A DNA stretch of 64,000 nt from Desulfonispora thiosulfatigenes DSM 11270 (GTDB lineage: Bacteria; Bacillota; Peptococcia; Peptococcales; Desulfonisporaceae). Where the stretch lies: positions 62,001-126,000 of the forward strand of contig NZ_FWWT01000013.1 of assembly GCF_900176035.1 (NCBI RefSeq), written 5' to 3'. Of the stretch, positions 1-64,000 are shown one piece after another. The notes under the pieces are model-generated. The model was not told where the DNA came from, searched no databases, and saw only the letters and a program-made list of their open reading frames with translations. The position numbers were made by a program, and so were the translations under genes. Every line of letters begins with the position of its first letter. The first letter of the stretch is position 1.

Positions 1-566
1 TTTACCAAGCGCAAAGGACTTTTTCTCATTTCTATAAGTCTTTGAGCAGGCTTTAAAGATTTTTCTATAATACTGGGGTTAAGCATAAAGATATTTCCTC
101 CTGTATAGATGCCATCTTTTAAGTTAACGTAAGTACGTTCTACGCCGGGATAATATAAATCATTTAACTCTTTACAAATAAGAGGATAAAAAATATCACC
201 CTTAAGTTCTTTACATTCCTCTATAAATTCATCAATCATATATCCTTTAATTAAGGGTATATCTGAAGTAATTATTAATCCTCTTTGCCTATTACTCTTT
301 AACTGTTTAATTCCATTTAATATACTCTCCAAAATATCCTTACCTGGTGGCACTAAGGTTATATCATTTTCTTTATAGGTGTTTTTTATTTGTTCTGGAC
401 CTACAACGATAATTCTTTCAATACTCTTACTTTCTTGTAACGCTGCAATTACATAAGAAATCATGGTTCTTTCACCAATTTTAATTAGAGCCTCATACTT
501 TTCTTTACTACACTCTTGTAATTTGCCTTCGTTTAAACTACCTGCTAAAACAATAGCCCAATTCAA
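1..566 (-). CDS. MobA-like nucleotidyltransferase (3' end cut by window edge)
   Basis: My translation from the TTG at 566 is open to the window edge (188 codons). It begins NWAIVLAGSLNEG and continues with a GERTMISYVIAAL segment, IIVVGPEQ, then TSDIPLIKG. This is the pattern of MobA/IspD-type NTP transferases: nucleotide-binding N-terminus, metal-binding D in TSDIP. A purine-rich ribosome-binding site (AAGGGAGA) precedes TTG by a few bases, and no ATG is available nearby. The gene follows the GntR and ispE genes on the same strand and is probably co-transcribed with them. The substrate cannot be told. The C-terminus lies outside the window. Confidence 0.75.
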   Translation of the reverse strand, partial: MNWAIVLAGSLNEGKLQECSKEKYEALIKIGERTMISYVIAALQESKSIERIIVVGPEQIKNTYKENDITLVPPGKDILESILNGIKQLKSNRQRGLIITSDIPLIKGYMIDEFIEECKELKGDIFYPLICKELNDLYYPGVERTYVNLKDGIYTGGNIFMLNPSIIEKSLKPAQRLIEMRKSPLRLV

Positions 567-581
567 TTAAAAGTCTCCCTT

Positions 582-1286
582 CTAATCTTCATCGGTATAT
601 AAGCCTTGCTTTTCTAGTGATAATAAGAAGGTTTGTTCAGCTTTTTCAATATGCGTTTTGGCTAACTGTTTAGCTAAGTCTACATCACGGGCAATTAAGG
701 CTTCGATAATTTTTTTGTGTTCCTCTAATGCTACCATTCCCCTACCTGGCCTTGCTAAAGAAGCTGATCTAAAACGATGTAATTGTTCTTGCAGATTATT
801 TATAATTTGCAATAACTTTTGGTTACGTGCAGCTTTATATAATAAATCATGAAAAGTAGTATCTATTTCAACTATAGACCTTAGATTATTAGCTTCCGTT
901 TCTTCAGTTTCTTTAATTAAATGTCTTTGAATTTCTTCGATTTCTTCTTCTGTTATCCTTTGGGCAGCAAGTCCAACTGCTAAAACCTCTAAAGCACCTC
1001 TGATTTCAAATACTTCATTAATATCCTTAATCGATATTCCTGCTACATAAGCGCCCTTACGCGGAACCATGACCGCAAAACCTTCAAGCTCTAATTTCCT
1101 AATAGCCTCTCGTACAGGAGTCCTGCTAACGCCCATTTCTTCTGCTAATTGTATTTCCATCAATCTTTCGCCCGGTCTTAAAGTTTGATTTATAATAGCA
1201 TCCCGCAAAGTTTCAAACACAATTTCTCTTAAAGGTTTATATCCATCCAATTGAACTGGAAGAAGTCTCTTAGTTCTCTTTTTCAT
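582..1286 (-). CDS. GntR-family regulator, FadR/FCD subfamily
   Basis: The N-terminal winged helix-turn-helix (about residues 15-80) carries the GntR signature: LRPGERLMEIQLAEEMG followed by VSRTPVREAIRKLE. The C-terminal all-helical FCD ligand domain (about 95-220) keeps the acidic and histidine residues that usually bind a metal (IDTTFH, EEHKKI, KTHIEKA). Length is normal for the family. The ORF also has a TTG one codon upstream (1289); I prefer the ATG at 1286. Its start overlaps the end of ispE by 17 bases, so the two are translationally coupled. FCD regulators bind small organic acids or sugars, but the effector here is unknown. Confidence 0.88.
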   Translation of the reverse strand: MKKRTKRLLPVQLDGYKPLREIVFETLRDAIINQTLRPGERLMEIQLAEEMGVSRTPVREAIRKLELEGFAVMVPRKGAYVAGISIKDINEVFEIRGALEVLAVGLAAQRITEEEIEEIQRHLIKETEETEANNLRSIVEIDTTFHDLLYKAARNQKLLQIINNLQEQLHRFRSASLARPGRGMVALEEHKKIIEALIARDVDLAKQLAKTHIEKAEQTFLLSLEKQGLYTDED

Positions 1287-2163
1287 CAATAATCACCCTT
1301 TCGTGAATCTCTTTGCTATCTATGGTTTGAGCTAAATATGCTTTCCCATAATCCGGGGGTATACTATCTTTAAAATTAATGGCTTCTATTTCATTGGGAA
1401 ATAAAGCAAATACAGTAGGTCCACTACCTGCCATTAATGAATGTTTAGTATTTCTAATAAAAAAATCTTTTATTTCTTGTACCTTCGGATATAAGGCAAA
1501 AGTACTTTTTTCTAAAGTATTAACCAAATTTCCAAGTATATAATCTTGATCTTTTCTTTCTAAGGCGCCTAAAAAACCTTTTATATTATCTGTTTTTTCA
1601 AACATTTGTTCTTTCATATTGCTATATACCTTCGGAGTTGATACCCCAAAATCCGGCTTTAGAAGCACTACCCATAAAAGTGGAGCTTCTGGAATAGGGC
1701 TTACATTAGTTCCCCTGCCCGTACTTAAAGCAGTTGGCCCAATAATTCCAAAGGGAACATCTGATCCTATTTGTTCAGCCACTTCTATCATTTCAGAGGT
1801 AGTCATTTTTAGATTAAACAATTTATTCATTCCTAAAATTACGCCTGCCGCATTTGTGCTTCCCCCTGCTAGTCCTGCTTCAATGGGAATTTTTTTATCA
1901 ATATATATTTCTACCCCTTTGATACTGGGGTATTTACTTATTACTAGCTGAGCTGCCTTAAAAGCAAAGTTCTTTTCGTCTAAAGGAATTAAAGTAGAAT
2001 TAGAGTTTAGAATAATTTCTCCGGCAGGCTTCAGATTTATATTATCATGTAGGCTAATTGCTTGCATAATTGAACTAATTTCATGATAACCATCATCTCT
2101 TTTATAAAGACAATTTAATACCATATTAATTTTAGCATATGTTTTTACCTTAGCTTGTCTCAT
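1270..2163 (-). CDS. ispE: 4-diphosphocytidyl-2-C-methyl-D-erythritol kinase
   Basis: IspE phosphorylates CDP-methylerythritol at the 2-hydroxyl in the MEP isoprenoid pathway, a cytosolic ATP-dependent step. The sequence shows the GHMP-kinase layout: the substrate-binding segment AKINMVLNCLYKRDDGYHEI at the N-terminus, the glycine-rich ATP loop PIEAGLAGGSTNAAGVILG near residues 90-110, and the C-terminal motif MAGSGPTVFALF. At 297 residues it is slightly longer than average. It is the first recognisable gene of a run with the GntR regulator and nucleotidyltransferase. In Bacillus, ispE also lies downstream of veg and yabG, which matches the wider order here. Confidence 0.95.
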   Translation of the reverse strand: MRQAKVKTYAKINMVLNCLYKRDDGYHEISSIMQAISLHDNINLKPAGEIILNSNSTLIPLDEKNFAFKAAQLVISKYPSIKGVEIYIDKKIPIEAGLAGGSTNAAGVILGMNKLFNLKMTTSEMIEVAEQIGSDVPFGIIGPTALSTGRGTNVSPIPEAPLLWVVLLKPDFGVSTPKVYSNMKEQMFEKTDNIKGFLGALERKDQDYILGNLVNTLEKSTFALYPKVQEIKDFFIRNTKHSLMAGSGPTVFALFPNEIEAINFKDSIPPDYGKAYLAQTIDSKEIHERVIIDEKEN

Positions 2164-2220
2164 TTTTCAAAACCTCTTCTTTCATACTTAAATATACCAC
2201 AATTAGACTCTATTTGCATA

Positions 2221-2256
2221 AAATAAACCTGTAGATTAAGGACTACAGGTTTATTT
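2221..2256 (-). terminator. Intrinsic terminator after uracil permease gene
   Basis: A near-perfect inverted repeat (AATAAACCTGTAG ... CTACAGGTTTATT) with a six-base loop lies just past the uraA stop and ends in A/T-rich sequence on both sides. Confidence 0.8.
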
Positions 2257-2259
2257 CAT

Positions 2260-3558
2260 TTATTCTTTTTCAAAGGCTAATTTCGCACTAGTCTTATTTT
2301 GTCTTTCTACTCTATCAGTCTTACTAACGAATAATTTTGGCGCTATAATATTAATTATTGCATTTAGTGAAATACCCACAATCGCTGCTAAGCTAAGTCC
2401 TTCAAAGCTTGCGTATTCACTAATCTTAATTGCAGCTGGGTTTCCTTCTCCTTGTATCGAAACAATACCGATGATTAAAATTGAAAATACTATTATACTA
2501 TTTTTAAGATTAGAAAAATCTGTTTTGCTCTCTACTAAAGTACGTAGCCCGATACTAGCTATCATCCCGAATAAGACAAAGCTTACTCCACCCATAACTG
2601 GTACAGGGATTGTCCTAATAATGGCGCCAAATTTACCAATAAAACTTAGCACGATAGCTATTACTGCTGCGCCTCTAATAATGTTAGGATTGTAATTCCC
2701 TGTAACTGCTAATACTCCCGTATTTTCACTGTATGTTGTATTAGCCGGAGCACCTATGAGACCAGCAAATGCAGTAGCTATCCCATCACCTAATAATGTA
2801 CGATGAAGTCCAGGAGACTTAAAAAAATTCCGTCCTACCACCACGCCATTAGTTGTAATATCACCAATATGTTCTACTAAACTTACTATTGCTATTGGTA
2901 CTATAACTGCCATAGCCTCTAATGAAAACTTTGGTGCAATCATCATATTTTGAAAATCACCAATTCCATAAAACCAGCTAGCTTCTAAAACTGGCGCAAA
3001 ATCTATAATATTTAAAGCAAAAGCTGCTAAATAACCTACAAAGATACCAATTACTATAGGGATTAATTTAATAAATCCTTTTCCAATAATTCCTGTTAAT
3101 ACAACTGCTAAAATTGTTATTATTGCTACTAACCAATTTTCCGAAGCCATACCTACAGCAACTGGAGATAATATAAGTCCAATTACAATTATGATTGGTC
3201 CTGTTACTATTGATGGAAAAAGCATCTTAATTTTATCTGAACCAATTAAAAATACTAATAGAGAAATGATAACATAAAGTGCTCCTACCGCCATGAAAGA
3301 ACCTGTAGCATACGCCATTCCAAAATTTTTACTTACAATTTGGATGCCTGCAATAAATGCAAAAGATGATCCTAAAAAAACTGGTACTTTTCCTCCTGTA
3401 ACTAGGTGAAAAAGTAGAGTTCCGATTCCTGCACTTAAAAGAGCAAGTGAAGGGTCTAAGCCTGTAATGAAAGGTACTAAAACAGTGGCACCAAACATGG
3501 CTAATACGTGTTGAAATGATAAAAGTCCATTAGCTAACAAAGATTGATTCTTTTTCAA
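2260..3558 (-). CDS. uraA: Uracil/xanthine-type permease (UraA family)
   Basis: A 432-residue integral membrane nucleobase:cation symporter of the NCS2 family, expected to import uracil for salvage. The start region LLSFQHVLAMFGATVLVPF and the internal PANTTYSENTGVLAVTG motif are typical, and around 12-14 hydrophobic segments are visible. The open frame begins at 3612, but I set the start at TTG 3558. A leader terminator ends near 3582, so every earlier start would lie inside or before the attenuator. GGGGGA sits six bases upstream of this TTG. A GTG at 3579 is the alternative. The PyrR-type leader makes uracil the most likely substrate, since the sequence alone does not separate uracil from xanthine. 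Confidence 0.9.
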   Translation of the reverse strand: MKKNQSLLANGLLSFQHVLAMFGATVLVPFITGLDPSLALLSAGIGTLLFHLVTGGKVPVFLGSSFAFIAGIQIVSKNFGMAYATGSFMAVGALYVIISLLVFLIGSDKIKMLFPSIVTGPIIIVIGLILSPVAVGMASENWLVAIITILAVVLTGIIGKGFIKLIPIVIGIFVGYLAAFALNIIDFAPVLEASWFYGIGDFQNMMIAPKFSLEAMAVIVPIAIVSLVEHIGDITTNGVVVGRNFFKSPGLHRTLLGDGIATAFAGLIGAPANTTYSENTGVLAVTGNYNPNIIRGAAVIAIVLSFIGKFGAIIRTIPVPVMGGVSFVLFGMIASIGLRTLVESKTDFSNLKNSIIVFSILIIGIVSIQGEGNPAAIKISEYASFEGLSLAAIVGISLNAIINIIAPKLFVSKTDRVERQNKTSAKLAFEKE

Positions 3559-3581
3559 TTTAAATCCCCCTTTAGCCACAC

Positions 3582-3681
3582 AAAAAACCTCCTTACCGTT
3601 AAAATAGCACAATAAGGAGGTATAAATTTCATCACAAGATACCCTATGCTCCTTAATGGCCTCTCGGGACCACCTTAAAGG
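3582..3681 (-). promoter_or_regulatory. PyrR-type transcription attenuator
   Basis: Three mutually exclusive RNA elements can be read on the minus strand. (1) 3681-3651 is a hairpin with an upper stem TGGTC/GGCCA and hexaloop CCGAGA, matching the PyrR-binding loop consensus CNGAGA inside GTCCNGAGAGGC. (2) AAGGAG (3654-3649) can pair with CTCCTT (3619-3614) as antiterminator. (3) CCTCCTTA (3620-3613) pairs perfectly with TAAGGAGG (3595-3588), followed by TTTTTT, as terminator. The PyrR hairpin uses bases needed by the antiterminator. PyrR with UMP would therefore favour termination, as in Bacillus pyr leaders. Confidence 0.85.
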
Positions 3682-3715
3682 TAGAAGGCTTTATATGCAG
3701 TTTATTTTCTATCAT

Positions 3716-3744
3716 ATTTTAGCTTATCAGAGTCATTATGTCAA
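3716..3744 (-). promoter_or_regulatory. Sigma-A-type promoter of uraA
   Basis: TTGACA (3744-3739), a 17-base spacer and TAAAAT (3721-3716). It overlaps the last codons of the upstream gene and lies about 35 bases before the PyrR hairpin. Confidence 0.8.
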
Positions 3745-4305
3745 TATACTTAAGCCACCAACAGGTATACGTTCTCTTTCTGCGATTGTTGCCGTTACTA
3801 ACGAGCGCGTCACATTTAAGCATACTTCTTGAATAAAGAAAATATCTTTTTCAATAGTATGAGTTGAATTAAGATATAAATTGTGTTTTTCTCTTACCCA
3901 TTCCTCGATATCTCTTAAAGGAATTTTAAAGTTATCACTTGGTATTAATTCTTCAGAAGTTAAAGCTTTATGCAATTTCTTTTCATAAAGCATGTGTTCC
4001 CATAAATTCATATTTTCATCATTATGAGCTAAACAAAAGTAATCGGCTAAAAAATGCGTAATTATACCTAAGTTTTTACTAGATAATTCATTATCACCTT
4101 TTCCCACTTTAATACATTCTTCTGTCTTTTTAACTAAGAATGGAAGGGAAGCAGTAATATTATGCGGTAAATTACGCTTATCAGGATGAATATCTGGAAT
4201 AATACTGCCCATACTAAATGAAGCACTTTTTAAATTACCTTCTTCATTAACATTTATTACTTCTTTTATTTTGCCTGACAAAAATAGGTGTGATTGGATC
4301 AACAT
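3736..4305 (-). CDS. Zinc-dependent phospholipase C-like protein
   Basis: A 189-residue protein with the histidine/aspartate pattern of the zinc-dependent phospholipase C / S1-P1 nuclease fold family: QSHLFL at the N-terminus, SIIPDIHPD, then LGIITHFLADYFCLAHNDEN (the H-x3-D-x5-H metal motif) and MNLWEHMLYEKKLH. Family members of this size are widespread in Clostridia and annotated as zinc-dependent phospholipase C family, usually without biochemical proof. No signal peptide is seen, so a cytoplasmic role is as likely as a secreted one. AGGTGG lies upstream of the ATG. The gene is followed immediately by the uraA promoter. Confidence 0.75.
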   Translation of the reverse strand: MLIQSHLFLSGKIKEVINVNEEGNLKSASFSMGSIIPDIHPDKRNLPHNITASLPFLVKKTEECIKVGKGDNELSSKNLGIITHFLADYFCLAHNDENMNLWEHMLYEKKLHKALTSEELIPSDNFKIPLRDIEEWVREKHNLYLNSTHTIEKDIFFIQEVCLNVTRSLVTATIAERERIPVGGLSILT

Positions 4306-4346
4306 AAAATAATTCCACCTTTTTTTAAAATTCTAGTGGTACAACT

Positions 4347-4604
4347 TCAATCTATTTCTAAGCGTGTTATCTTTCCTTTATTATACACTGATTGCATGGT
4401 TCCGTGAGTATTATATTCTTCTAAATACAACTCATCAAAAACATTTATGCCTCTTTGTTCCAAGTGAGGTACTAATTCGTTAATAATTGACTCAATTTTT
4501 CCGCTTTTTAGAAATAAATTAGAGTCTACTTTATACCCTAACCCAATCAGCTCATTTTTCAAAGGACCAATATTTTCTAATTTACCTTGTACTATATATT
4601 CCAT
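4347..4604 (-). CDS. Hypothetical protein, 85 residues
   Basis: I do not recognise this family. The protein MEYIVQGKLENIG... is mixed charged and hydrophobic, with no membrane segment or cysteine. It has a GYKVDSNLFLKSGKIESI segment and a C-terminal basic-hydrophobic tail. The open frame reaches a GTG at 4613, but the ATG at 4604 has GGGGTG at proper spacing, so I start there. It sits between the ABC transporter operon and the phospholipase-like gene on the same strand. Codon use resembles its neighbours, so it is probably a real gene. Confidence 0.55.
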   Translation of the reverse strand: MEYIVQGKLENIGPLKNELIGLGYKVDSNLFLKSGKIESIINELVPHLEQRGINVFDELYLEEYNTHGTMQSVYNKGKITRLEID

Positions 4605-4666
4605 TATATTCACCCCGCATATAGTTATGTTATGTAAAAGAGGCGAATTTATGCGATATAAATTTT

Positions 4667-5389
4667 TTATAAAATTTTGTTTAAAAATTCACGTAATCTT
4701 GGTTGATCCGGGTTAGAAAAAACTTCTTTTGGTGATCCTTCTGCTAGAATTTTTCCATCATCCATAAAAACAACTCTATCCGCCATTTCACGGGCAAAGC
4801 CCATTTCATGGGTTACAACTACCATAGTCATGCCTTCTTTGGCCAAATCCTTCATTACCGCTAAAACCTCTCCTACTAACTCAGGGTCAAGGGCTGATGT
4901 TGGCTCATCAAAAAGCATTATCTTTGGCTGCATGGCTAAAGCCCTGGCAATAGCTACTCTCTGCTGCTGACCACCAGATAAATGACTAGGATATACACTC
5001 CGTTTATCTTCTAAGCCTACTTTTTTCAATAATTGTAAGGCTAAATTTTCTGCGTTATTTTTCGAGATTTTTTTAACTAACATAGGTGCTTCCATAATGT
5101 TTTCTAATACGGTTTTATGTGGAAAAAGATTGAATCTTTGAAAAACCATACCAATGTTTTCCCTCATTTTGTAAATTTCTTTTTGTTTAGTAGAAATCAT
5201 TTGATCCATAATAAAAATTTTACCATCATTAATTACTTCGAGATTATTTAAACATCTAAGCAAGGTACTTTTTCCTGAGCCACTAGGCCCGATTATTACT
5301 ACTACTTCACCTGAAGCTACATTAAAATTGATCCCTTTTAATACTTCTAATTTCCCAAAACTTTTACGTACATCTTTTACTTTTATCAT
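4667..5389 (-). CDS. Polar amino-acid ABC transporter ATPase
   Basis: A 240-residue ATPase of the GlnQ/ArtM type. Walker A is [13 protein letters not shown] (about residues 34-46), the Q-loop segment is [18 protein letters not shown], the signature motif is [16 protein letters not shown], Walker B is [14 protein letters not shown], and the H-loop is [17 protein letters not shown]. It energises uptake through the adjacent permease, which ends 13 bases upstream of its start. The substrate is probably glutamine or another polar amino acid, but sequence alone does not fix it. Confidence 0.93.
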
Positions 5390-5402
5390 GCCCTACCTCC
5401 AA

Positions 5403-6074
5403 CTATTCTGAGCGTGCTAGCTTATTTTCTAAAATTCCAAAAATGACTGTAAAGAATGTAGTTAAAACTAAATAAATAGCACCTGCTGTAAGATACATTT
5501 CAAAAGGTTTAAAAGACGATGAGGCATGAATTTGAGCCGTCCTTAATAATTCAATCATTGAAATTGTAGAAACTAAAGCTGTATCCTTTAATAATGTTAT
5601 AAATTCATTTCCCATAGGTGGAATTAATCTTCGATATGTTTGAGGAATAATTATTCTTTTCATTGCCTGGGAGTGACTCATACCAAGAGAAAGAGCTGCT
5701 TCCATTTGACCTTTATCTACGGACTGAATACCCGCTCTAATAATTTCAGCTATATAAGCCCCACCACATAAACTAATTGCCATTACTGCTGCTGTAAAGG
5801 GTGAAAAATCAATACCTACAGCAATTGGAAGTGCATAGTAAATTATGAATAATTGTACTAAAAGGGGGATACCTCGGAAAATCCAAGTATAGATTGCTCC
5901 GAGGTAATTTAAAATTGGGTTTTTATTTATTTTGATTAAGGCTACACTTAAGCCAATAACTGTACCAATTATAATTGCAAAAAAGGTTAATGCAACTGTA
6001 GTCACTGCTCCTTTTAGTAAAAGGGGTAGCACTTTTATTGTAAATGCCCAATCCCAAACAAAACCTGTTGCCAC
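5403..6074 (-). CDS. Polar amino-acid ABC transporter permease
   Basis: A 223-residue HisM/GlnP-type permease with about five membrane segments. The EAA loop that docks onto the ATPase is visible as QMEAALSLGMSHSQAMKRII (about residues 122-141), and the C-terminal part contains GNEFITLLKDTALVSTIS. It lies between the solute-binding protein gene and the ATPase gene with short gaps, the usual order for three-gene polar amino-acid importers. It would form a homodimer, because no second permease gene is present. Confidence 0.93.
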   Translation of the reverse strand: MATGFVWDWAFTIKVLPLLLKGAVTTVALTFFAIIIGTVIGLSVALIKINKNPILNYLGAIYTWIFRGIPLLVQLFIIYYALPIAVGIDFSPFTAAVMAISLCGGAYIAEIIRAGIQSVDKGQMEAALSLGMSHSQAMKRIIIPQTYRRLIPPMGNEFITLLKDTALVSTISMIELLRTAQIHASSSFKPFEMYLTAGAIYLVLTTFFTVIFGILENKLARSE

Positions 6075-6103
6075 TTTTATCTCCCCCTAAAAACCTGTAA
6101 AAA

Positions 6104-6964
6104 TTATTTAACTTGATCTGATTCTAATTGTTCTGTAATGTCATAGCCTAACCATTCATTAGAAAGCTTTGTTAAAGTTCCATCTTCTAACATTTCTTTA
6201 ATTACTGCATCTAATTGATCTCTTAATTCTTTATCTTCTTTACGAACACCAATCCCAATTACTGCTTCTTTATTCATGCCAATTTCTTGACCAACTTTTT
6301 TATATTTACCTGTTTTTAACCATTCTGGAGCTGCAAAACTATCTACAACTACTGCTACAGTACGTCCATTATCTAGATCAGCAAAAGCCTCAGGAAACTT
6401 ATTATAAAGCTTCATGTTTTTTTCGTCAAAACCTGCTTTACTACTTTCTTGTTGACCTGTACCACCTAATTGAGTACCAATAACTTGATCTTTTAAATCT
6501 TCTAATGATTCTATTTTATCATTATTATCTTTTTTAACCAAGATAACTTGTGAAGCTACGCCATAAGGACCTGCAAAATTAATTGCCTCTTTACGCTCTT
6601 CCCACATATTCATGCCAGAATGAATAACATCAAATTTCTTTGCTAATAAAGAAGGTACGATTCCATTCCAATCTGTTGGTACCCATTCAATTTCTAAACC
6701 TGTACGTTTGGTAATTTCTTTACCCATATCAATATCAAAACCAACTAATTCACCTTTATCATTTCTAAAGCCCATTGGAGGGAACCCATCATCTAAACCA
6801 GCTTTTATTTTTCCAGCGTCTTGAACTCTTTTCCAAGAACCATCACCAGTTGCTGTTTCTTCTCCATTTGGTGCTGGTGCTTCTTCTTTTTTATCTCCAC
6901 AACCTGTTACTAATAAAGATAATCCTAACACTAAAACCAAAATCAATAAAAGACCTTTTTTCAT
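6104..6964 (-). CDS. Amino-acid ABC transporter substrate-binding lipoprotein
   Basis: The precursor starts at the ATG at 6964, because GAGGAGG lies nine bases upstream. The longer frame to 6982 would place its TTG start inside that ribosome-binding site. A lipoprotein signal follows: KKGLLLILVLVLGLSLLVTGC, with the lipobox cysteine near residue 22, then an acidic and proline-rich linker. The mature SBP_bac_3 domain has GLDDGFPPMGFRNDKGELVGFDIDMG near its start, GTQLGGTGQQESS and AVVVDSFAAPEW. It captures a polar amino acid outside the membrane and delivers it to the permease. Confidence 0.93.
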   Translation of the reverse strand: MKKGLLLILVLVLGLSLLVTGCGDKKEEAPAPNGEETATGDGSWKRVQDAGKIKAGLDDGFPPMGFRNDKGELVGFDIDMGKEITKRTGLEIEWVPTDWNGIVPSLLAKKFDVIHSGMNMWEERKEAINFAGPYGVASQVILVKKDNNDKIESLEDLKDQVIGTQLGGTGQQESSKAGFDEKNMKLYNKFPEAFADLDNGRTVAVVVDSFAAPEWLKTGKYKKVGQEIGMNKEAVIGIGVRKEDKELRDQLDAVIKEMLEDGTLTKLSNEWLGYDITEQLESDQVK

Positions 6965-7012
6965 TTTCTTAAACCTCCTCAAATAATTAATATTCAGCTT
7001 TTTTATATCATT

Positions 7013-7041
7013 ATTTTAACTCGTTAAAGTGTTGTAGTCAA
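7013..7041 (-). promoter_or_regulatory. Sigma-A-type promoter of the amino-acid ABC operon
   Basis: TTGACT (7041-7036), 17 bases, TAAAAT (7018-7013). It is located about 50 bases upstream of the solute-binding protein start. Confidence 0.75.
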
Positions 7042-7064
7042 GAAATTAATTCATATTTAAAAAG

Positions 7065-7097
7065 AAAACTCCTAAAGCATTATGCTTCAGGAGTTTT
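7065..7097 (-). terminator. Terminator overlapping the end of the holin-like gene
   Basis: AAAACTCCT ... AGGAGTTTT with an inner GAAGCA/TGCTTT pairing. On the minus strand it is followed by CTTTTT. The stop codon of the upstream gene (7080) lies inside the loop, so its last codons form one arm. Confidence 0.85.
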
Positions 7098-7480
7098 CAG
7101 TGTATTTTTAACTTTTACTACCTGTTGTTCAATCTTATTATCTATTAAAACATCTATTTTACTACCATGTTGCTTTAAAATTTCTAAGTCATTCTCACTT
7201 ACTTGCTGCATTATTAATTCAGTTGCTTTAACCTTAATTTCTCTTGCATCTACATCGGGCAACTTGGATGCTCGTTTATTCTTCTTAAGATCCTCTACAA
7301 TCATTTGATTAAGAGCCATAACTGTCGTTAGAACTATTTGCTCTAAATTATCTAAAGCATTTTTCCATAATATGCTGTCAGTTCTTTTCTTTGCATACCT
7401 TATAAAGCATAACCCATTAATGTTAGTATTATAGGCACCAGAACTATCACAATTTGATTACATATTCCTTCCCAGTCCAC
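7080..7480 (-). pseudogene. Holin-like single-span membrane protein, frameshifted
   Basis: Two frames join into one sensible protein. Frame 1 starts at GTG 7480 (AGGGG eight bases upstream). It reads VDWEGICNQIVIVLVPIILT, then LMGYAL, and stops at 7400. Frame 2 is open from about 7465 and reads IRYAKKRTDSILWKNALDNL, then EQIVLTTVMALNQ, on to the stop at 7080. Adding one base near 7403-7406 (TTT to TTTT) fuses them into about 133 residues. The fusion has an N-terminal membrane span, a basic stretch and a helical tail ending HGSKIDVLIDNKIEQQV. This layout resembles LLH-type phage holins, though the family assignment is tentative. The 79-residue frame from 7319 alone has no clear ribosome-binding site. 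No other phage gene is nearby. Confidence 0.6.
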
Positions 7481-7558
7481 CTACAGCACCCCTATATTTT
7501 TCATTTCTATATTTTATTATGTATTTTAAAAATGGTGCATTAAATTAAAAATACACAT

Positions 7559-7587
7559 GAAAAAAGATCCCGGTTAGAGGATCCTTT
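7559..7587 (-). terminator. Terminator downstream of the kinase-dimerisation-like gene
   Basis: AAAGGATCC/GGGATCTTT hairpin with one bulged base, followed on the minus strand by a T run. It lies about 110 bases past the stop at 7699. Confidence 0.55.
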
Positions 7588-7698
7588 CTCGAAAAAGACT
7601 GGGGTTATGCCTTTTTATATTATTATTACCATAAATTATAATTATAATCTATTTTGTAGAAATATTATATAAAAATTTATTATATCAACTATTTATAA

Positions 7699-7959
7699 TT
7701 ATTCTTCAGCTTCTACTGCTTCTATTACTTTACTTTCTATCGTTTGTTCAATTTCATTAATATACTTCTCAATTAATTCAACTTCTTCTAGTAATAATCG
7801 TATTACTTGCTTATCAAAATGTTCTTGTCCAATTAAGTCCTTTGACTTTAAGTCTAAGTAACCTTTTATCGTAGTGAGAGGATTTAAAACCCTATCTGAT
7901 AGGTCACCTCGTTTTAGCATCTTATTCTCGATATCAAGGGGTCTACACTCATTATTCAT
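7699..7959 (-). CDS. Stand-alone kinase dimerisation (DHp)-like protein without the usual histidine
   Basis: An 86-residue protein. The centre reads LSDRVLNPLTTIKGYLDLKS, which aligns with the H-box of sporulation-type kinases (HEIRNPLTTIKGFLQL). Here the phosphoacceptor histidine position is occupied by Asp. The rest is a second acidic helix, LLLEEVELIEKYINEIEQTI, matching the second helix of the dimerisation hairpin. There is no ATPase domain and no sensor domain. The start is the ATG at 7959, because GGGGGA lies six bases upstream; the frame itself extends to 8040. It may be a dominant-negative or scaffold partner of a kinase or response regulator. This is inference from motif similarity only. 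Confidence 0.6.
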   Translation of the reverse strand: MNNECRPLDIENKMLKRGDLSDRVLNPLTTIKGYLDLKSKDLIGQEHFDKQVIRLLLEEVELIEKYINEIEQTIESKVIEAVEAEE

Positions 7960-8163
7960 ATTATTTCCCCCATATGTAACTTTTCTATATATTACCATGA
8001 GCGTTTGGAAATGTAAAGCTTGTCTTTTGATTATTGTCAAGTATTTTTCTACCCCTAAATTGTAATAGCAAATGTAACTATTAAAACATTATAATATTAT
8101 TACATTTTAATTATCTATTATTTCAGTTTAATTTCCACATTAAACTAATTGCAGCATGTAAAT

Positions 8164-8511
8164 CTAATCTTGTCCTTGAATTGAGGCTAAACCTTTTTCC
8201 ATGAAATGATTTCTAAGTCCTTCTATTGTCTTTTGTGGTACAAACATCTCCTCAGCTATTTCCTGATCAGACTTTCCCTTTTCTACATGTGACAATAAAC
8301 TATCCATACAAATTCCTACCTCATCACATTTAAACTGCAGACTATCTTCCATGCTCCATGGAGCTCCCCTTAAACCGTCTGCATAATTACTAGTTCCCTT
8401 TTCATATTTCGCAGTTAAACTTTCACCATCTAAACTTTGCCTAGTAGCAGAACCTACTTCTGTAGAAATAAACGAATTACTCATCTTATTTACATTTTCT
8501 TCTTTTCTCAT
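8164..8511 (-). CDS. Small protein with C-terminal helix-turn-helix-like segment
   Basis: A 115-residue protein of a family I do not recognise by name. The N-terminal 65 residues look disordered and polar (STEVGSATRQSLDGESLTAK), followed by a cysteine-containing stretch (FKCDEVGICMDSLLSHVEKG). The last 40 residues, KSDQEIAEEMFVPQKTIEGL then RNHFMEKGLASI, have the spacing of a sigma-70 region 4 or LuxR-type helix-turn-helix. GGAGGT precedes the ATG by five bases. It is monocistronic between divergent genes. A DNA-binding role is plausible but unproven. Confidence 0.55.
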   Translation of the reverse strand: MRKEENVNKMSNSFISTEVGSATRQSLDGESLTAKYEKGTSNYADGLRGAPWSMEDSLQFKCDEVGICMDSLLSHVEKGKSDQEIAEEMFVPQKTIEGLRNHFMEKGLASIQGQD

Positions 8512-8665
8512 TTTTTACCTCCAGCTATTATAGTTTTTTATAGTTTGGCTAAAACCACTAGCATTTTATACATCCTTTTACTAAACAGTTTATTTACGCA
8601 TATTAAAGCACAAAAACAATAAACAAACATAAAATATACTAGCAAACTTTCTAAGAGGTGAAATT

Positions 8666-9214
8666 ATGTTAAGACTATCACGTAATATACATCTTGAAAT
8701 AAATTTACAGTCTCGTTTATTATTTTTTTTTCAGGGCGAAACATTAATTAATACTTATAAGATAGCAACAGGAAAAAAATCAACACCTACTCCTATTGGT
8801 AATTTTAAAATTATCAACAAAAAGATTATCAATCATCCTAGTGTATTTGGTACTAGGTGGCTAGGACTTGATATTCCAGGGTATGGTATCCATGGCACTA
8901 ACAATCCCAATTCCATTGGTAGATCTGTTTCTAATGGTTGCATACGTATGTATAATCAAAATGTTGAAGAATTATTCTCAGCAATTCATATTGGTACTAT
9001 GGTAAAAATTTATTATGAAAATCCTAGTGAACTATTAAATATCCCTTCTCCTAAATCTTCTACTATTGATGGTAAATCGTACCTGACTAAACAAGGGGAT
9101 ACACTTTATACTATTTCTCAAAAATTAAACATTCCTCTCCATCATTTAGTAAAAGCAAATCTTTCTCTTAATCCTAAAAATCTAAAAAAAGGGCAAAAAA
9201 TAAACCTTCCGTAA
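8666..9214 (+). CDS. L,D-transpeptidase (YkuD) with C-terminal LysM
   Basis: Residues 1-115 form a YkuD catalytic domain. It contains KIATGKKSTPTPIGNFKI, the HGTNNPNSIGRSVSNGCIRM active-site motif (catalytic Cys in SNGCIRM, His in HGT). The C-terminal 45 residues, from SYLTKQGDTLYTISQKLNIP to KKGQKINLP, are one LysM peptidoglycan-binding module. YkuD enzymes form 3-3 cross-links in peptidoglycan, or act on spore-wall material in sporeformers. No signal peptide is visible, as in Bacillus YkuD, where LysM is at the N-terminus instead. AGAGGTG precedes the ATG. It is convergent with the met operon. Confidence 0.9.
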   Translation: MLRLSRNIHLEINLQSRLLFFFQGETLINTYKIATGKKSTPTPIGNFKIINKKIINHPSVFGTRWLGLDIPGYGIHGTNNPNSIGRSVSNGCIRMYNQNVEELFSAIHIGTMVKIYYENPSELLNIPSPKSSTIDGKSYLTKQGDTLYTISQKLNIPLHHLVKANLSLNPKNLKKGQKINLP

Positions 9215-9244
9215 ATAAAACCTGGTTATACCAGGTTTTATTTA
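9213..9244. terminator. Bidirectional terminator between L,D-transpeptidase and met operon
   Basis: AAATAAAACCTGG/CCAGGTTTTATTT is a perfect palindromic stem with a four-base loop and T runs on both strands, serving two convergent genes. The stop codons of both genes lie in or beside it. Confidence 0.85.
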
Positions 9245-9954
9245 CGACAGGCCCAAGTTTTACAAAAGGCGCAGTTTTGTCCACCCTGACAAAACCCTTT
9301 TTTTGCCTCTCCTGTAGGATAAGTTTTTTCTTTGGGGATACTAGACCAACCTATCAAGGCTGTAATAGACTTCACTGGTTCTAAAAGATAATTATCCGTA
9401 ACCTTAATACTATCTTTAGTATTTAAAGAAGCACTAATTTTGGCTTGATTATCTAACTCAAAATCTCCATACCCTGGGCTAAACCTCAAAGAAGGATAAA
9501 GACCTTTACTTAAGTAATTTTGGGCTAAATAATTTCCAAACTTATCTGCAAGCATTTCTACAGCATGGGATCCTAGAATATCCGCAATTGAAGCTTCATA
9601 AAACAAGCCCTTTTTTAAACATTCCTGACTATAATTTGGCAATCCTTCTCCAATAGTAAGAGCTAGCAAGGTTACATGAGTACAATTTTTTAACCCTAAA
9701 CTTAAATAGACGCTTTCTATTGTCCATTTTTCCTGATTTAAAGCTAAATTAACCTTATCTTCATTTATACTATTTATCTTAAGTTCCTGCCAAAAGATAT
9801 GAGGTTGGATAAGTTTTTCTAACTTCCTTATTTTTTCTTGTGCCCCTTTTAATGAGGGATTTTCTTTTACTAAACTCGGAATATTTATATTTAAGGGGAA
9901 ATTAGCTAAAAACTTATCCTTTCCCATTTCCTTGCTCCTGTAATAATTCTTCAA
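9238..9954 (-). CDS. Cobalamin-dependent methionine synthase reactivation-domain protein
   Basis: A 238-residue stand-alone version of the AdoMet-binding activation domain that forms the C-terminus of Escherichia coli MetH. Visible features are ADILGSHAVEMLADKFGNYL, the SLRFSPGYGDFELDNQ motif (the RxSPGYGD signature that binds AdoMet), LIGWSSIPKEKTYPTGEAKK, and a cysteine-rich tail CQGGQNCAFCKTWACRK. It would remethylate inactive cob(II)alamin on the partner encoded two genes upstream. The start overlaps metF by 41 bases. The separate gene complements the missing domain of the 794-residue MetH here. Confidence 0.85.
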   Translation of the reverse strand: MKNYYRSKEMGKDKFLANFPLNINIPSLVKENPSLKGAQEKIRKLEKLIQPHIFWQELKINSINEDKVNLALNQEKWTIESVYLSLGLKNCTHVTLLALTIGEGLPNYSQECLKKGLFYEASIADILGSHAVEMLADKFGNYLAQNYLSKGLYPSLRFSPGYGDFELDNQAKISASLNTKDSIKVTDNYLLEPVKSITALIGWSSIPKEKTYPTGEAKKGFCQGGQNCAFCKTWACRK

Positions 9955-10789
9955 TTAAAGGCACATCACCCATTGGGAAAATATGCACACCTGGTACCAT
10001 CTTTTTCAATTCTAAATAAAGCTCCTTAGCTATTTCCAGTCCAGCTTCTCTTCCTTTAAGCTGAAGTCTATCAATGATTTTATCTGGAACTACGATTCCT
10101 GGAACATTTTTATTTAAATACTGCGCTAATTTAACACTTTTTAAAGGCATTAAACCATAAATAAAATGAGCAGAAGTATCATTTATTTTAGTAAGAAAAT
10201 GTTCTAAGGAATTAATGTCAAAAATAGGTTGAGTTTGAAAAAAATTAACCCCTGAATCTATTTTAGCCTCTACCTTACTCACTTCTATTTCTAAATCAGT
10301 AGCTGTAGGATTTGCAACTCCCCCAATAAAAAATTCTGTTGCTTCATTTAAATTATTGCCCATCATATCTGTACCTTGATTTAAGGTGTTTGCAAGTTTT
10401 ATTAAACCAGTAGAATCTAATTCAAAAACCCCTTTTGCCTCTGGATGATCTCCATTTTCTGGCTTGTCACCTGTTAAGGTTAAAATATTTTTAACCCCTA
10501 AAGCATATGCTCCTAAAAGTTCTGATTGTAAGCCAATAACATTTCTATCCCTGCAAGTTAAATGAAAAATCGCTTCTAACTGTAATTCTTTTTGTACTAA
10601 ATGAGCAAGGGCTATCGGACTCATTCTCATTTTACCCATAGGACAATCTGCGATATTTACAGCATCAACTACCCCTTTTAAGTTTTTCATTTTTTCATAA
10701 ACAATCCAAGGGCTAGCCCCTTTAGGTGGATCTATTTCGACAGTTGTTACAAATTGTTTATTATTTAACTTATTTTTCAAACCATTCAT
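9914..10789 (-). CDS. metF: 5,10-methylenetetrahydrofolate reductase
   Basis: A 291-residue TIM-barrel flavoprotein that reduces methylene-THF to methyl-THF, the methyl donor for the adjacent methionine synthase. It has TTVEIDPPKGASPW at the N-terminus (the active-site Glu region), AIFHLTCRDRNVIGLQSELLGAYALG, NILTLTGDKP, and GVNFFQTQPIFD. It shares one base with the end of metH (ATG overlaps the metH stop) and overlaps the reactivation gene, so all three are translationally coupled. In acetogens this enzyme serves the Wood-Ljungdahl pathway, but here the context points to methionine synthesis. Confidence 0.93.
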   Translation of the reverse strand: MNGLKNKLNNKQFVTTVEIDPPKGASPWIVYEKMKNLKGVVDAVNIADCPMGKMRMSPIALAHLVQKELQLEAIFHLTCRDRNVIGLQSELLGAYALGVKNILTLTGDKPENGDHPEAKGVFELDSTGLIKLANTLNQGTDMMGNNLNEATEFFIGGVANPTATDLEIEVSKVEAKIDSGVNFFQTQPIFDINSLEHFLTKINDTSAHFIYGLMPLKSVKLAQYLNKNVPGIVVPDKIIDRLQLKGREAGLEIAKELYLELKKMVPGVHIFPMGDVPLIEELLQEQGNGKG

Positions 10790-13173
10790 TATTTACTCCC
10801 CCTGAGTGATTCTAATATTTGAACTGCGCTAACAGCATCCTTCGCATATCCATCAGCGCCTGATTCCTTAGCAAAATCTTCATTAATTACTGCTCCCCCA
10901 ATTATTACCTTTATATTTGGTAATCTTTCTTTTAAATAATCAATTGTTTTTGGAATTTCCATCATTGTCGTCGTCATTAAAGCACTAAGTCCTACAAAGC
11001 TTGCCTTTTCTTTCTCGCAAGCCTTATAAAAATCTTCTGTTTCAATATTTTTTCCTAGATCTATGACCCTAAATCCATGATTTTTTAACATTACCCCGAC
11101 CATGTTTTTACCGATATCATGGACATCACCTTTTACTGTGCCAATAATGATGGTTTCTTTTTGAATAGAGTCAAATTTTCCGTCCATTTCTTTCTCTAAA
11201 AGATCAAAAGCCTTTTGACTAGTTTCTGCACTTAACATTAATTGTGGTAAATAATACTCACCCTTACCAAACTTTTCCCCGACAATATTGAGCCCTGGGA
11301 TTAAACCTTGGTTTATAATCTCTATGGGAGTGACCTTTTCCTGTAAAAGAGCTGTAATAGTCCCTCTAATACCTTGGGATCCTTTAATTACTTGATTAGT
11401 TACTAGTTCTAGAGAAGGTATACTTGCATTAATTTCTACTTCTTTTACTTCTAGGGAATTTTTCTTAATATAATTATTCCCTTTTGGATCTCGTCCCGCT
11501 AAAAAAGAAGCCGCTTCTAAACTTGTTAACATATTTTTATCTAAAGGATTAATAATTGCTACATCTAGACCACTTGCAATTGCCATTGCTAAAAAGGCGG
11601 AATTAATTTTACTCCGACTTGGTAGTCCATGAGAAACATTACTTACCCCTAAAATAGTGTTAACCCCCAAATTTTGCTTAACTAATTTAATAGTTTCTAA
11701 GGTTTCCTTGGCAGAATTATCATCTGTACCAATTGTTAATGCTAAACAATCTATATAAATATCCTTTTTAGAGATACCATAATCCTCGCAAGATTTACAA
11801 ATCTTGTGGGCTATTTTTTTTCTCTCTTGGGCTGTTTCTGGAATTCCATTTTCATCTAATACAAGAGCAATTACGCCTGCTCCATACCTTTTCACTAATG
11901 GCAGAATTTTATTTAAGCTTTCCTGTTCACCGTTAATCGAGTTGACTAGAGCCTTACCTTGATAATTTTTCAAAGCATTTTCTAGCACTAAATGATTAGT
12001 AGAATCTATAACTAGAGGAATACTGATATTTTGTTGTAATAAATTAATTACCTTGGACATCGTTTCTTTTTCATCTATTCCAGGAGTCCCTACATTTACA
12101 TCTAATAAATCAGCTCCAGCCTCTACTTGGATAGCCCCTTCTTCTTGGATAATTCCATAATTTCCTTCCTTAAGTCCCTGAGCAATTTTCTTTCTTGCTG
12201 TAGGATTAATTCTTTCCCCAATAATTTTAGGGAGCGTATCCTCGCCTAGGAAAATAACTTGTTCCCTACTTGCAAGAGTACTCCTTCTCTCTACGTTTCG
12301 AGCTAGTATTGTTATATTTTTAATCTTTTGCTTTAAATTTTTCGTATGCAGGGGACTACTTCCACAACATGAGCCAAAAATATTCATTCCTAGATTAAAA
12401 AAGGGTACCATTTTTTCTATAAAAAGTTGTGGATCTAAAGGGTAATACACTTTTCCTTCTTTCATCTCAGGTAGTCCTGCATTAGGCTCTACAATTACTG
12501 GCAAACTAGTAGTTCGAGTTATTTCTTCAATAACAGGGTATAATTCCTCAGGACCTCCTGAACAATTTGCACCAATAGCATCTGCTCCTAAACTTTCTAA
12601 AATAATAGCTGCGCTCCTTGGGGTTACTCCTGTTAAAGTCCTGCCGCCATCATAAGTAAGGCTACAAATTACAGGCAATGAGCAAACATCTTTTGCTGCT
12701 AAAAGTCCTGCCCTAACTTCTCCTAAATCGTGAAAGGTTTCAAAGATAATAAAATCTGCCCCACCTTTAGCTAAAGCATTTATTTGCTCTTTAAAAACAT
12801 CATAAGCTTCATCAAAAGTCATATCTCCTAAGGGTTCTAAAAATCTACCCGTAGGACCAACCGAACCTGCTACAAAATATTTTCCATCATTAATACCTTT
12901 AGCAACTTCTACGCCCCTTTGGTTAATTTCTGCCACTTCATTTTCTAATCCATATTCCGAAAGCTTGATTCTATTACCACCAAAGGTATTTGTAGTCACT
13001 ACATCTGCTCCAGCGTCAACATAAGCCTTGTGAACTTCTCGTACCTTTTTTGGCTCTTCTTTATTCATAAGTTCTGGACAAGCTCCTGGTGTTAAACCTT
13101 TTTCTTGTAAAAGAGTTCCCATTGCTCCGTCAAAAACTAAAACCTTTTTTAAGATATTCTCCAAGAGTACCAC
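10789..13173 (-). CDS. metH: Cobalamin-dependent methionine synthase, short form
   Basis: 794 residues in the order homocysteine-binding barrel (about 1-290), methyl-THF (pterin) barrel (about 310-560), cap (about 580-660) and cobalamin domain (about 665-794). The barrel has VFDGAMGTLLQEKGL at its start and zinc cysteines in GANCSGGPEE and GSCCGSSPLHT. The pterin part has GERINPTARKK and LLDVNVGTPG. The cobalamin domain has the axial-ligand motif GDVHDIGKNMVGVML. The fourth E. coli domain (AdoMet activation) is absent and supplied in trans by the gene at 9238-9954. It transfers the methyl from methyl-THF to homocysteine. Expression is under a SAM-I riboswitch. Confidence 0.93.
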   Translation of the reverse strand: MVLLENILKKVLVFDGAMGTLLQEKGLTPGACPELMNKEEPKKVREVHKAYVDAGADVVTTNTFGGNRIKLSEYGLENEVAEINQRGVEVAKGINDGKYFVAGSVGPTGRFLEPLGDMTFDEAYDVFKEQINALAKGGADFIIFETFHDLGEVRAGLLAAKDVCSLPVICSLTYDGGRTLTGVTPRSAAIILESLGADAIGANCSGGPEELYPVIEEITRTTSLPVIVEPNAGLPEMKEGKVYYPLDPQLFIEKMVPFFNLGMNIFGSCCGSSPLHTKNLKQKIKNITILARNVERRSTLASREQVIFLGEDTLPKIIGERINPTARKKIAQGLKEGNYGIIQEEGAIQVEAGADLLDVNVGTPGIDEKETMSKVINLLQQNISIPLVIDSTNHLVLENALKNYQGKALVNSINGEQESLNKILPLVKRYGAGVIALVLDENGIPETAQERKKIAHKICKSCEDYGISKKDIYIDCLALTIGTDDNSAKETLETIKLVKQNLGVNTILGVSNVSHGLPSRSKINSAFLAMAIASGLDVAIINPLDKNMLTSLEAASFLAGRDPKGNNYIKKNSLEVKEVEINASIPSLELVTNQVIKGSQGIRGTITALLQEKVTPIEIINQGLIPGLNIVGEKFGKGEYYLPQLMLSAETSQKAFDLLEKEMDGKFDSIQKETIIIGTVKGDVHDIGKNMVGVMLKNHGFRVIDLGKNIETEDFYKACEKEKASFVGLSALMTTTMMEIPKTIDYLKERLPNIKVIIGGAVINEDFAKESGADGYAKDAVSAVQILESLRGSK

Positions 13174-13191
13174 TCCTTAATTTAGCCAAAA

Positions 13192-13350
13192 ATAAAACCG
13201 CTTCTATAATAAGAAGCGGTCATTAAATACCATAACTATCTACCTCTTATCTTCCAGGAATAAATCCTGCTGGAATTAGCACATTTCTAGCTTTGTTGCT
13301 AGTTGTTGCCGGGCTTCATAGGGCCAGTTCCCTCCACCACTCTTGATAAA
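13192..13350 (-). promoter_or_regulatory. SAM-I (S-box) riboswitch with terminator
   Basis: Read on the minus strand from 13350: CTTATCAAGAGTGGTGGAGG, then the AACTGGCCCTATGAAGCCCG core and GGCAACAACTAGC. This is the conserved S-box P1/P2/kink-turn sequence. It is followed by a helix TGCTAATTCCAGCAGGA and, at 13220-13192, a strong terminator ACCGCTTC ... GAAGCGGT with a T-rich tail. SAM binding should favour termination and shut off metH-metF and the reactivation gene. Confidence 0.96.
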
Positions 13351-13376
13351 ATGTAATCTAATATTTTATTTTCTTT

Positions 13377-13405
13377 ACTATATCTAGGATTAATCTATTT
13401 GTCAA
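13377..13405 (-). promoter_or_regulatory. Sigma-A-type promoter of the met operon
   Basis: TTGACA (13405-13400), 17 bases, TATAGT (13382-13377). Transcription would begin about 20 bases before the riboswitch core. Confidence 0.85.
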
Positions 13406-13503
13406 TCTTTATTGGTTCAGGTCATAAGTAATCTTTTACAACTATATCTATTTGTAATATCTTAATTAAAATTTCAAGAAATAATTTTGAATAAGTCTTT
13501 ATT

Positions 13504-14037
13504 TTAGGTTAAGCTTTCTTTTCTACTTTCAATAATGTTTAACTTTCCCAGTGCTAGTAATAAAGGAGCTGCAAGTATTCCTCCACCAATTGCTTGAGTA
13601 AGGTTTCCAGGAACCCCAGCGAGAGCAGGCACAAAACCATATAAAAAGCTTTCATACACTAGATAGCCACCCACCATGATAACTCCTCCACCAAAAACAG
13701 CCGCTGCAAAGGACATTAACTTCTTACCTTTTGTTGCTTCTCCATTTACAAGTTTATGATAAATGAAACCAACTATCATCGCGTCTAACCCTTTCACGAT
13801 AAAGGTCACCGGTGCATAAACAAGATAACCTGTAAATAAATCTGCTAAACCAGAACCCACAGCAGCTGCTAGCCCACCCACTACTGGACCTAATAAAATT
13901 CCACTCAAATAAACAATAGTATCTCCAATATGAATATACCCCTTTGTTGGACTTGGTATTTGAATTAACATCGTTCCTACAGTTACGAGTGCTGCCATGA
14001 GACCTGCAAACACTAATTGCTTTACAGTAATCTTCAT
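13504..14037 (-). CDS. ECF transporter S component, possibly for vitamin B6
   Basis: A 177-residue hydrophobic protein with about six membrane segments. It has the ECF S-component pattern LVFAGLMAALVTVGTMLIQI near the N-terminus and YIHIGDTIVYLSGILLGPVV, GSGLADLFTGYLVYAPVTFI further on. It would bind a vitamin and use a shared EcfAA'T module encoded elsewhere. I start at ATG 14037, eight bases after GGAGG; the frame reaches 14070, and an ATG at 14043 is too close to the ribosome-binding site. It is divergent from a MocR/PdxR-type regulator, so a pyridoxine or pyridoxal substrate is a reasonable inference. Confidence 0.75.
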   Translation of the reverse strand: MKITVKQLVFAGLMAALVTVGTMLIQIPSPTKGYIHIGDTIVYLSGILLGPVVGGLAAAVGSGLADLFTGYLVYAPVTFIVKGLDAMIVGFIYHKLVNGEATKGKKLMSFAAAVFGGGVIMVGGYLVYESFLYGFVPALAGVPGNLTQAIGGGILAAPLLLALGKLNIIESRKESLT

Positions 14038-14186
14038 TTTCATTCCTCCCAATAAGATTTTACTTTCCATTAATTAATTAGTATAATATCATTGTACCGA
14101 TACATTAATGCAGTACGCTTTGTTTGTGTAGTTATTATATTAGAGTATAATTCTTTTCGTCAATATAAAAAGGTGGGATAATTCAA

Positions 14187-15629
14187 GTGAATGAATTTGT
14201 TTCGATACAGTTAGAGAGGAATAGCAAGGAACCTTTATATTTACAACTTAGTAATAGTATTTATAGTTTAATTGAACAAAATAAACTCAGGTCTAATGCA
14301 AAATTACCAGCTATTCGGAAATTAGCAGAGCTGCTTAAAGTTAATAATAGCACCGTGGTGAATGCATATAAACATTTAGAAAATAAAAATATCCTTTATT
14401 CGCAAAAAGGAAGTGGGACATATATTTCTCCTATTCCTCTGGAAAAATTATCAACTAATATTCCACAAATCAACCAAACAACTAAACATCATGTTGAAAT
14501 TACTAAAGACACCTTAAACCTTGCAACCATTTCTATTTCTCCAGAACTATTTCCTGTTCAAGACTTTAAACGATTATTAAATACGGTCTTAGATAAAGAT
14601 GGAGGTAATGCTTTTAATTATCAAGATAGTCAAGGTTACTTACCTCTTAGAGAGTCCATTTGTGATTATTTAGGATATCATAATGTCCGTACTACACCAG
14701 ATAAAATTCAAATCATTTCAGGAGCTCAGCAGGGAATAGATATTCTTTCTAAAGGACTTTTACACTACGGAGATGTCTTGTTTGTTGAAAAGCCTACTTA
14801 CCGAGGGGCAATTGCAAACTTTCAATCTAGGGGAGCTAAAATTATTGAAATACCACTTGAAGAAGATGGCATTGATCTAGATGTACTTGAAAACAATATG
14901 AAATTATTTCATCCTAAATTTATTTATATTATGAGCTACTATCAAAATCCTACTGGAATTTCTTATTCTTTAGAAAAAAAACATGCTTTAATTAAATTAG
15001 CTAATAAATATGATACTTATATTATAGAAGATGATTATTTAGGGGGCTTAAATTATTCTAATGAACCTTATATCCCCTTAAAAGCTTTTGATTATAAGAA
15101 TAGAGTTATATATATTAAGACTTTTTCCAAAATTTTAATGCCTGGTCTACGTTTTGGTTTTATAGTCTTACCACAAAAAATATTACAAAGTGTCTTAGCA
15201 GCTAAACATACTACTGATATTGCCACTTCCGGCTTAATTCAACGTACTTTTGATCTATATTTAAGATCAAATTTGTGGAAAAAGCATATAAAAGAGATGT
15301 GCAATTACTATCAAAAAAGATATGAACTATTAGTATTAGAATTAAGTACTTTAAGTGATCATCTATCTTTTGTCCTTCCGCATGGAGGACTTAGTATTTG
15401 GGTTAAATTTAAGAACGTAAATGTAGAAGACTTGACTGCTAAATTATTAAGTAAAAATGTTCTAGTCTCACCAGCCTCTGCATTTTCCTTAGACCCTGAA
15501 ATTTATCCCTACATTCGCTTAAGCTTTGCTGATGTAGAGCTTGAAAGGATTCCCGAAGCTATAAGCATAATTAAAGAAATTGTGCAAAGTCAAAATAACA
15601 AAGCTATATCTATTGAGCCCCTTTTATAA
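14187..15629 (+). CDS. MocR/PdxR-type regulator (GntR HTH fused to aminotransferase fold)
   Basis: 480 residues. A GntR winged helix (about 10-80: LYLQLSNSIYSLIEQNKLRS, then LPAIRKLAELLKVNNSTVVN) is joined to a PLP aminotransferase-like domain (about 105-465) with SGAQQGIDILSKGLL, YQNPTGISYS and the Schiff-base lysine in TFSKILMPGLRFG. PdxR members of this class sense PLP and control vitamin B6 synthesis or uptake. The start is a GTG with AGGTGGG ten bases upstream. It is divergent from the S-component gene and upstream of a phosphodiesterase-fold gene on its own strand. The PLP-sensing role is a family inference. Confidence 0.88.
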   Translation: MNEFVSIQLERNSKEPLYLQLSNSIYSLIEQNKLRSNAKLPAIRKLAELLKVNNSTVVNAYKHLENKNILYSQKGSGTYISPIPLEKLSTNIPQINQTTKHHVEITKDTLNLATISISPELFPVQDFKRLLNTVLDKDGGNAFNYQDSQGYLPLRESICDYLGYHNVRTTPDKIQIISGAQQGIDILSKGLLHYGDVLFVEKPTYRGAIANFQSRGAKIIEIPLEEDGIDLDVLENNMKLFHPKFIYIMSYYQNPTGISYSLEKKHALIKLANKYDTYIIEDDYLGGLNYSNEPYIPLKAFDYKNRVIYIKTFSKILMPGLRFGFIVLPQKILQSVLAAKHTTDIATSGLIQRTFDLYLRSNLWKKHIKEMCNYYQKRYELLVLELSTLSDHLSFVLPHGGLSIWVKFKNVNVEDLTAKLLSKNVLVSPASAFSLDPEIYPYIRLSFADVELERIPEAISIIKEIVQSQNNKAISIEPLL

Positions 15630-15694
15630 AGCACATATATTTAAACAGCTTGGGCAATCTATATTTAGATATGAGTGTCATGGAGTGCTGATAT

Positions 15695-17140
15695 ATGAAA
15701 AAAATAATTGTTTTTTTAATAGATTCCTTTATGCCTGAAGCCTTAGAAGAAGTGTTAAAACAAAATAAAGTACCTCTTTTTAAAGAATTAATTAAAAGAG
15801 GTAATATTAATAGGCAATGTGTTACCGTTTTTCCAACCATGTCAGCCAGTTTTGATGCTTCTTTAATTACAGGCGTAACCCCAGGCATCCATAAAATACC
15901 CGGATTGGTTTGGTATAGTAAAAAAGAAAATAGAATTATTAATTATGGGGCTCCCGCTGGATTTGTTTTTAAATTAGGGGTTTCTCAAGTTATTGCAGAT
16001 ACTTTATATAATCAAAATACTAAACATTTAGCACAAAATATAAAAACTATTTTTGAAGAACTAGACTTTAAAGGATATACATCAGGTTCCTTTTCTTACC
16101 AGGTCTATCGGGGTCATCACATTCATAAAATTAAATTTCCATGGTATATGAAGCCATTTAGTAAAAAAACGCCTAAACATATATCAGGTCCTAATCAAAT
16201 TATTTTAGGACGCTTTTTGAATTCTTTAGATAAAAATATTAAAGCGCCTAAAAGTCTTTTCTCGAGGTTAGGTTTAAATGATAAATTTACGATAGAAGCT
16301 TTTATTAGTACTGTACAAGAAAATAAACAACCTGATTTTTCTTTACTTTATTTACCCAAAACTGATCAAGATGTGCATAAAAACCATTTAGAAGGTGGCA
16401 TAGAAGGCTTAACTAAAGTTAATACTTTACTAGAGCAAGTTGTAAGTACTTATGGTTCTTTAGATAAAGCTTTAGAAGAAAATATTTTCATCTTAACAGG
16501 TGATCATTCCCAAATTAAAGTTCATCATTTTATTTACTTAGATTCTATTTTAAAGAATTTCAAATACCCTGCGCTTAAAGATAAAATAACCTTTAAACAC
16601 GACTTAATTCTTTGTAACAACGAGCGGATGGCTTTCATTTATTATAGGGAAGAATATACAGCAGATAAAATTATCAAAGAATTGATTAAAGATCCTGGCA
16701 TTGATTTAGTCGCCAGAAAGTCCGGAGGCTGGATTTATGTATATAATGACAGTATGGATAGATACTTTTCCTTTAAAAGAGGAGAAAATTACGTTGATGA
16801 ATATGAGCAAAGCTGGGATATTAGTGGTGATTTTAATATTTTAGATTTACTAATTGATAGAAATAAAATTAAATATCGCATGTATCCTGATGCTCTTAAT
16901 TTACTAGAAAGTGCTATCATCTCAAACGATTCATCTGTAATTATAGCTAATGCAAAACCTACTTATATGTTTAAATCCGAAAGCTCGTCAAACTATAAAG
17001 GCGGGGGTAGCCATGGTGGTCTTAATCAATTAGAAATGCATGTACCATTTATCATTTCAGAAAAAACTGACTTACCACTACCAAGAAGGCTGATTGAAGT
17101 GAAGGAGTATATACTTTCTTTACTTGAAGCAAAAGATTAA
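15695..17140 (+). CDS. Type I phosphodiesterase/alkaline-phosphatase-fold protein
   Basis: 481 residues of the nucleotide pyrophosphatase/phosphodiesterase superfamily. The first metal-binding Asp is in IVFLIDSFMPEALEE. The nucleophile is the Thr of TVFPTMSASFDASLITGVTPG. Later metal ligands are in LPKTDQDVHKNHLEGG and ILTGDHSQIKVHH, and a final His is in GGSHGGLNQLEMHVPF. No signal peptide is seen. The substrate is unknown. It follows the MocR-type gene by 65 bases and precedes a ThiW-like gene. One possibility is a phosphatase for a vitamin phosphate ester, but this is a guess from context. Confidence 0.8.
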   Translation: MKKIIVFLIDSFMPEALEEVLKQNKVPLFKELIKRGNINRQCVTVFPTMSASFDASLITGVTPGIHKIPGLVWYSKKENRIINYGAPAGFVFKLGVSQVIADTLYNQNTKHLAQNIKTIFEELDFKGYTSGSFSYQVYRGHHIHKIKFPWYMKPFSKKTPKHISGPNQIILGRFLNSLDKNIKAPKSLFSRLGLNDKFTIEAFISTVQENKQPDFSLLYLPKTDQDVHKNHLEGGIEGLTKVNTLLEQVVSTYGSLDKALEENIFILTGDHSQIKVHHFIYLDSILKNFKYPALKDKITFKHDLILCNNERMAFIYYREEYTADKIIKELIKDPGIDLVARKSGGWIYVYNDSMDRYFSFKRGENYVDEYEQSWDISGDFNILDLLIDRNKIKYRMYPDALNLLESAIISNDSSVIIANAKPTYMFKSESSSNYKGGGSHGGLNQLEMHVPFIISEKTDLPLPRRLIEVKEYILSLLEAKD

Positions 17141-17230
17141 ATTCAATAAATATTTCTTTTTTCTATCTTCTTTTTAAAATATTGTGCTAATATAACTTTA
17201 AGCATATTTATTCTAAGGAAGGAGAAAAAG

Positions 17231-17728
17231 ATGAAAACTCAAAAACTCACATTTTCAGCTTTATTAATTGCTATTGGTACATTAGCAGGTCATCTTATCT
17301 ACATCCCAATTGGGGTAGCCAAATGTTTTCCTGTTCAACATACCATTAATGTTTTATCTGCAGTATTACTTGGTCCAGGTTATGCAGTTTCAAATGCCTT
17401 TTGTATCTCTTTACTACGTAATTTCACAGGTTCAGGTTCGCCACTTGCCTTTCCTGGAAGTATGATTGGTGCTTTTTTTGCAGGTTTTTTATTTTATAAA
17501 ACACGCAAATATATCTTTGCTGTTACTGGCGAAATCTTTGGAACAGGAGTTTTAGGTGCTTTAGCTTGCTATCCAATCGCAAAGTATTTTCTAGGACGGG
17601 AAGTTGCTGTATTTTTCTTTATTGGACCATTTTTGCTTAGCACTATCGCGGGTAGTTTAATTGGTTATGCACTTATTAAAATTATGAGTAAAAGTTCCTC
17701 CTTACAAAAGTTTACTTTATCCAAATAA
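17231..17728 (+). CDS. thiW: ECF transporter S component, ThiW family
   Basis: 165 residues with about five membrane segments: KLTFSALLIAIGTLAGHLIY, then IPIGVAKCFPVQHTINVLSA, LLRNFTGSGSPLAFPGSM and a GAFFAGFLFYKT segment. This matches the ThiW family, which is thought to import the thiazole precursor of thiamin. GGAAGGAG precedes the ATG. No TPP riboswitch is recognisable in the 90-base leader, which is unusual for thiW. It is convergent with the C39-like gene and shares a terminator. Confidence 0.85.
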   Translation: MKTQKLTFSALLIAIGTLAGHLIYIPIGVAKCFPVQHTINVLSAVLLGPGYAVSNAFCISLLRNFTGSGSPLAFPGSMIGAFFAGFLFYKTRKYIFAVTGEIFGTGVLGALACYPIAKYFLGREVAVFFFIGPFLLSTIAGSLIGYALIKIMSKSSSLQKFTLSK

Positions 17729-17757
17729 AAAAATCCGCAAGCATATGCGGATTTTTT
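17727..17757. terminator. Bidirectional terminator after thiW
   Basis: AAAAAATCCGCA/TGCGGATTTTTT, a perfect stem with T runs on both strands. It serves thiW on the plus strand and the C39-like gene on the minus strand. Confidence 0.9.
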
Positions 17758-18367
17758 ATTTAAAATATATCAGTCCTCCACCTAAAAGACGGTTCATGGC
17801 TTTAAAATGTTTTTGATAATTTATGATATACTTTTTCCCCCAGGAGGAAACCCCTATCCAGCTATTACCTTCAATATCTTCATAGTATTCAGTAATTATC
17901 ATCCAGTGCCACCCAAATTCATTTTTCCGATCTATCACATCTAAATTTAAAGTAGCCACAGGACAATCAGATTCGAGACCTTCTTTCAGATAAATAAGGT
18001 TTTTTTCTAAAGTAAATGGTTTTTCATATGCTACTCTTTTAAAATTAACTCCTCTCTCTTTAGCATAATTCTCCATCTTTTTTGTCCAGCCATTAAGAGA
18101 TATTTCTCCAAAAATACTAGGCCTGAAATAAGTGTACATATTATTCATATGAGCTAAAAAATATTTTTTCTCAAGGGATGGATAGGGGTATAAGGCTCCA
18201 TACCTCTCACTGTCCTTCCTTGCTAAATAACAAGTAATATTGGCAGCTGCAACAGGTCCACACCCATTACTTCTTCGACATTTTTCTAGATACCAGTTCT
18301 GATTTCCTCCAAAATATACTTTTCCTTCATGTGTAATTGGGAGAAAACTATTATGATTTTCATGCAA
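17756..18367 (-). CDS. Peptidase C39-like (papain-fold) protein
   Basis: The sequence has the three landmarks of a C39-like cysteine peptidase: RRSNGCGPVAAANITCYLAR (the Cys of NGCGP), GWHWMIITEYYEDIEG (His), and WIGVSSWGKKYI (polar third residue). There is no ABC transporter domain, signal peptide or membrane span. The listed TTG start (18367) has no ribosome-binding site. The frame stays open upstream through DAVYIENIKLL, and GGGAGGGG lies near 18410, so the true start may be a rare ATT/ATA at about 18403-18407. The substrate is unknown, and no peptide gene is adjacent. Confidence 0.7.
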   Translation of the reverse strand: MHENHNSFLPITHEGKVYFGGNQNWYLEKCRRSNGCGPVAAANITCYLARKDSERYGALYPYPSLEKKYFLAHMNNMYTYFRPSIFGEISLNGWTKKMENYAKERGVNFKRVAYEKPFTLEKNLIYLKEGLESDCPVATLNLDVIDRKNEFGWHWMIITEYYEDIEGNSWIGVSSWGKKYIINYQKHFKAMNRLLGGGLIYFK

Positions 18368-18437
18368 TAATTTAATATTTTCAATATAAACTGCATCTTT
18401 TATAATATCCCCTCCCTTTGAAACAAATAAAGTATTA

Positions 18438-19013
18438 CTATAGTATATTCCTAGCCTTCCATTTTGGGACTATCGGTAATTTCTCATAATCTTCTTTTAA
18501 TAAACCAAGAATTACTAAATCTAAATACATTCCTTCTAAAAACTCATGCCTGCGAAGACATCCTTCTTGGACAAAGCCAAAATTAAGAGCCGAATTAAGA
18601 GCAAGTGCATTATTTTTATGTAACTTTATATAGCATTTTTCAAAACCTAATTCATAAAACACTAAATCTAATAAAACAATTAATAAATCAACCCCATACC
18701 CCGCTAAGCGTTTATCCCTATCTCCAATCGCAAAAACAATTTCAGCATTACCATGTTGACGGCTAATATTTCTAATACATGCAACACCAATAGGTAGTTC
18801 GTCTCTTTTGCGACAAATAACAAAATTAATTTTTGTTGCATGAGGATCTTTTAGCGAACCACTATTTTGGATATCTTGCATTATTCCAGTTAAAGAAACG
18901 TCATTATAAGCATCATATAAATGCCTAAAATCCTTATCTAGATACCATCCTTGTAAAATAGCTGCATCTGATTCCTTAGGAGCACGAAGGGTAATTCTCC
19001 TGCCCTTATACAT
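18438..19013 (-). CDS. GNAT-family N-acetyltransferase (RimJ/RimL-like)
   Basis: A 191-residue protein with the Acetyltransf_3 layout: RRITLRAPKESDAAILQGWY at the start, PIGVACIRNISRQHGNAEIVFAIGD in the central sheet, a degenerate acetyl-CoA loop RDKRLAGYGVDLLIVLLDLV, and the terminal NALALNSALNFGFVQEGCLRR motif. Such enzymes acetylate protein N-termini, aminoglycosides or small amines; the substrate is not predictable. It is transcribed alone, upstream of the C39-like gene with a 70-base gap. Confidence 0.88.
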   Translation of the reverse strand: MYKGRRITLRAPKESDAAILQGWYLDKDFRHLYDAYNDVSLTGIMQDIQNSGSLKDPHATKINFVICRKRDELPIGVACIRNISRQHGNAEIVFAIGDRDKRLAGYGVDLLIVLLDLVFYELGFEKCYIKLHKNNALALNSALNFGFVQEGCLRRHEFLEGMYLDLVILGLLKEDYEKLPIVPKWKARNIL

Positions 19014-19115
19014 ATTACCACCTCACCTTTTGTCTTACTTATATCTTATATTATATTATAGAAATTACCAAACATATAATGAAAATGTCTCCAGATATTC
19101 TGAAGACATTTTAAA

Positions 19116-20450
19116 TCAAAATTTAGTTAAATATTCATCTACTTCCCATTGATGTACCCTTGATGCAAAGTTATGCCATTCTAATTTTTTAGCTTCTAAG
19201 TAAAGAGGGTGAACATGGTCCCCCATTGCTTTTTTAATAAAATCATCTTTTTCTAATTCTAAAATAGCCTCAAATAAATTGCCAGGCAAATTATCAATTC
19301 CTGCCTCAGTTCTTTCTTCAGGAGTCATCTCATAAATATTAACATTAGTAGGTTCAGGTGGATTTATTTTTTTCTCAATACCTTCAAGCCCAGCTTGTAA
19401 AGCTGCAGCCATAGTAAAGTACGGGTTACACGAAGGGTCTGGATTTCTTAATTCGACTCTAGTAGAAGCTCCTCTTTTAGCAGGAACTCTAATTAAAGGG
19501 CTTCTGTTCTTTCCTGACCATGCAATATAAACAGGAGCCTCATAACCTGGAACAAGTCTCTTATATGAATTAACTGTTGGGTTTGTAATGGCTGCCATGC
19601 CTTTAATGTGTTTAAAAATCCCACCCATAAAATAATAAGCTGCTTGCGATAAACCATCTTTACCATTTTCATCATAAAAAGCATTTGTACCATCAACAGT
19701 AGATAAAGACATATTTGTATGCATTCCTGATCCAGCTATTCCAAAAACAGGCTTGGGCATAAAGGAAGCATGAAGACCATGTCTTTGCGCGATAACCCTA
19801 ACTACATAACGAAATGTCATAATATTATCCGCAGCTGAAATTGCTTCGCTATATTTAAACCCAATCTCATGCTGACCAGGTGCTAATTCATGGTGAGAGG
19901 CTTCTACTTCAAAGCCCATTTTTTCTAAATTAATTACCATATCTCTACGTGCATTTTCACCTAAATCCACAGGAGCCATATCAAAGTATCCTGCTTTATC
20001 ATGCGTCTTTATTGTCGGCACACCTTCACTATCTGTATGAAAAAGGAAAAACTCGCACTCTGGACCAACGTTTAATGTATATCCCATATCTAAGGCCTTT
20101 TGGGTTGCTCTTTTTAAAATGTAACGAGGATCACCTTCAAAAGGAGTGCCGTCTGGATTATAAATATCACAAATTAATCTTGCCTCGGCTCCTTCTCCTT
20201 GAGTCCACGGATAGATTACAAAGGTATTTGGATCTGGGCGTAAGTACATATCAGATTCCTCAATCCGAACATATCCTTCAATAGAAGAACCATCAAACAT
20301 TAGTTCATTATTTAAAGCCTTTTCTAATTGTTTCTCTGTTATTGCAACATTTTTCAAAATACCAAACATATCTGTAAATTGAAGTCTTATAAACTTAACA
20401 TTGTTTTCCTTAGCCATTCTTAAAACGTCTTGGACAGTTAAGTCTGCCAT
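19116..20450 (-). CDS. glnA: Glutamine synthetase, type I
   Basis: 444 residues from ATG 20450, placed by GGGGGA six bases upstream; the frame itself extends to 20558 without a ribosome-binding site. It has the beta-Grasp N-terminus with LMFDGSSIEGYVRIEESDM, the catalytic-domain motifs NVGPECEFFLF, HHELAPGQHEIGFKY, PVFGIAGSGMHTNMSL and the ATP-binding KRLVPGYEAPVYIAWSGKNR, and the Glu flap segment RVELRNPDPSCNPY. The adenylylation tyrosine region of proteobacterial enzymes is not evident. This is the GSI-alpha type of Firmicutes. It is preceded by its own promoter and an attenuator-like leader, behind an ANTAR regulator gene. Confidence 0.96.
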   Translation of the reverse strand: MADLTVQDVLRMAKENNVKFIRLQFTDMFGILKNVAITEKQLEKALNNELMFDGSSIEGYVRIEESDMYLRPDPNTFVIYPWTQGEGAEARLICDIYNPDGTPFEGDPRYILKRATQKALDMGYTLNVGPECEFFLFHTDSEGVPTIKTHDKAGYFDMAPVDLGENARRDMVINLEKMGFEVEASHHELAPGQHEIGFKYSEAISAADNIMTFRYVVRVIAQRHGLHASFMPKPVFGIAGSGMHTNMSLSTVDGTNAFYDENGKDGLSQAAYYFMGGIFKHIKGMAAITNPTVNSYKRLVPGYEAPVYIAWSGKNRSPLIRVPAKRGASTRVELRNPDPSCNPYFTMAAALQAGLEGIEKKINPPEPTNVNIYEMTPEERTEAGIDNLPGNLFEAILELEKDDFIKKAMGDHVHPLYLEAKKLEWHNFASRVHQWEVDEYLTKF

Positions 20451-20466
20451 TTTAATTCCCCCATAT

Positions 20467-20532
20467 AATAAAATAAGGTGCCTAAACATACAGAAAATCA
20501 AGGATAATCTGCTGCTTAGAGCACCATTGCTC
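20467..20532 (-). promoter_or_regulatory. Attenuator-like glnA leader with ANTAR-type hexaloop
   Basis: On the minus strand, GAGC-AATGGT-GCTC (20532-20519) is a small hairpin whose six-base loop has A at position 1 and G at position 4, the rule for ANTAR-bound RNA hairpins. Its 3' half is also needed for a longer stem: GGTGC (20525-20521) pairs with GCACC (20481-20477), extended by CTAA/TTAG with a bulged base and an inner CAGA/TCTG. TTATTTTATT follows. The two structures exclude each other, as expected for antitermination. A second hexaloop hairpin, normal in ANTAR targets, is not found. Confidence 0.55.
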
Positions 20533-20556
20533 ACAAAAACTATTTTAATAGCTATC

Positions 20557-20585
20557 ATTATAGTACCTTATCTAATTATTGTCAA
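20557..20585 (-). promoter_or_regulatory. Consensus sigma-A promoter of glnA
   Basis: TTGACA (20585-20580), exactly 17 bases, TATAAT (20562-20557). It lies between the ANTAR gene stop and glnA, so glnA can be transcribed separately. Confidence 0.92.
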
Positions 20586-20589
20586 GAAA

Positions 20590-21144
20590 TCATGAAAAGT
20601 TAGTTATTATTGCCTTAGCAATTTTTTTCATACTTACTCTCTTTTCCATACTTAATTTCCGCAATTTATCATAAGCTTGTTCTTCTGAAAATCCTTTTTT
20701 CATTAATATTCCTTTTGCTTTTTCAATTAATTTTCTACTTTCTAAGGTATCTTTTAAGCTATTTACTTCTTCTTCTAAATGTCTTTGATTTTCAAAATTA
20801 TTAAGTGCTAATTTTAGTGTATTGATTAACGTATATTCTTGAATAGGTTTTGTAATCACACCAAATATAGAAGGTATTTCATCCCCAAAAGATAATTCTC
20901 CTTGGACAATTAATATTACTGGGCCTAACTTTTCTTCAGAGATTATTTTAGCAAGCTGTAGACCACTCATTCCTGATAAATCCGTATCAATTATACTTAA
21001 AGAAATTTCTTTACTTCTTAATGTCCTAAGCACTAAATATGCATCATTTACTATAGAATTAACTTTATAGCCATGGGAGGTAAGAATGTTCTTAATCTTT
21101 TGATCTTGCTTAGTATTATTAACTGCTAGTAGAATTTTCCTCAC
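20590..21144 (-). CDS. ANTAR-domain response regulator with degenerate receiver
   Basis: 184 residues. The receiver domain (about 1-118) keeps the phosphoacceptor-like Asp in SIIDTDLSGMSGLQ and the Lys in VITKPIQ. Its acidic pocket is lost: the first strand reads ILLAVNNTK, where VDD is normal. A coiled linker follows, then the RNA-binding ANTAR domain (about 125-182): RKLIEKAKGILMKKGFSEEQ, then AYDKLRKLSMEKRVSM. ANTAR proteins prevent transcription termination by binding paired hexaloop hairpins. Its position directly before glnA, whose leader has a candidate target, suggests control of nitrogen assimilation, possibly without phosphorylation. Confidence 0.88.
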   Translation of the reverse strand: MRKILLAVNNTKQDQKIKNILTSHGYKVNSIVNDAYLVLRTLRSKEISLSIIDTDLSGMSGLQLAKIISEEKLGPVILIVQGELSFGDEIPSIFGVITKPIQEYTLINTLKLALNNFENQRHLEEEVNSLKDTLESRKLIEKAKGILMKKGFSEEQAYDKLRKLSMEKRVSMKKIAKAIITNFS

Positions 21145-21198
21145 CTAAATACCTCCTCATTATTTTAAGAATATTCTACCATATACTCAATTTATTGA

Positions 21199-21858
21199 CT
21201 AAGATATTTTAGCTATCCCTTCTTGGATCCATTCTAATAATTTAAATTTAATAACTATTTGATTTTCATGAGATTCTTTATTTTTAACGCCTTCATTTTC
21301 ACTCAAATTTTCCTGACCTTCATTACTCCCCGCGATTTCATTATTACCTGCTAATGGCACAGAATAGCCATTTTTAATTTCACTTGATTCTTCCTTTTGA
21401 ACAAAACACATAGGAGGAAATAGTACACACCACCAATTAGCTCCGCTGCCATTACCAATTACAACTCTCAGTGCTTCGTATTCTCCGGCTGGTAAACTAA
21501 AATCTCCATAATATTTTGTCGGAAAATTAAAATTTCCTATTTCAGTATGTACATCATAATCACTACCCAGACTAATTAACTTTTCTTTAGCCACTTGTTC
21601 TATTTCGGGTAAATGTTCATCTAAATATGCTCTTGTTTCATCTATATTTTTATTATTAGCCAGCCTTGGTCCAAACTGTTTTACAATTTCATCTTTAACC
21701 TTATACTTTAAATCTTGATCAGCCTGACTATCACTATTAGCTAATACATGAAGTCTAATTAAACTATCATTGTCATTACCTACTGGTTCTCCTGCTGAAC
21801 TAATAATACTATTTAAGAATAAAAATTGAATAATTGCGATAATTAATAATTTTTTCAT
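21199..21858 (-). CDS. spoIIR: Stage II sporulation protein R
   Basis: 219 residues with an N-terminal signal or anchor (KKLLIIAIIQFLFLNSIISS) followed by the SpoIIR domain: LIRLHVLANSDSQADQDLKY, then VKDEIVKQFG, a YYGDFSLPAGEYEALRVVIG segment, and GANWWCVLFPPMCFV. SpoIIR is made in the forespore and exported to the intermembrane space, where it activates SpoIIGA and so sigma-E in the mother cell. The C-terminal tail, rich in Glu and Asn, is variable in the family. GGGGGA precedes the ATG. The gene alone shows that the organism is a sporeformer. Confidence 0.93.
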   Translation of the reverse strand: MKKLLIIAIIQFLFLNSIISSAGEPVGNDNDSLIRLHVLANSDSQADQDLKYKVKDEIVKQFGPRLANNKNIDETRAYLDEHLPEIEQVAKEKLISLGSDYDVHTEIGNFNFPTKYYGDFSLPAGEYEALRVVIGNGSGANWWCVLFPPMCFVQKEESSEIKNGYSVPLAGNNEIAGSNEGQENLSENEGVKNKESHENQIVIKFKLLEWIQEGIAKIS

Positions 21859-21934
21859 TTTAATTCCCCCTGTCCTCTGATAATCTTAGTATTGACAGGG
21901 AAAAATTAACTTAATCATAATTTTGAAAATATTT

Positions 21935-21963
21935 TCAAAAAAGAACCACCCTAGGGTGGTTCT
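21935..21963 (-). terminator. Terminator of the DUF3794/LysM gene
   Basis: AGAACCACCCTAGGGTGGTTCT palindrome followed on the minus strand by TTTTTTG. Confidence 0.9.
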
Positions 21964-21975
21964 ACTATCATTAAC

Positions 21976-23565
21976 CTAGCCCTTACCTACTACGCAAGGA
22001 ACTTTAATTGTTTGACCTATTTGTAAATTATTAGGCCTAATTCCCGGATTAGCACTTACAATATCCTTCCAAGTAAGACCAGGAACTCTTGATTGATAAG
22101 CTGCAGCTACTTTAGCTAAAGTATCCCCTGCTTTAATAACATAAGAGTAATATCCTGATGGTGGGCAAACTTCTACTGGTGGAACTGGAGTTACAGGTGG
22201 AGTACCACCATTTACAACATCTGTTACCACTTCAAAATCCTTCATTTCAAAAGCACGCACACATATTTCTAAGATAGCTACTGCTCTTAATTTAGAATCA
22301 TCAGAACATGGTTTTCCTTCTACCTTTAAGTCTGTATATTCTACTCGTGAAGTAACATCAACCATGGTATCTTCAGTTACTCCATCAAAGTGTACAAAAG
22401 AAGTAAATGGAATATCAGCACTTGTTTCCCTTAAAGTATTTGATGTATCACACGCAACATAATAAGCCTGCACATGCACATTACCTTTTACGATTATTTT
22501 ATCTTTAATTTTTTCATACGTTACATCACGTAATTTCGCAGTTAAGTTTCTCGCCTTTTTAATATCCTTTTTGCAATGATCTTCCATAGGAGTTAAGGAT
22601 TGATTAACATTTTCTTGCTTACACTCTTTACCTAATATATTTTCTATTCTTATTTTTTCTTTATCAGTGTTAGCTCCGATAACATCTACTACTAAATCTA
22701 ACTCCTTAACCTCTGTCACCTTTGCAAAAACATATAAAATACAGCTAGTTTTTACTTTATCCTTTCGGAGTAATTTAGCTTCACAAAACTCAATTTTACA
22801 TTTAGTATAAACATCCATACCCGGTTCTGCATCAGGAACATTTAGGATTACTGAAAAATCTTCGTTTAAGCTTTGTTCTTGAACGGTATCATAGTCAGCA
22901 TCTACATAGTAAACCTGTTTGTGTAAAACACCTTTGACAATTACTTTTCCAGGTAAAACTTCATAATCTAAATCACGACAAACTGCATCCATATCATAAA
23001 TTTTACGTGCTGGATTCTTTAATCCATGTTCCGCAGAAATGGTTACTTGTTTTTCATTTTCCCCTACTACATTTTCTACATTAAAAGAATCCTTAGTTGC
23101 ACTAATATTAGGACCAGTTACATCTGTAACAACGTCTAATTGTACTAACTCATATACTTTTACGTTAACACTTAAAACTGCGTTTTGTTGAAATTTGTCT
23201 GTTGGAAATTCACCATTTGATGGACTGGTATTAACATACACAACACTAGCATCTATCATTGCTTCCATATCAGGTTTTGCACCTTTAATATGCACAAAAT
23301 CAGTAAATTCTTCCCTCATAATAGTTTTTTCTTTTACTACATAATCATCATGCGCTACATAATAAATTTGTTTGTGTAAAACACCTTTTACAATTACCTT
23401 ATTAGGTAATATTTCATAATCTAACTCTACAATCTCAGCATCTACATCAACAATTTTTCTTGCTACATCATCTAATTCAAATTCACGCACAACATCAACT
23501 TGTGCCATCCCTTCCCCTACCACGTGTTGCACTTTTATTCTCGTTTTGTTTTGGGCAATAGCCAT
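21976..23565 (-). CDS. Triple DUF3794 protein with C-terminal LysM
   Basis: 529 residues from ATG 23565 (GAGGA upstream; the frame reaches 23634). It contains three repeats of about 130 residues, each with the DUF3794 core KVIVKGVLHKQIYYV or KIIVKGNVHVQAYYV. A proline-rich hinge follows (GGTPPVTPVPPVEV), then one LysM module (YVIKAGDTLAKVAAAYQSRV ... NNLQIGQTIKVP). Proteins with this layout occur in sporeforming Clostridia and are thought to sit in the spore coat or cortex region, like SafA or SpoVID in Bacillus. No signal peptide is seen, which fits mother-cell synthesis and assembly onto the forespore. Confidence 0.88.
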   Translation of the reverse strand: MAIAQNKTRIKVQHVVGEGMAQVDVVREFELDDVARKIVDVDAEIVELDYEILPNKVIVKGVLHKQIYYVAHDDYVVKEKTIMREEFTDFVHIKGAKPDMEAMIDASVVYVNTSPSNGEFPTDKFQQNAVLSVNVKVYELVQLDVVTDVTGPNISATKDSFNVENVVGENEKQVTISAEHGLKNPARKIYDMDAVCRDLDYEVLPGKVIVKGVLHKQVYYVDADYDTVQEQSLNEDFSVILNVPDAEPGMDVYTKCKIEFCEAKLLRKDKVKTSCILYVFAKVTEVKELDLVVDVIGANTDKEKIRIENILGKECKQENVNQSLTPMEDHCKKDIKKARNLTAKLRDVTYEKIKDKIIVKGNVHVQAYYVACDTSNTLRETSADIPFTSFVHFDGVTEDTMVDVTSRVEYTDLKVEGKPCSDDSKLRAVAILEICVRAFEMKDFEVVTDVVNGGTPPVTPVPPVEVCPPSGYYSYVIKAGDTLAKVAAAYQSRVPGLTWKDIVSANPGIRPNNLQIGQTIKVPCVVGKG

Positions 23566-23635
23566 GAAAAAAAAGTCCTCCCTCCAATATAATGTCTCAA
23601 TACAATATATGTATGGGAGGTTTAAATGTTCCAAA

Positions 23636-23664
23636 AAAAATAGAAGAGGAAAAATCCCCTTCTA
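23636..23664 (-). terminator. Terminator after the triple-CAP gene
   Basis: AGAAGGGGA/TCCTCTTCT hairpin with one G-T pair, followed on the minus strand by ATTTTTTTT. Confidence 0.75.
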
Positions 23665-23683
23665 ATATCCTTACCTTTTATAC

Positions 23684-25120
23684 TTATCTTCCAACAAACA
23701 TTTGAGTAAACATCATTCCATAAGGTCCACCCTTTACTATTCCAATACCGATATGAGTAAAGTTAGGATTTAGAATATTTCTTCTATGTCCCTCAGAATT
23801 CATTAAAGCCTGATGAGCTGCTGCTACACTTTGATTACCTGCTAAGTTTTCTCCTGCTGTTCTGTACGTAACCCCATATTTCTTCATCATATCAAATGGA
23901 GATCCATATGTAGGAGAAGTGTGTGAAAAATAATTTTTATCAATCATATCTTGAGACTTTAATTTAGCTAATTCTACTAACTTAGCATCCATAACTAATG
24001 GTTTTAATCCACTTTTAGCTCTTTCAGCATTAATTAATGTTAACATTTCTTGCTCTAAATTATTAGTATTACTTGGCTTAGTTACAGTTTGCTCTGGATT
24101 TGTAGTAGTCTTACTTTGCGGTTTGATAAAAACTTCTACAATTGTGTATCTATTAGCTTTATCCTTTGCAATCCCAAGTCCTAATTCTTTATATTCAGTA
24201 TTTAAAATATTATTTTTATCCCTACTTGAGTTCATTAAAGCTTTATGAGCAGCATTAAGATCATACGCCCTTACAATGCTTTCATTTACTTTATCAAAAG
24301 CGATACTTTTACTTTTTAAAATATCTGTAGTTGTGCCATAGGTTTTAGAAAATGCTGATAAATATCCTTTAGTAACCATATCATCTGCCTTTAACTGTGC
24401 AACATCAGATAAATCTGCTTTTAATGTTAAAGGGCTAAGACCTGCTTTTTTTCTTTCTCCATTAATTAAACCTTCTAAAGTTTTTACTAAATTTTGATTA
24501 GTCTCTCCATTTGGATTAACTTCTGGCTTAGGCTCCGGCTTTGGAGTTGGTTTTACTTCAGGTTTAGGCTCTGGAGTTGGTTCAGGCTTCACCTCTGGTT
24601 TAGGTGTTGGTTCTGGTTTAGTAGGCTCGGAATTTTGCGCAAAGTTAGGATTTCCTACGAAAATTTGAGTTATCATCATTCCATAAGGTCCACCTTTAAC
24701 TATACCAATTCCTACATGAGTAAAAGCACTATTTAAAATATTTCTTCTATGCCCCTGTGAGTTCATTAGTGAATTATGTGCACCTTGGACATCATTATTA
24801 CCGGCTATATTTTCACCTGCAGTTCTGTAGGTAATACCATTGTTTTTTAACATATCAAATGGACTCCCGTATGTTGGTGAAGTGTGTGAAAAATAATTTT
24901 TATCTATCATATCCTGAGACTTTAAACGTGCAAGATTTACTAATTCATTATTCATTTGAAGTGGCTTTAAACCTTGAACTTTTCTCGCTTCATTCACGTA
25001 ATTTAACATTTGTTGTTCTAAACTATTTGGTGCTACGTCCTTTGCAAATGCGACTGTTGGTAAAACAGAAAATATAAAAGCAAAAACTAATAAATAAGCT
25101 AACAACTTCTTATTATTCAA
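23684..25120 (-). CDS. Secreted protein with three CAP (SCP-like) domains
   Basis: 478 residues: signal peptide (KKLLAYLLVFAFIFSVLPTV), CAP domain 1 (about 30-165), a proline/glutamate-rich linker of PEPTPKPEVK-like repeats (about 166-208), CAP domain 2 (about 210-335), a short linker, and CAP domain 3 (about 355-478). Domains 1 and 3 are nearly identical and keep the YkwD hallmarks KNYFSHTSPTYGSPFDM, GENIAGN or GENLAGN, and GHRRNILN. Domain 2 has lost the key histidines (YLSAFSK, RDKNNILN). The start is TTG with a GGGGGG ribosome-binding site. The function is unknown; the family is common in sporeformer exosporium or coat and on the cell surface. Confidence 0.9.
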   Translation of the reverse strand: MNNKKLLAYLLVFAFIFSVLPTVAFAKDVAPNSLEQQMLNYVNEARKVQGLKPLQMNNELVNLARLKSQDMIDKNYFSHTSPTYGSPFDMLKNNGITYRTAGENIAGNNDVQGAHNSLMNSQGHRRNILNSAFTHVGIGIVKGGPYGMMITQIFVGNPNFAQNSEPTKPEPTPKPEVKPEPTPEPKPEVKPTPKPEPKPEVNPNGETNQNLVKTLEGLINGERKKAGLSPLTLKADLSDVAQLKADDMVTKGYLSAFSKTYGTTTDILKSKSIAFDKVNESIVRAYDLNAAHKALMNSSRDKNNILNTEYKELGLGIAKDKANRYTIVEVFIKPQSKTTTNPEQTVTKPSNTNNLEQEMLTLINAERAKSGLKPLVMDAKLVELAKLKSQDMIDKNYFSHTSPTYGSPFDMMKKYGVTYRTAGENLAGNQSVAAAHQALMNSEGHRRNILNPNFTHIGIGIVKGGPYGMMFTQMFVGR

Positions 25121-25147
25121 ATGTAACCCCCCTTTTTAATAAGCTTT

Positions 25148-25155
25148 ATTGTATG
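25148..25155 (-). promoter_or_regulatory. Candidate sigma-E -10 element for the CAP gene
   Basis: CATACAAT on the minus strand 28 bases before the TTG start equals the sigma-E -10 consensus. The -35 region is weak. A 13-base direct repeat (ATCATTTAGACAA on the plus strand, 25164 and 25198) lies just upstream. Confidence 0.35.
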
Positions 25156-25297
25156 TATATCTTATCATTTAGACAAACCCTATATGCCCTCTTGATGATC
25201 ATTTAGACAAGGTTATGATTAAGTTTTAACCTCTTTAGATGCTATTTTCATTAAATTAATATGCGATGGTAAATAAGTGCAATATTATTTTAGGGAT

Positions 25298-25334
25298 AAA
25301 AAAAAACGACATTTCAATGAAATGTCGTTTTTTT
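25298..25334 (-). terminator. Terminator of veg
   Basis: AACGACATTTC/GAAATGTCGTT stem with a three-base loop and long A/T runs on both sides, directly past the veg stop. Confidence 0.9.
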
Positions 25335-25608
25335 ATGCCTTTCCTTGAATGAAAGTCACATCTTTTCCTTCTTTACTAACAGTTAAAATTACTGCTTCTG
25401 TTAGAATATCTGCGTAACTAAAGGATATTCTCCTTTCCACAGATCTTTCATTTACTTTAACAACAAAGATGTTAGGATACGTACTTTCTAACACTCCAGC
25501 TTTTTCTACAATTTTTTTTCTGCCACGATTAGCCTTAAGTCTAATCTCTGTTCCAACATAAGGTTGTAGGTCTTCCTTAATGCCAGCTAAAACTTTTCTT
25601 GCGGACAC
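25333..25608 (-). CDS. veg: Veg protein
   Basis: 91 residues matching the Veg family over its whole length: SARKVLAGIKEDLQPYVGTE, LKANRGRKKIVEKAGVLEST, YPNIFVVKVNE and ISFSYADILTEAVILTV. In Bacillus Veg stimulates biofilm matrix genes through SinR antagonism, and the gene is highly expressed during growth and germination; its role in Clostridia is not established. Its neighbours yabG and ksgA are the same as in Bacillus. GGAAGG precedes the ATG. Confidence 0.95.
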   Translation of the reverse strand: MSARKVLAGIKEDLQPYVGTEIRLKANRGRKKIVEKAGVLESTYPNIFVVKVNERSVERRISFSYADILTEAVILTVSKEGKDVTFIQGKA

Positions 25609-25769
25609 AAAATCACCTTCCTTCCCTAACGTACAATTGTAAGTATAGCATCTAGAAGATGATTTGTCAAATAAACTTTATATTATACATGACAAATTAT
25701 TTGACGTCAATTATATAATTTTAAGAATTGGAATTTTCTTAATCCTTTTCTTGGAAAATATTCTTTAAA

Positions 25770-26645
25770 TTAATAAGGGGACTTTGGATATCCTATTCTT
25801 AACCTTCCTCTAGTATCTACTCCCCCTACCCCCTCTATACCTGTAATAGTATTATCTATAATATCCTTCACAGAAATGACATCATATATAGATGAGTAAG
25901 CCAACTTTTCAACTATGAATACAGGATCATAAGCATGAATCATTACCCTATGTGGGGATGAAGCAAAGTTCGCCCCTGCTCCTATCAAAGCTTCATAATG
26001 GGACTGACAAGCTCCTGCAAATATAATTAGGTCATCTTTGCCTTGTTCAAATTCACGTGCCCTTCTTACCGCTTCTATAAAATACTTAGAATGTCGATAA
26101 TTATTTACATCTCCAAAATCTTTTTTACTATTATGCAATCCATCATGACCGGTTATAACTAATATATCAGGAATGAACTTAGGTAAATATTTGCTGACCA
26201 CATCAGGATGTTGAGACTCAGGAGCATGTATTCCTTTAGCCTTAATTTTTAGTTGGGAATAAGTAGTCATGCATAAATCCAAATATTCTTTATCCCCATC
26301 TATATGAAGAACTTTTCCTGGTAACTCGAAGGTTTCTGCTGTACTTGATTTTTTATAAATATTTCCCCTGCCTAAATTTTTTTCAGAATCAACTGCTCTC
26401 CTTTGAAAAATTCTTGTTACCATTTCAGCATTTTTTTTAATAAAGTCTTGTCTGTAAGCTCTCACTTCTGTCGGATTTTTTTTCTCAAGATCCACTAAAG
26501 GTGCATCTGCATATAATCTAACCTCCATACCCCTTAATAAAGCAGTAGCTCTTTCATCATTTCCAATTAATCTTTCCACTTTAAACAATATATCTTGACT
26601 ATGTGATTTGCGTGCAACTATATCTCCTACCCTGATCTTATCCAT
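25770..26645 (-). CDS. yabG: Sporulation-specific protease YabG
   Basis: 291 residues, the normal length. Characteristic segments are KIRVGDIVARKSHSQDILFK at the N-terminus, VLHIDGDKEYLDLCMTTYSQ in the centre, PDILVITGHDGLH, IIFAGACQSHYEALIGAGANFASSP (likely containing the active Cys and His) and the C-terminal GVGGVDTRGRLRIGYPKSP. YabG is a cysteine protease that processes spore coat proteins and, in Clostridioides, the pre-pro forms of germination proteins. It lies next to veg as in Bacillus, with a sigma-K-like promoter upstream. Confidence 0.95.
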   Translation of the reverse strand: MDKIRVGDIVARKSHSQDILFKVERLIGNDERATALLRGMEVRLYADAPLVDLEKKNPTEVRAYRQDFIKKNAEMVTRIFQRRAVDSEKNLGRGNIYKKSSTAETFELPGKVLHIDGDKEYLDLCMTTYSQLKIKAKGIHAPESQHPDVVSKYLPKFIPDILVITGHDGLHNSKKDFGDVNNYRHSKYFIEAVRRAREFEQGKDDLIIFAGACQSHYEALIGAGANFASSPHRVMIHAYDPVFIVEKLAYSSIYDVISVKDIIDNTITGIEGVGGVDTRGRLRIGYPKSPY

Positions 26646-26672
26646 CCAAACCCCCCCAAAAGTATCCTTACT

Positions 26673-26681
26673 TATACTATG
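26673..26681 (-). promoter_or_regulatory. Candidate sigma-K -10 element of yabG
   Basis: CATAGTATA on the minus strand fits the sigma-K consensus CATANNNTA, with an AC dinucleotide 17 bases upstream. YabG is a known sigma-K target in Bacillus, which supports the reading. Confidence 0.5.
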
Positions 26682-26772
26682 AGCTTTTACTTAAAAGGGT
26701 GTTAAAATCACTTATCATTAATTTATTACATATTATATCCTAGGAAAGAAGATACATGAGGGGGGAGGGACA

Positions 26773-27576
26773 ATGGTTGCTATAGTCATACCGGCTAAAA
26801 ATGAAGAAAACAGGATCGCAAAAGTATTGGATACCTGTTCCTTTTTAGCTGCTGATATTATTATTGTGGTGATTAATGGGTGTATCGACCAAACAAAAAA
26901 CAAAATACTTGGTCACCCCCTACTGCATAAAATTAAATTAATCCGCTACTCTACTCCTTTAGGAATTGATATACCAAGAGCAATTGGGGCAGCTTATGCT
27001 TATAAAATCGGTTCAAATGTTATCATGTTTTTAGATGGGGATATGATTGGCAATATTGCTAACAATTTAAATAAATTAATTTATGCTGTTCAAAACGATG
27101 GAATAGATATGGCTCTAACTAACTGTTACCCTTATATTAATTATCGCCATCCACTTGCTAGTACTGTCTCCAAATATAGAGAAAAGCTAAATAAAGAAAT
27201 AGGATTATTCCCAAACTTAGGGATTTCTACACCTAGTCATGGTCCTCATGCTATTTCAAGAAAACTACTACAATTAATTCCCTTTTATTCTTTAGCAATA
27301 CCCCCACTTAGTTTAGCAATAGCTGCCCAAAAAGGATTATATATAAAGGTAGTTACATCCATTGATCATAAACTACTTTTATCATCTGAACGCAATCAGA
27401 AACATAGTGATTTAATCGCACAAACTATTATTGGAGATTGTCTACAAGCTATAAATTATATAGATAATAATCCTTATTCGAATAATAGTAGAGACCTTTA
27501 TTTAGGTTATCATCCTACTCGTCGTTTTGATTTACTAGAAAAATATTTGCACCATTTAAATTTGCCCATGAAATAA
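26773..27576 (+). CDS. Family 2 glycosyltransferase-like protein
   Basis: 267 residues with a GT-A fold N-terminus: VAIVIPAKNEENRIAKVLDT and VVINGCIDQTKNK, then MFLDGDMIG as the metal-binding DxD equivalent. The middle keeps TPSHGPHAISRKLLQLIPFY, as seen in polyprenyl-phosphate or cell-surface glycosyltransferases. There is no membrane segment and no neighbouring partner enzyme, so donor and acceptor are unknown. A GAGGGGGGAGGG tract precedes the ATG. It is divergent from yabG and is an insertion relative to the Bacillus order. The shared intergenic region suggests late sporulation expression, but I see no clear plus-strand sporulation promoter. Confidence 0.8.
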   Translation: MVAIVIPAKNEENRIAKVLDTCSFLAADIIIVVINGCIDQTKNKILGHPLLHKIKLIRYSTPLGIDIPRAIGAAYAYKIGSNVIMFLDGDMIGNIANNLNKLIYAVQNDGIDMALTNCYPYINYRHPLASTVSKYREKLNKEIGLFPNLGISTPSHGPHAISRKLLQLIPFYSLAIPPLSLAIAAQKGLYIKVVTSIDHKLLLSSERNQKHSDLIAQTIIGDCLQAINYIDNNPYSNNSRDLYLGYHPTRRFDLLEKYLHHLNLPMK

Positions 27577-27582
27577 TCTAAA

Positions 27583-27641
27583 AAAACTGCTCCTGTGACA
27601 TCCCTTTTATTAGAAAGGTTTTTCACAAGGAGCAGTTTTCT
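27583..27641. terminator. Bidirectional terminator
   Basis: AAAAACTGCTCCTGTGA pairs with TCACAAGGAGCAGTTTT around an AT-rich loop. It serves two convergent genes. Confidence 0.9.
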
Positions 27642-28375
27642 TAAGTTGCAAATACGTGTTTTCCTAGTTGTAAATGAATAGGTCTAGTCCATACCCATTT
27701 ATTAGTAGCCGTTACTGGATTCCAATAAAATATTGCTTTCTTAGATGGATCATATCCATTTAATGCATCTCTTACTGCTTTATAAGCTGTTGCATTTGGA
27801 GTTAACCAAAATTGTCCATCATTGATAGCAGTAAATGCCCAAGGCTGAAAAATTACACCTTTTATTGTATTTGGAAATTCAGGACTTTTTACTCTATTCA
27901 AAATAACAGCAGCTATAGCAACTTGTCCACTATAAGGTTCTCCTCTAGCTTCACTATATACAGCTCTAGCTAAAAGGTCTATTTCTTCAGCTGTCGCATA
28001 TGTTACTCCACTTCTTGAAGGGGTAACAGGCTTCGTAGGGATGATTAATACTGTACCTGGATTAAAGCATTCGCTCTTAAGGCCATTCACTCTTTTTACT
28101 TCAGCTATAGAAACGCCAAACTTTTTACAAATTCCAGCTAAACTATCCCCTTTTTGTACCTTATAAGTTTTATTAGGGATATTGATTATATAACCTGGTT
28201 CAATATAGTCACTAGTTAAACCATTAGCCTTTTTAAGGTTCTCATAACTCATATTATGAGCAAGTCCAATTTTAAAAAGAGTGTCTCCTGATTTAACAAC
28301 ATAATCATAAGCTAGTACAGGGGATGATATTCCCATTAACAAAATTAACAAAACAACTATTCTTGTAAATCGCAA
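27641..28375 (-). CDS. Cell wall hydrolase, SleB type, with two LysM modules
   Basis: 244 residues: signal peptide (RIVVLLILLMGISSPVLAYD), LysM 1 (about 23-68, YVVKSGDTLFKIGLAHNMSY), LysM 2 (about 70-112, YKVQKGDSLAGICKKFGVSI) and a Hydrolase_2 domain (about 128-244). That domain has AVYSEARGEPYSGQVAIAAV with the catalytic Glu, then ILNRVKSPEFPNTIKGVIFQ and QFWLTPNATA. SleB and YkvT enzymes are lytic transglycosylases that cleave spore cortex at muramic-lactam sites during germination. Two LysM replace the single PG-binding domain of classic SleB. Confidence 0.92.
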   Translation of the reverse strand: MRFTRIVVLLILLMGISSPVLAYDYVVKSGDTLFKIGLAHNMSYENLKKANGLTSDYIEPGYIINIPNKTYKVQKGDSLAGICKKFGVSIAEVKRVNGLKSECFNPGTVLIIPTKPVTPSRSGVTYATAEEIDLLARAVYSEARGEPYSGQVAIAAVILNRVKSPEFPNTIKGVIFQPWAFTAINDGQFWLTPNATAYKAVRDALNGYDPSKKAIFYWNPVTATNKWVWTRPIHLQLGKHVFAT

Positions 28376-28518
28376 ACTTCCACCTCCAACTTTATTGAAA
28401 CTATGTTGATTATAAACAAGGTTGGTGGCAAATTCATTACAAAGATAATGGAAGCATAACCATGTTGTTCAATATATTTTATTTTATTTCCATAATTTCT
28501 TGGAATTTTTCCATAATA

Positions 28519-28559
28519 AAGCACCTCAAATAATAAACATTTTATTATTTGAGGTGCTT
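28519..28559 (-). terminator. Terminator of the rnmV-ksgA run
   Basis: AAGCACCTCAAATAATA/TATTATTTGAGGTGCTT with a seven-base loop. A long perfect stem about 40 bases past the ksgA stop; the T tract is short. Confidence 0.75.
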
Positions 28560-28601
28560 GGCAATATCGATGTCAGTAATATTATTGTACCTATACCAAT
28601 A

Positions 28602-29444
28602 TTATTGTTCAATTTCAATTAATTTATTAGATACTCTTGCAAATTCCTCTAACGAAAGAGTTTCACCTCTTCTTTTAGGGTCTATATCGCAACTTAGTAA
28701 AATATTTTCAATCTTTTCCTTTTCTACACCTAACACCTTTAAAGCATTGGCTAAAGTTTTTCTTCTTTGATTAAATGCAGCTCGCACTAATTTCCTAAAT
28801 ACCTTGTTATCATTCACCACAAAGGGTGATTGATCCCTTACTTTCAAATCAATAATAGCCGAATCTACTTCTGGTGCTGGGATAAAAATATGTCTTGGTA
28901 CAATAAATGAAAGGCTAACCTCTGCCATTAAATTTACGCCTACCGTGATAGCTCCATATTCTTTAGTCCCAGGATTTGCTTTTAATCTCTCAGCTACTTC
29001 CTTTTGAACCATAATTATTATTCTCTCGATATTAAACTCACTTTCTAAAAAGTGCATAATAAGAGGTGTGGTAATATAGTAAGGTAAATTAGCTACTATT
29101 TTATATTTTATTTTCTTCCCTAATTCGTCATAAACTAATTGATCTAAATCAACCTTTAAAGCATCTCCTTGGATAACTGTTACATTTTCTAAATCAGCTA
29201 AACTTTCTTCTAATACCGGAATTAAATCTTTATCTATTTCAATTGCAATTACTCTTTTAGCCCCTTTGGCTAAGACCCTTGTTAAAGTACCCGCACCTGG
29301 ACCAATTTCTACAATGATATCTTCACTATCAATATCAGCTGACCTAGCTATTTTATCTAAAATTCCTGGATCTGATATGAAATTTTGACCAAAGCGCTTT
29401 TTAAACCTAAACTTATGTTTATTTAATAATTCCTTTAATTGCAT
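28602..29444 (-). CDS. ksgA: 16S rRNA dimethyladenosine transferase (A1518/A1519)
   Basis: 280 residues. The N-terminus KHKFRFKKRFGQNFISDPGI is diagnostic, followed by SAM motif I IVEIGPGAGTLTRVLA, acidic motif VIAIEIDKDLIPVLEE, the catalytic NLPYYITTPLIMHFL (motif IV) and the C-terminal AAFNQRRKTLANALK. KsgA/RsmA dimethylates two adenines in the 3' end of 16S rRNA and checks small-subunit assembly. Its start overlaps the rnmV end by ten bases, the same coupled pair as in Bacillus. Confidence 0.97.
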   Translation of the reverse strand: MQLKELLNKHKFRFKKRFGQNFISDPGILDKIARSADIDSEDIIVEIGPGAGTLTRVLAKGAKRVIAIEIDKDLIPVLEESLADLENVTVIQGDALKVDLDQLVYDELGKKIKYKIVANLPYYITTPLIMHFLESEFNIERIIIMVQKEVAERLKANPGTKEYGAITVGVNLMAEVSLSFIVPRHIFIPAPEVDSAIIDLKVRDQSPFVVNDNKVFRKLVRAAFNQRRKTLANALKVLGVEKEKIENILLSCDIDPKRRGETLSLEEFARVSNKLIEIEQ

Positions 29445-29995
29445 ACCTTTTCCGACCCCTCTAACTGCGCTAAACCTTTTTCTACTTCTTCTTTAGATAT
29501 ATCATATGCATTTAATCTGCGTAAAAACTGTTTAGCATTTGTTTTTCCGATTCCTAAAATATTACCTAGCTTTTCCCTACGTTTGTTTCCTGCTGGTGGG
29601 CCGACTAAATTCCACTGCATGAGATCAAATTCAGTAAAAACTACTTCATATGTTTTATGCTCCGCTTTAGCTCCTTCTAGAGCTTTTATAATATCCTCAG
29701 GATTTGCGTATTCCACACCAATTTTTCCAGTCTTTTTGCATCTTGCCTGACTTTTTGTTACATAAGCTTGCTTACAATTTTTTACCTTTTGGCTTATTAT
29801 TGAGCGTATTCTTTCCCCTGGGTAATCTGGATCAGTAAGGATAATAATTCCACAACGCTCTGAAGCTCTTTGTATTTTAATTATTGTATCTTTGGTAATG
29901 CCCATTCCACTAGTGCAAATCATTTGTGCATCCACAGCTCTTTTGACAGCTTGAATGTCGTCTTTCCCCTCTACTACGATTACTTCTTTAATCAT
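29435..29995 (-). CDS. rnmV: Ribonuclease M5
   Basis: 186 residues from ATG 29995, chosen because AGGGGA lies seven bases upstream; the frame reaches 30022. The Toprim domain is visible as MIKEVIVVEGKDDIQAVKRA (catalytic Glu in VEGKDD) and IILTDPDYPGERIRSII (DxD). The C-terminal half includes YANPEDIIKALEGAK and MQWNLVGPPAGNKRREKLGN. RNase M5 removes both ends of the 5S rRNA precursor together with ribosomal protein L18. The position before ksgA is conserved in Firmicutes. Confidence 0.95.
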   Translation of the reverse strand: MIKEVIVVEGKDDIQAVKRAVDAQMICTSGMGITKDTIIKIQRASERCGIIILTDPDYPGERIRSIISQKVKNCKQAYVTKSQARCKKTGKIGVEYANPEDIIKALEGAKAEHKTYEVVFTEFDLMQWNLVGPPAGNKRREKLGNILGIGKTNAKQFLRRLNAYDISKEEVEKGLAQLEGSEKVCN

Positions 29996-30053
29996 CGTGT
30001 TTCCCCTTTTAACTAAATTCATTGCCTAGTGTTTATCTTATCATAAATTATGG

Positions 30054-30854
30054 TTAATCTAAAATATATACTTTTACTGTTCTTCTACCCCATTTATTAC
30101 ATTCACCTTTGGAGTTTAAAAACACATCTATAATATTTCCTTTAATTGCTCCACCAGTATCTCTGGCAACAGCATTTCCATACCCTTCTACAAAGACTCT
30201 AGTTCCCAAAGGAATAACTCTAGGATCAACTGCTATTGTCCCTACTCCCGGATATGTTCCTGTTGCAGTTCTATTTCCTGTATGAGTATAAGCAGTAGAA
30301 CGCATTGTTAATACTTGTTTTGCAGTTAAATTAGATCTTGAGGCTACAACTATAACCTCTTTTTGACCTTCTACAATAACTTCTTTTTTAGGCTCTTTAA
30401 TTACCTTTTCATCTTTTACATATCTTTCTTTTTCCTTACCATTTTCATAAACTACTCCATACTGAATTACCTTTTCACCAGTTTCACCCTGCTCTACAAT
30501 ATTTCTAACACCTTTTTTTATTTCCTTATCATATTTAACTTCTTTCTCATAAGCTATTTCTTGCTTTTCTTCAATAAATTCTTCATGACATCTGATAACT
30601 TCAATTTTTGTTTTTTTGTCTACAATATTTTTAGCTATGTAATCTTTATTTTTTAATTCAATCTCTTCTTTTTCTAAAATTTCATTAATATCTTTATTAA
30701 AAGTATAGATATCTTTTTTTACACCATCAACAACCAATTGATAATGGGTAATACCCGTATCAACATTTAAACTTGCACCTAATTTCATTAAGGGTTGATT
30801 GAAGATAATCATCGTTAAGCACATAATAACAACTAGCCAACTTATTTTCTTCAT
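30054..30854 (-). CDS. yabE: YabE-like G5/3D-domain protein
   Basis: 266 residues with an N-terminal membrane anchor or signal (ISWLVVIMCLTMIIFNQPLM), one DUF348 ubiquitin-like region (about 38-95: YQLVVDGVKKDIYTFNKDIN), a G5 domain (about 95-165, IAYEKEVKYDKEIKKGVRNI) and a C-terminal 3D domain (about 180-264). The 3D domain carries the three aspartates of AVDPRVIPLGTRVFVEGYG and ARDTGGAIKGNIIDVF. These proteins are MltA-like cell-wall lytic factors related to resuscitation-promoting proteins. It is shorter than Bacillus YabE, which has more DUF348 repeats. The place next to rnmV is conserved. Confidence 0.9.
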   Translation of the reverse strand: MKKISWLVVIMCLTMIIFNQPLMKLGASLNVDTGITHYQLVVDGVKKDIYTFNKDINEILEKEEIELKNKDYIAKNIVDKKTKIEVIRCHEEFIEEKQEIAYEKEVKYDKEIKKGVRNIVEQGETGEKVIQYGVVYENGKEKERYVKDEKVIKEPKKEVIVEGQKEVIVVASRSNLTAKQVLTMRSTAYTHTGNRTATGTYPGVGTIAVDPRVIPLGTRVFVEGYGNAVARDTGGAIKGNIIDVFLNSKGECNKWGRRTVKVYILD

Positions 30855-30998
30855 ATAATCCTCCTTTATAAGACCCTACTATATGTATATCCCAATAAAC
30901 CCAAAAATATACAAAAAAAGTTTCTAAAAAGGCCTCAAACCCTTGTAAATAGGGCACAAACATAAAAAACATTGCTTGAAATGGATTTTAAATGCACG

Positions 30999-31060
30999 AA
31001 AAAAAGCTGTCCTCTTTAAGTTTTCTTATGCTAAGAATTCTTTCAAAGTTCAGCTTTTTT
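30999..31060 (-). terminator. Terminator after tatD
   Basis: AAAAAGCTG/CAGCTTTTTT outer stem with an inner TTCTTA/TAAGAA pairing and T runs on both sides, directly past the tatD stop. Confidence 0.8.
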
Positions 31061-31062
31061 AA

Positions 31063-31830
31063 TTATTGTATCTTAAATAACCTTTTAGCATTTTCTAAAC
31101 TAGCCTTTGCTACTTCTTCAAAGGTGATTCCTTTAAGTTCAGCAATCTTTTCTGCTACGAGTTTCACATAGGCTGGCTCATTTCTTTTGCCTCTATGAGG
31201 ATGTGGGGTTAGGTAAGGACAATCCGTTTCAATTAATAATCTATCCAAAGGTATAAACTCAGCTACATTTAAAAGCTTATTAGCATTTTTAAAGGTAACT
31301 GGACCCCCTATCGAAATATAAAAATTCAATTTCATGATTTCTTTGGCCATTTCTATGCTCCCTGAGTATGCATGAAAAACGCCACCTACTTCTTTAGCCC
31401 CTTCTTCTACCACAATATCAAAGCTATCCTGATGTGCTTCTCTATCATGTACAATAATGGGTTTATTTAATTCTTTAGCCATCTGTATTTGCCTTCTAAA
31501 TACTTCTTGTTGGACTTCTCTAGGCGAATAATCATAATAATAGTCTAATCCCATTTCACCTAAAGCTACTACCTTTGGATGCTCTGCTAATTTATAAAAT
31601 TCCTGCCATAATCTTTCATCCCCTATTTTTGCATCATGAGGATGAAGCCCTATAGCTGCATAAACATTTGGAAAATTATCAGCTAAAAATACAGCCTTTT
31701 TTGCACCTTCTTCGTCACAGCCTACATCTAAAATATATTTTACCCCAGCTTCTTTTGCTCGCTTGATTACTTGTTCATAATCATCTGCAAATCTTTTATC
31801 TTCTAGATGGGCATGAGTATCAAATAACAT
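31063..31830 (-). CDS. tatD: TatD-family metal-dependent DNase
   Basis: 255 residues in a TIM-barrel amidohydrolase fold. Metal ligands are MLFDTHAHLED (HxH), GEMGLDYYYDYSPREVQQEV (Glu), KPIIVHDREAHQD (His), GVFHAYSGSIEMAKE (His) and LLIETDCPYLTPHP (Asp). TatD proteins are 3'-5' exonucleases acting on DNA, or D-aminoacyl-tRNA deacylase-like in some cases. It follows metG by ten bases, the Bacillus metS-yabD arrangement. Confidence 0.95.
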   Translation of the reverse strand: MLFDTHAHLEDKRFADDYEQVIKRAKEAGVKYILDVGCDEEGAKKAVFLADNFPNVYAAIGLHPHDAKIGDERLWQEFYKLAEHPKVVALGEMGLDYYYDYSPREVQQEVFRRQIQMAKELNKPIIVHDREAHQDSFDIVVEEGAKEVGGVFHAYSGSIEMAKEIMKLNFYISIGGPVTFKNANKLLNVAEFIPLDRLLIETDCPYLTPHPHRGKRNEPAYVKLVAEKIAELKGITFEEVAKASLENAKRLFKIQ

Positions 31831-31840
31831 TTTAACCCTC

Positions 31841-33796
31841 CTATTTAACCCTACTGCCAGAAGGAAGTTCTTTATTAATACTTAAAACCTCTAACATATC
31901 ATCCTTCAGACTTGATGCACTTAAAATCATTCCTTGAGAAATAATCCCTCTTAATTTAACAGGTTTTAAGTTTGCTACTAAAACAACCTTTTTACCTACT
32001 AATTCTGCTGGATCATAATGTTTGGCGATGCCTGACACTACTGTTCTAACTTCATCGCCTAATTTAACCTCAAATTTTAATAATTTATCAGTCTTAGGTA
32101 CCTTTTCAACAGTTAAAACTTCTACAATTCGTAAATCTAACTTTGCAAAATCATCTATGCTAACTTCTGGGGCTAATTCTAGATCCTCAGCCTTTTCTTG
32201 TATAGGTTTCGAAACTTCTTTAGAAACAGTATTAGTATTGGGCTCAGTATTTTCTAGTAATTTAGGGTCAACCCTTGGAAAAATTGCTGTTTTTTTACAT
32301 ACTTTAATCCCGGTAGTTAATTTACCCCAGACCTTGCTATCATCCCAAGAATATTCATCTATGTTCATCCCAATTTGCTCTGATACCTTTTCAGGTAATA
32401 CTGGCATGAATGGTTTTAAAAGTATAGTTGAAATTCTAATCGTTTCTAATAAATTATATAAAACTGTTCCCAGTCTATCCTTTTGATTTTCATCTTTAGC
32501 TAATATCCAAGGGGTAGTTTCATCTATATATTTATTTGCTCTACCTATCAACTTGAAAATAGCTGCTAATGCATTAGCAAAGTCTAGCTTTTCCACATTA
32601 TTTTCTACATCACTTGAAGTCTTTATACTTAATTCGATTAAACTATCATCAAAATCTCCCTTTGTGTTTCCTACAGGGACAGTACCCCCAAAATATTTAT
32701 CTATCATAGCAACTGTTCTAGAAACTAAATTCCCAAAATCATTCGCTAAATCCATATTATATCTTTGTACAAAGGATTCCTCTGAATAAAACCCATCTGC
32801 ACCAGCTGGAATTTCTCTAAGTAAATAAAACCTAATCGCATCAACGCCATATTTATCAATAAGCACATTAGGGTCGACTACATTTCCCTTTGATTTTGAC
32901 ATTTTGCCATTATCAAGTAAAAGCCAACCATGACCATAGATTTTTTTTGGTAAAGAGATATCTGCTGCCATTAAGATCGTAGGCCAAATAATAGTATGGA
33001 ATCGAACAATATCCTTACCTACTAAATGGATATCTGCTGGCCAGAATTTTTGATATAATTCATCATTTTCCATTCCATAATTTAATGCTGAAATGTAATT
33101 TGTTAATGCATCAAACCACACATAAATTACATGCTTTTCATCTAAAGGCACAGGTATACCCCAATCAAAGGTAGTCCTTGAGATACATAAGTCTTCTAAA
33201 CCTTGTTTTATGAAATTAATCATTTCATTACGTCTAGAAACAGGCTCAATAAAATCCGGATTATTTTCAATGTGAGCTAATAATTTATCTTGATATTTAC
33301 TCATTTTAAAGAAATAGCTTTCTTCTTTAATTGTTTCAACTGGACGACCGCAATCAGGACAGTTTCCTTCTGCTAATTGTCTTTCCGTAAAAAATGTTTC
33401 GCAAGGAGTACAATATTTTCCCTCATACTCTGATTTATAGATATCGCCATTTTCATAAATCTTTTTGAAAATATCCTGTACTACATCTTGATGACGTTTT
33501 TGGGTTGTTCTAATAAAATCATCATTTGAAATATGTAGCCTTTTCCATAACTCCTCAAAACCAGCTACAATTTTATCTACATACTCTATAGGTTTTACCC
33601 CTTTTTCCTTGGCAGTTCTTTCAATCTTTTGACCGTGCTCATCAGAACCTGTCAAAAACATTACATCAAATCCACGCATTCTTTTATATCTAGATATAGC
33701 ATCTGCCATAACAGTAGTTAAAGCATGTCCTATATGTAAGTTCGCACTTGGATAATAAATAGGAGTAGTAATATAAAAGGTTTTTTTATTCTCCAT
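31841..33796 (-). CDS. metG: Methionyl-tRNA synthetase
   Basis: 651 residues from ATG 33796 (AGGAGG upstream; a TTG one codon earlier is the alternative). The class I signatures are IYYPSANLHIGHALTTVMAD (HIGH) and NGKMSKSKGNVVDPN (KMSKS). The zinc-knuckle CTPCETFFTERQLAEGNCPDC is of the four-cysteine type, residues about 127-148. The anticodon-binding domain is helical (about 390-510). A C-terminal Trbp111-like dimerisation domain (about 545-651: IDDFAKLDLRIVEVLTVEKV) follows a glutamate/valine-rich linker. No T-box leader is present upstream. Confidence 0.97.
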   Translation of the reverse strand: MENKKTFYITTPIYYPSANLHIGHALTTVMADAISRYKRMRGFDVMFLTGSDEHGQKIERTAKEKGVKPIEYVDKIVAGFEELWKRLHISNDDFIRTTQKRHQDVVQDIFKKIYENGDIYKSEYEGKYCTPCETFFTERQLAEGNCPDCGRPVETIKEESYFFKMSKYQDKLLAHIENNPDFIEPVSRRNEMINFIKQGLEDLCISRTTFDWGIPVPLDEKHVIYVWFDALTNYISALNYGMENDELYQKFWPADIHLVGKDIVRFHTIIWPTILMAADISLPKKIYGHGWLLLDNGKMSKSKGNVVDPNVLIDKYGVDAIRFYLLREIPAGADGFYSEESFVQRYNMDLANDFGNLVSRTVAMIDKYFGGTVPVGNTKGDFDDSLIELSIKTSSDVENNVEKLDFANALAAIFKLIGRANKYIDETTPWILAKDENQKDRLGTVLYNLLETIRISTILLKPFMPVLPEKVSEQIGMNIDEYSWDDSKVWGKLTTGIKVCKKTAIFPRVDPKLLENTEPNTNTVSKEVSKPIQEKAEDLELAPEVSIDDFAKLDLRIVEVLTVEKVPKTDKLLKFEVKLGDEVRTVVSGIAKHYDPAELVGKKVVLVANLKPVKLRGIISQGMILSASSLKDDMLEVLSINKELPSGSRVK

Positions 33797-33799
33797 CAA

Positions 33800-34070
33800 A
33801 ATTTCCTCCTTATAAGACTAAAATTTATGACCTTCATTTATAGTAGCTAGTAATTAACTTAACCCCTTATTCCATAAAGGCTATTTTTATATAATACCAT
33901 ATTTATCATTTATTAATACATTATTATCCCTATGTTGGTAACATATTCTGTTTATCTTACCTTATAATCGAGCAAAATAACTTACCTTATGTTAACTTTT
34001 AGACCTTTTATGCAGAATTGCGCGAATATAAATAAATCATTTATTTATTTTACAATATTCTAGAAAATAC
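33800..34070. other. Divergent intergenic region between metG and abrB
   Basis: About 270 AT-rich bases without an open frame. I see no T-box (no GGTGG/ACCGCG-type element) and no strong hairpin. It must hold the metG promoter on the minus strand, but no good -35/-10 pair stands out there. Confidence 0.5.
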
Positions 34071-34099
34071 TTGACTATAAATGGAATTGTTGGTATCAT
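34071..34099 (+). promoter_or_regulatory. Sigma-A-type promoter of abrB
   Basis: TTGACT (34071-34076), 17 bases, TATCAT (34094-34099), about 55 bases before the ATG. Confidence 0.75.
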
Positions 34100-34154
34100 C
34101 TAGTTAAGCATTTGTCATAAAAAGTCGATTTATGTTGAGAGGAGAGATTTAATT

Positions 34155-34415
34155 ATGAAATCTACAGGAGTTGTACGTAAGGTGGACGAGTTAGGAAGGG
34201 TAGTTATTCCAATCGAACTTCGTCGTACTATGGGTATTGAAGAAAAAGATGCTTTAGAAATTTATGTTGATGATGAAAAGATTATCCTTAAAAAATATGA
34301 ACCTGCTTGTGTTTTCTGTAATAGTGCTGATTTTGTACAAACATTTAAAGGTAAATTAGTTTGTCGTGAATGCGCACATACTTTAGGCGTAAATGCAGAT
34401 TCTCAAGTTGGTTAA
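34155..34415 (+). CDS. abrB: AbrB-family transition-state regulator
   Basis: 86 residues. The N-terminal swapped-hairpin DNA-binding domain (1-50) reads KSTGVVRKVDELGRVVIPIE, then LRRTMGIEEKDALEIYV. The C-terminal part has two CxxC pairs (ACVFCNSADF and LVCRECAHT) that could bind zinc; Bacillus AbrB has only one cysteine here. AbrB represses post-exponential and sporulation genes and is itself under Spo0A. It is divergent from metG and convergent with rsmI, as in Bacillus. AGGAGAG precedes the ATG. Confidence 0.95.
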   Translation: MKSTGVVRKVDELGRVVIPIELRRTMGIEEKDALEIYVDDEKIILKKYEPACVFCNSADFVQTFKGKLVCRECAHTLGVNADSQVG

Positions 34416-34448
34416 TAAAAGATTATATCGTTAGAAATACATATAAAC

Positions 34449-34490
34449 AGTTTCTAAAATTCAGATTAATCATGTGAGGTTTAGAAACTG
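34449..34490 (+). repeat. Hairpin after abrB
   Basis: CAGTTTCTAAA/TTTAGAAACTG perfect 11-base stem with a 20-base loop, about 35 bases past the abrB stop. It lacks a T run, so it may be a weak terminator or mRNA-stabilising stem. Confidence 0.5.
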
Positions 34491-34524
34491 TTATCTATGG
34501 TTGAGATCCGTAGATGTACATAAG

Positions 34525-34558
34525 CAAAAAACAGATGAAATCATCTGTTTATTTTTTT
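34525..34558. terminator. Bidirectional terminator between abrB and rsmI
   Basis: AAACAGATGA/TCATCTGTTT stem with T runs on both strands. It overlaps the rsmI stop. Confidence 0.85.
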
Positions 34559-35382
34559 ACCATTATTACCTCATATAAATCTCTTTTTTTAATATCTGCT
34601 TCCTTGGCTACTTGTTTAACAGCTTCTTTAGGTGAAATTCCTTCCATAATCAATTCCTGCGCTTTTTCAATCGCCCAGTCTAGACCCTTTTCTACTTTAA
34701 TAATTTTTGCGCCTTCAATAATTAATGTAAACTCACCCTTAATTTCCTTTTCATTAAAATGATTCCAGACTTCCTGAATAGTTCCCCTAAAAACTTCCTC
34801 ATATTTCTTTGTCAGTTCTCTGCATGCAACTATTTGCCTATCTTTAAAAACTTCCAACATAATTTGTAAGGTATTTAATATTCTATGAGGCGCCTCGTAA
34901 AAGATAATTGTTCTTTCTTCTAATAATAGATTACTAAAAATTTCCCTCTTTGCCTTCTTATCTCGGGGTACAAATCCTTCAAAGCAAAACCTTTCACTTG
35001 AAAGTCCTGAAACTACAAGTCCTGTGATGGCCGCAACTGCCCCTGGTAAAACTGTTACCTCAATATTTTCCCTAATACAATCTTTAACTAAATCATGTCC
35101 CGGATCTTGGATTCCTGGCATACCTGCATCTGAAACTAAAGCAATATTTTTGCCCTCTAACAGTTCCTTAATGAGGATCTCACCTTTAAAATCCTTGTTA
35201 TGTTCATAATAACTTGTTAAGGAAGTATTTATTTCAAAATGATTTAAAAGCTTTCTGGTTTGTCTAGTATCCTCGCATGCGATTAAATCCACTGTTTTCA
35301 AGGTTTCTAACACCCTTAGGGTGATATCCTGCAAATTTCCAATCGGTGTTGCACATAAAAAAAGTCGACCTCTTTCTAACAT
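34549..35382 (-). CDS. rsmI: 16S rRNA (cytidine-1402-2'-O)-methyltransferase
   Basis: 277 residues of the tetrapyrrole-methylase fold. The N-terminus RGRLFLCATPIGNLQDITLR is diagnostic, with ACEDTRQTRKLLNHF, ALVSDAGMPGIQDPG and LVVSGLSSERFCFEGFVPRD. The C-terminal helical part includes GISPKEAVKQVAKEADIKKRDLY. It methylates C1402 in the ribosomal P site. It overlaps the trmN6 stop region by seven bases, as in the Bacillus yabB-yazA-yabC cluster. Confidence 0.96.
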   Translation of the reverse strand: MLERGRLFLCATPIGNLQDITLRVLETLKTVDLIACEDTRQTRKLLNHFEINTSLTSYYEHNKDFKGEILIKELLEGKNIALVSDAGMPGIQDPGHDLVKDCIRENIEVTVLPGAVAAITGLVVSGLSSERFCFEGFVPRDKKAKREIFSNLLLEERTIIFYEAPHRILNTLQIMLEVFKDRQIVACRELTKKYEEVFRGTIQEVWNHFNEKEIKGEFTLIIEGAKIIKVEKGLDWAIEKAQELIMEGISPKEAVKQVAKEADIKKRDLYEVIMVKK

Positions 35383-36149
35383 TGGTCTCCACCACCATCG
35401 TATATTTCTAATATGTCTCTTGAATAATATCCATCTTCATTATAAATTATTAAAGGCTTTAAAATTTCTAAACCAACCTTAACGTCTCTTTGTCCTTCGA
35501 CTAATACTAATGTTGCTCCCCTTTTTAGACCGGAATGCACCATTTGTAGTCTTTTAGGAATGATTTTTGCCTTTTCAAATTCACTAAATATTTCTCCTAA
35601 TCTCTCTGCCTTATGAATCAAAGCAAAACGACCTTGTCCTTTTATTAATTTTGCCGCTACTTGCACTACTTGTCTTAAATTGCATTTAATTTCATGTCTT
35701 GCAATTGCTTCTGCTCCTAGGGAGCTTACTTTCCCCCCATTTAAAGGAAAGTAAGGGGGATTTGAAACTACGAGATTAAATCTTTGATTCAAAGAGCTAT
35801 CCAATAGGTTTAAGTCAGCTTCGATAATCTTTATATTATCCAGCTTATTAAATACTATACTTCTATTTGCCATTTCTACTATTTCACTTTGGATTTCTAC
35901 TCCTGTAAGCTTAAGATCCTCTTGTCTTGTGCTCATTAATAAAGGAATTACAGCTGTACCTGTTCCTAAGTCTATTACTTGGTCCCTTTTTTTAATAGTA
36001 GCAAAATGAGCTAATAAAACTGCATCAATAGCAAATCTAAAACCCTTTTTCTTTTGAATAATCCTTAAACCTTGTAATTTTAAATCATCAATAGTTTCAT
36101 CATCTTTAATCTCTACATTTTCCCCAAAAATCCCATGCAAAACAAGCAA
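35376..36149 (-). CDS. trmN6: tRNA1(Val) (adenine-37-N6)-methyltransferase-like
   Basis: 257 residues with a Rossmann methyltransferase core: [20 protein letters not shown] as SAM motif [21 protein letters not shown], and [15 protein letters not shown] as the NPPY catalytic motif for amino-group methylation. TrmN6 family members modify A37 of tRNA. The N-terminus overlaps yabA by 37 bases, so the actual start may be slightly further in than ATG 36149. Order is the same as Bacillus yabA-yabB. Confidence 0.92.
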
Positions 36150-36418
36150 TCCCCTTTACGAGTTTGTCCAAAATGCAAATGACAAATATGGAAGTTTTCA
36201 TTATATAACTTCACTAAATTTTCATATGCCTCTCCCTGAATTTTCTTTACATTATCCTGCACAGTTTTCTTAGTTTCCTCAGGATATTGACATAATTCCA
36301 TTTTCAACTTTTTGTTTTCCTCTTCCAAGGCATAGGCATGCATTTTTAAGGTCTTTACTTCTTCCAATATTTTGCTTAACTGCTTTTCAATTTCAATTAA
36401 ACTTTCATTAACATTCAT
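36113..36418 (-). CDS. yabA: Replication initiation control protein YabA
   Basis: 101 residues. A leucine-rich coiled coil covers about 1-60 ([20 protein letters not shown]), followed by a C-terminal zinc-binding domain [20 protein letters not shown] with the HxCH-CxxC pattern. YabA tethers DnaA to the DnaN clamp and limits initiation in Firmicutes. It sits between ricT and trmN6 as in Bacillus. Confidence 0.93.
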
Positions 36419-36459
36419 AAATACCTTCCCCCAATGCCATCACAGAAAAATAGAATATA

Positions 36460-37191
36460 TTAATCTTCTAATTCACTTAAATCAATAATTTCATCTTTTT
36501 CTAATTCTATATCCTTTGGAACCTTATCGCATTTTTCACATTTATCACAGTTTTGATAATTATCATTTTCATACTTCAAACAACACATTAATCTACCACA
36601 AACCCCTGAAATCTTAGTTGGATTTAAAGATAAACTTTGCTCTTTAGCCATTTTTATTGAAACTGGATCAAAGTCACCTAAAAAGGATTTGCAACATAAT
36701 ACTCTCCCACAAGGGCCTATGCCACCAACCATTTTTGCTTCATCACGAACACCTATTTGTCTTAATTCTATCCTTGTCCTAAAAATTGCTGCTAAGTCTT
36801 TTACTAATTCTCTAAAATCAACCCGACCTTCAGCAGTAAAAAAGAAAATTATCTTGCTATTATCAAAGGTGAATTCCACATCAACTAATTTCATAGGTAA
36901 TTTATGATGAGCAATTTTATCTACGCAAACTTTAAAAGCATCCTGAGATCTTCTAAAGTTATCCTTCACCTTAACCTTATCTTCTTCAGTTGCGATTCTC
37001 ATTACCTTTTTTAAAGGTAAAACTAACTCTTTTTCTTCAACATCTCGTGGTCCAATTACTACATCCCCAAATTCTATTCCTCTAGCAGTCTCAACTATAA
37101 CGCTATCATCTTTTTTAACTTCCATTGTATCTGGATCAAAAAAATAGATTTTTCCTGCTGCTTTAAAACGAACACCTATAACAGTGGTCAT
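36460..37191 (-). CDS. ricT: PSP1/RicT regulator of RNA maturation
   Basis: 243 residues of the PSP1 family (YaaT). Segments: VIGVRFKAAGKIYFFDPDTM, ETARGIEFGDVVIGPRDVEE, LVDVEFTFDNSKIIFFFTAE, then the cysteine-rich core MVGGIGPCGRVLCCKSFLGD and ISGVCGRLMCCLKYENDNY, with a tail NCDKCEKCDKVP. In Bacillus RicT with RicA and RicF binds FeS clusters and modulates RNase Y; the cysteines seen here fit that. Adjacent to holB as expected. Confidence 0.93.
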   Translation of the reverse strand: MTTVIGVRFKAAGKIYFFDPDTMEVKKDDSVIVETARGIEFGDVVIGPRDVEEKELVLPLKKVMRIATEEDKVKVKDNFRRSQDAFKVCVDKIAHHKLPMKLVDVEFTFDNSKIIFFFTAEGRVDFRELVKDLAAIFRTRIELRQIGVRDEAKMVGGIGPCGRVLCCKSFLGDFDPVSIKMAKEQSLSLNPTKISGVCGRLMCCLKYENDNYQNCDKCEKCDKVPKDIELEKDEIIDLSELED

Positions 37192-37203
37192 AATTTCCCC
37201 CCT

Positions 37204-38181
37204 TTAAGCACTTTTTATTTTTAGGAGCAATACATCTAATAATAACCTTGGATTTACATTGCTATTTAAATCTCGTAAACCCTTGTGAATTAATTTTAAG
37301 GCATTGTATATTTCATCTAGTCCTAAGGCATCTTGTTTTAAAGATTCCATATAATCATAATTGATAATTAAACTTTCATCATTAGTTGTTTTCCATATTA
37401 AAAGATCTCTAAACCAAAATTGAATCAGCTCTAATAATACTTTAACACCTTTGCGATCTTTTTCCCATTTATTACACCATAACAAAATATGGGATAACGA
37501 CATAGTTTTTATTTCTGTTAATATTTCTAAGAGCTCTTTTCTCATTAGCTGAAGCTCACCTTCATTTAAGACTTCACTTGCTTTTTTCAGTGACCCTCTT
37601 GCTAGTTTAGAAAATATTTCAATATTATCTGGGCATTCAGGATTTTGTGTGGTGATTAATTCTTTAATTATTTTAGAATCCAGAGGCATAAATTGTATAT
37701 TTTGACATCTTGAAAGAATAGTGTCTGGTAATTGCTGAGGTTTATCAGTTATTAAAATAAAAATTGTTTTTTGCGGTGGTTCTTCTAATACCTTTAATAA
37801 ACTATTAAAAGCTTCTATAGTCATTAAATGAGCATCATCTAAAATTATAACCTTGTAATTACCTTCATACGACATAAAAAAAACTTTATTTCTGAGTTCC
37901 CTAATTTGTTCTATTTTGATAGAAGTGCCATCGGGCTCAATTATTTTAACATCTGGATGATTGCCACTTTCAATTTTACGACAACTAAGACATTCCTGGC
38001 AACCTCCCCCATTTATGGGTTCGAGACAATTAAGAGCTTTTGCTAGAGCTAATGCGCTAGTTTTCTTACCAATTCCCTCAATACCCGTAAAAAGGTAAGC
38101 ATGAGCAATCCTTTTATTTAAAATGCTTTTTTTTAGTAAGGAAATTGCTCTATCTTGTCCTTTAATATTTTCAAAACTCAT
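37204..38181 (-). CDS. holB: DNA polymerase III delta' subunit
   Basis: 325 residues, AAA+ clamp-loader fold. It has ENIKGQDRAISLLKKSILNK at the N-terminus, a P-loop-like HAYLFTGIEGIGKKTSALAL, a zinc-binding set CLEPINGGGCQECLSCRK, KVIILDDAHLMTIEAFNSLL, KVLEEPPQKTIFILITDKPQ and DTILSRCQNIQFMPL with the SRC arginine finger. It works with the gamma/tau and delta subunits to load the sliding clamp. Located between tmk and ricT as in Bacillus, though the yaaQ-yaaR pair found there is missing. Confidence 0.95.
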   Translation of the reverse strand: MSFENIKGQDRAISLLKKSILNKRIAHAYLFTGIEGIGKKTSALALAKALNCLEPINGGGCQECLSCRKIESGNHPDVKIIEPDGTSIKIEQIRELRNKVFFMSYEGNYKVIILDDAHLMTIEAFNSLLKVLEEPPQKTIFILITDKPQQLPDTILSRCQNIQFMPLDSKIIKELITTQNPECPDNIEIFSKLARGSLKKASEVLNEGELQLMRKELLEILTEIKTMSLSHILLWCNKWEKDRKGVKVLLELIQFWFRDLLIWKTTNDESLIINYDYMESLKQDALGLDEIYNALKLIHKGLRDLNSNVNPRLLLDVLLLKIKSA

Positions 38182-38220
38182 TTTGTCACCACCAGTACTT
38201 TGCTAAAGCAATTAGTTTTA

Positions 38221-38847
38221 TTATTTTTTATCATTTATGAGATTTAATATATTTTCTAATATTTGCTGGTGTATTTCTTCCTTTGTCTGTAAAGCAGAAA
38301 TCACTTTAAAGCGAGTTGGCTCTAATTTAACTAAGTGTAAATATCCTTCCCTTACTCTTTGATGAAAACCTAGCTTTTCCTGCTCTAATCTATCTTCTTT
38401 TCTTGTTTTTCTTCTCCTAGCCGCTTCACTAGGTTCTATATCTAAAAGTATTGTTAAGTGTGGTTTTAATCCTGATGTAGCAAAATAATTTAATTTATCT
38501 AGTTCTATTTTATCTAACCCTCGTCCATATCCTTGATAGGCTAGAGTAGAATCAATATAACGATCACAAATCACATTAACATTCTGCTCTAATAATGGAA
38601 TGATTTTTTCTCCTACTAATTGAGCTCTGCTCGCAGCATAAAGGAGTGCCTCCGCTTTCCATACCATTTCAGAATTTTTATTATCTAAAATTATATTTCT
38701 AATTTTCTCTGAGATAAGTGTCCCACCTGGTTCTCTTGTAAACATACAAGAAACCCTAAGTTCTTTTAGCTTATTCTCTAATAAATTTATTTGCGTTGTT
38801 TTCCCCGAACCATCGCATCCTTCTATCGTAATGAATTTTCCAGACAT
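38221..38847 (-). CDS. tmk: Thymidylate kinase
   Basis: 208 residues from ATG 38847, the family start (SGKFITIEGCDGSGKTTQIN); the frame extends to 38871. The P-loop is GCDGSGKTTQ (residues 9-18), the DRY-type substrate motif is VICDRYIDSTLAYQGYGRG, and the LID region is RRRKTRKEDRLEQEK. It phosphorylates dTMP to dTDP. It lies eight to twelve bases after the decarboxylase stop and directly upstream of holB. Confidence 0.96.
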   Translation of the reverse strand: MSGKFITIEGCDGSGKTTQINLLENKLKELRVSCMFTREPGGTLISEKIRNIILDNKNSEMVWKAEALLYAASRAQLVGEKIIPLLEQNVNVICDRYIDSTLAYQGYGRGLDKIELDKLNYFATSGLKPHLTILLDIEPSEAARRRKTRKEDRLEQEKLGFHQRVREGYLHLVKLEPTRFKVISALQTKEEIHQQILENILNLINDKK

Positions 38848-38860
38848 GTATCTTCTCTCC

Positions 38861-40258
38861 CTATATATCATCCATTATCATGATTTCTCTTTTATCCCTA
38901 AAGGCTATATCACCTTTTAATATTTCTAACATTTTAAAATCTATCATTTCACCTGGCACTACTAGAGGGATTCCTGGGGGATATTTAAGAATAAACTCCC
39001 CACATATTCTACCCACAGCAACATCAAGTGATATCATTTTTTTATTGCCATAAAAGGCATCCCTGGGAGCTAAACCTTGCTCTGGAATGATATTATAGAT
39101 ATTCTTTTGGATCTTTTCTATCTTAGCATTCTTCTTTCTTGCCATTTGGTCAATCTGGGTTAAAGCCTCTAGTAATCTATTTAAAACGGTATCTTCTACC
39201 TTTAGGCTAAAAATAAATAAAATATAATTTTCTTCGCTAAGTTCTGAAAATATTTGAAATCGTTCTCGTAAAATTTTATCTATCTCTAACCCCGAAAAAA
39301 CCTCTGAAGACAGGTTTAACTTCAAAAAGTCCCTCTGCTCTTTTAAAGCAAAATTAATGGTAAAGGTTGTTAATGTAGTAACTTTCTTATTAAAATCAAT
39401 TAATTTATGATATGTTTCCTCGAGTATTTCTTGTCCCTTTTCTGCTAAAAAGACTCTACAGCTATCTAAAGAAGCTAAAAGTAAATAAGAAGGTGAAGTA
39501 GTCTGAAGCATATTAATGAAAGGACTTAAATCTGGTCCTTGATAATTATTTCCTTCGTGGAGTACACTACCTTGCGTTAAAACAGGTAAGGTTTTGTGCC
39601 AGCTTTGAATCACTATATCTGCACCTAATTCTAAACCAGACTTAGGCAAGGATTTATGAAATAAAAAGTGTGATCCATGTGCTTCATCTATTATAACCTT
39701 TATATCATTCTTTTTAGCTAAATAAATTATTTCTTCTAACTGATAACTAATTCCTTGATAATTTGGATTAGGTAAAATAATTACCTTACATTTAGGATAG
39801 TCTAAAATAAATCTTTTTAATACTTCTGGTTCTATTCCTAAAGGAATCCCCGACTTTTCTTCAAAGGCAACAGGTAGATAAATTGGTTTAGCATTTGCTA
39901 AGATGGTGGCATTATAAATAGATTTATGCACATGCCTAGGCACAAATATATACTTATCATGTGCAAGTGCCATTATGGCACTATGTATTCCTACACTTGA
40001 CCCATTTACTAAAAAATGTGTTTTCTTTGCTTTAAATAACCTAGCTGCCTCTTCTTGGGCTTCTTTAATACATCCTTCTGGTTTATGCAAATTATCTAAT
40101 CCAGGAATTTCTGTTAAATCATATTCCCATAATCCACCTGATTGTATTTGCATTTGATCAGGGATAAGGTTCCCACCTTTATGACCCGGAGTATGAAATG
40201 AAATAGGATCAGCTTGGATATGATTTTTAATGCTTTTTATTATCATTGCTTGCTTCAT
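38861..40258 (-). CDS. Orn/Lys/Arg decarboxylase-family protein (YaaO-like)
   Basis: 465 residues of the group III PLP decarboxylase family, short form without the N-terminal wing domain. Visible motifs: ISFHTPGHKGG at the start, THFLVNGSSVGIHSAIMALA, KVIIDEAHGSHFLFHK, and the Schiff-base lysine in ADIVIQSWHKTLPVLTQGS. The C-terminal half ends with LDVAVGRICGEFILKYPPGI and PLVVPGEM. It may act on lysine, arginine or ornithine; the specificity is not visible. In Bacillus yaaO occupies the same place before tmk, and its function is also unsettled. Confidence 0.92.
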   Translation of the reverse strand: MKQAMIIKSIKNHIQADPISFHTPGHKGGNLIPDQMQIQSGGLWEYDLTEIPGLDNLHKPEGCIKEAQEEAARLFKAKKTHFLVNGSSVGIHSAIMALAHDKYIFVPRHVHKSIYNATILANAKPIYLPVAFEEKSGIPLGIEPEVLKRFILDYPKCKVIILPNPNYQGISYQLEEIIYLAKKNDIKVIIDEAHGSHFLFHKSLPKSGLELGADIVIQSWHKTLPVLTQGSVLHEGNNYQGPDLSPFINMLQTTSPSYLLLASLDSCRVFLAEKGQEILEETYHKLIDFNKKVTTLTTFTINFALKEQRDFLKLNLSSEVFSGLEIDKILRERFQIFSELSEENYILFIFSLKVEDTVLNRLLEALTQIDQMARKKNAKIEKIQKNIYNIIPEQGLAPRDAFYGNKKMISLDVAVGRICGEFILKYPPGIPLVVPGEMIDFKMLEILKGDIAFRDKREIMIMDDI

Positions 40259-40391
40259 ATTTATATCCTTTATTTGTTTTTACTTAATTTTATCATATAT
40301 ACCTATTTTCTTCTAGAAATCAACAGGCATATCTCTGGCAACAATGGAAAAGCTATAGTTAAATCAATCTTTTCAGGAGTGATATATATAT

Positions 40392-40604
40392 ATGTCGAGA
40401 AAAAGTAATCCAGTCAATGTTAAGAAACTTTCTAAAAAATATAATCTTGATGTAACAAAGGTTATCCAGTCATGGAAGGATAATATCACGGATACAGAAA
40501 TCTCTGAAGCACTTCATATAGATTTGCTTAAACTTATGCAAATTAGGCAAGAGATTGAGGATACTCATAATAGAGAAAGAGAAAAAAGAAAAAGAAATTA
40601 TTAA
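40392..40604 (+). CDS. Small basic protein with helix-turn-helix-like segment
   Basis: 70 residues, very basic: MSRKSNPVNVKKLSKKYNLD, then a putative helix-turn-helix VIQSWKDNITDTEISEALHI, a DLLKLMQIRQEIEDTH helix, and an arginine/lysine tail. I do not know the family. AGGAGTG precedes the ATG. It is divergent from the decarboxylase gene and convergent with gin, sharing its terminator. It resembles in outline the C-terminus of the 115-residue protein at 8164-8511, but too weakly to call homology. Confidence 0.6.
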   Translation: MSRKSNPVNVKKLSKKYNLDVTKVIQSWKDNITDTEISEALHIDLLKLMQIRQEIEDTHNREREKRKRNY

Positions 40605-40628
40605 AAGGCAGCTTAGAAGCTGCCTTTC
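40603..40628. terminator. Bidirectional terminator
   Basis: AAAGGCAGCTT/AAGCTGCCTTT. It overlaps the last codons of gin. Confidence 0.88.
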
Positions 40629-40864
40629 TTATTTTTCTTAAACATTATTAATCTTAATTTTTCTACTAGTTCTTGATACTTTTTATCATTATAATCTAAA
40701 CTTAAAATTATTTTTTCGCAATCCGAACAGATAAATTGTCTAGATAAAAGAAAACCATCATTAATCCCTAACTGCGGAACCTTTTCACATAAAACACATT
40801 TCGGGAGTAAATTATTCTTTTTTTCAGCTTCTGGCTTATACGCCTTACTAGTTACATTGCCCAT
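40613..40864 (-). CDS. gin: Sigma-G inhibitor Gin (CsfB)
   Basis: 83 residues with the Gin zinc-finger pattern: LPKCVLCEKVPQLGINDGFL and RQFICSDCEKIILSLDYNDK (two CxxC pairs 28 residues apart), preceded by a polar N-terminus. Gin binds sigma-G and sigma-E to prevent premature activity during sporulation. In Bacillus csfB lies close to yaaO and tmk, and the same neighbours appear here, which supports the call for such a short protein. Confidence 0.85.
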   Translation of the reverse strand: MGNVTSKAYKPEAEKKNNLLPKCVLCEKVPQLGINDGFLLSRQFICSDCEKIILSLDYNDKKYQELVEKLRLIMFKKNKKGSF

Positions 40865-40989
40865 GTTTTCACGCTGCCTTCTTTAGTTTTTAATACTTAA
40901 TTGTAATTTATGCTAAAAAGACAAATTTGACACAATCTTCTCATACAAATCTTTGATAAAAGAGATTTAATCCAAAGAAGGTTATCTAC

Positions 40990-41565
40990 CTACTTAGTTT
41001 CACCTAAAGATTGTTGCACTAAATTAACTCCTTTTTCAAGAGCATTGAAATTTAATTCTCTTAATTCTGGTTTTTGCGCAAATTTATAGCCTAACTTTTC
41101 TTCTAAAGCATCCTTAATTCCTTCTAAAGGAACAATTTTAATTAAATTTACAAGAGCCCCTAAAATAATTATATTAAATACCCTTGGATGTAATTCAGTC
41201 CTTGCAACCTTTATAGCAGGAATAGGAATTACTCTGCCTACTTCCTTAGGTATATGTTTTGCAGCTTCTTCTATGTCCTCATCATAAATTAAAATAGTTT
41301 GATCATTTATATATTCACTTACTCTGATAATAGCTCTTTCGCTTAAGGCAATCACAATATCAGCCTTATTAAATTTAGGTGCCCCTATCTTGTCATCTGA
41401 AATTTGCACAAAAGATAAAGATACCCCTCCCCTTTGTTCTACACCAAAGTTAGGAATATAAAGTGCTTCCTTGCCAATTTTATTAGCAGCTTCAACCATT
41501 ATATTTGCTACTGACTGAACTCCTTGTCCACCTTCACCTGCTAAAACAATTTTAAAGCCTTTCAT
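40990..41565 (-). CDS. korC: 2-oxoacid:ferredoxin oxidoreductase gamma subunit
   Basis: 191 residues of the POR gamma fold: FKIVLAGEGGQGVQSVANIM at the N-terminus, YIPNFGVEQRGGVSLSFVQI, and KADIVIALSERAIIRVSEYI. It forms the third subunit of a TPP/FeS enzyme that makes acyl-CoA and reduced ferredoxin, or runs in reverse for carboxylation. Its ATG overlaps the beta subunit stop (ATGA), so the subunits are translationally coupled. 2-oxoglutarate is the usual substrate of this three-subunit arrangement. Confidence 0.9.
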   Translation of the reverse strand: MKGFKIVLAGEGGQGVQSVANIMVEAANKIGKEALYIPNFGVEQRGGVSLSFVQISDDKIGAPKFNKADIVIALSERAIIRVSEYINDQTILIYDEDIEEAAKHIPKEVGRVIPIPAIKVARTELHPRVFNIIILGALVNLIKIVPLEGIKDALEEKLGYKFAQKPELRELNFNALEKGVNLVQQSLGETK

Positions 41566-42317
41566 TGCTTCACCTCCGCTTTCTGAGGTGTTTTAATTTC
41601 TCCAACCTTAAAATACTCTGTCATTTTATTTTCAATAAAGTCCCAAGTATCACTTGCATTGGTTCTCCAGTTTGTCGGACAACCTGATAAAGCTTCTACA
41701 AAAGAAAATCCATTACCATTAATTTGATTTTCTAAGGCACTTTTAATCATTTTCTTTAATTGTCTTAAATTAGCAACTGTCCCTCTAGCCACATATGCCC
41801 CTTCTCCAGTTATAGCTGCCACCATTTCTGGTCCTTGAGTAGGATTTCCTGTTATTTCTACATTACGTCCAAAAGGACAGGTTTCTGTTTTCATATTTGG
41901 TAAAGTAGTTGGAGACATTTGACCTCCGGTCATTCCATAGTTACAATTGTTAACTACTATTACAGTTAATTTCTCATTTCTAACAGCAGCATTCACTAAA
42001 TGCTGTGACCCAATAGCATAGCCACCGCCATCGCCCATATAAGCTATACAAATTTTATCTGGTCTTACTCTTTTAATCCCGGTTAAAACTGGGTTAGTTC
42101 GACCGTGATGAGTTTGAATAGAATCTGTATTGAAAAAGTCCCAAGATAATAACGAACAACCAATATCACATCCAAAAATTACATCCTGTTGGATATTTAA
42201 TTCATCTATACATTGGCCTAAAACCTTTAAAACCATTCCATGTCCACACCCTGGGCAGAACTTATGTGGCTTTGATGAAACCTTCCAAGATTTTGGCATA
42301 TTTGGTGACATGTCCAT
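41562..42317 (-). CDS. korB: 2-oxoacid:ferredoxin oxidoreductase beta subunit (TPP-binding)
   Basis: 251 residues from ATG 42317, where GGGGGT sits eight bases upstream; the frame reaches 42356. Features: HKFCPGCGHGMVLKVLGQCI (CxxC for the cluster), GCDIGCSLLSWDFF, the TPP/Mg motif AYMGDGGGYAIGSQHLVNAA, and VNNCNYGMTGGQMSPTT. The fourth cysteine expected near the C-terminus is in EALSGCPTNW. Normal length for a KorB protein. Confidence 0.93.
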   Translation of the reverse strand: MDMSPNMPKSWKVSSKPHKFCPGCGHGMVLKVLGQCIDELNIQQDVIFGCDIGCSLLSWDFFNTDSIQTHHGRTNPVLTGIKRVRPDKICIAYMGDGGGYAIGSQHLVNAAVRNEKLTVIVVNNCNYGMTGGQMSPTTLPNMKTETCPFGRNVEITGNPTQGPEMVAAITGEGAYVARGTVANLRQLKKMIKSALENQINGNGFSFVEALSGCPTNWRTNASDTWDFIENKMTEYFKVGEIKTPQKAEVKQ

Positions 42318-42330
42318 ATAGAGACCCCCT

Positions 42331-43416
42331 TTAAAAATTATTTGAGATATATTCAACTAACTCTTCAGTAGTAATACCAAGTCCTGGTCTTAAATAACTA
42401 TCTATAGGTACATTCTTTTCATATAATTCACTTTTAACAATTTTCTCTAATTGACCTTGTGCGGATTCAACTACAAACAATCGTTTAGCTTTCTCGGTTG
42501 CTTTTTCTAATGCACACTTAGGAAAAGGTCTTAAAGTAATTGGTCTGAAATATCCTATTTTTTTGCCCTTTTTCCTTAATTCATTAACTGCTCCTCTAGC
42601 AGCCCTACTAACAACTCCATGAGAAACTATAATTAAATCTGCATCTTCACAATCAAACTCTTCATGCTCTACAATTTCAGGGGCTATTTTATTAAACTCC
42701 TCTACAGTTTTACTAATAATCTCGAATAACTCTTCTTCCGTATTAAAAGTATTACGTAATTGGCTTGGGTCTCGATCTACACCAGGTGAACCCGGGGAAC
42801 CTAGAATTTGTTCTGTCGACACCATTTCTATACCCCTATGACTTGGATCATACATAGTTACTGATTCTCTCATTTTAGCTTGATATCCATCACCTAAAAC
42901 AAAAGTAGGAAAGCGATACTTCCATGCTGTATTAAAGGCTTTAATTGTATAATCAAATAGTTCTTGGTGACTACTGGTAGAATAAACTATCCTCATTCCC
43001 TCACCATTACCACCAAAGCAAGTAAGGTTAACTTCTTGTTGTGAATAAATTACAGTTGCAGTAGAAGGACCTCCCCTTTGCTGAACAACAACGACTGTTG
43101 GTATACGCATCATTTCAGCCATGGCTAAAGGTTCTTGCATTAATACGTTTCCAGGTCCTGATGTAGCAGTAAAAGCCCTAGCACCTGCTAAGACACCCCC
43201 AATAGTAGCAAAACCTGCTGATATTTCATCTTCTGTTTGTAAAAACTTTTTATCATATTGAGGACAAATCCTTGTCCAGTAATGCATAATTTCATTTTGA
43301 GGTGTTATCGGATATCCATACATAATGTCTACATTAGCAGCGAGGGCTGCCCATGCAATAACTTCATTCCCTGTGACAAAAAACTTCTTTTCTCCCTCAA
43401 ATAGCTTTTTACTCAT
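42331..43416 (-). CDS. korA: 2-oxoacid:ferredoxin oxidoreductase alpha subunit
   Basis: 361 residues from ATG 43416, with AAAGGAGG nine bases upstream; the frame reaches 43452. Motifs: FFVTGNEVIAWAALAANVDI, MYGYPITPQNEIMHYW, the tight-turn segment ATSGPGNVLMQEPLAMAEMM, VVVQQRGGPSTATVIYSQQE, and C-terminal YFRPITLRPFPKCALEKATE. It contains domains I and II of POR alpha. The fourth subunit KorD (a ferredoxin) is not in this operon, so an external ferredoxin must serve. Confidence 0.93.
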   Translation of the reverse strand: MSKKLFEGEKKFFVTGNEVIAWAALAANVDIMYGYPITPQNEIMHYWTRICPQYDKKFLQTEDEISAGFATIGGVLAGARAFTATSGPGNVLMQEPLAMAEMMRIPTVVVVQQRGGPSTATVIYSQQEVNLTCFGGNGEGMRIVYSTSSHQELFDYTIKAFNTAWKYRFPTFVLGDGYQAKMRESVTMYDPSHRGIEMVSTEQILGSPGSPGVDRDPSQLRNTFNTEEELFEIISKTVEEFNKIAPEIVEHEEFDCEDADLIIVSHGVVSRAARGAVNELRKKGKKIGYFRPITLRPFPKCALEKATEKAKRLFVVESAQGQLEKIVKSELYEKNVPIDSYLRPGLGITTEELVEYISNNF

Positions 43417-43445
43417 AATTATGTACCTCCTTTTCATTAATAAAT

Positions 43446-44105
43446 TTACCAAAAAGCACGTTGCATATAACGATTTAAAGGTCTAACTGGATTACCCAAG
43501 GAATCATATTGACCTATTTCCTTAAATCTAGCATCAACTGTTGTAGCTATTACTGGAAGATTCAATTCTTTAGCAGCAGCTGTTACTATCTTAGCTCCTT
43601 CTTCAATAAAGCCAATATCTGTATCTTTTCCTAAATGTGCATTATTTATTAGTCCATGTACAATTCCTAAGGTTTTTATATATTCAATAATTTGTCCTAC
43701 TTCAGAAGTCATGGGTCTGCCTATATTTACTACTACGTATATTTTAAATTCTGGGTAACTAGCTTTATCTTCTATAAGATTAAGAGTTTTTGCTCCTTCA
43801 ACTCCATATCCTATATCCATTACTACATCACCATCTAGACGCAAGGCCCACTTCATTTCACCTTTAAGAATAACTCCTGTTTCACCTAATCCTTCTGCAT
43901 CTTTAGTTTTATGTGCCAAAACATTTAAACCTTTGTTCTCTAGTTCTTCTTTAAGTGGTCTTAAGGTATAAAAAGGTTCTACTAAATCTAAGTCAATTAA
44001 ATTCACCTTTCTTTCTTCTTTTAGTAAGTCTAAAGCTCGATTTATCGAAACCTCACTTTTGCCACTTGCATACTCTCCAACATAGGCTTCAACAATACGC
44101 TCCAG
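43446..44105 (-). CDS. P-loop protein upstream of korABC, probable CTG start
   Basis: Conventional starts give only 186 residues from GTG 44006. The frame stays open 33 codons further to a CTG at 44105, and AGGGGG lies eight bases before it. The stop at 44118 leaves only GTA, ATT, TTA and CTG as candidates. The added part reads LERIVEAYVGEYASGKSEVS and provides a Walker A motif GEYASGKS. Downstream are NLIDLDLVEPFYTLRPLKEE (switch-like Asp), VVMDIGYGVEGAKTLNLI and VIATTVDARFKEIG. The fold looks like a SIMIBI-class NTPase. Function unknown; conserved position suggests assembly or regulation of the oxidoreductase. Confidence 0.7.
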   Translation of the reverse strand: MERIVEAYVGEYASGKSEVSINRALDLLKEERKVNLIDLDLVEPFYTLRPLKEELENKGLNVLAHKTKDAEGLGETGVILKGEMKWALRLDGDVVMDIGYGVEGAKTLNLIEDKASYPEFKIYVVVNIGRPMTSEVGQIIEYIKTLGIVHGLINNAHLGKDTDIGFIEEGAKIVTAAAKELNLPVIATTVDARFKEIGQYDSLGNPVRPLNRYMQRAFW

Positions 44106-44175
44106 TAAAATTACCCCCTAAAACAATCTTTTTTTCTTAGTATGTTCAAACAGATAGATATTATTAAAAATTTCC

Positions 44176-44208
44176 AAAAAAAAAGAACCTAAAAAATTAT
44201 AGGTTCCT
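44176..44208 (-). terminator. Terminator of bofA
   Basis: AGGAACCTAT/ATTTTTTAGGTTCT hairpin followed on the minus strand by TTTTTTGG, directly at the bofA stop. Confidence 0.8.
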
Positions 44209-44480
44209 TAAGTCAGTAAAAAGTTCATGCAAACTAATAAAAGCATTCCTGGTAATCCTAATACTCCCACGCTCAGTACTGATATAGGATTAACTGGTAA
44301 ATGTATACCCATGAAACTACCTAAATAATTGACAATCATTATCGCTACTAAACCTATAGCACAATTAACTACCAACTTTAGCGTCCATTGTATGGGTTTG
44401 TGCATTATTCTTACAACAGCAAAGATTAAAATTAGTAATAATAGCGCTGATAAGATTATTTTAGTATCCACTAATCCCAT
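44208..44480 (-). CDS. bofA: BofA-family pro-sigma-K processing inhibitor
   Basis: 90 residues with two or three membrane segments: KIILSALLLLILIFAVVRIM, LVVNCAIGLVAIMIVNYLGS and VSVGVLGLPGMLLLVCMNFL-like C-terminus (VLSVGVLGLPGMLLLVC). The motif NPISVLSVGVLGLPG is the family hallmark. In Bacillus BofA holds SpoIVFB inactive in the outer forespore membrane until the SpoIVB signal. It lies one gene after yaaL as in Bacillus. Confidence 0.92.
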   Translation of the reverse strand: MGLVDTKIILSALLLLILIFAVVRIMHKPIQWTLKLVVNCAIGLVAIMIVNYLGSFMGIHLPVNPISVLSVGVLGLPGMLLLVCMNFLLT

Positions 44481-44545
44481 CCCCCTTAAAAGTTAATATC
44501 ATATTAATTGATTTATATGATAGCTATTCCAATTTCATGCCTTGA

Positions 44546-44845
44546 TTATGCCCTAATGGTGGGAACATTATTATTAATAATTTGTTCTCTTCCTGCTGCA
44601 TCTAATAAATACATATATTTTCTTTCTGCTGCATCTAAACGATGTATTGCATGCTCTACTAACAGAGGATCAGTAACTTCCTTAAATAAATTTTGAGCAT
44701 CCTCCCAATCCCTCTTAGCCTCTTCTACAACATCAATTAATGGTAACTCCCTTTGCTGCTCTTTTTTATTATCCATTAAACCATTAAACTTTCCTTCTAA
44801 AAAACTATAAGCCTTTTTTACATACATCTTTAGATCCTTATTCAT
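44546..44845 (-). CDS. yaaL: YaaL-family (DUF2508) protein
   Basis: 99 residues from ATG 44845 (GGAGGAATTATT upstream; the frame reaches 44905). The helical DUF2508 region reads LIDVVEEAKRDWEDAQNLFK, then EVTDPLLVEHAIHRLDAAER, KYMYLLDAAG. The function is unknown. In Bacillus yaaL lies between recR and bofA. Here bofA is adjacent, but recR is eight kilobases away because a signalling block is inserted. Confidence 0.88.
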   Translation of the reverse strand: MNKDLKMYVKKAYSFLEGKFNGLMDNKKEQQRELPLIDVVEEAKRDWEDAQNLFKEVTDPLLVEHAIHRLDAAERKYMYLLDAAGREQIINNNVPTIRA

Positions 44846-44925
44846 AATAATTCCTCCAGGTCTCGTTTTTATTATATTATTCCCAAAACCCAAAAAAATT
44901 AACATAATTTAGAAATGAGTGCGAT

Positions 44926-44953
44926 AAAAAAAGAACAACCCCTGTTGTTCTTA
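44926..44953 (-). terminator. Terminator of the GGDEF gene
   Basis: AAGAACAAC/GTTGTTCTT stem, then TTTTTTTATC on the minus strand, about 20 bases past the stop. Confidence 0.85.
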
Positions 44954-44973
44954 AGTTTTAAGTATAATTTAGC

Positions 44974-46146
44974 TTAAAATAAATTTATTCTAACCTTATT
45001 CTTGCCATCATTTTTTGCCCTATATAAAGCCTTATCAGCTGATTGATAGTAATTATCTATGCTTTCAATACCTGGCAATATTGATAATCCTAAGCTTGCC
45101 GTGATATTAATAGTAAATTCATTAACAATAAATTCATTTTTCATAATTATCTCTCTAAATCTATCAGCCACTATTTTGGCTTCTTCTAAGCTTACCCTAG
45201 ATAAAAGTATAATAAATTCTTCTCCACCTAATCTGGCAATAGTATCCGATGCCCTAAGATTATTTTGTAAAAGCGTGGCTAATTGCTTTAAAACCTTATC
45301 GCCTACTGTATGACCGTAGGTATCATTAATATTTTTAAAATCATCAATATCTATCACTATTATATAAGACTCATATCCATAAAGTTTAATTGAGGCCATT
45401 TCCTTTTTAATTATTTCATCAAAAAACCTTCTATTGGGTAAATTCGTCAAAAAGTCATGATATGCCAATTGTTTTAATTGATTTTGTTGATTTTCAATTT
45501 TTCTTTGTTGCATTATTTTTAAAGAAAAATTTTGCCACATAAATAGAGAAAGAGCAAAACCAAGGGCTACTGCCAACAGTCCATTTACACGATTTGATAA
45601 TAATAAGTCGCCGGAAGTGCAAGTAACTGAAATTATCTTACAATAAAAAGCAAATGACCCTAGGTAAATAAAAAATGAAATCAAAGGTCGAATCAAAAAA
45701 ATTGTCCCTGTTGTAACAGTTGCTAGGATAAAAGGTGTAATACTAGTGGTTATAAGTTGGTCGATTGTGGTGATAATAACACCTGCTAAAATAATAAAAA
45801 CTATAAATAAATACTGCAGGATAAAGGTGAAAAATGTCAGGTACTGTTGATTTCTTAAATTATACGTAATTAAAAATATTACTACCATCAGCACTAAGAG
45901 ACACGTGTGAGTTAAAATAATACCTTTTTTCCAATTTGTTTGGATAAAAGTATCACTAGGTACAATAAATAGAAAATAGAGTATCACACTAGTATGTACA
46001 AAAACTGCTATAATTGTGGAATAATAAATTCTTTTAATATTTTCCTTTACACTATCATGTAAAATACTATTATTATTATGAATTAACTCTAATATTAAAT
46101 CCTTAAAGACATTAATCTTATGACTATACTTGACCTCTTTCAGCAT
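44974..46146 (-). CDS. Membrane-bound diguanylate cyclase (GGDEF)
   Basis: 390 residues. The N-terminal half (about 40-215) has six hydrophobic segments (IIAVFVHTSVILYFLFIVPS, LLVLMVVIFLITYNL and others). The C-terminal GGDEF domain (about 225-388) contains DFLTNLPNRRFFDEIIKKEM, IDIDDFKNINDTYGHTVGDK and the active-site RLGGEEFIILLS. An inhibitory I-site RASD lies exactly five residues before GGEEF. It should make c-di-GMP from GTP at the membrane under product inhibition. The stimulus is unknown. Confidence 0.92.
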   Translation of the reverse strand: MLKEVKYSHKINVFKDLILELIHNNNSILHDSVKENIKRIYYSTIIAVFVHTSVILYFLFIVPSDTFIQTNWKKGIILTHTCLLVLMVVIFLITYNLRNQQYLTFFTFILQYLFIVFIILAGVIITTIDQLITTSITPFILATVTTGTIFLIRPLISFFIYLGSFAFYCKIISVTCTSGDLLLSNRVNGLLAVALGFALSLFMWQNFSLKIMQQRKIENQQNQLKQLAYHDFLTNLPNRRFFDEIIKKEMASIKLYGYESYIIVIDIDDFKNINDTYGHTVGDKVLKQLATLLQNNLRASDTIARLGGEEFIILLSRVSLEEAKIVADRFREIIMKNEFIVNEFTINITASLGLSILPGIESIDNYYQSADKALYRAKNDGKNKVRINLF

Positions 46147-46181
46147 ATTATCACCACCTTATATATTCATTTAATTATAAC

Positions 46182-47393
46182 CTACGCCTCTCTTGTCAAG
46201 GAATCATAACATAGTAAAGAATTTATATATAAATTTACTAAATCTTCACTACTTATTTTAAGTTTCTGCATTTCATGAACAATATCTTCTAAACTCCCTT
46301 TTTCATAACATAGAATTATTTTATAAACATCTGCCAATTCACCAGTTTGATCTATTAAAGCTTCTTGTACTGCTTTTGGAGGCATAATTTCTACTAAAAT
46401 CTCTCCAAGTGGTCTTTGTAAAATAACATCTATTAAAGAAAAAAGACCTACTAAAAAAAGATCATTTGCTTTTTGTTTATAATTAACCTTTTCTGCTATT
46501 AACTCGCCAAAGCTCGCTCTTATTAATGAACTTTTGACCAATTCATTAGGCTTATTATCTCCCAATCCCTTAAGAGCCATCAAATTAACCCATTTTCTAA
46601 CTTCTTTTTCCCCTAAAATAACTAAGGCTTGTTTAACAGACGTAACTGATTTATACGCAAATGCTGCTGAATTAATTATTCTTAAAAGATTATATGTTAA
46701 AGCTAAATCACGTGAAATCAAAGTAGAAAGTTTCTCAAAATTAATCTCATTTTTATTTACTTCATTCATTAATTGTAAATAAGTAAGTTTTAAAGGTGAT
46801 AAACCACTCGAAGTCATAATTTCCGGCTTTTGAAAAAAGTATCCTTGAAATAATGAAAACCCTAAATTTTTAGCATATTCAAATTCTTCTCTAGTTTCTA
46901 CCTTTTCTGCTAAAAATTCAATATTGAAGCTTTTTAATTTACTAATCATTTTTTCTATTTCTACTCTTTTTGTCTCACGGAAGTCAACTTTGATAATATC
47001 TGTTATTTTAATTAAAGGTCTATATTCTTCTCGGCACACAAAATCGTCAAGAGCTAATGTATATCCTTTTTGCTTTAGCTCAATACATTTGCATATTATT
47101 TCTTCATCTAATTTAACTGTTTCTAATATTTCAACTACTAGATACTCCTTACTAAATAAGGTTGCTATTTCATCCTTAATCAACTTATCCGTAAAATTAA
47201 TAAAGGCAGGTTTGTTATTAGTTAAAACTTCTATCCCAAAGGTTTGAAAAGTATCAATCATAACCCTGGCCGAGGCCGTATCCCCCGAAGTATCACTGAA
47301 CCTATTCACATCCCCACTTCTATATAGCATTTCATAGGCATACACCTTTTCATCCAGGTCAAAAATAGGCTGTCTGGCTAAAAAAACATTCAT
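46182..47393 (-). CDS. EAL-HDOD (YuxH-type) signalling protein
   Basis: 403 residues. The N-terminal EAL domain (about 1-200) is degenerate: the catalytic signature reads VYAYEMLYRSG instead of EALVR, although LALDDFVCREEY and LAEKVETREEFEYAKNLGF are retained. The C-terminal HDOD domain (about 205-400) has DLALTYNLLRIINSAAFAYK, SVKQALVILGEKEVRKWVNL and LFLVGLFSLIDVIL. Such proteins usually do not cleave c-di-GMP but act in signalling, for example on motility or sporulation. It is next to the diguanylate cyclase gene on the same strand. Confidence 0.9.
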   Translation of the reverse strand: MNVFLARQPIFDLDEKVYAYEMLYRSGDVNRFSDTSGDTASARVMIDTFQTFGIEVLTNNKPAFINFTDKLIKDEIATLFSKEYLVVEILETVKLDEEIICKCIELKQKGYTLALDDFVCREEYRPLIKITDIIKVDFRETKRVEIEKMISKLKSFNIEFLAEKVETREEFEYAKNLGFSLFQGYFFQKPEIMTSSGLSPLKLTYLQLMNEVNKNEINFEKLSTLISRDLALTYNLLRIINSAAFAYKSVTSVKQALVILGEKEVRKWVNLMALKGLGDNKPNELVKSSLIRASFGELIAEKVNYKQKANDLFLVGLFSLIDVILQRPLGEILVEIMPPKAVQEALIDQTGELADVYKIILCYEKGSLEDIVHEMQKLKISSEDLVNLYINSLLCYDSLTREA

Positions 47394-47661
47394 TACTCAA
47401 CAACTACCTTTCTTTTTAACGGTTTCGGGATCAGCATACCTTCTAGTCAAAATCCTGGAAAAAACAATTTTGAATCTTCTGCCTAATAAACATAAATGAC
47501 CCTAAAAAATTCCGAGAACTATCCAACCATAAGTATATATAATTATTTCCAAATACTAAAATTAGCTTTAACCTACACACAAAGAATACCAAACCATTAA
47601 AACCCGATTTGGTAATATTATATGACGTATTCTTAAATTTGCTCCCTCTTTGAAGTTAAAG

Positions 47662-48819
47662 CTACTTGTTTCCATTATCAGCAAAAATATCGTTCCTTTT
47701 AACATTTGAAAGTCGAAAAGTAAAGGTTGTGCCTAATCTTTTTTCCGTTGAAAATGAAACTTCCCCTGCTAAGTATTTTTCCCCTAATAATTTCATGCTA
47801 TAAGTACCAATGCCTTGCCCTTTTTCTTTGGTAGAAAATGACCGTTTAAAAATTTGTAATTGTATGTCCCGAGATATATATTGACAATTATGAACTTTAA
47901 AAATTATATCATTTAATTCACTTAAAACTTCTATTGTTACTGGTTCATCATCTGATGCTTCAACTGCATTCTTGACCATATTATTTAAAACCCGTCTAAC
48001 TAAAATGATATCACTTTTGACCTATAATTCTTCTGTACAATTAAAATTAATCGGACAATTAATATCTTCATTTTTTAAATATTGCTTGACTAAGCCTTCA
48101 ATTACATCCTTCACAGAAAAAAGAGTGCTTTTTATTTCTAATTTACCACTTTCAGCAGCAAAGATATCTTGATAATTCTTAACTTCATCAACTAAAATAT
48201 CTAAGGTTTCACTTGCACATTCGGCTAATTCCATAGTATCTTTTCTATATCCATTGTTTACTATTACGTCTAAAAGACCTTTAGCAGCACCTGAAGTATT
48301 TAATAAATCATGAAAAAATATTTTCTCCATTGCACTTTTTCTTTTTTCTGTACTAATATCTCGTACTGTAAATAAAATATGCTCACTATTAGAAATATAA
48401 GCAGGAGACGCATAAACCTCAAGTTCATGATGCACAATTTCGTTTTTACTTTTTGTTTCTAGTAAACACTCTTTAGTTATGGCAATTTTTTTCTTTTGGC
48501 ATTCTAGTATAGCAAGTAAAGCACCACATACACTACAAGATTCTGTTGTTCCACAGCCCCCAGGTAGTTTATCTGCATGTTTACATTTTAAAATTTCTCC
48601 AAAACGCAATCCTAAAATTCTTTTTTGTTCGGGAAAATTTAGCAACTTCAAAAAACTCTGATTAGAATATATTATCTGTCTTTGCTTATTAATTATTAAT
48701 AATATGTATGGCATTATATTAAATAAACTCGGTATCATATTCTCATTTATTATTAACTCTGCCTGTTTATAAATTTCTTCGTCCACTAAACGCTCTGCTG
48801 ATGCAAATTGTGTCTGCAC
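47662..48819 (-). pseudogene. Histidine kinase interrupted by one in-frame TAG
   Basis: The first part (48819-48022) has a PAS-like domain with a cysteine cluster (CKHADKLPGGCGTTESCSVC) and the dimerisation domain EKIFFHDLLNTSGAAKGLLD with the phosphoacceptor His. TAG at 48024-48022 ends it. The frame continues without shift: VKSDIILVRRVLNNMVKNAV (N box), then FKRSFSTKEKGQGIGTYSMK and a GTTFTFRLS end, to the stop at 47662. Removing the single stop gives a complete kinase of about 385 residues. The response regulator with TPR just upstream (48838-49434) is the likely partner. It could be a recent nonsense mutation, a base error or suppression. Confidence 0.85.
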
Positions 48820-48837
48820 TACCCCACCCCTTAAAAC

Positions 48838-49434
48838 TTACTTGAAAATCTGGTAAGCCTTAAAAAACTTTTCTGCATGCTCCTCATTTTCTAAGGCTAA
48901 ATATGTTTTGCTTAACCAAAAGTAAATCTCAGCATTTTCTGGTTCAATGGCTAGTAAATTCTTGAGACATTCCAGGGCATTATTAAACTTACCTTCATTA
49001 AACATGCTAATTGCATTTTCTAAATTAGACTGTACCTTTTCTTGATTATGAATCTTTTGCCCTTTTGTTTCTTCCCCTTTTAGTGCGAGATCCTCCATTA
49101 ACCTTTTATACTTTTGCAGGGTAAATGGTTTTTGTAGATAACTAACCACTCCCAGGTTAGTACAATCTAATGCATTTTTCACAGTGGCATAAGCTGTTAC
49201 AATTACAACGGGTGTTGAAATACCCTTTCCCCTCAACCATTGCAGAACAGATGTGCCACTCATAAAAGGCATTTTTATATCTAAAAATATAATATCATAT
49301 GTATTTTTTTCCAATAACTCCATAGCCTTTTTGCCTTTACCTGCCACTTCTACTAGATAATTCTCACTTTCTAAGCACTTAGAAATTAATAATCTATGTG
49401 CTTTTGTATCATCAACAACTAAAGCCTTTTTCAC
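48838..49434 (-). CDS. Response regulator with C-terminal TPR-like repeats
   Basis: 198 residues. The receiver domain (1-120) is complete: ALVVDDTKAHRLLISKCLES (acidic pair), TYDIIFLDIKMPFMSGTSVL (phospho-Asp), VIVTAYATVKNAL (Thr position) and VVSYLQKPFTLQKYKRLM (Lys). A TPR-type helical segment (about 145-198) reads MFNEGKFNNALECLKNLLAI and NAEIYFWLSKTYLALEN. There is no DNA-binding or enzymatic output, so it probably acts by protein contact. It precedes the interrupted kinase on the same strand. Confidence 0.88.
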   Translation of the reverse strand: MKKALVVDDTKAHRLLISKCLESENYLVEVAGKGKKAMELLEKNTYDIIFLDIKMPFMSGTSVLQWLRGKGISTPVVIVTAYATVKNALDCTNLGVVSYLQKPFTLQKYKRLMEDLALKGEETKGQKIHNQEKVQSNLENAISMFNEGKFNNALECLKNLLAIEPENAEIYFWLSKTYLALENEEHAEKFFKAYQIFK

Positions 49435-49520
49435 TTTATACCCACCTTAAAACCCGGAAATTGTATTCACTTAAATATATTACATTACTTAACCAAAATT
49501 AACAATATTATGTTAAACGT

Positions 49521-51206
49521 TTAATACTTAAATCTCTTAACCATACCTAGCATATCATCAGATAATTTTGCTAAGGTTTCACTTAAACCTGCTACCTCAT
49601 TTATTGACGCTGTTTGTTCTTCCACCGATGCTGAGGCTTCCTGAGTTCCAGCAGCATTTTCCTCAGATATTGAAGATAAGGTCTGAATCAAACCCACAAT
49701 TTCTTCTTTCTTTATTTCCATATGCTTTCCTGTTTGACCAATATCCATAATCAGCTTATTTACATTTTCAATTGCATGTGCTATTGCATCAAATTTTTCA
49801 TTGGTTAAATAAATACTATCTGTTTGCTTTTGTACAATTTCACCCACCTCGTCCATGGTATGCACAGAACCCTTTGTTAATACGATTAACTCTTGAATTA
49901 TTTCATCTATTTCTATTGTAAATTTATTAGATTGTTCCGCTAATTGTCTAATCTCCTCTGCCACTACTGCAAACCCCCTGCCTGCTTCGCCTGCCCTAGC
50001 AGCTTCAATCGCAGCATTTAAAGCTAATAAATTAGTTTGCTTGGCTATATTTTTAATCATCTTACTGGCGTTATTTACCCTTCCAGCAGATTCATAAGTA
50101 TTTACAATAACTCCTTGTACTTCTCCCGCTTTTTCATTACTCTGTTCTGTTTTTTCAATCAAATCTTGGATAATTTTAAGCCCCTCATTTTTCAGACCAG
50201 TAATTTCATTAGAAAACTTCCCTAATTCTTCAATACCTTCTTGAGTATGAACAATTCTTTCGCCCAAATCTTCAATATGTAGGACTCCCTGTTCAGTATC
50301 ATTAGCTAAATCGCTTGCCCCCGCAGCAATGTCCTCTATAACTTTAGACATTTCTTCTGATGCCTTGGAAGACTGACCACTCGTTGCCTTTAATTCTTCT
50401 GCGGCTCCAGAAACCTTATTCGACATATCTGCAACCTCTGCTATAATTTTCTGTATTTTTGCCAGAAAGTCATTGGAACTTCTCGCCATATCACCAATTT
50501 CATCTTTAGTTGTAATATCAAACTTTATAGTTAAATCGCCTTCATTTGTAGCTAAACCTTCTGCAAGATTAGTTAATCTTCTCATTCTAAACACCAATAT
50601 AACAAATGTTGCTAAAATTATTAAAAGCAACAAAATTAACATAACTGCACCTTGAAAAAATGCACTCTGTGTACGTTTGATTTCTGATTTAGTTTCACTT
50701 GCAGTTCGCTCATTCATAGTATTTATAAATTCAGCTGTTAAATCAGTAATTTCAGCTTTATGTACATCATAATTATCATCAAACATCAATATCCGTGCCT
50801 GCTCTAAATTACCTTCTGCAACCTTTTTCATTGCATCTTCTTCTATGTTAACTAAAGAATTGGATTTTTCTTGAGCCTTACGTAACAAATCTAATTCTGC
50901 CTTTGGCACATTTAATTCTGTTAATCTCGCAATTAGACTTTCTCTAGTTTTAGTCTCTTTAACTTCTCTCCAATAATTATCATAGTATTTCTGCTCACCA
51001 AATTGAGTATACCTTCTAGCCTGATTTGTTAGATAGTCTGATGTTGCTTTTAGATCTTGCCCTAATTGATAGACTTCTATCTGCTGGGTACTAGCTTTTC
51101 TTTCATTTTCTAGCTCTTGATTTAATTGCATTAAGGTTATAAAGTTTGCTGCTACTAAAATCATTAAAATAATTCCGGTTACTTGTAACATTTTCCTGAT
51201 TTTCAT
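49521..51206 (-). CDS. Methyl-accepting chemotaxis protein
   Basis: 561 residues. Membrane segment 1 (about 8-27, [20 protein letters not shown]) is followed by an extracellular four-helix-bundle sensor (about 30-180), membrane segment 2 (about 188-208, [20 protein letters not shown]), a HAMP domain (about 209-262) and the signalling domain (about 265-561). The signalling hairpin tip [21 protein letters not shown] is diagnostic. Methylation helices flank it, and no C-terminal CheR-docking pentapeptide is present. The ligand is unknown. No che genes are in the window. Confidence 0.93.
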
Positions 51207-51255
51207 CTAGACAACCCCTCGTATTTGCAAAGTATCTTATAACTTTGCCATTTTA

Positions 51256-51289
51256 GTTACTTCTTGCTAATCATACATTAAGAAGTAAC
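51256..51289. repeat. Perfect 10-base inverted repeat before the MCP gene
   Basis: GTTACTTCTT ... AAGAAGTAAC around a 14-base loop, about 50 bases upstream of the chemoreceptor start. There is no T run after it on either strand, so it is not an ordinary terminator; an operator or leader hairpin is possible. Confidence 0.6.
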
Positions 51290-51312
51290 TAATAGAAAAT
51301 TACAAAGACTCT

Positions 51313-51334
51313 ATATAGAGTAATATCTCTATAT
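51313..51334. repeat. Second inverted repeat before the MCP gene
   Basis: ATATAGAG-TAATAT-CTCTATAT, an eight-base perfect inverted repeat with a six-base spacer. Its symmetry is typical of a dimeric repressor site; the binding protein is not known. Confidence 0.5.
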
Positions 51335-51449
51335 TATAAAAACTATGTACCGGGTTAATCTTATTAATACTCACTTTAACTTTAATTTTCATTCAAATAC
51401 AAGACTTATGCAATATTACCCATTAATTTAAGTATCAAGCTCGTACAAC

Positions 51450-51548
51450 AAAAAAACCTCAAGGAATTATTTAATAGACATTCCCTAAAGTCATCAGCTT
51501 TAAATAAAATCTGTAACTAAAAGGTCAGGCTTATAAATTTCCTCGAGG
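51450..51548 (-). terminator. Elaborate terminator or small RNA after rplY
   Basis: On the minus strand CCTCGAGGAA (51548-51539) pairs with TTCCTTGAGG (51466-51457) with one mismatch. Seven T residues follow at 51456-51450. The stem encloses 72 bases, far more than a simple terminator, with an inner AAAG/CTTT hairpin. It begins 17 bases past the rplY stop. It may be only a terminator, or a processed 3' RNA. Confidence 0.6.
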
Positions 51549-51564
51549 ATTGTTTTAAAAACTA

Positions 51565-52158
51565 TTATTTACCTTCTTCTTCTCCATCTACTTCTTCCTC
51601 GGCAGCTCCAACTCTTGCCGGTACTAAAGTAGCCACTATGTTATCTGCTGCAGTTAAAACTTCAACTCCTGCAATTGCTGTTAAGGCAGAAATACTAATT
51701 CCATCATCTAATTTTAAATCAGAAACATCAGCAGTCATTGCTTCAGGCATGTTATCAGGTAAACATTCTACTTCTACCTCCCAGATATGTTGTTGCAAAG
51801 TTCCACCCTTTTTAAGTCCTTCAGGTTCTCCTTCTAATCTTACTGGAACGATAGTCTTAATTAATTCTTTTAAATTAACCTTTAAAAAATCCAAATGTAA
51901 TAATTGTTTGCTAACCGGACTATTTTGCACTTCTCTTATCATTACCTTGTATTCATCATTATTAACCTTTAAATTGACTAACTGGCTCGTACCATTTTCT
52001 TGTAATATCTTTGATATATCCTTACTCTCTACAAATAGTAACTGATTATCAATATCCTGACCATAAACTACTGCAGGTACCTTGCCCTCACTAGCTGCCT
52101 TATTTCTTAATCCCTTACCTTTGTGCTCACGCACCTGTGCATTTAAACTAATATTCAT
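51565..52158 (-). CDS. rplY: 50S ribosomal protein L25/general stress protein Ctc
   Basis: 197 residues in two domains. The N-terminal L25 5S-rRNA-binding part (1-92) reads LNAQVREHKGKGLRNKAASE and GKVPAVVYGQDIDN. The C-terminal TL5/CTC beta domain (93-180) has VPVRLEGEPEGLKKGGTLQQ and EVECLPDNMPEAMTADVSDL. An acidic tail ends the protein. It binds 5S rRNA in the large subunit. In Bacillus ctc lies elsewhere near the origin, after prs. It is transcribed alone here, with the long hairpin behind it. Confidence 0.94.
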   Translation of the reverse strand: MNISLNAQVREHKGKGLRNKAASEGKVPAVVYGQDIDNQLLFVESKDISKILQENGTSQLVNLKVNNDEYKVMIREVQNSPVSKQLLHLDFLKVNLKELIKTIVPVRLEGEPEGLKKGGTLQQHIWEVEVECLPDNMPEAMTADVSDLKLDDGISISALTAIAGVEVLTAADNIVATLVPARVGAAEEEVDGEEEGK

Positions 52159-52398
52159 ATTTTTAAACCTCCTAGATTTTATATTTATGTAATCCTAATA
52201 CTATCATACCAGACTTTAGGAAATTATGCATTTTTATTGACATAAATATAAATATTGGTGAATACTAGCTAGGATATCCTGTTATTTATTTTTTTAGTCG
52301 TTATGTAATAAAAAACCTTCATCATATATTATAAATTAATATATAATGCTCCTTTTGGAATAATACTAATATTATTTGAAAAAAGGGGGGCAAAATTT

Positions 52399-52950
52399 AT
52401 GTCTAATATTATGGAAGTATTTAAAGAAGTTATTGATGATTATGCTAAAAAACCAGAAGACAAAAATCCTATGCATATAGGAGAAGTGACAAGTCTATGG
52501 ATTTATCTAGCTATGTTAGAAGAATCTAATAGATATGTAGAAATGGGACTAAATACAACAAGGGATAAGGAATTAATTGAATCCCTGCAAGAAAGTTTTA
52601 AGGATTGTGCTAAGCAAATAGGAGAAATCACAAAAATATTTAAGGCTGAAGGCATTCCTATGCCACCTACATCCGAGGCGAAAGTTAAATCAGACCCTAA
52701 TAGCATCCCTATGGGAGTAAAAATGACAGATGATGAAATAGCTAATGGACTATCATTAAAAGCAGTATCAACTTTAATGATGTGTGCTACCGGAATGTCT
52801 CAATCTGTTAGAAATGATATTGCCCTTATGTGGACAAAAAATCTAGGGATTAGAATGAAATATGGCGCTAAGCTAAAAGTTCTTATGAAAAAACGGGGTT
52901 GGTTAAAGGTTCCTCCATTTTATTGTCCTCCAGGCACACCACATAATTAG
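52399..52950 (+). CDS. DUF3231-family protein
   Basis: 183 residues matching the DUF3231 family, which occurs in sporeformers in one or two copies of a domain with ferritin-like helices. Segments: KNPMHIGEVTSLWIYLAMLE, EESNRYVEMGLNTTRDKELI, EITKIFKAEGIPMPPTSEAK and DIALMWTKNLGIRMKYGAKL. It ends in WLKVPPFYCPPGTPHN, as usual for the family. The function is unknown. GGGGGG lies upstream of the ATG, and the upstream region has TATAAT near 52341 without a clear -35. Confidence 0.85.
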   Translation: MSNIMEVFKEVIDDYAKKPEDKNPMHIGEVTSLWIYLAMLEESNRYVEMGLNTTRDKELIESLQESFKDCAKQIGEITKIFKAEGIPMPPTSEAKVKSDPNSIPMGVKMTDDEIANGLSLKAVSTLMMCATGMSQSVRNDIALMWTKNLGIRMKYGAKLKVLMKKRGWLKVPPFYCPPGTPHN

Positions 52951-52958
52951 ATTTTAAA

Positions 52959-52984
52959 AAGCTGCTCATCAAAAATGAGCAGCT
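52959..52984 (+). terminator. Terminator of the DUF3231 gene
   Basis: AGCTGCTCAT/ATGAGCAGCT with a five-base loop, just past the stop; the following T tract is weak. Confidence 0.75.
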
Positions 52985-53057
52985 AATTTATATATAATAT
53001 TTTACCAAAAAACCATGTATTAATAAAACTATACTTTACAGCAGTAAACCCTATGTA

Positions 53058-53657
53058 TCATATTTCTACGCGCCCTGCAAAGGCTCTTGTTAAGGTTACT
53101 TCATCGGCATACTCAATATCCCCACCAACTGGAATTCCTTGAGCTATGCGTGTAACCCTAATTCCTAGAGGTTTGATTAATTTTGCTAAGTACATCGCTG
53201 TTGCTTCTCCCTCGACACTAGAGTTCGTAGCTAAAATAACCTCTTTTACGATATCATCTTGCAGGCGATTTAATAATTCTTTTACTCGTAATTGATCAGG
53301 ACCGATCCCCTCCATCGGAGATATAGCACCATGTAAGACATGATATAATCCTTTAAAATCTTTCGTGCGTTCTAAAGCTACAACGTCTCTTGGGTCTTCT
53401 ACTACACAAATAATAGAATTATCCCGATTCGTATTTTTGCACACATGACAAGGATCAATATCTGTCATATTAAAACAAGTAGAGCAATATCTTACCTTTT
53501 CCTTGGCATTTACTAAGGCCCTCGCCAATTGATAGGCATCTTCTTTTCTTCCTCTAATAATGTGAAAAGCTAAGCGCTGGGCTGTTTTAGGTCCAATCCC
53601 AGGTAGTTTTGCAAATTCTTCTATTAATTTAGCAACAGCATCAGCATAGTAAAGCAT
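53058..53657 (-). CDS. recR: Recombination mediator RecR
   Basis: 199 residues. The helix-hairpin-helix part is [20 protein letters not shown], the zinc finger is [20 protein letters not shown], and the Toprim region is [20 protein letters not shown]. The C-terminus has [20 protein letters not shown] and [16 protein letters not shown]-type residues. RecR forms a ring that loads RecA with RecF and RecO. It begins one base after ybaB stops, the standard dnaX-ybaB-recR order. Confidence 0.97.
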
Positions 53658-53984
53658 TTAGAACATTCCTGGCATACCTGGAATGTTCATTTTCCCAGTA
53701 ACTTTAGCCATTTCACTAGCAACCATTTCCTGAGCATTTCTTAAAGCTTCATTACAAGCAGCCATAATAATGTCTTGTACCATTTCAGCATCTTCAGGAT
53801 CTAAGATTTCTGGATCTATCTTAATTTCTAAAATTTCATTTTTACCATTAGCTACAACTGTTACTGCGCCACCACCAGCAGTCGCTTCTACTGTTTTTTG
53901 TTCTAACTCCTCTTGAACCTTTGCCATTTCTTTTTGCATTTTTTGCACTTGTTTCATCATTTTATTCATATTTCCAAAACCCAT
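53658..53984 (-). CDS. ybaB: Nucleoid-associated protein YbaB/EbfC
   Basis: 108 residues. The family start [20 protein letters not shown] and the core [20 protein letters not shown] then [20 protein letters not shown] are clear. It binds DNA as a dimer without strong sequence preference. It is 11 bases after dnaX and directly before recR. Confidence 0.96.
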
Positions 53985-53995
53985 TATTAATCCCC

Positions 53996-55592
53996 CTAAT
54001 CTTTTATTTCTACTATATCTTTTCCAAAAATCTCTATTGCTTTATCAATATCTGATTTAGTGGATATTTCTTCTTTAGTAGTTATTTCTCCTTCTAAAAT
54101 ACAATTTATACTAACCTTCATCCCTAAAATATCTTCGATTGATTTTTGCACTAATTGTTTATTATCTGGCTGATTAATGCGATCACTATGAAATTTATAG
54201 GTCTTTTCAAAGGTTAGAATTAAAACATCTTCTGTTAAATCAAAAGGCTCACCCATCATTAAAAAGGCATGAGTAGTAACTTTTTGTTTTTTTACACTTT
54301 CTAAAACCTGGGGCCACATTTTTTTAATTTCTTGTAACTGAGGACTTTTTCTTACTATTCTTACCTGTTTTTGCTCTGTTTGTTGATTCATCTCGCTTGA
54401 TCTTGATCCTTTTTCCTCAGAACTAGCTATATTTGTTCCTTGAGGACTATGCGTCCTAGGGATAACATTTTCTCTAACTACTCTAACCTCTGGTTCATTA
54501 AAGGAGCTCGACCTTAAAATAATATCAATTAAACTAGCTTCAACTAAAATCTGGGGTTGACTAGTCCAGCGTAATTCCTTTTCTACTTCAGTTAATTTAG
54601 TCACAATTACCCCAATATACTTTAGGCTTAAGCTACTTGCTTGTTGTTTTATTTTAGGGAGCATTTCTGCACTTAAAGCAACTAAATCATCTTGGCTAGA
54701 AACCTTAAGTAACATAATATTTCGAAAATGTTCTAATAAATCCCGAATAATTTGTTTAATATCTTTACCTGATTGTAAATAATCATTTAAATAAATAATA
54801 GCCTTACCTGGTTCTTGCTCTATTAAAGCGTCACTAATATTTATGATTTGTTCTTCACTTAAAGTTCCTAAAACAGTTTCTACATCACTATCAATAATTT
54901 CATTTCCTGCAAAAGCAATACATTGATCTAACAGACTAATAGCATCACGCATTCCACCATCTGCTTTACGGGCAATGGTTAAAAGAGCACTTTCTGTTAT
55001 TTCAATTTGCGTTTCTTTAACAATTTCTTCTAAGTGAGTTTTGATTTCTTCTGTTCCAATTTTACGAAAGTCAAACCTTTGACAACGTGAAAGAATAGTT
55101 AAAGGAATTTTTTTGAGGCTCTGTTGTCGCTAAAATAAACATTACATGCTTTGGAGGCTCTTCTAATGTTTTAAGTAGCGCATTAAAGGCCTCTTGAGTA
55201 AGCATATGAACCTCGTCAATAATATATACTTTGCATTTACCTTGGCTTGGAGCAAATTTTACCTTGTCCCTAATGTCTCTAATTTCATCTATTCCTCTAT
55301 TAGAGGCAGCATCTATTTCAAAGACATCTAAAAAATTACCTTCATTAATAGCCTGGCAATGACTACATTCATTACAAGGCTCACCATTATCTAGATTTAG
55401 ACAGTTAACAGCCTTTGCTAAAACTTTTGCCGAGCTGGTCTTTCCTGTACCCCTAGGCCCACAAAAAAGATATGCATGAGCTACTTGACCTGTAGTTAAA
55501 GCATTTTTTAAAGTTTTACTAACATGAATTTGTCCCACAACATCTTTAAGAGTTTGAGGACGCCAAGTACGATATAAAGCAGTATAACTCAT
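53996..55592 (-). CDS. dnaX: DNA polymerase III gamma/tau subunit, frameshifted at A7
   Basis: The first frame (55592-55071) reads [20 protein letters not shown] with Walker [21 protein letters not shown], zinc cysteines CNECSHC and the [15 protein letters not shown] box. It goes out of frame after ATTEPQK at an A7 tract (minus strand, 55114-55108). With six A it continues [20 protein letters not shown] (the SRC arginine finger), [16 protein letters not shown], then domain III and a C-terminal tau-like region to 53996, in total 531 residues. As written, the gene makes only 173 residues without the arginine finger. As dnaX is essential, an assembly error or slippage is likely. Confidence 0.93.
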
Positions 55593-55665
55593 AGGAACCT
55601 TCCTTATTTAATATGATTACTATTTTACCATATTAATCTCATAAAAGAAAAATGTAAGTATAAAA

Positions 55666-55697
55666 AAATCGGCAGTACATAGTACAGCCGATTTTAT
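55666..55697 (-). terminator. Terminator of the SRP RNA gene
   Basis: AAATCGGC(T)GTAC/GTAC(T)GCCGATTT stem, then TTTTTT on the minus strand, 14 bases past the SRP RNA. Confidence 0.92.
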
Positions 55698-55710
55698 ATT
55701 TAAAATTAAA

Positions 55711-55978
55711 TGTCGTGCACCTAACTTCGAAGCTAATCTTCCGGACGTTACCTAGGTAGTTTGCTCGGATCAGGCTGACCCACGGCACACGCAAGGTCTT
55801 ACTTACCGCTGCTTCCTTCCGGATCTGACGGGGTTCATAAGTTTGCGTTGCGCGGGACCCAATCGTCAACACCACTTGCCTAGGGCAGACTCCACAAGAT
55901 TAGTCCTCAGTTAGACATCGACCCCGCTATAGCGGATTGCGGGTTACAAGGCACCGCTACCTCCCCATCTAGCACGAC
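55711..55978 (-). ncRNA. scr: Signal recognition particle RNA, large Bacillus type
   Basis: About 268 bases. The 5' end GTCGTGCTAGATGGGGAGGT and the 3' end GGTGCACGAC pair to close the molecule. The Alu domain has GGTAGCGGTGCCTTGTAACC and GCAATCCGCTATAGCGGG. The Ffh-binding loop is present as CAGATCCGGAAGGAAGCAGC. The large form with helices 1-5 and an Alu part is typical of Bacillus and many Clostridia. Its place directly before dnaX is conserved in Firmicutes. Confidence 0.97.
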
Positions 55979-56084
55979 AAACTTTATAACAAAGTTAAAT
56001 AACTAAAATGTGTCTCGAATAATATTATAGCATAAAGGAAACTAAAATATAACTATTTTATTTATCCTTTTATTTACTATTTTA

Positions 56085-56264
56085 CTAGTCTATAGGTTTG
56101 AATGCTTTTTTGCTTGCACCACATAACGGACATTTGTAATCTTCAGGCAGGTCTTCAAAATCTACTCCCTTAGGTATTTTATTCTTTTTATCTCCTCTTT
56201 CAGGATTGTAAATAAACCCACAGTTAGTAAATTGACATTGATACATTTTCATCTCTTCGCTCAT
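56085..56264 (-). CDS. Rubredoxin with CX4C first knuckle
   Basis: 59 residues: an N-terminal MSEEMKMYQC, then QFTNCGFIYNPERGDKKNKI, GVDFEDLPEDYKCPLCGASK and the end KAFKPID. It has the rubredoxin layout with four cysteines for one iron, but the first pair is C-QFTN-C where most rubredoxins have CxxC. The second pair CPLC is normal. The same CX4C is known in type 2 rubredoxin of Desulfovibrio. AAGGGGGA precedes the ATG. It carries electrons for oxygen or peroxide detoxification or redox enzymes. It is monocistronic. Confidence 0.92.
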   Translation of the reverse strand: MSEEMKMYQCQFTNCGFIYNPERGDKKNKIPKGVDFEDLPEDYKCPLCGASKKAFKPID

Positions 56265-56613
56265 TTTAATATCCCCCTTGTAAAATAATTTTTATTAATA
56301 AGGTATAACCTAAACAAAGATGATTATTTTTTAAGATAATATTATAATTCTATTATTAACCAGATTATCCTGCCTTAAACATAGAATTGATATAATCTTC
56401 ATTAATTTCTAACCTTTTTTCTCAATTTTATCTTTAAAATACATACAATTAGTAAAATTCTTGACTAAGATATGATTCCTTCTATCCCTAATACCTTATT
56501 GACAAATACATCTCTATGTCTTTTTCTAAACTTTCTATATATTAATTCCTTAAACTAGGCGAATCACAGCTAACATATACACTAGTATATGCCTTTTTAA
56601 TATTTATGCCATA
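56265..56613. other. Intergenic stretch upstream of the rubredoxin gene
   Basis: About 350 very AT-rich bases with stops in all frames. A short inverted repeat ATATAC/GTATAT is near 56575-56590, followed by CTTTTT on the plus strand. I see no convincing promoter, RNA or gene remnant. It must hold the rubredoxin promoter. Confidence 0.4.
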
Positions 56614-56862
56614 TTAACCTTTAAGAATCCCTAATAAATCTTCAGTTCTTTCTTCCATATACTTATAGGAATCATACACTCCTTGATTATAAATTTGTGG
56701 TGCCAATTTCTCCATGAAAAAATCTAAAATAAAACTTGCTTCCAAGTTCCCTAAATCTTCTTCTCTTTCTTTTAAAAAATAGTCCTGAATGGCAAATACC
56801 ATTTCCTTTTCTATATCTTTACTTACACCAATTTTATTGAACATATTTTTCTTACTAGCCAA
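56614..56862 (-). CDS. DUF2164-family protein
   Basis: 82 residues. The family pattern is clear: IEKEMVFAIQDYFLKEREED, LGNLEASFILDFFMEKLAPQ and IYNQGVYDSYKYMEERTEDL. All helical, no cysteines, no membrane segment. The function is not known; members are found in many bacteria as single small genes. GGGGGGAGTTACCTTGGCT lies just upstream of the start region, which supports a start near the listed position. Confidence 0.8.
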   Translation of the reverse strand: MASKKNMFNKIGVSKDIEKEMVFAIQDYFLKEREEDLGNLEASFILDFFMEKLAPQIYNQGVYDSYKYMEERTEDLLGILKG

Positions 56863-56984
56863 GGTAACTCCCCCCTATATACATTTCTTACATTATAGCA
56901 CCAATGCTACATTAATCTTAATACCTTGCCTATCAAATGATATGCAATATGTTTAATGTAGTATCATTAAATTAATATCTAGTT

Positions 56985-57959
56985 TTATCGCATCATTTTC
57001 GACACAACTTTAACCTCAAATCCAAGCTGTTTAATCATATCCATATCGTCTTGTATGCTCATTCCAGAGGTTGTAAGCATATCCCCTGATATAGTCGCAT
57101 TCGCACCTGACATAAAAACACCCTTACCCTTGTCTACAAGGAGTCCTCTACCACCTGCAAGACGTAAAGCAGCATGAGGAAGAATAAATCGATAGATGGC
57201 AACTATTCTTTTAACTTCATCCAAGGACAATACTGATAAGTGTTCAAATGGTGTGCCTTTAATTGGGTTTAATATGTTGATAGGTACAGATTTTATTCCT
57301 AAATCCTTTAAGTCAAAGGCTAGAACAATCCTGTCAATCATCGTTTCACCTAGGCCCATTAGGCCCCCACTGCAAACCTCTAGTCCAGCTTTTTGTGCTT
57401 TTTTAATAGTCGTAATCTTATCATCATAGGTATGCGTTGTGCAAATATTAGGAAAGTTTCGGCGTGATGTTTCAAGATTATTATGGTAACGTTTCACTCC
57501 TACTTCTTTTAATTTTACAAACTGCTCATAGTTTAAAAGTCCATGAGATGCACAAAGGGAAATACCACAACTTTCACCAATCTTTTTATAGGTTTCACAA
57601 ATGGCATCAACTTCATTATCTGAAAGTTTTTTACCTGAGGTAACAACTGAGTATCTTAAAATACCTTTTTTATAGTTATAGACAGCTTGTTCTAAGAACT
57701 CTTCTGTGTTAAGCAAGGAATATTCTTCTACACCAACATCGAAATAGGAGGATTGCGCACAATATTTACAATCTTCAGAGCATTTTCCACTTTTACCATT
57801 TATTATCGTACATACATCAAAGATATTACCACAAAAATGGTTACGAATTTCATTAGCGGCACTACAAATTTCATCCAAGTCAGCAGTTATTAAACACTGG
57901 GCATCTTGTATTGTGATATTATAACCATCTAATATTTTTTCTTTTAATCTATTTATCAT
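56985..57959 (-). CDS. bioB: Biotin synthase
   Basis: 324 residues. The radical-SAM cluster motif is GKCSEDCKYCAQSSYF (CxxxCxxC, about residues 55-62). Other family segments are YSVVTSGKKLSDNEVDAICE, CGISLCASHGLLNYEQFVKL, RYHNNLETSRRNFPNICTTH and CSGGLMGLGETMIDRIVLA, as well as NPIKGTPFEHLSVLSLDEVK. The second FeS cluster cysteines and Arg are present (ALRLAGGRG). It inserts sulfur into dethiobiotin. It follows bioY by one base. No bioA, bioD or bioF are in the window, so uptake of precursor or other genes elsewhere are needed. Confidence 0.95.
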   Translation of the reverse strand: MINRLKEKILDGYNITIQDAQCLITADLDEICSAANEIRNHFCGNIFDVCTIINGKSGKCSEDCKYCAQSSYFDVGVEEYSLLNTEEFLEQAVYNYKKGILRYSVVTSGKKLSDNEVDAICETYKKIGESCGISLCASHGLLNYEQFVKLKEVGVKRYHNNLETSRRNFPNICTTHTYDDKITTIKKAQKAGLEVCSGGLMGLGETMIDRIVLAFDLKDLGIKSVPINILNPIKGTPFEHLSVLSLDEVKRIVAIYRFILPHAALRLAGGRGLLVDKGKGVFMSGANATISGDMLTTSGMSIQDDMDMIKQLGFEVKVVSKMMR

Positions 57960-57960
57960 T

Positions 57961-58428
57961 TCAATCCTCCATCATATATATCTTACGTAAACGATTAGCA
58001 AGATTTGCTCCAAGTACGCATAATACAATATCGCCGGGAATATCAAGTGGTAAGGAAGAAAGCACAATCACCCAAAGTGAGTTTACCTCTTTAGTATAAA
58101 AATTCAATATCATATATTTATAGCCAAAACCCATACCGTAGGTGATTACCAGTCCTACAAATGCTGCACCTAAATAATGATTGAAAATGGGCTTATCAAA
58201 TCTTTCGCATATCAAGCCTACAAGCCCTATAGAAACATAAGCTGCAACCGAAATTGTTCCTAATTTAGAGCCTAAAAGCATCCCAGCTAAAATCACAAAT
58301 AAAAACTGCAACGAGAAATAATCCATAAGTGGTACAGGTATTCTGATAAATGCGCCAACGGCAATCAGTGCCGCAAACAATGAACATAAAACAAGTTCTT
58401 TTATGGTTAACTTTCTGTTAACTGTCAT
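57961..58428 (-). CDS. bioY: Biotin ECF transporter S component BioY
   Basis: 155 residues with about five or six membrane segments. The hallmarks are LVLCSLFAALIAVGAFIRIP, VPLMDYFSLQFLFVILAGML and LGSKLGTISVAAYVSIGLVG, and C-terminal SLPLDIPGDIVLCVLGANLA. It takes up biotin or dethiobiotin, alone or with an EcfAAT module. It is the first gene of the bioY-bioB operon behind the BirA operator. GGAGGT precedes the ATG. Confidence 0.93.
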   Translation of the reverse strand: MTVNRKLTIKELVLCSLFAALIAVGAFIRIPVPLMDYFSLQFLFVILAGMLLGSKLGTISVAAYVSIGLVGLICERFDKPIFNHYLGAAFVGLVITYGMGFGYKYMILNFYTKEVNSLWVIVLSSLPLDIPGDIVLCVLGANLANRLRKIYMMED

Positions 58429-58482
58429 ATGATATCTCTACACCTCCTATATAATGAGGTATTGTATCAAAAAAGCGCATCA

Positions 58483-58514
58483 TCGTAAACCTTATTAATA
58501 TTTTAGGTTTACAA
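58483..58514 (-). promoter_or_regulatory. BirA operator of bioY-bioB
   Basis: Minus strand TTGTAAACC, 14-base spacer, GGTTTACGA. This matches the Firmicutes BirA box TTGTAAACC-N14/15-GGTTTACAA with one changed end base. It lies 55-86 bases before the bioY start, so biotin should repress the operon. Confidence 0.9.
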
Positions 58515-58543
58515 CGTAGAGAAACTTTTGACATTATAGCGGT

Positions 58544-58590
58544 AAAAGGCTACATTTTATGCCCACAAAAGGAGATAAAATGCAGCTTTT
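58544..58590 (-). terminator. Terminator of the OsmC gene
   Basis: AAAGCTGCATTTTAT/ATAAAATGTAGCCTTT with one mismatch and one bulge; on the minus strand it is followed by TACCG, so the T tract is short. Confidence 0.6.
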
Positions 58591-58648
58591 AATTTATACT
58601 ATTTGGTTAATTTAGATTACACTTTTAAAATAAGAGTTGTATGATTCT

Positions 58649-59089
58649 CTATTTTAAAGAAATTTTTACAGGAGTTATATTACCAAGGTTATCACTTACA
58701 GGACATCTAGCCTCAACTGCCGCTAACCATTTATCTAAAGTTTCTTGATCTACATCTACATCAACATCTGGGTTTATGCTAACTCGAAGTTCCTTGTAAC
58801 CTGCCCTTTCTTTATTAGATTTACCCATAAATTTCGCTGGATCTAAATTTCCCTCAATTTCTAGTTCCATACCCTTTAATTCAAATTTCATCTCTTTCGC
58901 TACAACATGTCCCACTACATTTAAACACCCTGCTAGAGCAGCTAGTAAAAACTCTACAGGAGTTGGACCTGAATCAGTTCCACCTAGATTATTAGGCTCA
59001 TCAACTATAATCTTAAAATTTCTAGCTTCTACGACTGTTTTAGTTGGATTTTCACTATGTGCCTTTACGGCAAACTTTAATGTTGGCAT
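58649..59089 (-). CDS. OsmC/Ohr-family protein
   Basis: 146 residues. The two redox cysteines are in LLAALAGCLNVVGHVVAKEM and VEARCPVSDNLGNITPVKIS. The N-terminal NNLGGTDSGPTPVEFLLAAL loop is typical. OsmC and Ohr proteins reduce organic hydroperoxides using these cysteines. It is of the OsmC-like (YhfA) subtype, since the arginine loop of Ohr is less clear. It is transcribed alone between bioY and tRNA-Ser. Confidence 0.87.
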   Translation of the reverse strand: MPTLKFAVKAHSENPTKTVVEARNFKIIVDEPNNLGGTDSGPTPVEFLLAALAGCLNVVGHVVAKEMKFELKGMELEIEGNLDPAKFMGKSNKERAGYKELRVSINPDVDVDVDQETLDKWLAAVEARCPVSDNLGNITPVKISLK

Positions 59090-59232
59090 TTTTAATAAAT
59101 CTCCTTTCTCTATCTAGTGTACAAGGCAGTATTACATTGGTAGTAACATAGTATAATATGTACATAATTCAATACCCGTATTCATATTTAAAATTCCAAC
59201 TCTTTTACTATTTTTATATTTAAATATAAAAA

Positions 59233-59264
59233 AACACCTACCTAAAAAAAATTAGGTAGGTATT
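59233..59264 (-). terminator. Terminator of tRNA-Ser
   Basis: ACCTACCTAA/TTAGGTAGGT with an A/T-rich loop and GTTTTTTTATA on the minus strand, about 110 bases past the tRNA. Confidence 0.85.
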
Positions 59265-59373
59265 TAGTACACTAAACTCAATATTTATAGTTGTATTTAA
59301 ACCAATTTATTTGAAACTGCCTATATCAGATAATTTCCCCTTCAATCCCTTGGCTACCAAGGAACTTACGTTA

Positions 59374-59463
59374 TGGCGGAGAGAGAGGGATTCGAACCCT
59401 CGGAACGGTTACCCGTTCACATAATTTCCAATCATGCACCTTCGGCCACTCGGTCATCTCTCC
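59374..59463 (-). tRNA. tRNA-Ser (GGA anticodon)
   Basis: 90 bases. The acceptor stem GGAGAGA/TCTCTCC closes the molecule. The anticodon loop TTGGAAA within CATGA/TTATG gives GGA, which decodes TCC and TCT. A long variable arm, GAACGGGTAACCGTTC, is characteristic of serine tRNAs. The T loop is GGTTCGAATCC, and CCA is encoded. It is isolated, with no other tRNA nearby. Confidence 0.97.
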
Positions 59464-59522
59464 ATATTTAAACACAATAATTATTATATAATAAAATAAT
59501 TACTGTGGCTAGTACTAATTTT

Positions 59523-60512
59523 TTACTTGGCTACCTTTTCAAAGCTATCTAATTGGCTTGCTGATCCAAAAACAATTATTAAATCTAAGGGTAATAATAT
59601 CTCACCAGGGTGGGGATTACTAATAATATTGTCTTCTCTTTTAATGGCTAAGATAGACACACCCCATTTACTACGAATATTTGCTTCTGATAGTGTTTGA
59701 TTTATTAACAACGAATTCTCTGAGATAATAATTTCTTCGACTCCTAATTCTTGTTTTCCATAAAAAAACCTATCTATATATTCTACACTAGTAGGTTTAA
59801 TGATCGACATCGCCATTTTATTTCCACCAATGTTGGAAGGATTAATTACAGTATTTGCCCCAGCGCGTAGTAATTTAGCCTTTGATTCATTTTTATCAGA
59901 TCTAGCCACTACCTTAATCTTATTATTAATTCCTTTTGCTGTTAAAACAATTAGTACATTATCTGCATCTTCGGGTAAGGTAGTCACTAACCCCGCACAT
60001 CGTTCAATTCCTGCTTCATATAAAATACTATCTTCACTCGCATCCCCCACTATGTAAGGAGCATCTTTACATAACTTTTCTAGGGTGTCTATATCTTTAT
60101 CAATAATTACTAGGGGTATATCCTTTTCTCGTGCCAAATTTGCCGCTACTTGTTGTCCTACGCGTCCTAGTCCACAAATAATAATATGATTTTGTATTTT
60201 ACTTATTTCCCTATCCATTCTTCTCCTCCCTAGCACCCTTGATATTTTCCCGTCTACAATATAACTGACGATTATCCCTGTATTATAGGTAATTAATACT
60301 ACCCCTATAGGAATGATTACTAAAGCAAATATTTTTCCTTCTTGAGTAATAGGATAAATATCACCATAGCCAATAGTTAAAACCGAAACAATCATCAGCC
60401 AAAAGGCCTTGAAAAAACTGATCCCTTCTATTAATTTAAATCCAATTGTCCCAATAGTTAGATAAGTTACTATACTTATAACCAAAGATAGCCGTTGCCG
60501 CAAGGGAATCAT
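59523..60512 (-). CDS. Potassium channel with RCK (TrkA-N/TrkA-C) domains
   Basis: 329 residues. Membrane segment 1 (about 10-28), a pore helix with the filter TIGYGD (about 47-52), and membrane segment 2 (about 62-84) form an MthK-type two-span channel. The TrkA-N domain (about 107-225) has HIIICGLGRVGQQVAANLAR and VIIDKDIDTLEKLCKD. The TrkA-C domain (about 240-329) has LGVEEIIISENSLLINQTLS. It should form a tetramer gated by Ca2+ or nucleotide ligands. Monocistronic. Confidence 0.92.
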   Translation of the reverse strand: MIPLRQRLSLVISIVTYLTIGTIGFKLIEGISFFKAFWLMIVSVLTIGYGDIYPITQEGKIFALVIIPIGVVLITYNTGIIVSYIVDGKISRVLGRRRMDREISKIQNHIIICGLGRVGQQVAANLAREKDIPLVIIDKDIDTLEKLCKDAPYIVGDASEDSILYEAGIERCAGLVTTLPEDADNVLIVLTAKGINNKIKVVARSDKNESKAKLLRAGANTVINPSNIGGNKMAMSIIKPTSVEYIDRFFYGKQELGVEEIIISENSLLINQTLSEANIRSKWGVSILAIKREDNIISNPHPGEILLPLDLIIVFGSASQLDSFEKVAK

Positions 60513-60690
60513 AAAGTTCCTCCTACATAATAGTTTTCCATAATATGTATTTTCCTATTTTACATTAAATTAACTTTGTCCACAATATTATACAACTTAA
60601 AAATTCAAATAAGAGTTCAAGGTCATTTGAGGTTAATTTTTAGACATACTCAAAGGGCTTTCTTTCCTTGATACATAAATAAACTAAGAC

Positions 60691-60737
60691 ATAAAAAATA
60701 GTCTTAATTCCGAAAGAAATTTCTCGAAATAAGACCA
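60691..60737 (-). terminator. Terminator of the sigma/ABC operon
   Basis: GTCTTA ... TAAGAC outer stem with an inner CGAGAAAT/TTTCGG-like pairing. TATTTTTTATG follows on the minus strand, 30 bases past the ABC permease stop. Confidence 0.75.
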
Positions 60738-60766
60738 TTTGAATATTTAGGGCAATGTAAACTACT

Positions 60767-61603
60767 CTATAAATCTAATTTATTAAATCTTCTTGCTGCT
60801 AATAAAAGAAAGATTACTGTAAATAAAATTGCATAAACCACCATTGTTGTACTAGGAGGCTGGCTACTTCCCCCAAAAGGTCCTACTGAAATTAGGGAAG
60901 TTAGTGAATTATCATAAAGTAAACTCATCGATTTACGGTACATACTATCTACTGGGTTGATTAAACTAGAAATAATTCCAATATTAATCAAGTTTTGTTT
61001 TTGTAATAAGACCCCCATTTGTTCGACCATGCCACCTATTAGCCCAATAACATGAAATATAACTACAATAATTCCTGTAGCTAGGGCTTTTAACCTAATA
61101 CTAAAAAAGAAAATAATAGCTAATAAGGTTAACGGAATTAATAAATAAATACCCATTGCCTTGGCAAAATTTATAAAAGTTAAGTTAATTAAAGCATCTT
61201 TGGCAAAATATAAATTTAAGCCAATTACCATAATAATCATAAAGATACTAAAAAGGATTAAAGATAAAGCCAGTCCGATAAACTTCCCTGCTAAATATGT
61301 ATTTCTGGTTAAAGGTTTACTTAATACTGGGTATAAAAGTCCTGATTCTAATTCCGAGGTAAAAAGTCCAATACTACCAAGAATAGTTAAAAACACGATA
61401 ATAAAATTTGCAAAGTAAAAACCCGCACTTAACAGTTGTGAGGATATAATCGCTCGTGATAGTAAATCATCTACCATATCTTGATATGTAAAATGAAGTC
61501 CTAATCCATAAAGGACAAAAAATATCAGAGATAAAATCAAAGTTACGACCAATATTTTTTTATAAAACATTTCTTTTAAGGTATATTTGATAATTGCTTT
61601 CAT
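60767..61603 (-). CDS. ABC-2-type transporter permease
   Basis: 278 residues with about six membrane segments (ILVVTLILSLIFFVLYGLGL, GFYFANFIIVFLTILGSIG, LIPLTLLAIIFFFSIRLKAL and others). The N-terminus KAIIKYTLKEMFYKKILVVT is typical of ABC-2 permeases that use one ATPase. Between segments 1 and 2 there is ELESGLLYPVLSKPLTRNTY, a family feature. It starts two bases after the ATPase stop. It may export a peptide antibiotic or lipid; the substrate is unknown. Confidence 0.88.
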   Translation of the reverse strand: MKAIIKYTLKEMFYKKILVVTLILSLIFFVLYGLGLHFTYQDMVDDLLSRAIISSQLLSAGFYFANFIIVFLTILGSIGLFTSELESGLLYPVLSKPLTRNTYLAGKFIGLALSLILFSIFMIIMVIGLNLYFAKDALINLTFINFAKAMGIYLLIPLTLLAIIFFFSIRLKALATGIIVVIFHVIGLIGGMVEQMGVLLQKQNLINIGIISSLINPVDSMYRKSMSLLYDNSLTSLISVGPFGGSSQPPSTTMVVYAILFTVIFLLLAARRFNKLDL

Positions 61604-61604
61604 C

Positions 61605-62510
61605 TTAATTTCCTTTCTTTTGCGTACAAGCTAAGAATAAATCTTCTAATGATTTTTTCTTGGTGGCAATATCCAGGATTTCGCCTTGATGTTCGATAAT
61701 TACTTTGAGAATTTGGGTAATCTCCTTTTCATCTTTAAGCGTAATATTTAATTTTTTTTCTTGTTCTACAACTTCCTGACAATAACTCCTTAATGCTTGT
61801 TTCAATGCTAGTAGTTGATCTTTCAGCGTTATCTCCAAATGAACTTCCTTTTGCGTTAAAGCAGCTAGAGAATCTTGGATAACTAATTCGCTATTATTAA
61901 TAATTGCGATATCATCACATACTGCTTCGACTTCACTTAATAAATGACTATTTAAAAAGATAGTAATTCCTTGGGACTTTAAATCGAGCATTAAATCCCT
62001 TACTTCTTTTCTTCCTAGAGGATCTAAAGCTGAGGTGGGCTCATCTAAAAATAAAAGCTTGGGGTCATTAACTAATGCAATTGCAAGTCCTATCCTTTGC
62101 TGCATTCCTTTACTATAAGTCCCCACCTTTTGTTCACTCTTTCCAGTTAAGCCAACTAAGTCAATTAAACCACCAATTTTAGGTAGATATTCACTTTTTC
62201 CTAATCCATAAAGCTCGGCATGATATTTTAATAATTGCTCTCCGGTCAAAAAGTCATGATAGCGAAAAAGTTCTGGCAAATAACCTACTTTTTCCCTTAC
62301 CTTGATGTCTCCAATGGGCTTTCCTAATAAATAAGCTTCACCACTTGTAGGTTTTAATAATCCTAATAATGTTTTGACAAAGGTACTTTTACCTGCACCA
62401 TTTGGACCTAAAAAACCAAAGGTACGCCCCTCAGAAACTGAGAGGCTAATACCCTTGCACCCACCTTTACCACTATATTGCTTAGTTAAATTTTTAGTTT
62501 CAATAATCAT
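61605..62510 (-). CDS. ABC transporter ATPase (BcrA-like)
   Basis: 301 residues. Walker A is GPNGAGKSTFVKTLLG (about 35-46), the signature is YSKGMQQRIGLAIALV, Walker B is [19 protein letters not shown], and the H-loop is FLNSHLLSEVEAVCDDIAI. The C-terminal extension (about 220-300) is typical of drug-efflux or lantibiotic-immunity ATPases. Its ATG overlaps the anti-sigma gene stop (ATGA), so translation is coupled. Acts with the following permease. Confidence 0.93.
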   Translation of the reverse strand: MIIETKNLTKQYSGKGGCKGISLSVSEGRTFGFLGPNGAGKSTFVKTLLGLLKPTSGEAYLLGKPIGDIKVREKVGYLPELFRYHDFLTGEQLLKYHAELYGLGKSEYLPKIGGLIDLVGLTGKSEQKVGTYSKGMQQRIGLAIALVNDPKLLFLDEPTSALDPLGRKEVRDLMLDLKSQGITIFLNSHLLSEVEAVCDDIAIINNSELVIQDSLAALTQKEVHLEITLKDQLLALKQALRSYCQEVVEQEKKLNITLKDEKEITQILKVIIEHQGEILDIATKKKSLEDLFLACTQKKGN

Positions 62511-63601
62511 TGTACATCCCTTAATTCTTTAGCAACTTTCACCAAATCAAGGTCACTATGACCACTTAAAGAATAAATAACACCATTATCTAACCATACT
62601 AAATTACTATAATGTCCATCACCTTGTAGTATACCTTTGCCATTTCCTATTGTTACAACCTTATCCTTACCATTATTCTCCGTTGGTACTAATAAAGTAT
62701 TTTCAAGATCCCGCACATTTCTTAATTGATTTTTAATATTTTCAGGTAAAATTGGAATCCCTATTAATATCTCTCTTAATTCGCTTACATTTACACCTTG
62801 GGGCACTGTAATTTGTGGACTCTCCATTTGACTTAAGTTAATCCATTTTCCATCCACATCATACGACATATTTACATTTCCACTTGAATAAACGTTGAAA
62901 TTTTTACCGTCTAATTCTTCAGGCAACATATCCTTAGAACCTAATTGTTTTAAAATTTTATTAACTTCCTCAACCTTTAAGGCAAAATCTATATCCATAG
63001 CACCCAATACATGTACATCTTGCTCTAAGTCAAATCCAGCTGGGTATTTTAAGGCAAAAGGAACTTTTTCCTGAGCCTTCACTAAGGTTAAACCTTCTGA
63101 GTTTGCTTGTTCTTTAACATTTAATTTACCTAATTGATCTAAATTAATTTCCCCTACTTTGGAATTAAATTCTCTACCTAATTTTTCAAGATCCTGAATA
63201 TTTACCTCTACATTTTCCACCTTTTGTACTCTGAATATATGCAATCCATCTGCTACTGCTTCTTGAACTTGTGGTACAAATAACATTGCTCCAAAAACAC
63301 ATGTTGCTGCTACCCCTGATACTATTTTCTTATAATTTGCCATTTTAAATTTCCACCCTTTCCTTTTTTCCTTTTTAATTTCTTTATTAATATCTTTGAA
63401 AGCTAGATTTACATCTTGCTCACTTATCTTTAATTCTGGATGTTCAAAACTTACACTAAATAAGGTATCTAACTCTTTTAATTCGACTAACTTTTCTTGA
63501 CACATGGGACAAGTTTTTAAATGTTCTTCTATTTGCCTACGTTCAATTAAACTAAGCTCATCATCTATATAGCATTGGAGTAATTCTTCTTTAATATGCA
63601 T
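62507..63601 (-). CDS. Membrane anti-sigma factor with zinc finger (zf-HC2)
   Basis: 364 residues from ATG 63601, where GGGG sits eight bases upstream; a GTG at 63610, overlapping the sigma stop as GTGA, is an alternative but lies directly on the ribosome-binding site. The anti-sigma zinc finger is ERRQIEEHLKTCPMCQEKLV (HxxxCxxC). One membrane segment (about 95-110, IVSGVAATCVFGAMLFVPQV) leads to a large extracytoplasmic domain (about 120-364) resembling DUF4367, perhaps the sensor. It should hold the cognate ECF sigma factor inactive. Confidence 0.88.
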   Translation of the reverse strand: MHIKEELLQCYIDDELSLIERRQIEEHLKTCPMCQEKLVELKELDTLFSVSFEHPELKISEQDVNLAFKDINKEIKKEKRKGWKFKMANYKKIVSGVAATCVFGAMLFVPQVQEAVADGLHIFRVQKVENVEVNIQDLEKLGREFNSKVGEINLDQLGKLNVKEQANSEGLTLVKAQEKVPFALKYPAGFDLEQDVHVLGAMDIDFALKVEEVNKILKQLGSKDMLPEELDGKNFNVYSSGNVNMSYDVDGKWINLSQMESPQITVPQGVNVSELREILIGIPILPENIKNQLRNVRDLENTLLVPTENNGKDKVVTIGNGKGILQGDGHYSNLVWLDNGVIYSLSGHSDLDLVKVAKELRDVQ

Positions 63602-63606
63602 CGCCT

Positions 63607-64000
63607 TCACCCCTTTATCTCATCTAATGCTATTTTCAGTTTCTTTTTTGCCCTCACAAGATAAGTACCTATTGATGCTTCTTCAAGATTTAAGCTCTCA
63701 GCTATCTCTCGATAAGAGTATCCCGAATATTTTAAAAAGATAATTCGTTGATCGCGTTCAGGTATTTTTTTTAAAGCTGCATAAACTTCTTTATTTTCTT
63801 CTCTTTGTATAAATTCTGCTTCAATTTCTGTCATTTGTTTTTTTCTAAAATTACTTTTTCTTCTCTCATTTTGCGGCTTTGCTCGGCTCTAATATAATTA
63901 TAGGCTAAATTAGAAGCCACTGTTAAAAGCCATGCTTTAATATTGTCTATTTCTTTTTTATCTTGATAATAGTATTTTAGAAAAGTTTCCTGGGCAATAT
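63607..64000 (-). CDS. ECF sigma factor, cut at window edge and frameshifted at A7
   Basis: Region 4 (63834-63607) reads VYAALKKIPERDQRIIFLKY and EIAESLNLEEASIGTYLVRA. Region 2 continues in another frame from the window edge: IAQETFLKYYYQDKKEIDNI, KAWLLTVASNLAYNYIRAEQ and SRKMREEKVILEKNK, then TGA (63833-63831). Joining requires one extra A in the A7 tract (63844-63838 on the minus strand). As written, the two pieces overlap as ATGA. The factor is probably a single protein with a sequence or real frameshift. A two-piece sigma, like SigO/RsoA, is less likely. Regulates the following anti-sigma and ABC genes. Confidence 0.8.

Follow-up and report, generated by a model that had tools for sequence, protein, structure and literature searches.

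Our analysis indicates, with a probability that we put at roughly 0.75, that the glutamine synthetase gene glnA of Desulfonispora thiosulfatigenes DSM 11270 lies behind an ANTAR-controlled attenuator, at which a protein with a pseudo-receiver acts on a target carrying one hexaloop. This account rests on conserved and covarying alternative hairpins, on a conserved gene pairing and on retained RNA-contact residues. Systems of this general kind are known; less expected is that a pseudo-receiver, an apparently single-hexaloop target and only one detectable target gene occur together. Two usual components, the phosphorylation trigger and the second RNA hairpin, appear to have been lost in this lineage.

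The glnA leader and its conservation

The source organism is an anaerobic spore-former, whose genome comprises 2.41 Mb and is 99.6% complete. The window, that is, the whole stretch of 64,000 nt analysed here from contig NZ_FWWT01000013.1, has a GC content of 32%. Genes on its minus strand run in the order spoIIR, ANTAR gene, leader, glnA and GNAT acetyltransferase (Table 1), and the genome encodes no further ANTAR protein. Five relatives that belong to the same order but to a different family (loci L003 to L007), among them Clostridiaceae bacterium BRH_c20a and two Clostridia MAGs, maintain the arrangement from spoIIR to glnA, leader included; together with the window they make up what we call the clade, with six leaders. 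More broadly, in 94 of the 186 related ANTAR loci sampled, glnA follows the ANTAR gene in the same orientation at a distance of at most 600 bp.

Table 1. Position and basis of the features between spoIIR and glnA in the window
Feature	Position	Strand	Basis or remark
spoIIR	21199-21858	-	First gene of the spoIIR-ANTAR-leader-glnA series
REC-ANTAR gene, 184 aa	20590-21144	-	PF03861, 69.5 bits; PF00072, 37 bits
Sigma-70 promoter TTGACA-17-TATAAT	20585-20557	-	12/12 consensus; directly 3' of the ANTAR stop codon
Sole P1-like candidate UAAA-AUAGUU-UUUG, probably no real hairpin	20547-20534	-	A1/G4 loop; unstable
P2 antiterminator hairpin (ANTAR hexaloop) GAGC-AAUGGU-GCUC	20532-20519	-	Sequence, conservation, covariation
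Intrinsic terminator stem-loop	20525-20477	-	Fold; 9 bp covarying stem
U-rich run of the terminator, TTATTTTATT	20476-20467	-	Sequence; end of the covariance model match
Shine-Dalgarno-like GGGGG	20462-20458	-	7 nt upstream of the glnA ATG
glnA, type I glutamine synthetase, 444 aa	19116-20450	-	TIGR00653, 572.6 bits

A TATAAT -10 box, read by eye, stands at the equivalent position in all five order relatives. An earlier note on this DNA had described a hairpin that shares bases with a terminator-like stem and whose loop starts with A and has G as its fourth base, and both sequence and fold confirm it. The 5' arm of the terminator overlaps the loop and the 3' stem of P2 (GGUGCUC); the long terminator stem starts with this GGUGCUC and is closed by UUAGGCACC, followed by UUAUUUUAUU. 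The leader has a minimum free energy of -26.3 kcal/mol (z -3.0), and its unconstrained fold is the terminator form. In the window, as in its clade relatives, the P2 hexaloop hairpin can be forced only at a computed cost of 7-9 kcal/mol, so that a binder is needed. P2 and the terminator are mutually exclusive, which matches the expectation for a protein-dependent antiterminator.

The hairpin GAGC-AA[T/C/A]GG[C/T]-GCTC and a terminator are present in all six clade leaders. Over 26 ANTAR-glnA leaders the P2 stem is 95% paired, with two-sided changes in three of its four pairs, while the terminator stem of 9 bp is 89% paired (39-62% for slid controls), with two-sided changes in seven of nine pairs. 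Since an exact gapped DNA pattern matched just three of the six clade leaders, we used a covariance model instead; built from the alignment of the 26 leaders, with the window sequence itself included, it gives 42 bits for the site in the window and no more than ~15 bits anywhere else in it. The conservation in the clade, the covariation of both stems and this difference in score show that the leader signal is beyond chance. Conservation of the leader in relatives, on which the earlier proposal depended, is thereby established, and the proposal itself, namely that the adjacent ANTAR protein controls glnA by antitermination, is strongly supported by conservation and covariation. As far as sequence comparison can tell, such control is very probable.

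Across the whole source genome, the next matches of the covariance model (24.7 and 23.0 bits) both fall within coding sequence and were rejected as further targets for that reason, and one strong ANTAR target is detectable by sequence. Applied to the relatives, the covariance model picks up additional plausible targets that score 26-40 bits (L127, L135 and L139), so leaders of genes other than glnA are within its reach. An AxxG hexaloop over a terminator was found in 53 non-redundant glnA leaders beside ANTAR genes, and many of these leaders carry another ANTAR hexaloop as well.

Several other ANTAR systems came to light in the relatives. There is a second ANTAR gene in order relatives (genomes G013, G006 and G003), which lies near a PII gene in G013 and G006. 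L127, L135 and L139 are all canonical dual-hexaloop leaders; L127 precedes this second ANTAR gene itself, the other two a glutamine synthetase III-like gene. Because L135 and L139 belong to two clade relatives, leaders with one hexaloop and with two occur side by side in a single genome. L134 is a possible site upstream of nifH-PII genes. At four loci (L009, L011, L020 and L022) the gap between the ANTAR gene and glnA measures 25-86 bp and holds no detectable leader, so that any control element would be upstream of the ANTAR gene.

The ANTAR protein and its receiver

The RNA-binding part of the protein looks intact. The ANTAR domain scores above the curated PF03861 cut-off of 27.3, and the AlphaFold model has a pLDDT of 92. 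The solved structures nearest to this model are those of EutV from Enterococcus faecalis with and without RNA (PDB 6WSH and 6WW6), which share the REC-ANTAR fold and rank first both in Foldseek (TM 0.81) and in phmmer, and then Rv1626 (1S8N), which has the same REC-ANTAR architecture. All six residues by which EutV contacts RNA (R142, K143, K147, K149, E160 and Y164) are identical in the window protein, where they are R137, K138, K142, K144, E154 and Y158.

The receiver is degenerate in its catalytic set (DD, D, T/S, K), which reads N9 N10 D53 V80 K99. The window protein thus lacks the full set of a phosphorylatable receiver: both metal-binding acids (DD1 and DD2) and the Thr/Ser are lost, that is, three of five catalytic positions. 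The earlier note was right that the acidic pocket is missing, and Val in place of Thr/Ser can be added to it, but it had passed over Asp53 and Lys99, which are retained. The acidic pair has become KN, KN, RT, NN and NN in the five order relatives; four of them keep the Asp, and in the ortholog at L006 it is replaced by Gly and the Lys by Gln. The receivers of the clade are pseudo-receivers, as they fit the definition given with the catalytic set in PMC12632262. The first acid is lost in most ANTAR proteins beside glnA, and typical DE/DD pairs are common among ANTAR proteins not beside glnA. A search for the HisKA_2 kinase family gave no match in six genomes, the window's own included, and no kinase was seen among the five genes scanned around the locus. 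A PII protein was not found in the 99.6% complete source genome.

A signal independent of phosphorylation, as suggested earlier, is plausible given the loss of three of five positions, the ortholog without Asp and the absence of a HisKA_2 kinase, but the retention of Asp53 and Lys99, and a kinase search confined to the HisKA_2 family, leave it short of proof. On balance, we think it likely that the receiver does not operate by normal phosphorylation.

The number of hexaloops in the target

P1 is the first, or recruitment, hairpin of the classic dual motif. Among 47 non-redundant leaders outside the clade, 27 carry a P1 hexaloop hairpin, as opposed to ~2% of shuffled sequences; it lies 0-14 nt upstream of P2 and its stem is often of the GTAC type. 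Within the clade none of the six leaders has a convincing P1, and four of them (L004 to L007) lack any candidate. The window candidate has the loop AUAGUU with A1/G4 and stands 1 nt from P2, but its computed energy is +2.6 kcal/mol and ~9% of shuffles do equally well. L003 has a marginal 5-bp P1 of -1.3 kcal/mol, whose 5' arm may begin upstream of the transcript. Judged by eye from the distance to the -10 box, ~15 nt seem to be transcribed ahead of P2 in L005, too few for a P1 hairpin. The previous observation of only one clear hairpin is thus supported across the lineage, and the glnA leader is reasonably likely to be a single-hexaloop target.

Since the six clade leaders are related, they represent at most one evolutionary event. 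Outside the clade the absence of P1 is overcounted, because our crude detection missed a P1 with one mismatch in L048 and took P1 for P2 in L008. Leaders there whose receiver has Asp at DD2 number 24 with P1 and 17 without it, and those with another residue three and three; a general rule tying P1 loss to the loss of receiver acids finds no support. P1 loss is also not unique to the clade: another family has a long hairpin, ctttagggcAACGGCgtcctgaag, without P1, and the second acid is kept in its receiver. In a separate family (L012, L168, L178, L180, L192, L198 and L215) glnA is preceded by one long hexaloop hairpin (around tttagggcAACGGCgtcctgaa), likewise lacking P1, and at several of these loci it comes directly after the ANTAR stop codon.

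Proposed mechanism and alternatives

We infer binding, termination and the direction of control, which would run as follows. By default, the nascent RNA would fold into the terminator and transcription would stop before glnA. The adjacent ANTAR protein, when active, would bind the hexaloop hairpin, and since P2 takes the same bases as the 5' arm of the terminator, the polymerase would continue into glnA, presumably under nitrogen limitation. The pseudo-receiver would probably be switched by a partner protein or a small molecule, not by phosphorylation, and in this way control dimerisation or RNA binding, and the target would carry one hexaloop instead of the classic two. A bolder version, which we hold to be rather doubtful, is a minimal ANTAR antitermination with a permanently active or ligand-gated pseudo-receiver and one hexaloop, lacking recruitment hairpin, kinase and PII. 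Within this minimal form the direct effector could be the product of the adjacent gene, feedback-inhibited glutamine synthetase, or a nitrogen metabolite, by analogy with GlnR in Bacillus.

There are three alternative explanations. Under canonical two-component control, acetyl phosphate or a kinase that escaped recognition would phosphorylate Asp53, and the protein would dimerise as EutV does. This would draw on the retained Asp53 and Lys99, on the Asp kept in most order relatives and on a kinase search that covered the HisKA_2 family alone; given that the receiver has lost both metal-binding acids as well as the Thr/Ser, that the L006 ortholog lacks even Asp and Lys, and that neither a HisKA_2 kinase in the six genomes nor any kinase among the five scanned genes around the locus was found, we find it quite unlikely. 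Somewhat less so, yet still unlikely, is a classic dual-hexaloop target, in which the weak P1 would fold on the protein and serve as a recruitment hairpin: the A1/G4 loop so close to P2 and the better candidate in L003 speak for it, and against it stand the unfavourable energy of the window candidate, the shuffles that equal it, the four clade leaders devoid of any candidate and the short transcribed stretch in L005. The attenuator might instead be under other control (a ligand-binding RNA, a T-box or GlnR), the ANTAR neighbour being incidental. The identity of the signal leaves room for this; we nevertheless regard it as highly improbable, as the Rfam scan of the leader matched no riboswitch, T-box or other family, no GlnR/TnrA box was found in 20441-20800, and the hexaloop over a terminator recurs in the 53 ANTAR-adjacent glnA leaders.

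Against the ANTAR attenuator with pseudo-receiver and single hexaloop, it must be noted that some phosphorylation may occur, as Asp53 and Lys99 are kept. L003 does have its marginal P1, and both hexaloops are needed in vivo in the eut system of Enterococcus faecalis (PMC3369931, PMC8934654). Moreover, in the sequences compared, P1 loss and pocket loss are not cleanly linked, other lineages without P1 keeping DD2.

EutV is phosphorylated by EutW and eut leaders carry two hexaloops; AmiR is held by AmiC and its target is amiE. The window system shares with EutV and the eut leaders the six RNA-contact residues and an A1/G4 hexaloop overlapping a terminator, but differs in its degenerate receiver pocket, in the lack of a HisKA_2 match and in a P1 that is missing or unstable. 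Unlike the AmiR/AmiC system, no such partner gene is seen beside the window locus, and the target is glnA. AmiR of Pseudomonas is nonetheless similar in being a pseudo-receiver ANTAR protein without the residues needed to accept phosphate, albeit one controlled by a partner, whereas Rv1626 crystallised as a monomer and is thought to dimerise upon phosphorylation (both PMC8934654). NitR, described as an antiterminator protein of ammonia assimilation in Clostridium acetobutylicum (PMC4676874, citing Fierro-Monti 1992), resembles the window protein in that role and differs from the window system in that an antisense RNA is also involved, a comparison by description only. The general idea is not new, since Ramesh 2012 (PMC3369931), who defined the dual hexaloop, predicted that glutamine and glutamate synthase genes are preceded by ANTAR targets; those targets share the regulated pathway and the antitermination logic with the window leader, but were found with a dual-hairpin model, whereas the window leader apparently has a single hexaloop.

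ANTAR control of nitrogen genes is widespread, and the puzzle is how receivers switch without the usual phosphorylation; a 2025 review calls pseudo-receiver activation a mystery (PMC12632262). The source organism, in which a single ANTAR protein and a single detectable target were found but neither a HisKA_2 kinase nor a PII protein, offers a very simple system for finding the signal. It also provides a natural setting in which to ask whether antitermination can work with one hexaloop, a point left open by Walshe 2022 (PMC8934654), who presented the EutV-RNA structure and suggested a single hexaloop as the minimal motif.

Elsewhere on the minus strand, the window contains a SAM riboswitch (13244-13352; RF00162, 83.5 bits), a Bacterial large SRP RNA (55713-55977; RF01854, 211.7 bits) and a gene for a predicted secreted protein (23684-25120), in which three CAP/SCP-looking repeats with proline-rich linkers between them can be made out by eye.
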